Below are positions 1-43,553 of a stretch of DNA of 43,553 bases, piece by piece. The number at the start of each line of letters is the position of its first letter. Position 1 is the first letter of the stretch. The notes beneath the pieces were generated by a model. That model was not told where the DNA came from. It saw nothing but the letters and a program-made list of their open reading frames with translations, and did not search any database. The translations under genes were made by a program, and so were the position numbers. The DNA is taken from assembly GCA_036939975.1 (NCBI GenBank), contig JALLPB010000066.1, positions 1-43,553 on the forward strand, read 5' to 3'. Origin of the DNA: Cyclostephanos tholiformis. Its lineage: Eukaryota; Bacillariophyta; Thalassiosirophyceae; Thalassiosirales; Thalassiosiraceae.

Positions 1-91
1 CACATCTAATGTCTGGCCTTGGACCGGGCATGCCTAAAGTGTAACATTTGTTACAAAAGTTACACATTGTTACAGTGAACTTTCTGGGCTC

Positions 92-3000
92 ATGTCAGAA
101 ACCCCCAGGAGTTTTTTCACACAACATAACAAGGTCACCCTGGTTGCAGATGTCATGTTTGTGAATGGTATTTCGTTTCTGGTTTCAGCTTCACGTAATA
201 TTACCCTAATAACCATTGAACACGCCCCTACACGCACAGCTTCACACCTTGGTTCCATCCTCAACCGCATCATCCGGGCTTATAACAAAGCTGGCCTAAC
301 GGTCCAAATTCTACTGATGGACAATGAATTTGACAAAATCCGAGATCACGTCCCTACAGTTGATCTAAATACACCAGCCGCTTCCAAACATATTGGTGAA
401 ATTGAATGTTGAATCGGCGTCATCAAGGAACGTGCATGTGGCATTGTTTGCACCCTCCCTTACCCGCATCTACCCCACCAGATTGTGATTCATCTCCTCC
501 ACTTCGTTGTCATGTGGCTCAACAACTTGCCTTGACCAACCAGTGGCACTCGATATATCCCACTTGAAACTATTCTCCGCCAAAGCCTCGACTACCCACA
601 TCATTGTCGTGCTATGTTCGGCTCGTACTGTGAGGTCCACGAAGATCACGATGTTGGACGCAACAGTATGAAACCTCACGGTGTCCCTGCAATTTGCCTC
701 AGCCCCACTGGGAATATCCAAGGCACGTACAATTTTTTCTTACCGGACTGGTTTTAAAATGGCAAAACTTCACTGAACTACCGGTCCCAACTTCGGTCAT
801 TGAGCGAGTCACACATTTTGCCAAAAATAATGGTGTGCCAAGTGACCTGGTATTTGCCGACAGGAACGCATACTTTACCCCTGGGAAGACACCACAAACA
901 TGTCTTTGGATCCCACCCCAATTGGCCCATACCCAGATATCCCTGCCGAGCTTCCTGGAGTGCAACTGAACCGTTTGGCTCCGGGAGTGCAACACAGCGA
1001 TAATGACGAGGATTATATTCCTGATATTACTCCCGGTAACAAACCTGACTGTTTTCCCATTGTGGATGAAGTGGCTGCTAAACAGTGACAAACAGATGTT
1101 GTAGTGTAAAGGTGATTACTTGGCAATCTAGTTTGGTTAGTTCACAGGAAAAAACCTCACGTGGAAACCTTCCACGTGAAGAATTTAAATAATGTAAATA
1201 ATTCTCAATCGCTAAATGCTCGCTAGATAGCATACGTAGCTTTCAAACATACGTACGTATGTGGGAAGTCTAACAGTGGCATTGAATGCAGATTTGGATG
1301 TTACCCCCCATCCTCCTCCCGCACCCAAGGTCATCGAGATCAACGACGATGATGCTGCTGATGTATCTCATCTCCCTCCTTCCCTTCGTCAAACTCTACA
1401 GTACCTCCCTAAAATTGAACCTGACCACGACACTATTCCGGTCAGTGTTGCCACCCAGCCCCCTCTGGCCCCTCTGGCTCATCACCACCGCTACCCCAGC
1501 GGTCCCGGGCACCGCCCAGGCGCTTGGATGACTATATTTTCACTACCATTGCAGAACAAGAGGTTGATCCATCTTATCCTTACACCAATTGTTCTGGTGT
1601 CACGGTTGATCTTGCTAATAAAAACGAAGTTATGATGGCCCATGTTTGCCACTACATCATGTTACTCACAGTGAATAAACTTTATATTGATCCTCCTTCC
1701 TCTCCTAAAAAACAATATGGCCTCAAAGCAAGCCTCAAGCATTTTGAAGAACGTGGTAGTCAAGCCATCATGAAAGAACTCACTCAATTTCACACCCTGG
1801 AATGTTTCACACCAAAAGACCCAAAAACACTTTTCCGAGACGATCGTCGCAAGGCTCTCACTTCTCTCATGTTTTTAACGGAGAAACTTTCGCGAAGTGA
1901 AAGCACGTGCCTGTGCCAACAGCAGCACTCAGCATGACCACATTGCTAAAGAGGAAGCTACTGCACCTACAGTAACATCTGACTCAATCTTTATCCAAAG
2001 CACAATATATACTCACAAACAATGAGATGTTGCCACCTGCAATATACCGGGAGCTTTCCTTCAGGCTAATAACCCAGACTATGTCCTAATGCGCCTCGAT
2101 GGCATCCTTGCAGAATCAATGGTTAAAGTGGCCCCCAAACTCTACCAAAAGTTTGTCACCACTAATGCAAAAGGAAAAACTGTCCTGTATGTCCAACTTG
2201 AAAAGGCAGTTTATGGCATGATGAAGAGTGCCGTATTTTTCTACCAAAAATTAGTCGCTGATTTAACTTCTACCGGTTATACTATCAATCCCTACAATCC
2301 TCGCGTGGCAAATAAAATTGTCAACGGCAAACAAATGACAATATGCTGGCATGTCGATGATTTTTTCATTGGACATGTTGACCCCTCCTGTGTCACCACC
2401 TTACTCAACTGGCTTGCTTGCCGGTACGAAATGGATGACAAGAAACTCAACATCACTCAAGGACCACGCCACGATTATCTTGGAATGAACATTGCCTTTT
2501 ACAAACAAGGTTCTGTTGCTATTGACATGATTCCCTATATCACCAAAGTTATCAATGCATTCCCTGAAACAATTAATGGTGTCACGTCTTCACCTGCCAG
2601 TGATCACCTCTTCCAGGTCCGACCACGATGCCAAACATATACCTGAAATACAGGCTCAAGCCTACCACCATACCACGGCCCAACTCCTTTTTCTATCACG
2701 GGTTTGTCAGGATATTCAAACAACTGTTGCTTTTTTTACCACACACATCAAATCCCCTGATGAAAATGACTGGGGGAAACTAAAACGCGTCCTTTGCTTT
2801 TTATATTCAATGCGTCACCTCAAACTAACCCTTTCAGCTAACTCCCTCACAAACATCACATGGTATGTTGATGCCTCTCACCAAACACACGATGACTGTA
2901 AGGGACACACCATTTCTCTCCTTACATTTGGTAAAGGTGCTGCCACAAGCACTTCCACAAAACAAAAGGTTCCATCCAAAAGTTCCATGGAAAGTGAACT

Positions 3001-3612
3001 AATTGGTTTACATGACAAATCTAGTGATATTCTTTGGACACGACACTTTCTTGAGGCACAAGGTTACACCATTTCCACCAACATCGTCTACCAAGAAAAT
3101 ATGAGTACATTATCTCTGGCTAAAAATGGCTTTATTTCAAGCTCCAAACAAACAAAACATATAAGGCAAAGTACATTTACATTCGACACTTTCACAACTC
3201 TGGTAAACTTACTCTCAAATACTGCCCTACTGATGACATGTGGGCTGACGTCCTTACAAAACCCCTTCAAGGTTTGAAATTCATTACAATGCGTGCATTC
3301 CTGATGAATTGCTCTATAGATTACTCCAAAGAACCTCTTTTCGCTCCACCCCCAACTCATCAACAATTCTCACCTAATATTCGGATGAAGCCCCGACTCT
3401 TTTCAAAGACCACTTCTCCACCGAGTGAGTGTGTTAGTGCACAGACATCCGGTACAAAAGTACCTTATGTAAGCCGTGAGCCAGTACCGATCCCTATCAA
3501 GCCCACGAGAAATAATGTGAGCTGGCATGACGCACTACTTGCAAATCAGACCAGCCCAGCCATTCATTCCTCTCAGACCAAGCCTTTAAGGATACGAGTC
3601 ATGGCAGAGTAG
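92..3612 (+). pseudogene. copia pol pseudogene (integrase, RT, RNase H fragments)
   Basis: The fragments give recognisable polyprotein pieces in more than one frame. The integrase part has the D...D spacing (VADVMFVN, then LMDNEFDKI) and loses its frame just after the third acidic region at 412. The RT part (2089-2646) keeps the YVDD-box equivalent as WHVDDFF, the same variant context as WHVDDLL in the intact copy. The RNase H part (2555-3277) keeps WYVDASH and the SSMESEL equivalent of the usual SSTESEL. The last open piece (3238-3612) ends with a stop at the same LTR-like position as the intact element. With this many stops it cannot make a full product. It is a dead copy. Confidence 0.8.
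1088..1278. mobile_element. Small insertion nested in the dead copia copy (candidate non-autonomous element)
   Basis: Compared with the intact element, about 190 bases are extra here between the residues corresponding to the linker Asp/Ala-rich stretch (VDEVAAK) and the following ADLDVTP stretch. The extra piece is AT-rich. It carries two short palindromes: CACGTGGAA/TTCCACGTG with a 3-base centre near 1158-1178, and the perfect 16-mer ACATACGTACGTATGT at 1247-1262. It is flanked by AACAGTG at 1081-1087 and again at 1272-1278, which could be a 7-bp target-site duplication. No clear terminal inverted repeats are seen, so the class is unknown. Confidence 0.35.
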
Positions 3613-3698
3613 AGAGCTTTGGCTCATAAATATATTAATATCTCGAATCCCAATGTCAATTCGTCGATAGGAATACATTCATTCACATCGTCTCAACA
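3500..3698 (+). repeat. Decayed 3' LTR of the degenerate copia copy
   Basis: This segment aligns by eye with the intact 220-bp LTR at 18529-18748. The shared pieces are the coding-like VTWQDVV region (here VSWHDAL), the stop followed by GAGAGCT, TTAATATCTCGAAT, TGTCAATTCG, and a terminal CTCAACA. The left boundary is approximate because the first part has diverged strongly. The right boundary is placed by the CA end. Confidence 0.55.
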
Positions 3699-5032
3699 CA
3701 TACTCACCTGAGGACATGACCATTAATGATATCACATCACGCTTTTTATTTTTTTTGACTTCACATCAATATGCAGACGTTCTTTTCATCGGGTCAAGGT
3801 CAAAAGAAGCAACTCACTGGTAATTTCAAGCTACTTTAATACTTCACCTATTGCTAAATGTTGTGTTTTCAAACTCACCTGTCTTTTTAGACTTTTTAAA
3901 TATCACACTTGTCCTTTAGTAAAGAATCACATGAAAAATATCACACAAGTTGTCAATTGACTTTCAATACATCGCACCTACAAATGCTGAGCTGGAAAGA
4001 CTTTGTTAGTGGGCCGCCTAGCAAAATAGTTACACATGGTATCTAAACATCATACTGCGTTGATCTCTATTTAATTGTCACACCACAGTTAGTAACTTTA
4101 TTTCCTGCACGTGTCCTTGAAGAACTTTTATTTCACACACATCTAAAAGATTATGTTGATATTGTTCATATCCATCGTATCACTCCCTACCATCCTTGTG
4201 AGGAGTATTTGATCTCAGTATTGAATTGAATTCATGTTTATTTCACACATTCCATGGCCATGGGTGAGGATATCCTGCGCTCTATTACGAGTTTATCAGG
4301 TTTTGCTTATTTAAATCTAGTTCCATTTTATTCAATCAATTACATTCTAGTTCTGGCTTCCTATTCAGAAATAGGACATCTCCTCAAGCCCATCACAGGT
4401 AATCACTGTAGCCAACCCTGTGCAATCAAAGAATGCTCTGCCCTTTATCGCCTTGATGGTGGGGGGAATCTTGATGCATAGCATCATTATGCATCTCGTA
4501 AATATACTCCACCCAATCTCTGGGCCATCCCCGATGATGAAGGCAGAGCAGCCGAATGCATGCTCCTCAATTGAATGAGCTGCGATGCGTATGCCTTGGC
4601 ATGGAAGGTGGGGGGGGCATCGGAGCGACGGATGACGTGTAGTATTAGTAGTCGGGGTATAAACGAAGTGCTCTCACAGGAATCTCAAGCTTGTAAATGC
4701 CATTGTTGTTGCTCATGGTGGGAAAATAGAACTCATTATGATGAGAGTATGAGCATTCAAGTACTTTTCTTTTTGAAGTCTTCAACTCCATGACATTCTA
4801 CTTCATACCTAAAATGTCTTATGTTGTACGATACTTACGATATTTTTTGTTGCTGGCCATCTGTCTGCTCCCCTTCCCTCTTTTTTCAGTTTTTTTCTCA
4901 CGACACATCGTCCCATCTCCCGACCTTCTGCTGCCTTCCGTTTTGCCTCCGATCCCACCGTTCGTCCCTTTCCACTGAAATCAATAAAACAATTTCCACC
5001 CCGCCCCCACGAGGCTTCAAATCACCGCCGCG
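3699..5032. other. No recognised gene; AT-rich flank with small coding-like scraps
   Basis: No complete gene is recognised in these 1.3 kb. Short open stretches exist at 4077-4229 and 4254-4481, and their peptides match no family I know. A short stretch near 3986-4020 reads LSWKDFV, resembling the VTWQDVV tail encoded inside the copia LTRs, so part of this may be further decayed retroelement. The last 240 bases before 5033 are pyrimidine-rich and are probably the promoter and 5' UTR of the SDHD gene. Confidence 0.4.
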
Positions 5033-5563
5033 ATGATATCCTCACACCGAGTCTCCTCGGCCCTCCTCCGTTCTTGTCAACGATGGAGGACGATAGGGGG
5101 GAATAATAACGCGACTACCACGTTTGCGCCACGGGCGGCCCTCTCCTCCTCCTCCTCCTCCTCCTCCTCCCCCCTCGCGGGCGACGCCGGACGAAAGGCG
5201 ACTCATCTACACCATCGAATCACGACCTTCCTCGCGTTCGCCGTACCGGCCTACCTATTGGTGCCGGACTCGTACGCCGATACGTCAATCGACAAATGCT
5301 TGGGAATCGCGATATCCGGATCCATCGCCGCTCACTCGTGGATCGGCATGAATTACGTCGCGACCGATTACGTACCCAAGGTATCTAGGGCCCTCATCGG
5401 ACCGACGAGGGTTTTCAATGTCGCGTTGGGCATCGCGACGTTCGTGGGGTTGGGCATGATCGCGACGAACGATCGGGGTGGGATCAGGGGTGCGTTGGCG
5501 GGATTGTGGAGGCCGAAGACCCCGCCTGCCATCGAGGAGAAGGAGAGGGGGAGGGGGATGTAG
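5033..5563 (+). CDS. SDHD: Succinate dehydrogenase membrane anchor subunit D (CybS)
   Basis: This single-exon gene encodes 176 aa, a normal length for a mitochondrial CybS precursor. It would anchor complex II in the inner mitochondrial membrane and help bind heme b and ubiquinone. The evidence is the CybS signature AHSWIGMNYVATDYVPK (about residues 98-114), which matches the family's HSHxGxxxxxxDYV block and supplies the candidate heme-ligand His and quinone-site Asp-Tyr. Three hydrophobic stretches fit the three family helices (about 64-76, 86-100, 124-144). The N-terminus is rich in Arg, Ser and Ala with no acidic residues, as in a mitochondrial presequence, and includes a run of Ser coded by a TCC microsatellite (about 5141-5170). 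The start is the first ATG. The gene is convergent with the next one. Confidence 0.8.
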   Translation: MISSHRVSSALLRSCQRWRTIGGNNNATTTFAPRAALSSSSSSSSSPLAGDAGRKATHLHHRITTFLAFAVPAYLLVPDSYADTSIDKCLGIAISGSIAAHSWIGMNYVATDYVPKVSRALIGPTRVFNVALGIATFVGLGMIATNDRGGIRGALAGLWRPKTPPAIEEKERGRGM

Positions 5564-5924
5564 GCGGATGCAATGTGAGCAACATTATCGGGGGGGGGGG
5601 GGGAGCTGAATGGGATGGATGAGATCCGAGAATCCATGGTGGTATTCTCCCCCCAGCGTCCATTGAATCATGATGTCGCTCGTCGGGCGGGTTTACATTA
5701 ATGAATCATAGACGATGAAGAAAAAGTATAACAAGTATAAAATGGAAAACATGTTCTATTTTATTTGGTTTTACATAGGGGTGATGAATGGGGGAGTGAG
5801 GCCAACTTCTGAGGCGCATATACACCTCTCTTCCTACATTCCTTCGAAATCTCCACCGCGCTCGTCGGCCATGACTTCTTATGCTGATATATATTTTGTT
5901 TTTCACTGCAGGGGCTTTTGGATT
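5564..5924. other. Convergent intergenic region with a G14 run
   Basis: This is the space between the 3' ends of the SDHD and GH99-like genes. It has a run of 14 G at 5590-5603 and AT-rich sequence near 5715-5770 that could serve as 3' UTR. I see no gene. Confidence 0.5.
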
Positions 5925-7940
5925 CTAACCTCCATTACGCTTATACTTTCTTCTGATTCCTGACGGTTTTTTCCGTCCCTTCGACTGCTTCTTCTTCCCA
6001 ACCTTTGGCCTCGACATTCCCGGTCTCCTCGTTGGATTTAACGATGTATTTTTAATTGTAGGAGTTTGATTGGTCGGTGTGATTGTTGGATTTGACGATT
6101 GACTTCCTGTTGGACTGGGCGTTGGCCTGGCACTGGGTATGCCCGTGGGGCCGGACGTATTTGTCGGTTTGTTCGTTGGATTTGACAATAGACTTCCTGT
6201 TGGACTGGGCGTTGGCCTGGCACTGGGATTACGCGTAGGGCCGGGCGTATTGGTTGGTTTGTTCGTTGGATTTGACGATGGACTTCCTGTTGGACTACGC
6301 GTTGGCCTGGTACTGGGGCTACCAGTTGGGCCGGACGTATATGGAACCCACGGGATGTTAGGATCGAGGGGGATCGTGCCAGTCAGGGGCCGCTTTCTCT
6401 CCAACATCAATTGCGCCTCACCAGCCAATCGAAGGTACCAATCTGAGGGCAAGTTGATGCCATCGGCATCCAAACCCAACCACCCACCCTCCGGCAGGGG
6501 GAGGTCAGTCGTCCTGGCGGTAACTTTGAATACTGCGGTTCCTTCGTCCACCTCGTCGAATTGAGCACAAAAAATTGTATTGATATCGTCATTGGCCGCA
6601 TATGTATATGCCTGCTTCCACATGAACTTTCCACCACTTCGAGGAACGCTGTTGATAGCTGGTCGGGGGACAATTTCTTTACTTTTGAGGTTGTGCCAAC
6701 TGAACCCCGGCCACAAGGTGGGCATGTAACGGATCCCCCTTTCCTTACAATATGCAACATCATCTGCAATATAGTCCGAGTAATATGTGTCAAAAGTAGT
6801 CGCATCATCCCATCGTCCCACATGCCAAGGATGGATTCCATCCAAAGAATCATAAATATTCTTCCATGCCGCTCCTGTCCTGGAATCGCCAACTCCATCC
6901 CGCCACCTTCCTGGAACCCCACCAATGAAAAATACTCTATACCTCCCCGCATCAGTGGATTGAAACCAGTCGATAAGATTTTGCACCCCAGTAGTATCGT
7001 TAACCGGTATACTTGTAAATCCTATCCCATAGACATGTAATACAGGCAATCCGTTCTGATGTATGTATTGGTTACTGCTCGTGATTCTCTCATTGTCCAC
7101 GAGATTAATCCAATCGTTCTTCAGCCGCTCCAAGACATTGTTGCCATTTCCGGCTATATCGTATGATACGGCAAATAATCGTCCCGTTGCCTCCGCGGCA
7201 TCCCTTACGTTTCGCAAGACTATTGTCCTCGTCGCATGTATTGGAGTATTCCCAGAGTCTGTCATGAACCTATGATGAAACGCGCCGGATATGCCGTAGG
7301 CCGCCATCCATTGAAAATGTTTCAACACGACATTCGGCCTCGCGCTCGAGAAGAATTTCGCGTATGTACCATCCGGCATCTTCACGCCCGATTCCATCAA
7401 ATCGCCGACGTCATATTCGTCGATCGCGGGATAAAAATCCACCATAACATCCTCATATGGAGGAGCGGTCCCGTTGACTCGGAACCAATGTCTCCATCTT
7501 TTTATCGGTGCGCCGTCCGCCGGATGTCCGTACCATCCCTGATATCCGCAAATGATTTGATCGTCGAGCATGTTGCTACCAATAGCGGCCGTGGCTTTGA
7601 CAGAAGAGTCATCGAATATGTCTGATAGCTCCCCCGAGGTCGCATTTACCGCGCCATCAATGCCGGTGACTTCGTGCGCTCCTCCTCGTCCTCCATCGGC
7701 ATCGGCCTCAACGGGGTTGGACGACGATGAAATGGTCCCTGCATCGTTGATTGGCATGCTCCCGACTTCATCGTCACCAACGAAGGGATTATGAGAGGCG
7801 GTTTCTTTGTAATCGATACTATCCACCCCTCTGGACACAACATCATCGGCCTCGAAGAGGTTGGCGGCGGAGGTTATGACGAGAACGCGCCTGTTACCGA
7901 CTCCGACGGAGATGAAACCGAAAAAGGACGAGAGTCTCAT
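5925..7940 (-). CDS. Secreted GH99/GH71-like glycoside hydrolase with Pro/Thr-rich repeat tail
   Basis: The gene encodes 671 aa in a single exon. A short hydrophobic N-terminus (about residues 4-27) looks like a signal peptide. An acidic linker follows to about residue 125. The catalytic-type domain (about 128-535) begins with ICGYQGWYGHP and RWRHWF and contains VLKHFQWMAAYGISG, FAVSYDIAGN, LPVLHVYGIGF and YMPTLWPGFSWHN. This pattern is typical of the GH71/GH99-like TIM-barrel proteins often labelled xylosidase/arabinosidase. The tail (about 540-640) is a tandem repeat of Pro, Thr, Ser, Asn and Gly, then a strongly basic end (GKKKQSKGRKK). The exact substrate cannot be stated. The Pro/Thr tail is of a kind common in diatom secreted and wall proteins, so an extracellular or frustule location is inferred. 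The family call is firmer than the substrate. Confidence 0.75.
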   Translation of the reverse strand: MRLSSFFGFISVGVGNRRVLVITSAANLFEADDVVSRGVDSIDYKETASHNPFVGDDEVGSMPINDAGTISSSSNPVEADADGGRGGAHEVTGIDGAVNATSGELSDIFDDSSVKATAAIGSNMLDDQIICGYQGWYGHPADGAPIKRWRHWFRVNGTAPPYEDVMVDFYPAIDEYDVGDLMESGVKMPDGTYAKFFSSARPNVVLKHFQWMAAYGISGAFHHRFMTDSGNTPIHATRTIVLRNVRDAAEATGRLFAVSYDIAGNGNNVLERLKNDWINLVDNERITSSNQYIHQNGLPVLHVYGIGFTSIPVNDTTGVQNLIDWFQSTDAGRYRVFFIGGVPGRWRDGVGDSRTGAAWKNIYDSLDGIHPWHVGRWDDATTFDTYYSDYIADDVAYCKERGIRYMPTLWPGFSWHNLKSKEIVPRPAINSVPRSGGKFMWKQAYTYAANDDINTIFCAQFDEVDEGTAVFKVTARTTDLPLPEGGWLGLDADGINLPSDWYLRLAGEAQLMLERKRPLTGTIPLDPNIPWVPYTSGPTGSPSTRPTRSPTGSPSSNPTNKPTNTPGPTRNPSARPTPSPTGSLLSNPTNKPTNTSGPTGIPSARPTPSPTGSQSSNPTITPTNQTPTIKNTSLNPTRRPGMSRPKVGKKKQSKGRKKPSGIRRKYKRNGG
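6088..6357 (-). repeat. 90-bp tandem repeat, three copies, inside the GH99-like gene
   Basis: Units start near 6088, 6178 and 6268 and share the block GGATTTGAC...CTTCCTGTTGGACT. The period is exactly 90 bases (30 residues), so copy number can change without loss of frame. It encodes the SPTGS..SNPT..PTN..GPT..PSARPTP pattern. Confidence 0.8.
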
Positions 7941-8947
7941 GTTGTTGGTTCGTTTTTAATGGTTGTATTTTTATGATGTAAATGGTGCAGCAGCTAGACA
8001 GCGTTGTGCTTCCTCTTCGATCCGCTCTACCATAATATTATACCATGCCGCCCAATTTGTTGGGTGGGCGCCTCTCACGCCGACGCTAATTCATTTCTCA
8101 GAACGATTGATGTGTTGGAATTCAATACATAGTTGAAATCGAGAAAAAAAATAATGTCATATCAACACCAAGAAGTATCGTAGTGCCTACGATACTTACT
8201 TCCTACCCTTGCCCCACGAAAAGGAAAAAACGCATCGAAGTAATTCAGATTTATATGTGATATTTATATATATTGTCAGGCGATATTTCTGGCCGACGGT
8301 AATGGGTCGCATTCGGTACAAAGGATACTCAACGTTGCAAAAGGCTCATTCCCCCCCCCCCCCTTACGCCATGCAAGGGTGCGGGTGCAATCATACCTAC
8401 ACCCCCGGGGACGGGATACCCATCACCAGATCGCCGCACGAGGCCGCGAGAGAACGCTAACTCATGAGAAATGCAAAAGGGGGGGGGGGGGGGGGGGGAA
8501 GGGGGGAGGGGGGGGGAGAGGAGGACGACTGGAACGGCGACGGGGGGGGGGGGGGGGGGGGGGGGGGGCAATGGACGACGGATGGACGGGAATCCGGGAA
8601 AACGAGAGATCGAATTTCACGCAAGATCGTCCCGATCTCTAGGGGTTTATCCGAGACGCTGATTTCGCACAACATTTAAGAGAATAACGAGTGAAGGAGG
8701 GGACGTCAAAAACATCGTTTCGAGAGGGGATGTTAATTGCATTTTTTTTTGTCAAATTATTAAAACTAGCATCGTGCGTGCGCAAAATGCCATACGAATA
8801 ACAAGGACCTCCCTCGCGCGAGGAGAAAAAATGAGGGAGGACCGGCGTGTCGGGAATGGCGCTCCGTGTCGTCTCCCGCACCGCCGTACGCACATCTCGT
8901 TCCTAACTCCCAATTATCCCGCTCTCCCCCCCATATTCCGCATTCCC
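7941..8947. other. Intergenic region with long homopurine G tracts
   Basis: About 1 kb lies between two minus-strand genes. It holds C13 at 8351-8363, G20 at 8479-8498, a mixed purine stretch, and G27 at 8542-8568. These give long Gly- or Pro-only reading frames in every phase, which I do not take as genes. The right part (8700-8947) is probably the 3' UTR of the light-harvesting gene. I see no other gene. Confidence 0.55.
8479..8568 (+). repeat. Poly-G tract (G20, G-rich, G27)
   Basis: Two uninterrupted G runs of 20 and 27 bases are separated by a G/A-rich spacer and a 20-base unique stretch. It could form G-quadruplexes on the plus strand or slip during replication. Run lengths this long are also often miscalled by sequencers, so the exact count should not be trusted. 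Confidence 0.8.
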
Positions 8948-9778
8948 TCATACGTAGGGGAATCCGTGTCCTGTCAATACGGTCTGGGTGGCGATGCCCC
9001 CGATGGCGCACATGGCCAACCGTCCGTTGAGAAGTTCGTTCAGCTCGTACTTGGCCATCTTCTTCTGGTCGTCGGGTCCCTTGAAGCCGAAATCCCCCGG
9101 ACTGCGCTCCCCCCTCATCGTGGCCTGGATCGACGGGATGGTAATGACGGCGTCGAAGAGGCCGATCCACAGCAGCAGCTGATGCATGGGACCCGCCAAT
9201 AGGACGTCGTGGGCGTCGACGACCTTGGGTATGGCCTCGAAGCTGTAGGCGTCGCCGGGGATGCGAACGAAGTCGGCGACGATGAAGCCGACGACCGCGA
9301 GCATGGCCGTGCGGCCGTGACGGAGCTCGGCCTCGCGGAAGAAGGGCACGAGGGGGGAGTAGGTCTCGGATAGGCCGAGGGGATCGAATTGGAATTTGCC
9401 GCCCTTGAAGTCGGTACCGCCGATGCTTTTGGTTTGTTCGTTAGTTCGTTGTTGTCGTTGGTAAGATATTTTTTCATTCGAACGGATGGAATGGAACGGG
9501 AGGGAAGAGATGTGAGGAATGAGGACGTGAAAATGGAATGGGAAGGAAGAGGAAGCGCGGAATGGATGTTCATGTATTTAAAAACGACGCCAAGTCGTAG
9601 CAACGGACCGACGAAACCCTGTGTGCGTTTCTGAAAGGCAAGAAATAAACGCGCATGTGCAAACTCACTAACTATCCCAAACCGTATTCAATGCGGTAGT
9701 GCCGCTCTTCACGGGAGCGGGGGCGAAGGCGGATGCCGACGATGCCGCTAGGGCGAGGACGATTGAGGCGGACTTCAT
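8948..9778 (-). CDS. Fucoxanthin chlorophyll a/c-binding protein (light-harvesting), gene 1
   Basis: Two exons are proposed: 9778-9669 and 9425-8948, joined across a 243-bp intron with donor GTGAGT and acceptor AAAAG. The phase-2 join gives a 195-aa protein. The N-terminus is a signal peptide ending ASAFAP, the diatom plastid-import motif with Phe at the cleavage point. Helix 1 reads REAELRHGRTAML and helix 3 reads ELNELLNGRLAM, the paired E...R chlorophyll-binding motifs of the LHC superfamily. A hydrophobic helix 2 lies between them. The protein would sit in the thylakoid and deliver light energy to a photosystem. The subfamily is not certain: the VRIPGDAYSF and TGHGFPYV blocks differ from the common Lhcf type and suggest an Lhcr/Lhcq-like branch. 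It is divergent to a paralogue at 10294. Confidence 0.88.
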
Positions 9779-10293
9779 GGTGGTCTCAAAATCGGTGTAG
9801 AATTTTGGATATAATATAGACGGGGGTGTTTGAGTGTGAGGTTTGGTGTCGTCGGTGGAGAAAAGACTTGTATGTGAGCTTCGTCGATCACGATGTATGA
9901 TGAGATATTTATCCTATGCCTCTCTCGATTTACTTGTCGAATTTTGTCGACCTTATTTCGATGGTAACGCGAAGCTCGAATCGATATTGAAGTGAAGATA
10001 TCATCCGCGCACACGTTTTCTTACCATATGCGGAACAAATTTCGCCCGTACCGCCCATCGTGTAATTCGTCATGACTTGCTACTATTCTGTTTTCGAATG
10101 ATCGGGCGACGTGGACCGGATACTTTTATCGATATGTTCTAGACTTGGTAGTTGAAGTTGGATCTACTCTCTCTATCGTAGTATCTCTCGCCTGTGCCCT
10201 GACAATCATCTCTCTCGGACGGCCGGCAGGTGCGAGTAATAATATAGTGTGAGCAGGATCGTGGAGATAAAAAATATATATTTAGGGTACATC
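9779..10293. promoter_or_regulatory. Shared divergent promoter of two light-harvesting genes
   Basis: This 515-bp stretch separates the start codons of two head-to-head FCP genes and has no gene of its own. AT-rich TATA-like stretches lie close to each start: GGATATAATATAG near 9808-9820 for the minus gene, and AAAAATATATATTTA near 10269-10283 for the plus gene. If either is a real TATA box, the 5' UTRs are very short. Co-regulation by light is inferred from the layout, not seen. Confidence 0.55.
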
Positions 10294-11303
10294 ATGGCCA
10301 AGCTAACTGCCACCATTCTCGTGACCATGGCCGGTACGGCCTCGGCCTTCGCCCCCTCCATGATGAGGGCTACGTCGTCAACATCATCGTCTGCATTGGA
10401 TGCATTCGCCAACGGCATGGTGGGCGGCGAGGGACCGGAGCCCATGCCCTTCAACTTCGGCAGCGAGAAGACGTCGAAGAACTTCGATCCGATTGGTTTC
10501 TCGGAGGTGAGTGGTTATTATTGACCTTTGGCTTCTGTCATGTGGTTCGGATAATGTTGTAGTGCCATGGCGGAGACGGTGATGACCTCGGGATTACCTA
10601 CACAACTTAAGCCGTCGCGCCCTGACCCATGACCTCCTTCGTTTCGTCTCTCTCCACCCTCACCCCCCCCCCCCCCACCCATCCACCGTTTCGACCAACA
10701 ACGAAAAACGAACCATCCCGAAACACGAAACACGAACCCGACCAGAGAGCGCCCGAATGGCTCAACTGGTTCCGCGAGGCGGAACTCAAGCACGGCCGAC
10801 AGGCCATGCTCGCCACCGTCGGACTGATCGTGCCGGAATTCGTTCGCGTGCCCGGCGAACAATTCTCCTTCGAGGCCATCCCGAACGTCCTGGACGCGCA
10901 CGATGCCCTCCTCGATTCGTCCATGAAGCAGATACTCCTGTGGGTGTCCTTCGCGGAGGCGTGTTCCCTCGCGGCGCTTAGCAACATGAACGAGTACGAT
11001 CGCGAGCCGGGAAATTTCGACTTCGATCCGTTGGGTTTGTATCCCAAGGACGAGGCGGGGAGGAAGGCGATGAAGCTCAAGGAATTGAAGAACGGTCGCC
11101 TGGTGAGGGGGGATTGTTTTTCTCTTCCGTCTTTGATCATTTTCGTGGTGTCCCCCCTTTTGTCCCAAATCTCATCGACGCTCCCTTCTTTCATCCCCCC
11201 TCGCGTATGACTTAATTGACAAAATTCAAAACAGGCGATGATCGCAATCGGCGGCATGGTCGCCGGATCCTCCATCACAGGACATGGATTTCCTTACCTA
11301 TAA
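10294..11303 (+). CDS. Fucoxanthin chlorophyll a/c-binding protein (light-harvesting), gene 2
   Basis: Three exons are proposed: 10294-10506, 10746-11102 and 11235-11303. The introns (239 and 132 bp) are both phase 0 with GTGAGT/CAG and GTGAGG/CAG borders. The product is 212 aa. The signal peptide ends TASAFAP, giving plastid import. Helix 1 is REAELKHGRQAML. Helix 3 spans the second intron as KELKNGRL-AMIAIGG, so the intron cuts the chlorophyll-binding motif. Blocks such as FVRVPGEQFSFEAIPNVLDAHDAL and the C-terminal GHGFPYL match gene 1 closely, so the two are paralogues. I chose the ATG at 10294 over the in-frame one at 10249 because it starts the hydrophobic signal peptide directly. Intron 1 holds a C14 run (10663-10676). 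Confidence 0.88.
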
Positions 11304-11990
11304 ATAATTAATAGCACCGAGGAGATTTTAGTTACCCGACGAAAAAATGACACATTGGGGATTGGATGTCGCATTACATATTTCGATCGAAATAAGAACG
11401 GATATGGCCCTCTTGGGGATTTTACCCGCTTCCTCCTATCCCCGTCTCTCTCTTTCCACCCCCGTTCTAATATATGGGATGACTCCCCCCGAAATTCCCA
11501 AGGGTGGATACACAAGCACTCTTTGGACGACTTGAACACGTCGAATAGGCCTCCGAGTCAAGTTACAACAAAAATATCTGTTAATATCCTAAATATGATG
11601 ATAATAATAATAACGATACAGGACAGATGTTTTCTAACTGATGAGTTGGTCCTTACTCCTCCTACCCATGAGCGAAACCTGAGTGACAGACCCGACTACG
11701 CTATCTAATCAAGGAGGTGCAGGATACAGCACCAACGATGAACGTTCATTTCTCGAGCTCTTCCTTTTCACATCGGACGATCATTCAATTAGAGATAAAT
11801 CAAATATCGCATGAACATCGACGCGCCCCTCTTGATTAATACAAAAGAGTATTATTTAAATCCTTACAACATACGCAACGCAGACAATACCCAGAATCAT
11901 TCTCTTCCCCCTTCATTCCCCCTCGTCCACCCCCCCTCCAAAAAAAACCAATCCACTAACCCCCATCCTCACCCCACCTCCTCTCTCCCC
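11304..11990. other. Convergent intergenic region, no gene seen
   Basis: AT-rich sequence, then a C/T-rich stretch from about 11890. A small hairpin (GGTGC...GCACC) lies near 11716-11733. I do not see a gene, a tRNA or a clear repeat. Confidence 0.45.
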
Positions 11991-12283
11991 TCATTCCCCG
12001 TCGATCGACGAAATCATCATTGTCTTACTTTTCTTCGACGATGATGATCCATCGTCATCTTCGTCATTCTCGTCATTCTCGTCTTCTTCATCCCCCCCTC
12101 CGTCGTCATCGTCAACCTCGTCGACGTCCTCCCCCCCGATCGACTCTGCATCCCCGCCGTCCTTCGTCGTTGAGTTGGTCGCCGCGTCATTCCCAGCGCC
12201 GATATCCTCCATCGACTCCGTCGTCCTCTTCCTCTTGCCAACGAACTTCCCCGTCGTCGCGTCCTTGATCTTGTTGTCGGCCG

Positions 12284-12329
<46 letters not shown>

Positions 12330-12776
12330 TTCTGTCTCATCTTCATCAATTCCTTCTCCTCCTTCTTATTACGCTCGTCGCGTCGATGACCCTCCAAGAA
12401 TGCCTCCATCGCCGGGAGGAAGTCGCCGAAGTCCAATTCCCTCAACGCGCCCAACACGTCCTTCGCGACTATCGTCGTCCTTCGTCCCTCGCGCGCCACG
12501 TCGTTCGCGCACGCAGTCAGGTAAAGCACGAATATTCCCGAGGCGCGCGATATGGTCATTAGCGAATCCTTGGATACGTTCGTGGATTTCGGTAGCGATT
12601 GCTTGAGCAGCCGTCGTATGCACGCGGCCGGCGGTTCGAAGTCGATGTTGGAGGAGGAGGGGGGGGGGGGGGGCGGCGGCGGCGGGGGGGGGGGAGGACG
12701 TTGCCGTCGTCGGGAGTTTGTCGTCCGGTGGCGCGGGGCATTCGTCGCCGTTGACGCTGTCGCCTTCGTCGGCCAT
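11991..12776 (-). CDS. POLE3: DNA polymerase epsilon subunit 3 / CHRAC17-like histone-fold protein (frame changes at two G/C runs)
   Basis: The core (about 12380-12645) reads as a histone fold: FEPPAACIRRLLKQSLP, then NVSKDSLMTISRASGIFVLYLTACAND, then TTIVAKDVLGALRELDF. This matches the POLE3/Dpb4 family closely. Upstream, MADEGDSVNGDECPAP starts at 12776 in a second frame. Downstream, a strongly acidic tail (DDDD, DEEDENDENDEDDD), typical of POLE3, ends at 11991 in the same frame as the start. The core is in a different frame. The two changes fall on G/C runs at 12659-12694 and C42 at 12285-12326, and they cancel each other. Miscounted homopolymers are the simplest reading; a pseudogene is less likely because all three parts are well kept. 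The family forms a pair with POLE4 in replication and in chromatin remodelling. Confidence 0.72.
12285..12326 (+). repeat. C42 homopolymer inside the POLE3-like gene
   Basis: 42 C in a row on the plus strand (G on the coding strand) lies between the histone fold and the acidic tail. The reading frame of the gene changes across it. Confidence 0.85.
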
Positions 12777-13017
12777 TTCGTTGGATGAATGGGGCGGGGT
12801 GGAAGGATGTGGTTTGATGAGTGTACACTGGGCCGGCCGGGCCAATGACACGGCAAACAAGAGAGAGGCTGGTACCTAGATCGAAAACATAAGTTTTAGC
12901 GGGAAGGTTCGGCTCAATTATTTTACTTTTTTAGGTCCATTTTTTTTCAATCCAACACATCATTCTCTTTGTTTTTTTGTTTTGCTTTTCTCTCCCTTCC
13001 AATGGATGTCTACACCC
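12777..13017. other. 5' region of the POLE3-like gene up to the copia element
   Basis: This 241-bp stretch is T-rich in its right half. It would hold the promoter of the minus-strand POLE3-like gene, and it is the left flank of the retrotransposon. The five bases before the LTR (CACCC) do not match the five after the other LTR (GGGGC). Confidence 0.4.
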
Positions 13018-13237
13018 TGTTGGGACACATGGGAAGATGGTTACTTGGCGGGATGTAGTTGCACCACGTGCAGGCCTAGCTGACGTGGAACCTACCCTAG
13101 AGTCTCCCCTCTCCCCAGAGTTCGACCGAAATCGGTCACCACTCGAGTAGAGAGCTGCGGCTCATAATTTTATTAATATCTCGAATTCCATTGTCAATTT
13201 GGCTATTCGAATAAAATTATTCGCCATCGCTCCAACA
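13018..13237 (+). repeat. 5' LTR of the copia element
   Basis: 220 bp, starts TGTTGGGACAC and ends GCTCCAACA. It pairs with 18529-18748 with 10 mismatches and no gaps. It still carries the end of the pol coding sequence in decayed form, including the stop codon followed by AGAGCTGCGG. Confidence 0.88.
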
Positions 13238-13534
13238 TATTAATAAAATTAAGGGCTACGTGCCCGCCCTCCATATCACGATGAGTGATATCAAAGAAAA
13301 AAACCTGATGCTGTTCCTCCACCGGTGAATGAGGGCCATCCCCAACGAAGTCGTGATTGCCGCCACCGCAACAGATGGGGGAGCAACAACAACAACAACA
13401 ACAATACTGGCCCCAGAGAAAAAGGGAAGACACCCGGCCTTGAAAATGACATATTTGATAATACAGGGGTGCACAATGCGGCCATGTTCCATTGATCTCT
13501 CCAAAAAATTGCGGACTATATCCAGCTCAACTAC

Positions 13535-15877
13535 ATGCATGAGGTTTCCGAGGCAATCAGGACGATGACGCCGGTGACAATCACCATTTCCGACGCCCCC
13601 AAAGACAAGCAAGACCTGACCGATCCTCTCAAAATAATTAAGGTTTCCGAGATCGACATATACCTCTGGAAAAAGCAGCACGAGAAGGCTTCCGCCAAGT
13701 TGGATAAATATGAAATTGATATGGCCCGTGCACTCGTGCTAATCTACCACCAGTGCACCACTCACCTACAAAATGAGATCAATGCCACCGATGTGTTTCC
13801 CGGGATTAGAACTGCACAAGATCCCATTGCCCTCCTCAAGCTCATCCAAAGCCTATGCTGTTCCTACGATGCCAAGACACAGAGTGTGATGGCCACCGTT
13901 GCCTCCCACAAAAAACTTTTCACCTATTACCAAAAAGAGGGGGTCGACAATCACAAATACTATCAAGAGTTCTGCGCCCATGTAGAAACTCTCAAGACCT
14001 ATGGCGGGATCGGTGCCATTGGAATCACTCCACATTTTCTATCTGCGAAGCTTTCAGAACTTGCCAAAGAGGGTTCCATTTCCAGTGCTACTTCCCCAAC
14101 AGACGACAAACGGATGAAAGCAATTCTCCTCGTTCGCGATGAATTTCTCGGGTGCCTCATGCTCAGCGGCGCTAATAAAGATCGATATGCTGCCCTCAAG
14201 TCTGACCTACATAACCAATATGGTTTTGGCATGGATCTTTACCCGAAGTCACCGGATCAGTGTCTCTCCTTACTTAACCATCGCTCCGACACCACCATCC
14301 GTACTCCCTGCCAACAGTACCAGAAGCCTAATATGCCAGTGGTCAAAGAGGAAGACCAAGCTCTTGTTTTTGCTCAAGGCTCTACCAACCAGAAGGGTAC
14401 TACAAAACACCGTGATGATACCTCCAAGCAATCCTCTGCATCTTCCACCTCCTCCCGACAGATAAGAACTGTCAAATGCAAACATTGCGGCAAGGTGGGT
14501 CATACTTCCAATGTGTGTCCAGAGGCCAAACCCCCCGCGCAAATTCATGCCATCGCAACGACGGACGACGCCTCCGACGCCAGTGACGACTCAAGTGTAT
14601 TAATTCTTACACAGATCCACGATGCCACCAACCCCGGGGACACGTCCGACGTTGTCCTTGCTCAGGAATCAAATCCTCCCTCTCACCGTGCTCCCGTCAA
14701 TTCTGATTTGGTTCTCCTTGACAGCCAATCCACCGTCAATTTATTCACCAATCCCAACATCGTCCACAACATTCGCCCTGCAGAGAATCCCATCCAAGTA
14801 CATTGCAACAATGGCTCTATGACAACCACCGAGGAGGCGGATTTTGGGGATACTCCTGTGTATTTCAATTCCAGCGGGATTGCCAACGTCCTTTCCCTAT
14901 ATTGTCTTGGGAAGAATTTCAGGGTTACATACGACAGTACTGATCGCGGCGGTGTGTTCCAGGTTCACACGACCCATGGCCTTGTGGAGTTCAAGCCTAC
15001 CCCAAAAGGCCTCCATGCTCTCGACCTCCAACAACACCCTCATGCTGCATATCTTCTCGTCAATGATGCTGACTTGCATTACCCTGCGGACACACCTCCT
15101 CAACCACAAGTAGGAACTGTCCGCTCTAACTATGATGGCTTCTCCCGCAAACAAATTGCCAATGCTGCGGAGGCACGTTGCCTCTTGGGCATGATAGCTT
15201 CTCCATCCAATCGTGATTTTGAAGGGTTGGTACGTCATAATATGATCAAAGACTGCCCAATTTCGATTGCTGATGTTAAAAATGCTCACAGAATTTTTGG
15301 CCCAGACCTAGCCACCATACGGGGAAAGACAGTACGTCGCAAACCTACTCGTGTTGTCACGGACTATGTGGATATCCCCAAAGAAATTATTGATGTCAAT
15401 CAGCGGGTCACATTGGCTGCTGATATCATGTTTGTTGATTCGGTCCCATTTCTTGTGTCGGTGTCCAGAAACATTAACCTAATCACAATTGAACACACAC
15501 CTCAACGGACTGCTTCTACACTTGGTCTTCTCCTTCAACGTATTGTTCGGGTGTATGCACGTGCGGGTTTCACCGTGCAAACAGTCCTCATGGACAATGA
15601 GTTCGAAAAAATCCATGATCATATCCCCATGCTGGCTCTGAACATTCCTGCGGCCAACGAACATGTTGGTGACGTGGAACGTTGTGTACGGGTCATTAAG
15701 GAACGCGCACGCGGGCTAATATGCACACTACCATACTCCAAGATTCCTCAACTCATGTTAATCCATCTCCTGCATTTTGTGGTCATGTGGTTAAACAATT
15801 TCCCTACACGCGATGGCATTTCAGTGGACTATAGTCCCCGTGAACTCATCCTTCGACATCGCCTCTCCTACAAATGA
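13535..15877 (+). CDS. copia gag-protease-integrase part of the polyprotein
   Basis: 780 aa are open from this ATG. The gag part comes first. A CCHC zinc knuckle, CKHCGKVGHTSNVC, lies at 14477-14518. The protease site reads LLDSQSTV near 14709, a DSQS variant of the usual D-S/T-G. The integrase core has D (ADIMFVD, about 15420), D (LMDNEF, about 15588) and E (GDVERCV, about 15672). The frame is open upstream to a TGA at 13493 with gag-like residues on both sides (FDNTGVHNAAMFH before it, LQKIADYIQLNYM after it), so the natural start is probably earlier and broken. The part ends at TGA 15875-15877, and the same frame continues with the conserved HCRASFGAYCE right after it. So this is an interruption in one polyprotein, not a natural end. 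Confidence 0.85.
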   Translation: MHEVSEAIRTMTPVTITISDAPKDKQDLTDPLKIIKVSEIDIYLWKKQHEKASAKLDKYEIDMARALVLIYHQCTTHLQNEINATDVFPGIRTAQDPIALLKLIQSLCCSYDAKTQSVMATVASHKKLFTYYQKEGVDNHKYYQEFCAHVETLKTYGGIGAIGITPHFLSAKLSELAKEGSISSATSPTDDKRMKAILLVRDEFLGCLMLSGANKDRYAALKSDLHNQYGFGMDLYPKSPDQCLSLLNHRSDTTIRTPCQQYQKPNMPVVKEEDQALVFAQGSTNQKGTTKHRDDTSKQSSASSTSSRQIRTVKCKHCGKVGHTSNVCPEAKPPAQIHAIATTDDASDASDDSSVLILTQIHDATNPGDTSDVVLAQESNPPSHRAPVNSDLVLLDSQSTVNLFTNPNIVHNIRPAENPIQVHCNNGSMTTTEEADFGDTPVYFNSSGIANVLSLYCLGKNFRVTYDSTDRGGVFQVHTTHGLVEFKPTPKGLHALDLQQHPHAAYLLVNDADLHYPADTPPQPQVGTVRSNYDGFSRKQIANAAEARCLLGMIASPSNRDFEGLVRHNMIKDCPISIADVKNAHRIFGPDLATIRGKTVRRKPTRVVTDYVDIPKEIIDVNQRVTLAADIMFVDSVPFLVSVSRNINLITIEHTPQRTASTLGLLLQRIVRVYARAGFTVQTVLMDNEFEKIHDHIPMLALNIPAANEHVGDVERCVRVIKERARGLICTLPYSKIPQLMLIHLLHFVVMWLNNFPTRDGISVDYSPRELILRHRLSYK

Positions 15878-15940
15878 CATTGCCGTGCATCTTTTGGAGC
15901 TTACTGTGAGACTTATGAGGAAAACTCACCGACCAATTCA

Positions 15941-18661
15941 ATGAAATCTCGCGCTCTACCAACTATCTGCCTCGGTACTACCGGCAACTTTCAAGGTTCT
16001 TACAACTTTCTTAATCTGGTTAGTGGCTTAGTCATCAAACGGCGATCATTCATTGAACTTCCTGCCCCTCAATCAATCATCAATCGTGTCAATGATCTGG
16101 CGGCCAAGTCTGGTGTTTCCACTGACCTCGTTTTTGCCAATCGGCAACGTGTTCCTTTCACCTGGAACACAAATCCCGTGGACATGGACACGCAGGTCAC
16201 ACAACAACAAGCTCCTTACCCATACCCTGACATACCCGCTGAGATGCTGGGGGTGATGATCCAACGGAATGAGGCTGACCAAGTCCCCTCTGCTACTTCT
16301 GACCTCCCCGTCGACACTGATTGGACTAGTCTTGCTGATGCTGCTGCGGATAACGTGGATTTGGACACTACCATGCGTCTCCCACCACCCCCAGACATCA
16401 TAGACGTTGATGACGAGGATATCTTTCACCTACCACTTTCGCCAACGGTGTCTCCACTCAGCCCGAGAATTCCAAAAGTAGAGCCCTCCCCTCTTCCTCC
16501 TCCTGCAACTCCTGCTCCATCTCCCCCGCCATCACGTTATCCCTCACAAATCGTCGTCCGCCTTCCTATCTTAACAATTTTGTCTTCACAACAGTATCTG
16601 CCACCTGATCACCCTTATCATGCTGCCAATGGTTCGACGGTCGTTCTAGCCATTCAAGATGAACGTCGGATGGCCCACATCTGTCATTATGTTATGACTC
16701 ACACGGCAAATTCCCTGTACTGTGCAGAGACCATTACACCAAAAAAGAGGCAATATGGCCTCAAGGCAGGCCTAAAAACATTTACTGCTCGGGGCCATGC
16801 TGCCGTCTCTAAAGAACTTACACAATTCCACACTCTCAAGTGCTTCCAACCTAAAGACCCATCTACCCTTACCCGTGAAGATCGCCGCAATGCCCTCACG
16901 TCTCTCATGTTCTTGACAGAAAAAAATACCGGCGAGGTCAAAGCTCGTGCCTGTGCTAATGGTAGCACCCAACGTGTTCATGTTGCAAAAGAGGAGGCCA
17001 CTGCCCCCACTGTCACTTCGGAGTCAATTTTCATTCAGAGCACAATCTTTGCCCATGAGCAACGGGACGTGGTTACCTGTGACATTCCTGGAGCTTTTCT
17101 CCACGCAGACAACCCGGATTACGTCCTCATGAGGCTGGATGGCATCCTTGCGGAACTCATGGTACAGGTTGCCCCATCGATCTACCGCAAATATGTTACA
17201 ACCAACAAACATGGCAAGCCAGTTCTCTATGTTCAGTTGGTAAAGGCGGTCTATGGCATGATGAAAAGTGCTCTTCTATTTTATCGTAAACTGGTCGCGG
17301 ACCTTACCTCGCTTGGTTTCACAATCAATCCGTACGATCCTTGTGTTGCAAACAAAATCATTAACGGCAAACAAATGACAATCTGCTGGCACGTCGATGA
17401 TTTGCTTTTGGGCCATGATGACCTTCGAGTTGTCTCCGACTTCCTCTCTTGGCTGGCCTCTCGCTATGACACGGCCGACAAAAAATTAACAGTCACACGG
17501 GGCCACCATCATGATTACCTCGGAATGACGATTGATTTCACCACCTCTGGTGCTGTTGCTTTTGACATGATCCCTTACATCAACAAAATCCTGTCTGCCT
17601 TTCCTGAAAAAATTACGGGGGTGACTTCTTCCCCTGCAGCAGATCATCTCTTCCAAGTTTGTTCCCCCAAAGAAGCCAAATTCTTACCTGAGGAACAGGC
17701 CCATGCATTTCATCACACAACTGCCCAACTCCTATTTCTCTCTCGCGTTCACCGGGACATCCAAACAACCGTGACCTTTCTAACCACTCGTGTTCAACGC
17801 CCTGATGAAGTATATTGGGATAAACTCAAACGAGTTCTGAAATACCTTCGTTCGACTCGTTCCCTTCGCCTCACTCTATTTGCAGACTCTCTCACGGACA
17901 TCCATTGGTACGTTGATGCATCACACCTCACTCACGATGACTGCAAAGGTCACACAGGCTCCATTCTCACGTTTGGAAAAGGTGCTACAACCAGCTCCTC
18001 CAACAAACAAAAACTTCCCTCAAAAAGCTCCACCGAAAGCGAACTGATTGGACTTTATGACAAAGTTGGGGACATTCTATGGACACGTAACTTCATGGAA
18101 GCTCAAGGATATACCATTACCACCAATATAGTCTTTCAGGACAACATGAGCACATTATCCCTGGCAAAGCACGGTCATATTTCAAGCTCCAAACGAACCA
18201 AACACATCAAGGCAAAGTATTTCTTCATCCACCATTACCACAATTCGGGTGAGATTGATCTCCGATATTGTCCTACGGAAGAAATGTGGTCAGATGTCCT
18301 TACTAAACCTCTCCAAGGTCTCAAATTTAATCGACTGTGTGCCTTCCTTATGAACTGCCCTGTAGATTATTCTGAAGAACCTCCCTTTATTCCATCTTCT
18401 TGTCCCACTTCTGCTCCGCCTCGTGTCAAACAACAATCTACGCTCCCTCCACATATACCTTCGTCCACTCCAACTCTTGCTCCGATGAAGTCTCGAGACA
18501 CCTTGCCCAAGTCTTCATCGCGGGGGTGTGTTCGGACACATGGGAAGATGGTTACTTGGCAGGATGTAGTTGCACCACATGCAGGCCTAGCTGACGTGGG
18601 ACCTACCCTAGAGTCTCCCCTCTCCCCAGAGTTCGACCAAAATCGGTCACCACTCGAGTAG
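15941..18661 (+). CDS. copia reverse transcriptase-RNase H part of the polyprotein
   Basis: 906 aa are open from an ATG in the same frame as the gag-integrase part; without the TGA at 15875 the two would be one protein. The first 280 residues are the linker after integrase, rich in Pro and Asp. Reverse transcriptase follows: VVTCDIPGAFLHAD holds the first catalytic Asp (about 17070-17110), and WHVDDLLLGH is the YVDD-box equivalent (about 17385). RNase H has WYVDASH (about 17908), SSTESELIGLYD and the downstream Asp in FQDNMSTLSLAK. The last 44 residues, including MVTWQDVVAPHA, are coded inside the 3' LTR. The stop at 18659 lies about 131 bases into it. The RT and RNase H domains look intact. 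Confidence 0.87.
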   Translation: MKSRALPTICLGTTGNFQGSYNFLNLVSGLVIKRRSFIELPAPQSIINRVNDLAAKSGVSTDLVFANRQRVPFTWNTNPVDMDTQVTQQQAPYPYPDIPAEMLGVMIQRNEADQVPSATSDLPVDTDWTSLADAAADNVDLDTTMRLPPPPDIIDVDDEDIFHLPLSPTVSPLSPRIPKVEPSPLPPPATPAPSPPPSRYPSQIVVRLPILTILSSQQYLPPDHPYHAANGSTVVLAIQDERRMAHICHYVMTHTANSLYCAETITPKKRQYGLKAGLKTFTARGHAAVSKELTQFHTLKCFQPKDPSTLTREDRRNALTSLMFLTEKNTGEVKARACANGSTQRVHVAKEEATAPTVTSESIFIQSTIFAHEQRDVVTCDIPGAFLHADNPDYVLMRLDGILAELMVQVAPSIYRKYVTTNKHGKPVLYVQLVKAVYGMMKSALLFYRKLVADLTSLGFTINPYDPCVANKIINGKQMTICWHVDDLLLGHDDLRVVSDFLSWLASRYDTADKKLTVTRGHHHDYLGMTIDFTTSGAVAFDMIPYINKILSAFPEKITGVTSSPAADHLFQVCSPKEAKFLPEEQAHAFHHTTAQLLFLSRVHRDIQTTVTFLTTRVQRPDEVYWDKLKRVLKYLRSTRSLRLTLFADSLTDIHWYVDASHLTHDDCKGHTGSILTFGKGATTSSSNKQKLPSKSSTESELIGLYDKVGDILWTRNFMEAQGYTITTNIVFQDNMSTLSLAKHGHISSSKRTKHIKAKYFFIHHYHNSGEIDLRYCPTEEMWSDVLTKPLQGLKFNRLCAFLMNCPVDYSEEPPFIPSSCPTSAPPRVKQQSTLPPHIPSSTPTLAPMKSRDTLPKSSSRGCVRTHGKMVTWQDVVAPHAGLADVGPTLESPLSPEFDQNRSPLE

Positions 18662-18748
18662 AGAGCTGCGGCTCATAATTTTATTAATATCTTGAATTCC
18701 ATTGTCAATTCGGCTATTCGAAAAAAATTATTCGCCATTGCTCAAACA
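18529..18748 (+). repeat. 3' LTR of the copia element
   Basis: 220 bp, starts TGTTCGGACAC and ends GCTCAAACA. Just upstream is a short purine tract (GCGGGGG), a weak candidate polypurine tract. The LTR contains the stop codon of pol. Confidence 0.88.
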
Positions 18749-18751
18749 GGG

Positions 18752-18982
18752 GCTGTGGCCTTAGATAGCCACCGTTTAATTGGGGTACACAACAACCAAC
18801 CGAGTTCGATGTCAGCCGTGGGAGGGACATAGAAGTAGGCGCGCGACCGCGACGGAACGTTTGTGGGGTGCATTTTGCCATCATTTGGCGGCGGCAAATG
18901 AGGCGACAAAAAATAGGCAAATAAAAATACACCGTGGCCTTAGATGGCCACAAAACGACCTAAAAAAACACAACAACCAACC
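18752..18982 (+). repeat. Direct repeat of a hairpin-bearing block, two copies
   Basis: Two copies of a block of about 50 bases begin about 180 bases apart (18752-18801 and 18931-18982). Each carries the hairpin GTGGCC-TTAGAT-GGCCAC (one base changed in the first copy, 18755-18772 and 18934-18951) followed by ACACAACAACCAACC. The block between them has no gene. The first copy starts directly after the copia LTR. Confidence 0.6.
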
Positions 18983-19133
18983 AAAAACGAGCGGCCTTGA
19001 TGGGGGGGGATATGATTGGATNCCGCTGGACCCAGCAAATGGCTCCGCCATGGTCGAGCTCAATTTTTGCTCTGAGGTCTTCTGTTCGTATTTATTCCTA
19101 TGCTAGAAACCTACGAGAGGTAGGTTTTTGTTA

Positions 19134-19360
19134 GGCTGTGATTTTTTTATCAGGTGCACAGATACGCAAATATGCGAACGAACAGTGAGGAACTAAGGAT
19201 CCCATGCCCCTACCTGCGCACCTGCGCATTTGTTTCCTGGGGGCACAACAAACACACCAAAAAACATGCCAGCGAACAAAAGACACCATCCGAAAAAAAA
19301 ATTCCTCACTGTTCGTTCATGTATTTGCTTATCTGTGCACCTGATAAAAAAATCACAGCC
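19134..19360. mobile_element. MITE-like element with terminal inverted repeats of about 57 bp
   Basis: The left arm starts GGCTGTGATTTTTTTATCAG at 19134 and the right arm ends with its reverse complement at 19360. About 57 bases pair with only about four mismatches, and the inner ends read GAACGAACAGTGAGG. TA dinucleotides at 19132-19133 and 19361-19362 fit a TA target-site duplication, as for Tc1/mariner-type elements. The core of about 110 bases has no coding capacity. An extra partial copy of the right tip (AATCACAGCCTTAA) follows at about 19367-19380. The transposase source is not in the window. Confidence 0.7.
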
Positions 19361-20123
19361 TAAAGAAATCACAGCCTTAATCCTGAATTTCTTCAAAAAA
19401 TACACGAATACTTTTGGGACAGCGTAGAAGAACGTATTGGGTACCTATCTACTTACCGTATCTACCGACCTCCTCTCCGCTCCATCGACTGTTCCGGAAG
19501 GAGTACGTCATTTTTAGTTGACGAGAAGTTGAGGAAAATTCTGAAGATTTCTACGTATTTTATCGTACGATACACTCTCAAGTGATGCTAACTACTCTAA
19601 AGTCGTACTATTAATAAAATATTTATTAGTGCTAACCATATCATAAAATAATAAGCGCGCAGACGAGAGAGGTGTCATCAATCACTCCAACGGTGAGTAC
19701 ATCATAGACAGAAAATTTTCACCCATGCGTGGGAATAGTACAGTAGAATATCTGAGTATCGTTGTCGTTGACCGGCCCGCGCCGCCCTTTCCCTCTCTTT
19801 CCCTTCTGCTCTTCAATCCACCGACCAGAAAACCCATTCCAGGGAGATTTTTAAGCTATCTCTTTTTTTTTTTTTTCATTCACCACATCACACACACTTC
19901 ACATCTCACATCACACAAGAGCAACGATGACGCCACCCAAAAGATTGATCGACCCCCCAGCCATCCTCTGCTCGGCCTTCCTTCCACTCCGTTCCCCCAT
20001 TTGAGGACTGAGTGTTCTCCCCCCATCTAACACGGGTACCACCCTCCACCGCCGCCGGTCGAGGCAGGACTGGAAGGACAATCACCTCGCCGCCTCGTTC
20101 AATATCGCCGGGGGGTGGGGGAA
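19361..20123. other. Upstream region of the SRA/chromo-barrel gene
   Basis: AT-rich to about 19720, then pyrimidine-rich with a T run at 19863-19876. It probably holds the promoter and 5' UTR of the gene starting at 20124. A short open frame (19725-20030) has a composition that does not look like a protein. No other gene is seen. Confidence 0.45.
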
Positions 20124-23100
20124 ATGGATTGTACCGGCGCAGTGGCCGAACTGAGGCCTCCATCTCCGACATCATCCTCGGTGATAAAATCCCTGACATC
20201 CAATTCTAAATCGAAACACCATTCCAGGGGGGGGGGGATCTCCCTGGCAGAGGCATTGGCGACGTCTGTCGCGGATTACGTATGCGACAAAAAACAAAGG
20301 ACGCCGATCAACGGGGTTTCGTCTGCAGTTAACTCCGCGACAATGACGATGACGACGACGGTGGGTGTGGATAGAAATTCGACGCGACAAATTCGACTGC
20401 TGGTTGGCTCCGTGGAAAAGTGCAATGCGGCGCTCGACGACGCGTCGAATGCCCCTGACTCCACGTCCACGAGGACCATGAATCGATCCTCCATGAGTTC
20501 TGCCGTGGCAGATTTAGCAAGTGGGATGAATATTTTCGGCAGCGGCGGCGGCGGAGTGAGATCCGAGGAGATTTATTGTCAAAGTAGCAACAACTGCGGC
20601 TCGGCGCCAATAGTCAGCGGGACCGCCGCGGCCGTGCTGGCACTTCACAACGCGTCCTGCTACAATAATTCTAACTACGACAATATCGTTTCCTCGAATT
20701 CTTCCATGGGATCTGACGAGAGAAAAATGATGATTGTGACTTCTGCCTTTGCCGTTACCGCCGGGGTGGAGTCAAAAGTTCTGACGGGGTCGGGCCAAGC
20801 CGTCGCCGAAGTGGCTCCTAATGAATCTTCCCCCACCCTCGCTGCCGGCAACGGCAAGAACAACGACAACGGCGATAAAAATAAATCCCATTCGCCATCG
20901 TTAACATCGTCATCGACGGGGAAGTTCCAAATTCGACACTCGGACGGTGCGCCGATTATTGCCGGGACCGCCGCCGCCGCGCAAATGAAGGCCATTGTCA
21001 CCGCCACTCAAATCACGAGTACTACGACAAATGTCGATGATAGGGGAGGAACGATGGGGAACGGCGATTGCGGCACTATTACTTCCGTGGCCATCTTGGG
21101 GCCGAGGGGGGATGAAATCTCTAATTTGAATAATGGTGGGAGTGTCGGGCATGATCATCATCGCAGAGTTGACGTTGGTTATGGAAGAGTGGGGGAGACA
21201 TACCAAAGGCATGGGTTTTCGTCATTGGGGGGAAGAGGGGGGGAAGCAGGATCTGCGGCTACTGCTGTGGCTACGATAACCAATCAGGGTTTCAGCGCGA
21301 TATCGTGGGTGGACCATCGTTCTAATAACGCAAGAATCACTCCCGACAATGGATCTTCTGCTCCTAAAGTATGTCCGCTGGATCATTCGTCTGCCCATCA
21401 AGCGCCCTGGGCTATCTCGTCAACAACAAGTACCCTGGCAGGTGGGATGGATATACTCGCTGAGATTACGTGCCACGCACCTCCCTTGCCACTTTCCTCA
21501 ACTTTATCACACACATCTACCACCGGATCAACTACTACTGTGTCCGCCACAAAAAATATCAATATATATCCACAACAAAATTACAAAATATCATCCTACC
21601 AAGAAATATATCATCAAGCTATGTCGTCGTCGTCATCTCAAGAACAGCATTCACAATCCCATCAAGCTCTGGAACATGAGCAAGTGCCACACGTAAGGTT
21701 GTCGCCCCAAAATGCAAAACGCGTATTGGCCATTCCAACGTACCAAGAGATTTATCGTGAAATGGGTATTTCTCCCAAAGATGGGCACCACTCCGGGCAA
21801 CGTCATCACTCAAACTTTAATTACTCAGTCGAGGAAGTGCCGGTTGATTCGCATCACTTTTCTCCTCGACAATCCGAATCTCTTCATTCACTAACAATGC
21901 ATCACCAACATAATAATCCCCCATCCTCCAGCGATGATCCTACGAAGCTTCTTTTGTCCAATCAATGCCAATCAAATTCACGTGCACCAACGGCACACTT
22001 TGGACATGTTAATCGAGAAGATATAGAGGAGGGAAAGGAATTATACACGCGGAAGGACTTGTGTCGATTTGGTGGACATATCAGTGAGATGAAGGACTTT
22101 CACGGTAATATGAAAGATGGGTGTGACAGTTTAGTTGTTGCAAATATGGTACGTCCCAACGAGAGTTTTTGATACATCATTTGCAACAATGTTCTCATGA
22201 CAATTTTTTTGGGGGGGGTCACCTTTCTACAACAAAGGAAAAAGATCTTCGAGAAAGTGATGGACTACTCTGGTTCCTCCTATCCACCGATCGTACCAAT
22301 GGAGGAGGAGCACTTTGTCAATCCTATCATAAAAAACGGCCCATCCGAATCTTTCGTTCATCCCTTCTTGGCGGGAAATACGCCCCCCCCTTCTTGGATG
22401 TCGAAGATGATATCGAAGAAGATTCAGATGTCGCTTATAGATATGATGGATTATACATGGTGCGTGCAGTTTGGGACATTCAAGGTCAGGAAACGGAATC
22501 CCATCCTGTCTCTGGAGAAAATGGATGGCAAACCTACTTCTTCACACGATTGCCCAAAAAACCGCTGGAAAAAGGGAAATGGGAAGATGGTATGGAATAT
22601 AATGCCATGGGCTGTCAAGAACTATGGAGCACGATACAAAAGATGCGCGGAGTACGAAAGCCAAAAAAATTTGAAATCCCCCCCCCTCCAACTAAGCTGG
22701 GACCTTTGAAGAAGTGTGCTATAAGTGGGGCGTTGAAGGATAGAAAAGCTGTGGGGCTTATCAAGCCTGTTGGGGATTTCCATGTTGCTGTCCCTAGGCT
22801 ACCGCCACAGGCGAAGAGTCCGCCGACAGTGCCCACGCAGAACCCAAGACGGAAGCATCACCCCCAAGAGCACAATGAATCGTTAGGGGGAGGAAGTCAT
22901 ATTCATGACGCAGATTGTGACGATGAATCTGACTCGTACAATTTGGACCAGCATCACACGTCGCAACTATCTGCACCGAAGCCATTTAACGTGGTAACAC
23001 ATCGTCCTCGACTTAATTTAACGCTTCATTCCGACAAAGCATCTCTCTCTGCTAGTAATGATGGTGTGGAGTCGAGCGATAGTGAATCATTCTCATCTGC

Positions 23101-25267
23101 ACCAAATCTAAACAGCAAGCAGAATAAGAGACGGAAGCTATCACCCACTGAGAAAAATTCAGATAATTGTGATGCCGCTGCCTTTATTCCGAAGCGCGCC
23201 ACGGCCGCTAAGGCGGAAGCTGCCAATAGGGACATGTTTGGCGGTTCGAAAAGTCAAAACCGAAAGTCGTCTGAGTCCGCGTCATCTGAAACCGGGGTAA
23301 AATTACCAATGCGAAATGGTGCAGGACGAACACGCACTAGGATACGGCACCACGATGAAATTGATTCCTCTTCATCAGAAGAATGTAAGCCAAAGTATTT
23401 AGTTGATCAATCCATTATCACAATAGGTTCGCGTGTCCTTGTGGCCTACAAGGGGGCTCTTTACAAGGCCACAATACGCAAGCGTCGTGAGAAAGCTGAA
23501 AGACATGACTTCCTGATACATTACGACGGCAACAAAAAATCGAACGTTCATTGGATACCCGTTGATGATATCAATAAAATTTTGGAGATCAATGTTGACA
23601 CTCCACCTAAAAAGAACAGCTCTGCCGCCAGTGTTGGTGTTGGAATGAAAGGTGCAACGAAAAAGAAGGAGAATAGTGCTGTAGACAATCGGAAAGGACT
23701 AGTGAAGCAAGAAAGCCTTGAGAGTAGTCGCAGTAAGGGAAGTCAGGAGGTGGTGCCTGCAGAAGAATCTGATATTGATGATGACCAGGACAGCGAAACG
23801 CCCCTAAATCCTATGCCCTTTGAAGAACGTGATATTGGCAAAGATGGCGGTGAGATATCTAAGTTGAATGATAATTTCTCTGAGAATGAAGAATTAGAAT
23901 CAGCCTCTGGCTCGAAAAAGAAGGTGCCAGCTCCCAAAGACGTCCCAGGGCCTGTGCTTTGCAACGCTGAACCAATTATTCCTTCTTCAGACGCTGCATC
24001 AAGAACGCTTCGAAAGACCGTTGTCAGTGATTTCCTCATAGCCGAACCAAAGAATTGTTCTGAAAAGGAAAAATCCATTGTTTCGTCCAATCACAATAAA
24101 ATTGAGATAACTCTAACTGACAAGGCCGATGGTGATAGTAATGTTGATGGAAGCGGAAACGAATCCGACGGAATCTCAACGAGTATTTCTGACAATGCCA
24201 AACAAGAGCAGGATGCAGATGAGCTTATGGCTGAACTGAAGTATCCAGTAGGGGGGCATGTCTATGTGGAATACCGTCAAGTTTTTTATTCCTCCACAAT
24301 TCTCAAGACCAGGCGGAAACGTGCAACTGTAGAATATCTAGTTCACTATGAAGGATACAAGAAATCGTCAGATACATGGGTGAAGGAAAATTCGCTCCAT
24401 GAGGTAAATGAATTGACGACGAAACGTTTTGAGGAGCAACGGATAGTGCCAGCGGATAATATTTATGAATCCGAACAGCCCTTGGAGTTGAGCACAGCGT
24501 CACGAAGGAAAAAGGTGCTTGCACTTGATACTCTGTCATCCGATAATTGTGACAACTCCACAACTCAGAAGAAGCCAGCCACCAATAAATTGAGGTCGGA
24601 TGCATCCGATGCCAGGTTAGACGCACTCGAATCTGGTGTAGCTTTCCTGGCAGGTTCCATGGTCTTTGTTGAATGGTCTGGCGCGTTACACCTTGCCAAA
24701 ATGCTCAAGAAACGATATGCAGGGGAACGCATGGAATACCTAATATCTTATGATGGGTATGATAGCAATCACGATACTTGGGTTTCGATTCGTAAGATTT
24801 ACGAAGTCAATCCACAAACGAAACGGGTGTACAAGAAACTCAATCTCGACATGAACATTGATGGTAAGAGGAAACAATGCGCGCCTCCATGTCTCGAACA
24901 AAGAGAGACGAGGAAGAAGGCTAAAATTGACGATGGGCGAAATGGGATAAGCAGGCAACCAACCTCCCGTTCATTATCTCGGGCAGCTGAGCAGTTAGGG
25001 CGTACTATCTCCTCTCTAAGCGGTGACATGCTGAAGATTGATCCGGGAGTGGAATTCCTCCCCGGCTCAACCCTTTTTGCCGAATACAAGGGTGGTCTAT
25101 GCCTTGCGAAGATGCTCAAGAAACGCGGCAAGGGCGAGTACATGGAATACTTTGTCCAGTACAATGGCTTAAAGAAGGCAGAGGAAGCGTGGGTGTCCAC
25201 AACATTGGTATATGAAATTAACCCTCAGACGAAGAGATTGTTTCGACAGCTATCGTTGACTAAATAG
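20124..25267 (+). CDS. SRA (YDG) domain protein with four chromo-barrel/Tudor-knot repeats
   Basis: Two exons are proposed, 20124-22148 and 22238-25267, joined by an 89-bp intron (donor GTACGT, acceptor CAAAG, phase 0), giving 1684 aa. The join restores an SRA domain: GGHISEMKDFHGNMKDGCDSL before it and DLRESDGLLW, RPIRIFRSS, KYAPP, YRYDGLYMVRAVW and FFTRLP after it (about residues 625-810). Four repeats follow near residues 1064-1129, 1342-1402, 1477-1539 and 1612-1679. Each has the pattern G-x-V-hydrophobic-V-E/A-Y-x-G-x-L, K-x-R, Y-x-V-x-Y-x-G-hydrophilic, W-V, as in MRG15/MSL3-type chromo barrels. The long N-terminus is Ser/Thr/Asn-rich with two YQEIY motifs and two API(V/I)xGTAAA motifs. 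SRA domains read modified or hemimethylated DNA and chromo barrels often read methylated histone lysines, so a nuclear chromatin reader is inferred. No catalytic domain is seen. Confidence 0.8.
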
Positions 25268-25454
25268 TGAAGCAGGATCCTAATTTATTACAATTCATAG
25301 CCCAATACATAACATATGATAGTAGACAAGCTTTTGGTTCCATCAAGAGATTTATCATGTGCTAGGTAGATAGACACTTGACACTCTTCTCTGGCTATTT
25401 GAAAAGACTATCTTTACCACAGTACCCCTGCCTGATGCGAAGATCGTCGATGCT

Positions 25455-26906
25455 TTAGTTCTTTGAAATCGATACTTCGCAATTTTGCATGAAATTGAAA
25501 TAGCACCAATTCGGACCATCAAATTTCATATCAAACCAGTAATTGACTCCCACAGTTTCACATGTCTGCGTTACTCGATGATACCAAAGCGATGGAATAT
25601 ACAGCATCTCTCCCTCTGATAACAAAATTTTTATTGGATGAGCTCTTTTTAGGAGAGGAAATTTTCGGTCGCCATGTTCAGAGTGCTTCAGTATGTCTGG
25701 TTCGATCCATTTCGTTTTGTATGATTTGTCTTCGTCGTCGTCCTGTCTGTCATCAGCGATTACAACCCAAGATGGGCCGTGCTGGTCCTCTGACGAGGAT
25801 TGAATCGGACAAAATGTCCCAGTGGCAAACAGATTCTCGTGCAGGAAGGGAGCATCCGCCGGTGGACACAGTACAAACTCCTTCTGACCCGAACAGACAT
25901 AAAATAGATTTTCATAGTGATCCTTGTGCATGGATGACACGGAGCGTTCGTTGCCAATCCACAAGTTGATTGCCTCCGGTGGTCCGGTCCCGAAGGCTCC
26001 CTCGGCGAACGAGAACGTTGTGGGGAAAATCTTCGTCGAGAACAACTTCGCCACTTCTGTTCGTAGACAGTCATTCTTTCCTCGGTATGGAACGGAGGAG
26101 CGCCAGTTACGTTCGTGAATAATATATATTTGTGAGTCTAGTTGAATCATATCCGTCGTCCATTCTTATATCGTACCTGTTTCGAGTAGTAGACAATTGG
26201 AGAGCGCCCGACACCATCAACGAAACTTTTTGTGTCGCAATATTCTATTCCTTCGTGACCAGAATGACGATGGAGTGGAAATTCACCAAGGCCGTGATGC
26301 GTCGATCCAACCGCGCATTCTGGGCCATTATTCGTCGATGGAACTTCGCATCCTGGATTTCTTCTCCTTAGTAGGTCACGGAACGTTTTGATATCCATCC
26401 TCTTCTCGTGCGGCTTGACGAACATCCGCCGTAGCCTCGGCGTTTCGCTTCCAACCATTGCGTCCATGACGTTTCTGACGCAATCGCCATATCCGTCGGG
26501 GGTAACATCCACGGTGAGTATCGTGTCGTCCCCGACATGACGAATGATGTCATCCAGTGTCAGACTCAGGGGTCTTGTATAGCCATCGGCGTCGGACGGG
26601 ATGGCGTTCTTGATGATGCAGGGAATATTTGGGCGAACATAGTCTGCGAATTAGTGATCGACACAAAATTCGAACATGAACATTATTATTATATTATTGA
26701 ATTATACACTTTCAATCAAGACGATATCAACATGAAGAATATTCGTTGCATGCAGCAGCATGCCCCTTCCTATGGTAATCACCTCGAAGGAAAGTAAACG
26801 AATCTGGCGGGGAGGTCAAGACTGCAACGGGGCGGCACCATAGTCCGCCAACGTCGTCGGAAAGAATCGTTAAGGCGTCTTCGTCTGCGTGGAGTGTTGT
26901 CGCCAT
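25455..26906 (-). CDS. JMJD7: JmjC-domain lysyl hydroxylase, JMJD7-like
   Basis: Three exons are proposed: 26906-26783, 26643-26177 and 26075-25455, with introns of 139 and 101 bp, giving 403 aa. The joins restore conserved blocks: FTFLR-DYVRPNIPCII across intron 1, and YYSKQ-NDCLRTEV across intron 2. VDVTPDGYGD is a JMJD7 hallmark. INLWIGNERSVSSMHKDHYENL supplies the Fe(II) ligands His and Asp, and the second His is in LWYHRVTQT. GVNYWFDM and YFNFMQ close the domain. The family are 2-oxoglutarate oxygenases; human JMJD7 hydroxylates a lysine of DRG GTPases. The protein is longer than human JMJD7 (about 316 aa), partly from an acidic insert (DDRQDDDEDK). It is convergent with the SRA gene and divergent to the next gene. 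Confidence 0.85.
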
Positions 26907-26935
26907 GGTGCATGGGGTCTCTTCTTTTAGAGGTG

Positions 26936-26973
26936 ACGTAAGTATGTACCATAATATGGTACATAATTTACGT
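26936..26973. repeat. 38-bp palindrome upstream of the JMJD7-like gene
   Basis: The core TATGTACCATA / TATGGTACATA (26943-26965) is a perfect 23-bp palindrome with one centre base. It is extended by ACGTAA on the left and TTACGT on the right with small gaps. It lies 30 bases upstream of the JMJD7 start codon. It could be an operator-like site or a hairpin in the 5' UTR. Confidence 0.5.
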
Positions 26974-27010
26974 TACTCACTCAATACGTACCTAGTAGGT
27001 ATGATTAGTA

Positions 27011-27027
27011 TTTGGCGCGGCGCCAAA
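27011..27027. promoter_or_regulatory. Inverted pair of E2F-type sites in a divergent promoter
   Basis: TTTGGCGCGGCGCCAAA is a perfect 17-bp palindrome made of two TTTGGCGC sites facing each other with one centre base. TTTSGCGC is the E2F/DP consensus. It lies 105 bases from the JMJD7 start and 47 bases from the next gene's start, so it could serve both. Confidence 0.55.
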
Positions 27028-27073
27028 GAGCCGATCCAGAGTCCGAACGACTAAGAGGGAGAGTGACCTGACC

Positions 27074-28441
27074 ATGGCGGATGATGATGCACCCATCAAC
27101 GGGAGTAACGACGAAACGGTGACGGCATCATCGGTCGCGAGCATCACAAACTGCGATGAGTGCGATTGTACTCGAGCCGGTGCGCCGCGCTCGCCATTAT
27201 CGCCGTCGTCTGTGAATGCCACCACGGCCAATAATGTCGGCGTCGGCATCAATGGCGATGGCGACATCGATTACGTCGACGACGGCAGCGACACGACAAC
27301 TCTACGACGTAAAATGGGGAAGACACTCGCCGCCATCTCGGACGCGGTCAATGAAAATCTCATCGTCGTGCGTTATGCGACGCTTTCGACGGTGCTGCTA
27401 CTGGGCGCGTACGGCGTTGCCAACACACCCCTTTTTTATCAATATAAGCACGTGATGGATATACCGCAAAAAATGTTCGTCGGGAGGAAGTGGATACATG
27501 GACGGATCGTGGGTATTGCGGGGAACGAAAATTGGGGAACTAACAGCGCGAGGGGAAAACCCGTCATCCGACAATCGTCGAATGGGATAGCACCAGTTCC
27601 TTACTCCTCGTCGACACTAGGGGCCGCTCGGACCGAGGAGAACGGCAGATCCAGCTCAAGCGATAAATACAGAGGCGATACTCCGGATTTACAAATCCAG
27701 CATACGCAAAGTCCAATTGTGGTTCTCTTCCGGCATGCTTCTCCCATGGAACGATTTTTGATCCAATTTACGGGGCGATCGCCCTCGAGTGCGTTGTTCT
27801 CGTCGTCCAACCACCGTCGTAATTTGCTCCATATTGAACTAGCTGGAGTGTCCAGTCCTCCATCCCATTCAAGCTCGAATATGTCTGCCTCTTTATCTAC
27901 TTCCCCCAATCAATTTCCACTCCTAGATCAACTCATACACCAGAATGCGAAGGTATCACTACAGCTGATTGCCCAACGAGTAAATTCTACAAATCTGAAT
28001 CTAGCCCGAGCGAGCGTCGGTTCTTACGAAAAAGACGGCACAGGGAGCGAGGATGACAAACGTACGGCTATTTGCCATTTGCACTATCAGCGGCCAAAGC
28101 AATGGTTCGCATCAACGAGCGCAAGTTTAGAATTGGTCCGATCGGGTCAAGCGTGGATTAATTGCGGTGGTGTGGCGGCACCCCTCTCTAGCGTTGATGG
28201 TAGAAATGGATCAATCATCCTCAATTTCAACCCATCGGCGAAGCAATTACAGGACGATGCCAAATTCATATCTGAACTGGAGAGGGCGGAATATTCCTCT
28301 TGGAAGTCAAAGGCTGGTATGTGGTCCTCTGATCACATGCGGCGATTACGAGGGGAGTACTTGGAAGAGGAGGAAAGAGCTAACAATAAATGGCGGGTGT
28401 GGAATATGTTGAAAAGGGGTTGGGAATGGATGAGAAAATAG
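27074..28441 (+). CDS. C3orf33-like membrane protein with nuclease-like (SNase) fold
   Basis: 455 aa in a single exon. The first 85 residues are acidic and low in complexity. One hydrophobic stretch, VVRYATLSTVLLLGAYGVAN (about 98-117), is a likely membrane anchor. The order after it, DIPQKMFVGRKWIHGRIVGI, then LLHIELAGV, then a C-terminal helix ending with KAGMWSS, resembles animal C3orf33 proteins, which have a staphylococcal-nuclease-like fold behind a membrane helix. The usual SNase catalytic residues are not obvious, so enzyme activity is not claimed. The middle (about 165-260) is Ser-rich. The match rests on motif order, not on a search; an unrelated single-pass membrane protein is possible. 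Confidence 0.5.
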   Translation: MADDDAPINGSNDETVTASSVASITNCDECDCTRAGAPRSPLSPSSVNATTANNVGVGINGDGDIDYVDDGSDTTTLRRKMGKTLAAISDAVNENLIVVRYATLSTVLLLGAYGVANTPLFYQYKHVMDIPQKMFVGRKWIHGRIVGIAGNENWGTNSARGKPVIRQSSNGIAPVPYSSSTLGAARTEENGRSSSSDKYRGDTPDLQIQHTQSPIVVLFRHASPMERFLIQFTGRSPSSALFSSSNHRRNLLHIELAGVSSPPSHSSSNMSASLSTSPNQFPLLDQLIHQNAKVSLQLIAQRVNSTNLNLARASVGSYEKDGTGSEDDKRTAICHLHYQRPKQWFASTSASLELVRSGQAWINCGGVAAPLSSVDGRNGSIILNFNPSAKQLQDDAKFISELERAEYSSWKSKAGMWSSDHMRRLRGEYLEEEERANNKWRVWNMLKRGWEWMRK

Positions 28442-28511
28442 TGTCTCAATTAACACGCCAACGTCAGATTGGAAATAGTCTAGCACAAAAAAAACTTAGT
28501 CATTGAACTGC

Positions 28512-29025
28512 TTATTTCCACTTGAGGTCGCAAACAAGGCTAACGTGATCACTTGAGATGCACTCGTTTGACATGGCAATAAACTTCTTACCCGCATCTC
28601 TCGTCGGGGCTGCTCCCGTCGTATCAACTTCGAAATTGTTTGTTACGAGGATATTATCCGTGGTAGATATGGAGGGGTTCGATATCCAGACAAGATCTTT
28701 GGAAATGTGGGCGGAAACTCCGGCCTCCACGTCATGGTGCACTCCCAGCTCCCTCGACTTCTCCCATTCATACACACGAAGATGGTCTTCTTTTTCTTCT
28801 TCAGTAGGAGCACGTGTCATCATTCAGCTTGTAGTGGTCCCCAACGACGCCGCCCTTCTTCTCTTTCATTTTCTTTCCCTTCCTCCTCCCGCCCGCCTTC
28901 TTTTGTACTGATAGTCGAAGTATTTGTATCTTGCATACGGCCTCGTCGTGATCGCACGTCATTTGTTTACGGTCAAATTCTTCAATCATCGAGGAAGGAT
29001 CGGTGCCCTCTATTTCCGTACTCAC
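28512..29025 (-). pseudogene. C-terminal remnant of an EEP-family nuclease (CCR4/nocturnin-like)
   Basis: Two open pieces on the minus strand follow each other in different frames. The first (29025 to about 28825) has FDRKQMTCDHDEAVCKIQ and a Lys-rich stretch. The second (about 28823-28512) has ELGVHHDVEAG, SKDLVWISNPS and ends ISSDHVSLVCDLKWK. The final SDH-hydrophobic-LVCD block is the C-terminal catalytic signature of the exonuclease/endonuclease/phosphatase fold, as in nocturnin and CCR4. KDLVWIS sits where these proteins have IDYI. The N-terminal half with the metal-binding Asn and Glu is not found in the 560 bases up to the next gene. I therefore read it as a broken fragment; hidden upstream exons are possible but I could not see any. 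Confidence 0.45.
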
Positions 29026-29583
29026 AGGATGGAAAAAATGCTAGGGTCCGAGGTGGCGATGAAATTTGGAAAGTGGGCCAGCTGGCAGCGTTCGGTAAGA
29101 TAGGCAAAATGATGAGCCGATATGTTGTTGCTTTGTACTTGTCGCTACTCGCACTGACGAGCCTACTTATAATTCATGACAATATTTGTTATTCGCATAT
29201 TGCAAAATCCATGAGCTCTTAGATCCCACTGTTCGCTCAATTCACGTAAGAGAGGATTGATCTCATTCCTCAACCTCAATATAACAATAATATCCTTGGT
29301 GGATGATCCCTGCAAAGAGGAACGCAAGGTGAGGAGGGAGCTTGTTGCTTAATAGTGGCGGCGGTCACCATGGAAGTAGAGAGGAACTTAACTACGATGA
29401 AAGTTTGGCGGAATCACAAATGAATACGAAGCCCACGAAGGAAGAGGATCGTCACCATCCATGAAATTGTTTGCTGACAGTTATAGTGCAATGCTACCTA
29501 GCTTGTTTCTTTGCATGAAGTCTTATAATATTCGTAAAAAAGGGCAATTTAGCAACATCGATGCGTCATGATTCTCTTCGTTT
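29026..29583. other. No gene recognised
   Basis: This is the space between the EEP remnant and the end of the bZIP-PAS gene. A plus-strand open stretch to 29222 includes a hydrophobic run (YVVALYLSLLALTSLLI) but lacks a convincing start or family match, so it is not called. Other lost exons of the EEP gene may have been here. Confidence 0.35.
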
Positions 29584-31234
29584 CTAGCTTTTCTCACTGT
29601 CGATATCACTAATCTGGTGTTCCACTCCTCTTTTTTGTTGATTTCTTGATGCAACGTTGGCAGTGACAGCGGAACATGATTCCTTAGAGGCAGTGCTCAT
29701 CCGTTTGTTGGCAGCCGAACCCTCAGGTCGAATGCTACAAACGCATTCTGGGTACTCTTCCCCAAAATGCACAACACCCTTAAGTGACACCAACAGACCT
29801 TGATTATCGTCCTCTCCTACGTTTCCTTCAATATTTTTTGGCTTCTTCGGTATCAAAGTCACAGTCATGGACTCTCCGTTCGCCAGAGGAGTGGAGTCTT
29901 CGTCTGAGTGCCTCTTTACAGCCAATGCATCCATGAATGCACTCTTGATCAGCCGCACTGACTCCTCAGTTAATCGGTCCCAAAAGCTTGTATCTTCAAG
30001 CTCCTCTGCAGTAAAGTTAATGAATCTTGTCACCGAGTGTGAAATGAACGAAATACACCCACTCGAGTCAAAAACTACAATTAAATCGGGTATTGAGCGT
30101 AATATCTGCTCCTTGCGACGGAGTTCGACATTCTCGTCTTTGAGGTCGTCAATTAGCAACTTCTTGCGCTTGCGTGATAGATGGGCTGAGAGACGATTGG
30201 CTGCCCGTTTCGCTTGCTTCTTGTCTTCCCATTCCATGATAATGTCGTCGACGGGTGCTGCGGTTGTTGGTGATAATTTCGATCTTGACGATGAAATTTT
30301 TCCGGTGGAAGTTCCAGCATCACTAGACTTCAAATTTAATGCTCCAGAGTTAATACTTCTAAGCGGCAAGGATGGGAAGAGTTTGCTTGGGGGAGGTGGC
30401 ATGGCAATGGCCGACGGCGGTATCGTTTGACTGAAGTTGTTGTTGGCCGAATGAAAACCCGGGGACAGACTCAATTTACTTGAAGCGGACGTCGCATCTC
30501 CTGAGATATGGTACCAGTATGTGATACAAGTTAGTGAGCGAAATTGAGAGCGATAATTATTGACAACAATGGTTCAAACAAAGGCTCACGTTACAAGAAG
30601 AGACAGAAAAAAAAACGCCTTAGTGAGAAGCCCACGAATCTCGATAAAAGATTATTACTAGCTTACCAGGAGGGGCTACTCCGATGGTGGCGCCACCGGC
30701 ATTAGAAACATAGCTAGCCAACGCAGCGGGTGACAGCGTGCTTGGGTGATACCCCGCTACAGCGACAGCTACATTATTAGCGTTCTGCTTCTGTTGCACG
30801 GCTAACAGATGCGCCGCGAGCGACTGGAATCCCTCCACGTATGGCCCCACTTGCTGCTGTTGCTGCTGCACTTGCTGAGCCACGAGAAGATTCTGCAAAT
30901 GCTTCTGTGCCTGTTCTACGAATTGTGAGGGGATCGACGCCACTCGCTGGTGCTGCTGCTGTTGAGCGGCGGCGACGGCAGCCTGACGCATTGCCAACAC
31001 GTGTTGGACTTGTTGGAACTGTAAGGCTTGCTGCTGGTGCATCTGTTGCTGCTGTTGTTGCGAGTAGAGCGATGACACGGCACCACCGGCAGCCTGTTGC
31101 TGCAGCGCGACCGACGCGGACACGTCAGGCGTCGCACCCGCATGAGCGGGAGCAGCATTCTCCTGATTGGACGCAGCGGCCGCAGTGTAGCCGCAGAGGG
31201 CGGCCAGTGCGTCTAGGCCTTGGGTATTCGACAT
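29584..31234 (-). CDS. bZIP transcription factor with PAS domain
   Basis: Two exons are proposed, 31234-30667 and 30500-29584, with a 166-bp intron (GTAAGC/TCAG, phase 1), giving 494 aa. The first exon is Gln- and Ala-rich with several Q runs, as in an activation domain. The basic region NRLSAHLSRKRKK (about residues 283-295) has the bZIP signature N-x7-R. A short zipper with DLKDENVELRRKEQIL follows. It runs directly into a PAS domain, SIPDLIVVFDSSGCISFIS...FTAEELEDTSFWDRL. The bZIP-PAS pairing is known from diatoms and related algae and would let a small ligand or signal control DNA binding; which one is unknown here. The start ATG is at 31234. The C-terminus is Ser-rich and polar. Confidence 0.85.
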
Positions 31235-32107
31235 CAATGGTTACTCCTCCCCCAACTATCTGAAACTCTCTCCCTTATTTTTTGGTTGTACAATCTAACT
31301 CTGGTAATCATGTTATGTTGGGACGATTGAAGCAAGCCTAAAAATATATACTTTGGAAATTCGGAAGACAGAGGGAAACATGGCACCTGGTTTCTTCGCG
31401 TTGTTTTTTGCTTTTTTGTGTTTAATTTTTTAATAATATTATTTGTTTAAGAGATACAACATCATGTGACGTTGGTGCTATCTCCAACAACTTTTCCCTC
31501 TCTCTCATGTTGCATGCGTGGTCGTCAGGGCTGCATCGATGAGGTGGATTCCTGCTGGTGCGGAATGCTTCCTGAGAAGGTTACGACATGAAATGCCGGT
31601 AGAAAAATGCATGCTGTTATGTAATCTAGGCTTCATTCTCTTCCATGGCAGCTGTTTTCGTGACGTATTTTTTAGATATGAAATTTTATGTGTGTACGTA
31701 GAGTGTACGTAGAGGGGTGAACAAGTGTAACAATAATAATAAAATATGGTATTAGGTAGGATCTTTGAGTCTCTCTGACAATGTAAAATAAATAAATAGT
31801 AATACTATTACTTACGATATAATATCGGTGGAATGTTCACCTTGATGCCTTGGTACTATGACGTGTCCAGATTTGAAATGATACTATTAGTATTATTTTA
31901 AAAACCAAAGGCCAACTGAGGTGGTTGTTGGTCGTAGCGCAGGGGACTTGAAGTTGCCTACTAGACTCGGGACGGGAGTTCGCATGATCTTGAGCGTGAA
32001 CATCATAGACACTTCGGTGATAGTAGAGTACCTAGATAATAATATATGATGCTAAAGGTCATAATATTATTACTGTCTGTCTGTTGAGTCCCAAATTGCA
32101 CTCAGCA
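31235..32107. other. Divergent promoter region between bZIP-PAS and PPCDC genes
   Basis: 873 AT-rich bases without a gene. A TGACGT core, the usual type of bZIP site, occurs near 31466, about 230 bases upstream of the bZIP-PAS start, so self-regulation is possible but not shown. The repeated GTGTACGTAGAG at about 31690-31714 is the only other repeat I notice. Confidence 0.4.
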
Positions 32108-33084
32108 ATGGCGACGCCTAAGGCAGGAGCGCCTCCTTCGTCTCACGATGAAGGGTGCTGCGGCGGAATTGTCCATCGAAATAGACGACCTCGCATCCTA
32201 CTCGGAGTCACTGGGTCGGTCGCCGCCGTTAAAGCGCCAAAGCTCGCCCTACGATTGGTTAGGGAGGTCAAGGCCGATGTCAGAGTCATTTTAACGCGCA
32301 CGGTGGAGCAGTACTTTTGGAAGGAGGGTAGAGCAGTTTCATCGTATGATGTCGAGAGCTGGCGGGACTTTTCGGCGGCGACATCGTCTTCGGCAAATGA
32401 TGCGGATGGCGACAACGATGATTGGTGGTCATCCGAGGGTCGAATATCTCTACATTGTACGTGCAGTCGTTCCCGCTGTCGTATATTATTTGATCGCGTC
32501 AATCGTGCATCGTATCATCTAAATCTGATTTGATCGAATACTAATAATATTCAGACGCGGATGAAGAATGGGCCAAATACACTTCCCTACGAGATACAGT
32601 TCTGCACATTGACCTTCGTAATTGGGCTGACATTGCCGTCATTGCGCCACTCTCGGCACATTCGCTGGCCAAAATTGCCAATGGACTGTGCGATGATTTG
32701 TTAACCTGCTGTTTACGAGCTTGGAATTTCGGCCAAGGATCAACGTCAAATGACGGAAACAGGTTTGCGTACAAGCCGGTGATATTGGCACCAGCAATGA
32801 ATACGGGTATGTGGCATCATCCATTGACGAAAATGCAACTAGAGACTATACAGAACTTTTCTGCTTTCGACCGTGCAACCGAAACTAGCGAAATCAAAGA
32901 AGATAGTGGTATCATTATTGTTGAACCTGCAGTCAAGACTTTGGCCTGTGGAGAAATAGGGGCCGGGGCGTTGGCAGAATTGGATGATATCATCCGTGCA
33001 GTGAACAAATGTCTGGTAAAACGAGAATCAGGTTTTCTCACCTCGAGTAGAAACAGTGATGTAAGTAATGTCGAAAAGGCATAG
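32108..33084 (+). CDS. Phosphopantothenoylcysteine decarboxylase (coenzyme A synthesis)
   Basis: Two exons are proposed, 32108-32456 and 32555-33084, with a 98-bp intron (GTACGT/TTCAG, phase 1; branch-like CTAAT), giving 292 aa. The enzyme uses FMN to decarboxylate 4'-phosphopantothenoylcysteine to 4'-phosphopantetheine. The flavoprotein start is RILLGVTGSVAAVKAPKLA. The catalytic His lies in LHIDLRNWADIAVIAPLSAHSLAKIANGLCDDLLT. The substrate clamp is PAMNTGMW, and the reactive Cys is in LACGEIGAGALAE. This matches the HAL3/PPCDC family. There is no phosphopantothenate ligase domain, as usual for plants and animals. A strong donor-like GTAAGT sits at 33061 inside the last codons, so a second 3' end form is possible. 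Confidence 0.88.
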
Positions 33085-33210
33085 GTAATTTGCTCCTTAA
33101 TACGCAACTTACTTTTTAGCGCTGATCTGTCTGCGAAACTAACACCGTTCAAGGCGTGGGATATTTATTTCAGTTCCACCTCCTCGTCCGCTTTGTCAAG
33201 GAAAGAGTCC

Positions 33211-33807
33211 ATGAAAAGGGCCCTACTTCTTTATGCCAAGCAAAAGTTTTGCAACATGAAATCATCGTATGACCAAATTCGCACAAGTCCAAACTCTACC
33301 ATATCACAGCTTGCCGCACCCATCAGTCCAACTCCAAACCTCATTATTGAGGCCTTCCTCCCCCGTCTTGGTTTAAACTCCAATTCTTTTCTTGTGGATT
33401 TAGGGTGCGGCGACGGAAGGTGGCTGATTGCCGCCCACGAGCACGCAAAATGTCGGTGTCTGGGCATTGATGTAGCCGATGATCGTCTGATGAGAGCGCA
33501 AGAATCAATATCAAAGAATAAACTTGAAGAATTGGTATATGTACGCAAGCAAGATGTGTTCGAGTTCGTGAAGGAGGGCTGTGATATTCGCGTCGCTGAC
33601 GTCATAGTAATGTACCTATTCCGAGAGGCGATGATGGAAATAGGGACCTTACTATCGAGAAGGTATAATGATTCACAAAAGATAGTGAAGATACTGAGCA
33701 TAGGGTTCGCGCTGCCCGGTTGGACGCCGGTTTATGAGGAGAAAATTGGTGGGATCAGAGTTTATTTGTACTCCACCCGAGATTATACTCTAATAAATTT
33801 GTCGTAA
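33211..33807 (+). CDS. Class I SAM-dependent methyltransferase, FAM173-like
   Basis: About 199 aa from the ATG at 33211. Motif I, FLVDLGCGDGRWLIAA, and the acidic end of strand 2, CLGIDVADDRL, define a Rossmann-fold methyltransferase. Motif DVIVMYLFREAMMEI and the ending LPGWTPVYEE...GGIRVYLY resemble the FAM173 group, which includes lysine methyltransferases of mitochondrial ATP synthase subunit c and ADP/ATP carrier. This narrower call is a guess; it could act on another protein or a small molecule. A splice acceptor-like TTTATTTCAG sits at 33164-33173 just upstream, so the 5' UTR may be spliced. It lies only 126 bases after the PPCDC gene on the same strand. Confidence 0.7.
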   Translation: MKRALLLYAKQKFCNMKSSYDQIRTSPNSTISQLAAPISPTPNLIIEAFLPRLGLNSNSFLVDLGCGDGRWLIAAHEHAKCRCLGIDVADDRLMRAQESISKNKLEELVYVRKQDVFEFVKEGCDIRVADVIVMYLFREAMMEIGTLLSRRYNDSQKIVKILSIGFALPGWTPVYEEKIGGIRVYLYSTRDYTLINLS

Positions 33808-34093
33808 AATACACTCTGTGTCAACAGCTATATCCAGTCTAATGAATTGTATGCTGATGATCTAAATGCGTCCATGTCAAAGGTTTAGCGTTGTAAGCTG
33901 TTACGGCGGGATCATAGCATTTCGCAACCCAATGAGGGGAAAAAATGAGTTCCAATGTTAATATTATGCAAACTGTGCAACCTGCGCATTCGTCTAAAAC
34001 CACGGGATATCAAATAGACTGTATTCGTAGATCGACATACACTCCCACGTTTTGACAAAATCCCCCCTCTTTATTCCGATTTTTGTTTCCCCC

Positions 34094-35318
34094 TCACTCG
34101 GCATACTGGTAGTGATTCTCGTCGATGGTAGAATATATGTGGCCCTCGTTGGAAAGATTATTTATGACCTTCTTTATCTCCATGGCGGAATATCCCTGCG
34201 ATGATACCTGCGCGGTAATATCGTCGATGTGTATGCCGCAATCAGAAGTCGCTATTAAAGGGGAAAGGAGAAAACAGAATGGACGATCGGGGGGGGGTAG
34301 AGGAGAGAAATACGAAGTGAGGGTTAGAGAAAAAAAAAAACGATAAAATACTAAACGAAAAAAAAAACGAAAGGAAAACTCACGACCCATCGTCTTGATG
34401 ACGTGGATGACGGCGTCGTCCAATCCGCTTCCCCCCCCCCCCCCGCCGCCGCCGATGCCGTATCCTCCCATACCCATTCCAATCCCCCCTCCCCCTCCCC
34501 GCGGCGGCGCCGAGACGGATGCCATCTTGCCGATGCCGATGCCCATGCCCATGCCCATCATGCCGGCGGCCTGCGAATCGCTCCGCATCTTCATGTGCCT
34601 CTCGTAGGAGTGCGCGACCTCCAGCAGGTGGTACGTCAGTTCGTTCCCCGAACTCACCGGTCGCACGTCGTTCGCGACGATCTGCCTCTGTCCGTCGAAT
34701 TCGCGAACCTGCCCGACGATGCGTATGTAAGCGTGATCGGTCGACGCGTCGCGTCGGAGCGCCGACGCCATGCTGCACTCGTCCCCCTCGTTGACCCAAA
34801 CCTTGACCTGCACGAGTCCAGTGCCGTCCTCGACGTCGATGAAAACGTTCGTGGACCGCTCCTCGTGCTGACGCACCGCCGCGACGAGCTTGACCATGTG
34901 CAACGGCCGGCCGTCCGCCAACGTTAGGTCGGTCCCACCGGACGGATCGCCCAGCGCCGAGTGCACCATCTTGGCGGTGATGGGTATGAGGGTCTGCTCG
35001 TCGTAATTCCGTCGCGGCTTGCCGGTGCCGTCGGCGGAGGAACCTCCTCCCCTCGAGGGCGTATCGCCGCCGTTGTCGAATCCGCCTTCCGTTTCGTGTT
35101 TTTTTTTATTCATTCAGTTGATATATTTTAGTCGGACGGGAGGAGGCGGGGATGGGGGGGGAGAGCGTATTAACGCGATGATAATTTTCGGGGCGGATGG
35201 ATGATGAGAGATTGGAAGACATGATATAATTCATAAAATATATAGCTCGGTGAACGATCAAACGTCGATTCGCCACTTTCAAGGAACACGCCCACCACTC
35301 ACCGCCATAGCCACTCAT
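34094..35318 (-). CDS. RPA2: Replication protein A 32-kDa subunit (RPA2)
   Basis: Three exons are proposed: 35318-35303 (16 bases), 35085-34384 and 34251-34094, giving 291 aa. The tiny first exon adds MSGYGG, and the join (GTGAGT/GGAAG) gives MSGYGGGFDNGG, the Gly-rich start typical of RPA2. The OB fold is at about residues 35-165: IPITAKMV, LVAAVRQHEERSTNVFIDVEDGTG, AYIRIVGQVREFDGQRQIVANDVRPV. A Gly/Met-rich linker holds a G14 run. The C-terminal winged helix reads IDDITAQVSSQGYSAMEIKKVINNLSNEGHIYSTIDENHYQ. RPA2 is part of the single-strand DNA-binding trimer of replication and repair. The second intron (132 bp, GTGAGT/AATAG) is a multiple of three without an in-frame stop, so retention would not break the frame. 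Confidence 0.9.
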
Positions 35319-35931
35319 CGTATCCAACTTTAGTCCTTGCTATTATGAATTTGATAGGCTTCTACGGACATACAAGAATGTTTGTTAGAAATTATGTGTA
35401 GCATCAAATAATTATGATATGATATTTACTTTTATTATTATGCAGAGCAATGACCCCGCCAATGACACAACAACAACAAGCATCCAAAATCCAAAGCGCT
35501 TGACAGACCGACAAAATATAGCTCGGGCGCGCCAAAAAATATCTTACAATTGACGCGTTAAAAATAATAGTCGTATTATTGTTAATGTGACTGATTATTA
35601 ATAAATAGGAATAAATAATATCCATCTCATTTTTTTTCAACTTTTCGGCTCGATATCGGGCGGGTCGGGCGTGGGCGTCGTCTCCGAGAAAACGTCATCG
35701 CTCTCCTACTCTCCCACTCTCCCACACACAAAAAACAACATCACATATTATGGAGAATGATGACATCTCGGAATTGGTGACATAAGCGTCCTCCACAAGC
35801 GAAAATTAGGAGACGAACATTCACGCGCTCAATATATATTATAATTTACATACACGAACTTCCTGTTCTTCCATTAAAATTTTTTCTGCATCAAGGCTCG
35901 AGGCGACAAGAGACAGTCCAAGAACAACGAA
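35319..35931. promoter_or_regulatory. Divergent promoter region of RPA2 and pyruvate kinase
   Basis: 613 bases between two start codons. An E2F-type site, GGGCGCGCCAAAAAA at 35525-35539 (TTTGGCGC on the minus strand), lies about 210 bases upstream of RPA2. RPA2 is a classic S-phase gene, so this site fits. The right part has a pyrimidine tract near 35700-35725. No gene is seen. Confidence 0.5.
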
Positions 35932-38125
35932 ATGAGAATGAGGCTTCGCGTCCTAACACTTGGCTCCACGCTAATGGCGATCCCCGCCGCCAACGCCTTC
36001 GTCGGGCCGTATTCAACGTCGCACGGCTCGAGGGATGTGTCGGGCACCGTCACCCTGCGCATGGGAGGTCGGGCCGGAATGGACGCATACGACGAGCAGA
36101 TGAGGAGGGCATCATCGTCGTCGTCGTCGAACACGGTCGCATCGTCGTCATCGACATCATCGCCCGCCGCCGGGGATGACAACTTCAAGTCGAGTCCCCG
36201 ATGGAGGAAGAAGACGAAGCAACTCGCGACCCTCGGTCCGGCATCGTCCACCTTCGAAATGATCGAGAAGCTCTTCCTGGCCGGCGCCGACGTCTTCCGA
36301 CTAAACTTCAGTCACGGCGAGCATGCACAGAAGAAGGAATTATTGGACATCATCCGTTCCGTCGAAAGGAAGTACGATCATCCCATCGCCATACTTGGCG
36401 ATTTGCAGGGTCCCAAGCTTCGCGTGGGCACCTTCGGCAATCCCGATGGCGAATTGCTCAAGAAGGGACAGATTTTTCGCTTCGATTTGTTGGACTTGCC
36501 TGGTACGGCAGACCGGGTTCGTTTGCCGCATCCGGAAATCATCGAGGCGAGCAAGGTCGGACACGTGCTGCTCATCGACGATGGCAAGGTGAAGTTGCAA
36601 GTCGTGGAGACCGGTCCGGGTTATTTGGACTGCGTCGTCGTCGTGCCTGGCAAGATCAAGGACAAGAAGGTTCGTTTTTATTTACTTTATTTACCATTGT
36701 AGTTTGTGTCATTGTTGTCGTTGCATCTTCGTGAGAGAGGGACGTGTGTGCTTCTTTCCTCGCGTTGTCATCGTCATTCCTCTCTCTTACGCCGCCGTTT
36801 CTCCCTATCGAATACATGTATATATTTCATTTCCATTCACAAGGGCGTCAATACCCCCGATTCTATCCTACAGATTAGCTGCCTGACAAAGAAGGATCGC
36901 GAGGACCTGAATTACATGCTCGGCATCGGCGTCGATTGGGTGGCATTGAGCTTCGTCCAACGGCCGGAGGATATCGTCGAGATCAAGCGCCTCATCATGG
37001 AATATAACCCGACGAATGCCTTCCCGCCCCACGTCATGGCTAAGATCGAGAAGCCAAGTTGCTTCGTCGGGGATTCCCTCGAGAAGATCGTGCAGCTCTC
37101 CGATGGCATCAGTGAGTAATACTTTCTACCCTTGCGCCGTGCCAATGTTTTCAGGATATTAAGATCATCGAATCTCAAGAGAATATGACATGCATCCTTC
37201 TTTACGGCCCCCGATGCCCAACAACCGCACTACATATATATAAATAACAGTGGTCGCACGTGGTGATTTGGGCGTCGAATGCGCCCCGGAGGATGTCCCG
37301 ATCCTCCAAAAGACCATCATCGACAAATGTAGGAAGCAGGGTAAGCCCGTGGTCGTCGCGACTCAAATGCTCGAGAGCATGATCGACAATCCGACGCCCA
37401 CCCGTGCAGAGGCGTCGGATGCTGCCACGGCAATATACGACGGTGCCGGTAAGAGAGGATATTTGTTTTCGTGCATCTATTAGAATTGTTGTAACGTCGC
37501 GAGACTGGATACGTGGCACTAACATCGATTTCCGACTTTTTGGCATGCACCACCCCCCCTCCCCCCCTCCCTTACAGACGCCATCATGCTCAGCGCCGAG
37601 AGCGCGGCCGGGATGTACCCCGAGGAGGCGGTGTTGATGCAACAGCGCATCATCAACAGGGTCGAGGGCGATCCTCACTACTCACTTTACCTGACGAGCA
37701 ATAGGCCCAAGATCACGGACGGCACCTCCGCGAGCGCGATCATCCTCGCCGCGCGGCAGATTGCGACGAACGTGAATGCGAAGTGCATCGCGAGCTTCAC
37801 GGTTGGCGGAAATACGGCCCGCCTCGCATCGATGAAACGACCGGAGCAGCCCATACTGGCCATCTCGCCGCTCATCGAAACTTGCCGTCATCTCGCCATG
37901 AGCTGGGGCGTTTACCCTGAATATTGTGCCGAGGGCGTCCTCGACACCGATAATTTCCGCTCAATGCTTGCAGTGGCCTGTGAGATTGGTCTGAAGAAGG
38001 GCTTGGTATCGAATGATACGGACCTATTGGTCGTCACGGCCCTTGAAGAACCTGACCATGAAGCCAAGCGCCTTTTGGGCGACGACGGGCTCCACGAGGA
38101 TGTCGTTGGAGCATCGTGTCAATAA
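35932..38125 (+). CDS. Pyruvate kinase, probably plastid-targeted
   Basis: Four exons are proposed: 35932-36669, 36844-37111, 37251-37448 and 37578-38125 (introns of 174, 139 and 129 bp), giving 583 aa. The enzyme makes pyruvate and ATP from phosphoenolpyruvate and ADP. The domain starts at [13 protein letters not shown] and has [36 protein letters not shown] and MAKIEKPS. Across intron 2 it has [11 protein letters not shown], and then [24 protein letters not shown]. Across intron 3 it has [12 protein letters not shown]. The C-terminal regulatory domain ([26 protein letters not shown]) is present. The N-terminus is hydrophobic and ends AANAFVGP, a signal peptide plus Phe like the diatom ASAFAP motif, so plastid import is inferred. 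A Ser run (about 36111-36165) links presequence and enzyme. Confidence 0.9.
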
Positions 38126-38162
38126 AATCAATCAAAGACAAATGATGATTGCACGGAATGTC

Positions 38163-39116
38163 TCATTTCATCCTCCGCTGGGGATTCTCTTCCTCGCCGA
38201 TGTTGAAGTAAAATCTCATTGCATTCCGATAAGTTGCGTCCGCCACGTCTCGAACTTCCATGTCCAGCGCCGACGCAATCCCCGCCAGACCCTCCAGCAT
38301 GTCGTCCCAAGCGCACGACGAATCCTCCAAGTCCGTTTCCAGTAGGACGAGCTGATCGATTGTTCCGATTTGCCTCATTATTGAGGGAGTCTTGGGGGAG
38401 TGGAAGTTTGGAATCGCCTGGACGTGGGACGCGGAGACGGGGGGGGATAGATATTTGGCATTCAGTTAATATACACACCGGCCAACGACGAGGAATGACG
38501 AAAAAGGAAAAAGGGTAGCCACCAGAAAAAGTCATGAAAACCCCCTACCGGCGCGAATCCGAAATAGACGTCCCCCTCCGGACGTTGCCCCTTTCGCACG
38601 CCGCAAGGAGCGACGGTATCATCCCCGCCTTGCCAGAAAACGAGTGGAAGTAAATTTTGGGCGGAAGGAGATATCGACCCCTCCATCGACGTTTGGCCTT
38701 CGTCCTGCGTCGTCCCTCGTTCGACATGGGCACGATGGATTGTTCGCCATCTCTCCTCCTGTCGTCGTCCTCCATCCCCCGAACATCGTCGATATCCATC
38801 GCGTGGCGATGCCTCCGTGTCATCTCATCCCTGACGCTAGTTAAGGAATCGAGCAGCTCGCCCCAAGCCCCCACCACGTGTATGCTAACCGGTCGTCGCA
38901 TCTCCGTCGCCAGCAGCAGCTGACGCTCGAACGCGTATCTCTGGACGTTCATCGGACACGAGAGTATGCGCTTCCTATAATTTCGAATCGTGGCCGTCCC
39001 CCCGCCATCCTCCTCCTCGATCACCTCCCTCCATCGCATGCCGTCCAGACCGATTTCCCCAACGATCGCGTCCGGACGATCGATTAGCCATCGTTTCAAA
39101 TCGACGATCCATCCGA

Positions 39117-39151
<35 letters not shown>

Positions 39152-39504
39152 GGGTCCGGCAATACCTCGTGCAAAAACCACGGATGGATGCCGTAGCACG
39201 GCACCAGCACCTTCCCGTCGAAATTCGAGCACGAACCCGACGTCGTCGTCGCCATCGATGTAACGATCGGATAATCCCTCGGATGGGTCGACATTAGCGC
39301 CGCTCCCGCGAACGAGAACGACGGCGCCGCGCCCACGTCGTCGGAACTCGACGGATACGACATCGACAAATCGGCACGACGATGTCGATCCTCGCGGGGG
39401 GGGAGGTGGTCGACCGCCATCTCGGTAAGCATCGCGGTTCGTAATAGCGGTTCGATGCCACCGGGTCCCAGGTGATAGTGACAATGACAGTCGAATAACC
39501 TCAT
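38163..39504 (-). CDS. TatD-family metal-dependent nuclease (one frame break)
   Basis: Two exons are proposed, 39504-38549 and 38417-38163, with a 131-bp intron (GTAGGG/CCAG) that joins YFGFAP to AIPNFHSPKTPSI. The family has a TIM-barrel metal site, seen here as FDCHCHYHL (HxH), CYGIHPWFL, VGEIGLDG (Glu), VSIHVVGAWGE (His), IYFHSFSGK (His) and VLLETDLED (Asp). So the active-site set is complete. The frame shifts between FSGKAGMIPSLLAACERGN and DVYFGFAP, near the C5 run at 38572-38576. One missing base there would explain it, either a sequencing miss or a recent mutation. Asp runs coded by a GTC microsatellite (about 39118-39150) enlarge one loop. The start ATG puts MRLFDCHCHYH at the N-terminus. 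The 3' end is 37 bases from the pyruvate kinase stop. Confidence 0.8.
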
Positions 39505-39826
39505 TGGCGTTTTATTCGTTCGTGAGAGGCAGGCATGCGACCGGACCGACGAACGACGGCCGAGGTGGCGCGCTTGGACGCGGACGGCGGGAGAGATACC
39601 TCTAGCTAGAGTCAAAACTCAACTATCTCCGATCCGAGGATGCGGGGGCCAGGGAGGGGGCGAGGGCGGTGCCTCTCCTACCCCCGCCTGCCCCCCACCA
39701 AAAAAAATCCAACACTGATAAATACATACCAGTTCCTACATCTATATACGATACGCACGCTACCATACCTCTCCTCCTCTTCTGAAAATTCGGTGGAGAA
39801 GTGCCGCCATCGCGCGCAGGTGCACG
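39505..39826. other. Divergent promoter region between TatD and the kinase fusion
   Basis: 322 bases between two start codons. AT-rich stretches near 39700-39760 (ATATACGATAC) might be core promoter. No gene is seen. Confidence 0.4.
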
Positions 39827-42120
39827 ATGTTATTATCCTCTCCCGCGACCAGGTCGATGATCTCCAGGTCGATGATCTCCAGGTCGATGCTAGCCAGGTC
39901 GATGCTCGCCAAGCGTACGATCTCGTCCGTCCCCCGCGGTCTCGTCCGTCGTGCGTCGTCGTCGTCGACCCCACCGCCGCATCGAGCGCTCGGACGGCCG
40001 ATGCCGCAGCGACTGCCCTTCCATCCCGCCGAGGGGGCGGTATTCCTCGATGATGATGTCAGCGGCGGCGGCGGTGGAGGTGGCGACCTCGACGATCTGT
40101 GCACGAAGCACATCGACCTCGACGCGGACGACTTCGCCGACGGTTGTCGTTTCCTCCATCAGATCGCGCTGGGTAATCTCGTGGAGGTTACGAGGGTCGT
40201 CGGTGCGCGGGGGAGTAAGATTGTCAATTTTCGCGACTACGATCGCAGGAGTGAGTGATTTTTCTTTCCTTTCTTTTCTTGTCGCGAATGCGCCCCGCCG
40301 GGGCGTTTGAGGGACAATCATTTTATTATTTTTTTTCTTTATATTTTTCGATGGGATCCCTCATTTTACCTCCTTCCTCCCCCCCCCCCCACACCTCCCC
40401 CCCCCACACACTACTTAAATATACCGCCCCGCCCCCTCCATTTCATCCTTCTTTTCGCTTAAAAATAAAAATCAAAAAATATATATCAGCCCCCTTGCAC
40501 ATCGCGGCGTCCGAGGGCCATCTGTCCATATGCCAATTCCTCGTCGAGGGCGGCGCTCGGATCAATCGGAGCGATCGGTGGGGCGGCAGTCCACTCGACG
40601 ATGCCCATAGACATCGACACCTCGATTGCGTCGAGTACCTACGGAGCGTGGGTGGCGCGTTCGGTAGCTCGTCACAGGCGACGAATTTCATATCGGCGGC
40701 GAGCGAGGGTGACCTCGAGGAGGTAACGACGTTAATGCGCCTTGGCAACGTTAGCGTGAACGGGGGGGATTACGACATGAGGACGGCGTTGCACCTCGCG
40801 GCCGGGAACGGTCACATCAGGGTCGTCGAATTCCTATGCGATAACGGTGCCGACGTTAACGCGGTCGATCGATGGGGGGGGAGGCCCCTGGACGATGCGC
40901 AATTCGACGGACACGTCGATTGCGTGAAATACTTGCAGTCGCGCGGGGCCAAGTACGGGAAGGAGAATGCCGCATCGATCGAGCGCGAGGCATTGTTCGA
41001 TCTGTTCGAGCAATACGCGAAGACGAGGGATGGCGAGAGGTCTCTCGATTGGGAGGATGTCAAGGCGCTGCTAAACGGCATCGGACACGACCCGAAGGAT
41101 TATTACGTTAGGAACTTGTTCAGGGTGGTGGATCAGGATAATAATGGACTAATCAATAAGCTAGGTGAGCTGACGAGTATGACACGCTGTTTGAGTCGTC
41201 CTGAGTAAACTTACGAAAAAAAAAAAAATACCTTGAAATATTTGCTTATCAGAATTCGTCGAGCACAGCGATCTCTTCTTGCAAGGAAGTCCCGCGAGGA
41301 TAATTCTTGTGGTGGGAGGTGAGTCGGGGCATTTCGGCAGTCTCTTGTTTGTGTCATCTACATTTCGCGACCGGTTGGTAAATGATATATGGTTCGTTCG
41401 ACGATTCGAATTTAGGGCCTGGGTCGGGCAAAGGCGTGTTAAGCGATCGCTTGGTAAAGGAGTGCGGGGTAGTGCATTTATCGAGTGGTAACATGTTGAG
41501 GGAGGAGGTAGAAGCTGGGACTCTCCTGGGTAAGCAGGTAGAGTCGATAATGAAGAGCGGGGGTCTGGTGTCGTCGGCAATCATGGTCGCGTTGATGCAG
41601 AAGAAAATGAAAGACTACCCCGGCAAGCGCATCCTTCTCGATGGATTCCCCCGATCTGCGGAAAATGCCCGAGATCTAGTTGCGATGTGCGGAAAGCCCG
41701 AGCTGGCTCTACACGTGGATTGTCACGACACCGTCCTCATTGAACGAATATTGGCACGCGGCAAAACCGGAGGTCGAGCAGATGACAACATCCACACCGC
41801 GCTCGAGCGAATACGAACGTATCACAAATACCATCAATTAACGCTCGATTTTCTTCGTGAGGAGCACGTTCCAATCGTTAACCTCGATGGTTCAGCTACA
41901 GCCGAGGGGGTGTGGGAACAGCTCAGGGCTGTAGGTGAGTTGCAGATTTAATCATTTTCTTCTGGGCTGCTAGATTTCGGTTCGTCCGCGAGCATCCAAC
42001 TTATTCGCATTGTTCGCGGATCTAGGTCGATTGATGAGGAAGGCTGTTGGGCACAGCACCAAGGTAAAAAGTGGCGAAAGCAAGAGCAGAAATGGTGGCG
42101 TTCCGATCACCGCTGATTAG
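39827..42120 (+). CDS. Ankyrin repeat / EF-hand / nucleoside monophosphate kinase fusion
   Basis: Five exons are proposed: 39827-40250, 40490-41164, 41253-41318, 41416-41934 and 42026-42120; all four introns are phase 1, giving 592 aa. Ankyrin repeats fill about residues 108-300, for example DYDRRTPLHIAASEGHLSIC and RTALHLAAGNGHIRVVEFLC. Then come a weak EF-hand and a canonical loop, DQDNNGLINKLE (about 356-367), completed across intron 2. The kinase domain (about 380-570) has the P-loop GGPGSGKG, completed across intron 3, LSSGNMLREEV, RILLDGFPRS and a short lid with GRADDN. It is of the adenylate or UMP/CMP kinase type; which nucleotide it uses is not decided. The architecture suggests a calcium-controlled, scaffolded NMP kinase. 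The start is uncertain because four Met lie in a 15-bp repeat at the N-terminus. Confidence 0.8.
39851..39910 (+). repeat. 15-bp tandem repeat, four copies, at the start of the kinase fusion gene
   Basis: AGGTCGATGATCTCC occurs twice, then AGGTCGATGCTAGCC and AGGTCGATGCTCGCC. It encodes RSMIS twice and RSMLA twice. The result is basic and hydroxyl-rich without acidic residues, so it could act as an organelle-targeting helix. Confidence 0.8.
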
Positions 42121-42343
42121 AATCCACTACATTCTAGGTGTCAGTGGAGTATTTTTTTTTGTAAATTCATTCCACGTCAGTTTTGTGATAAGATGATTGA
42201 CACTAGATGATGGAATCAATGATTTATTATTTTTTTCTTCAGTTTTGCACCGTCTTCAAATTTGTACATAGCGCAGGCAGGATGAACAGTAGGGGTGTCA
42301 TTTTAGATATTACCAATATTTATCTCTACCTTATGTTAGACTT
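42121..42343. other. Convergent intergenic region
   Basis: 223 AT-rich bases between the stops of two genes, with a T10 run at 42151-42160 and a second T-rich stretch near 42226. Nothing else is seen. Confidence 0.4.
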
Positions 42344-43502
42344 TCAATTATTAGGAATAGTCTTACCGTCACCAAGTTCCTCTTGTCCAGGCATAACTTT
42401 ACCCATAGGGATTTGCAAAATCTTCCTCATCAGCGGGACGTCCCCCTTCTTCTTCGCCTTGTCATACTGCCGCGCCTCCTTCTTGCTGACGGTCTGACCC
42501 CAGAAGTTAGTGGTGGCGTCCTTTGGGGTGGGGGGAGATGGGGATGAGAGATTCCGTTCGGGTGAGAAGGAGATACACACGAGGCGAACAGGGGGACGCG
42601 AGAGAAACGAAAAATAGGTCTCTCTCATCCACTACGATACGATACCACACGCAAGCACGGACGCACCTTGTACTTGTCCCCGTCAGCGTTTGTGTTCCCC
42701 CCCGCCTTCTCAAGCTTCGTGTCCCCACTCTCCTCCTTCTTGGCCTCCTTCTTCTTGGCGAGGGCCTTCATCTCGCGCTCTCCCGAATCACCCTTCACGG
42801 AGACCTTGCCGTCGGCAACGATCCACTCCTCGCTGCACACGCTGCCATAGAATTCCTTGTTGTGAGAAATCATGAGCACTGCGCCACCCCATTCGTTCAA
42901 TGCAGCGGAGAGCGCGCCCAGCGCCTCACGATCGAGGTAATTCGTGGGTTCGTCCAGCACCAAAAGATGCGGGCCTGTGGGGGGCGTGGTGCACGAGAGG
43001 AATTGATCCGAAAAATGAGACCACGCGTCAAGAGATGTGCAAAAGATAAGTGAGAATTCACCGTAAGGGCAAAGTGTGGGACGAACGAATGTCCAATCAT
43101 AAAAATATACTCACAGTTCCACATCGCCGCGGCCAATACCAGTTTGACCTTCTGACCACCGCTCAGGCCGCGTATCTTGCCGTATGTGCCAAATTCCTGC
43201 ACGAGTCCGAAGTCGTCGAGGTGCTTCTGTATCTCCGTCGTCGTGCAAAGGCGAAGGTCGAGGCCGGCCTCCTTGCTAGCGATCTTCTCGTCAGTCTGAC
43301 GCAAAAGGTGCTTGAACCCCATGGCGAGGAGCTCGTCCTTGCTGACGTAAATGTTATCCTTCTCGCGTACGTTCTTCTTCTTGATCTCGTATTCTAGGAC
43401 GCCACCGCGCAGACGACGGCTCCAAATCCCCTCGAGGTTGTAGTCGTCAATGGCCTTCTGCTCCTCGGGTCCAATGCGATAGGCCTCGCTTTCGATTTTT
43501 TC
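42344..43502 (-). CDS. ABC-F translation elongation factor 3-like protein, 3' part
   Basis: Three exons are proposed: 43502-43115, 42974-42667 and 42520-42344. The gene continues upstream beyond the window through an intron whose acceptor is at 43503. The second ABC domain is seen from its chromo-like insert (GGVLEYEIKKKN, VSKDELLAMGF) to the signature RGLSGGQKVKLVLAAAMW. Across an intron follow WNC-PHLLVLDEPTNYLDRE (Walker B) and the switch His in VLMISHNKEF, then EWIVADGKVSVKG. The Lys/Glu-rich end fits eEF3. eEF3 is an ATPase that helps release tRNA from the ribosomal E site; it was long thought fungal but has relatives in algae and oomycetes. The exact C-terminus is uncertain because donor-like GTAAGA lies in the last codons. 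Confidence 0.85.
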
Positions 43503-43553
43503 CTATTGTTGTTATCGTTCACCAACGTCTTTAGCCGGATGGCAAAATATAAA

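Follow-up and report, generated by a model that had tools for sequence, protein, structure and literature searches.

The closest described counterparts of the protein reported here join an SRA (SAD/YDG) domain to chromatin-directed modules. UHRF1, UHRF2 and the plant VIM proteins combine an SRA with a histone-reading module, which in UHRF1 is a tandem Tudor, and it is the pocket segment and finger of UHRF1 that read hemimethylated CG. The plant SRA-SET methyltransferases SUVH4/5/6 likewise carry an SRA in a chromatin protein, and TagI is a bacterial modification-dependent SRA restriction enzyme. Comparable barrels occur in MRG15/Eaf3, MSL3 and Tip60. Three sources (PMC9998398, PMC8566409, PMC9861306) describe diatoms as having CG methylation on transposons without DNMT1, Phaeodactylum as losing CG methylation upon loss of DNMT5a, and T. 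pseudonana as apparently being devoid of DNMT5a; Hoguin et al. 2023 (PMC9998398) consider that accessory proteins of the UHRF1 type, which tie DNA marks to histone marks, merit further investigation.

We analyzed a stretch of 43,553 nucleotides from the diatom Cyclostephanos tholiformis (contig JALLPB010000066.1, positions 1 to 43,553), hereafter the window, in which the join of 20124-22148 and 22238-25267 on the forward strand encodes exactly 1684 amino acids followed by a stop. Exon 1 (20124..22148, +; residues 1-675) is an open frame that specifies an N-terminal half without Pfam domains and the beginning of the SRA, its start being backed by similar starts in the relatives P0004 and P0012. 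Exon 2 (22238..25267, +; residues 676-1684 and the stop), likewise an open frame, supplies the remainder of the SRA and four chromo barrels. The first-pass annotation had proposed an 89-bp intron cutting the SRA, a single 1684-aa protein with one SRA and four barrels, and a tendency of gene callers to split the two frames. All three proposals hold: the 89-nt intron (22149..22237, +) has GT...AG ends, is in phase 0 and lies within the SRA; profile searches of the exact join recover SAD_SRA and four Tudor-knot stretches; and exon-2-only ORFs of this gene family are present in the protein database.

The junction (ANM|EKD) is crossed without a gap by the Skeletonema MMETSP protein P0012 (ANLEKD), and also by the database proteins P0004 and P0005 (Thalassiosira), P0013 (Cyclotella cryptica) and P0015 (Skeletonema menzelii). 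In other genomes, five ORFs (P0006, P0023, P0024, P0026 and P0027) begin with unrelated residues and then join the family at one same residue, by which the intron position looks conserved across the relatives. The Pfam SAD_SRA model scores 29.3 bits against exon 2 alone, 44.3 bits (E 2e-11) against the joined segment and 40.2 bits against the full joined protein, the cut-off being 30.7 bits. One could still read the many database ORFs that consist of exon 2 alone as a sign of two genes or an artefact, with the intron left unspliced and the frames making separate proteins; we regard this as extremely improbable in view of the gap-free spliced relatives, one of them (P0012) transcript-derived, and of an SRA score that rises above the cut-off only after the exons are joined. 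A single spliced gene encoding the SRA and the four barrels is thus probable.

The SRA domain (21999..22567, +; residues 626 to about 785), split by the intron, matches UHRF1, UHRF2 and SUVH in both sequence and fold, the folds being those of relatives. When PDB sequences were searched with a family SRA profile, the best match was TagI (E 9.2e-15), followed by SUVH5, SUVH6 and UHRF1; the family profile was needed because the SRA segment, used as a single sequence, retrieved growth factor chains (best E 0.017) and no SRA chain. Unlike TagI, the window protein has no nuclease that we could find, and a Pfam scan of the whole joined sequence, run to E 1, gave no SET domain of the kind seen in SUVH proteins.

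The SRA core (W, RE.DG, YRYDGLY) is strongly conserved across genera: W687 is a tryptophan in all 26 window-type rows of the alignment and RE.DG is nearly invariant. As judged by sequence, the pocket is nevertheless atypical, in that the finger loop appears to be missing and the flipping loop altered. The finger loop of P0050 is ~16 residues shorter than that of TagI. With Y466 and D469 of UHRF1 as pocket landmarks, a glutamate of the window protein falls near the place of Y466, in a register uncertain by one to three residues. In the sequence comparison the GGY loop and the finger are altered, while an aromatic/acidic core is retained. AlkB-SRA members without barrels (see below) retain a YTS/YAV-like form of the YTG motif of TagI, with tyrosine in its column in 12/12 rows; the same column holds Y in 14, F in nine and L in three of the 26 window-type rows, the window protein having L, and I in 10, V in seven, F in two, T in one and Y in one of the 21 AlkB-type rows (the barrel-less P0076 included). 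From these features DNA binding by the window SRA is likely and 5mC reading plausible, the changes in the flipping loop and the finger making the latter uncertain. The earlier proposal that the SRA reads DNA methylation is hence borne out as regards the profile and fold of the domain and left in doubt as regards 5mC.

These observations bear on whether the protein could be a UHRF1-like maintenance factor, whose SRA would read hemimethylated CG and whose barrels would read H3K9/H3K27 methylation so as to recruit a diatom DNMT. Such a function would accord with the likeness of the SRA to UHRF1, UHRF2 and SUVH, with two sources (PMC9998398, PMC8566409) in which diatoms are without DNMT1 and the methylation of transposable elements is coupled with H3K9/H3K27 methylation, and with a C5-cytosine methyltransferase ORF of 602 aa in the same genome (contig C425; dcm superfamily model, 174.9 bits). 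However, none of the PHD, RING and UBL domains of UHRF1/VIM turned up among its Pfam matches at E values of up to 1, and the window protein differs from UHRF1/VIM in having four MRG/MSL3-type barrels and in its pocket loop and finger, the segments that serve hemimethylated CG in UHRF1 not being kept. We consider this function unlikely.

In the joined protein the Tudor-knot model finds four stretches (88.4 bits, E 2.9e-25). Taken singly against its cut-off of 20.8 bits, barrels 1, 2 and 3 score 26.7, 41.8 and 33.9 bits, respectively, and barrel 4 remains under it (17.6 bits, E 0.0037). The repeats agree with the MRG/MSL3 chromo barrel in both profile and fold; no fold match is listed for barrel 4 alone, and barrel strands are present at its position in the predicted model of P0018. 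In the first-pass annotation the last two barrels were called nearly alike. They are the most similar pair, with 32/58 identical residues (55%) as against 17-21/58 in the other five pairs, and the wording was somewhat strong. Compared with MRG15/Eaf3, MSL3 and Tip60, the window protein has four copies of the barrel, two of them with a broken cage, and the Pfam scan, taken to E 1, lists no C-terminal MRG domain for it.

We located the aromatic cage for methyl-lysine in each barrel by placing the MRG15 cage positions Y26, Y46, W49 and W53 through an alignment with fly MRG15. By this alignment, barrel 1 (23426..23599, +; residues 1072-1129) has a broken cage (Y,Y,N,N), barrel 2 (24251..24424, +; residues 1347-1404) a mostly kept one (Y,Y,Y,S), barrel 3 (24653..24826, +; residues 1481-1538) a partly kept one (H,Y,Y,H plus W), and barrel 4 (25064..25237, +; residues 1618-1675) has lost it (C,Y,L,E). 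Barrels 2 and 3 thus appear to be the only ones that keep most of the cage.

A barrel profile built from the window protein was then run over 99 proteins, namely the window protein and 98 fetched ones, and found barrels in 61, four in 60 of them and three in P0017. These 61 comprise 39 proteins of the window type (the window protein and P0001-P0039 minus P0031) and 22 of the AlkB type, of which 14 have at least a partial AlkB domain and eight are ORFs without AlkB placed by similarity. Leaving the three-barrel P0017 out of the cage counts gives 38 window-type and 22 AlkB-type proteins. In barrel 1 the last two cage positions are N,N throughout both types (38/38 and 22/22; 60/60 with the window protein included), and in barrel 2 all 38 window-type proteins have Y,Y,Y followed by S or A. 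In barrel 3 the first three positions are aromatic in 37/38 window-type proteins, the window protein itself reading H,Y,Y where the other 37 carry Y or F in place of H; its third position is non-aromatic in 22/22 AlkB-type proteins. Barrel 4 is non-aromatic at the first and third positions in 38/38 window-type proteins and has three cage aromatics in 19 of the 22 AlkB-type proteins. The late-barrel cage is therefore distributed in opposite ways, with the AlkB-less branch keeping that of barrel 3 and losing that of barrel 4, and the AlkB type mostly showing the reverse.

The idea that the protein couples a DNA mark to multivalent histone reading is affected by these counts. The linking role stays our preferred idea, but the counts do not support a multivalent reading of histones by all four barrels, barrel 1 having N,N in 60/60 proteins and barrel 4 being cage-less in 38/38. 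The same broken cages, conserved over the group, would also suit a protein whose SRA no longer reads a base and which serves as a scaffold, its SRA and barrels holding nucleosomes, RNA or complex partners in the manner of the barrels of the MRG15 and Tip60 complexes; the name that Pfam gives to Tudor-knot, which refers to RNA binding, the long low-confidence linkers of the model and the conserved short motifs point the same way. The strong conservation of the SRA core over genera suggests instead that binding has been retained, and we hold a pure scaffold to be improbable.

The first-pass annotation knew of no described protein with this layout. Our search of the literature, which covered its sources in part, likewise found no description of an AlkB-SRA or SRA-chromo-barrel protein, although an earlier mention in comparative-genomics works is possible. 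The layout is, however, not a singleton. It recurs in Thalassiosira, Skeletonema and Cyclotella, and by sequence it is an AlkB-less branch of a wider family in which AlkB dioxygenase-SRA cores carry different tails. Searching with the SRA part yielded 39 proteins among 293 candidates, all 39 with Tudor-knot, 29 with a precomputed SRA match and one with a precomputed AlkB match. The named sources of barrel proteins and family members are diatoms, most members deriving from metagenomes, and the databases label the proteins as ‘hypothetical’, ‘Chromo domain-containing’ or ‘alkylated DNA repair dioxygenase AlkB’. The AlkB-SRA proteins have the same SRA as the window protein, and one subgroup has the same four barrels. 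An ALKBH12 class, which might be the AlkB-SRA group, is listed for fungi and diatoms in PMC3265494.

For a tree we used the 41 of 77 SRA-matching proteins that cover most of the core. The 14 window-type rows form one clade (99/100), and only 10 of them extend at least 400 residues ahead of the SRA core, far enough for the lack of AlkB to be evident. The 30 rows of the window type and the AlkB four-barrel type are separated from 11 barrel-less AlkB-SRA rows with a support of 86/97. Within the four-barrel group lies P0076 (565 aa), which has AlkB and SRA without a barrel match and may be a shortened or barrel-less form. A family AlkB profile found no match in the whole 1684-aa protein, and searches with P0040 and P0050 found no AlkB stretch on the contig that holds the window. 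Together with motifs shared with P0040, the 41-row tree establishes the common ancestry of the window SRA and those of the AlkB-bearing proteins. Loss of AlkB in the window branch, and not its gain, would be the simplest, though not proven, history; the root favouring it has the support of 86/97 and involves several long outgroup branches.

The motifs in question lie in the N-terminal half. BLASTP against the AlkB-bearing P0040 aligned APIVSGTAAA (20604..20633, +; residues 161-170; E 0.095, weak alone), APIIAGTAAA (20949..20978, +; residues 276-285; E 0.006) and GGMDILAEITCHAPP (21441..21485, +; residues 440-454; E 0.006); the shared motifs are weak evidence alone. A further conserved motif, SLAEALATSVADYVC (20241..20285, +; residues 40-54), was found by pattern in the window protein, P0001, P0004, P0012, P0013 and P0017, with a looser form in P0013 and P0017.

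Elsewhere in the family, P0041-P0047, P0067, P0070-P0072, P0082, P0084 and P0086-P0088 have both AlkB iron ligands replaced (N.N or S.N), and from this their AlkB domains are likely pseudo-dioxygenases; other members retain the ligands. The tails found in the family are four chromo barrels, CW, SAP+CW and PHD-type fingers. P0077 joins SAP and CW domains to AlkB-SRA, a further chromatin-reading tail on the same core. In prokaryotes and viruses, none of 54 genome loci and none of five viral loci matched the AlkB ligand part of an AlkB-SRA alignment (query 173-237), the matches starting no earlier than residue 254, within or immediately ahead of the SRA part; these scans rely on two short peptide patterns, by which relatives can be missed.

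The same genome contains a second SRA gene (contig C411, 5295-7072 and 2050-2196; locus L010), an AlkB-SRA relative. Its AlkB has H.D, a distal H and two R residues, as read by eye from separate frames, and the gene is spread over more than one frame, with a middle part that is repetitive, one barrel seen, and a TAA in one matched stretch, so that it may not be intact. Pfam AlkB gave no match in this genome, whereas the whole relatives P0040 and P0050 did find the C411 gene, and the miss is probably due to the split. We rejected this gene as a four-barrel sister, since only one barrel was seen, and likewise an intron position common to genes with and without AlkB, since the C411 gene is broken at a different point of the SRA. 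The assembly (24.95 Mb, 1566 contigs), possibly an incomplete one, yielded no AlkB gene with four barrels. The C411 gene could come from another organism, should the assembly be a mixed bin.

Ten neighbouring ORFs compared with Pfam revealed no clear functional link to the gene. About 1.5 kb upstream is a Copia-type reverse transcriptase (15941-18661, +; RVT_2, 56.5 bits), preceded by an ORF of 780 aa without a Pfam match (13535-15877, +); the two are likely a retrotransposon. Convergent with the 3' end of the gene is a Cupin_8 hydroxylase-like ORF (25455-26150, -; 160 bits; JmjC under the cut-off). Farther away are a PT-repeat protein (5925-7940, -), an RPA C-terminal/OB-fold protein (34094-35113, -), part of a pyruvate kinase (35932-36702, +) and a TatD DNase (38545-39615, -).

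The observation behind the first-pass annotation is thus confirmed and its interpretation partly supported. On balance we lean, by a modest degree, towards the window protein being a non-catalytic, nuclear reader of chromatin that derives from an AlkB-SRA-four-barrel DNA-oxidising enzyme. The ancestor would have oxidised DNA bases in chromatin, on the assumption that the AlkB domains of the relatives are active, and the window branch would have dropped AlkB and kept the targeting parts. Residing in the nucleus, the protein would bind DNA through its SRA, probably close to modified cytosines, while barrels 2 and 3 would bind methyl-lysine on histone tails and barrels 1 and 4, their cages lost, would serve another contact with DNA, RNA or protein. 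It might thereby mark, protect or compete for the sites of its enzyme-bearing relatives or, alternatively, recruit methylation machinery to them, a linking job like that of UHRF1 elsewhere. More tentatively, and with the odds somewhat against it, diatoms and perhaps related algae might possess a chromatin-targeted DNA base-oxidation system not based on TET/JBP, in which AlkB-SRA enzymes with exchangeable histone-reading tails act and dead or enzyme-less paralogues, such as the window protein, recognise those same sites, opposing or guiding the enzymes.

What is new is the family context, that is, an AlkB-less reader within an AlkB-SRA family with exchangeable chromatin-reading tails. The family offers a natural series from intact enzyme through enzyme without iron ligands to enzyme-less reader, in which the AlkB-SRA relatives would be candidate erasers and the window protein a candidate linking reader. 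Cyclotella cryptica, which has both the orthologue P0013 and reported 5mC, is where this role can be tested. The protein may help diatoms to link DNA marks to histone marks.
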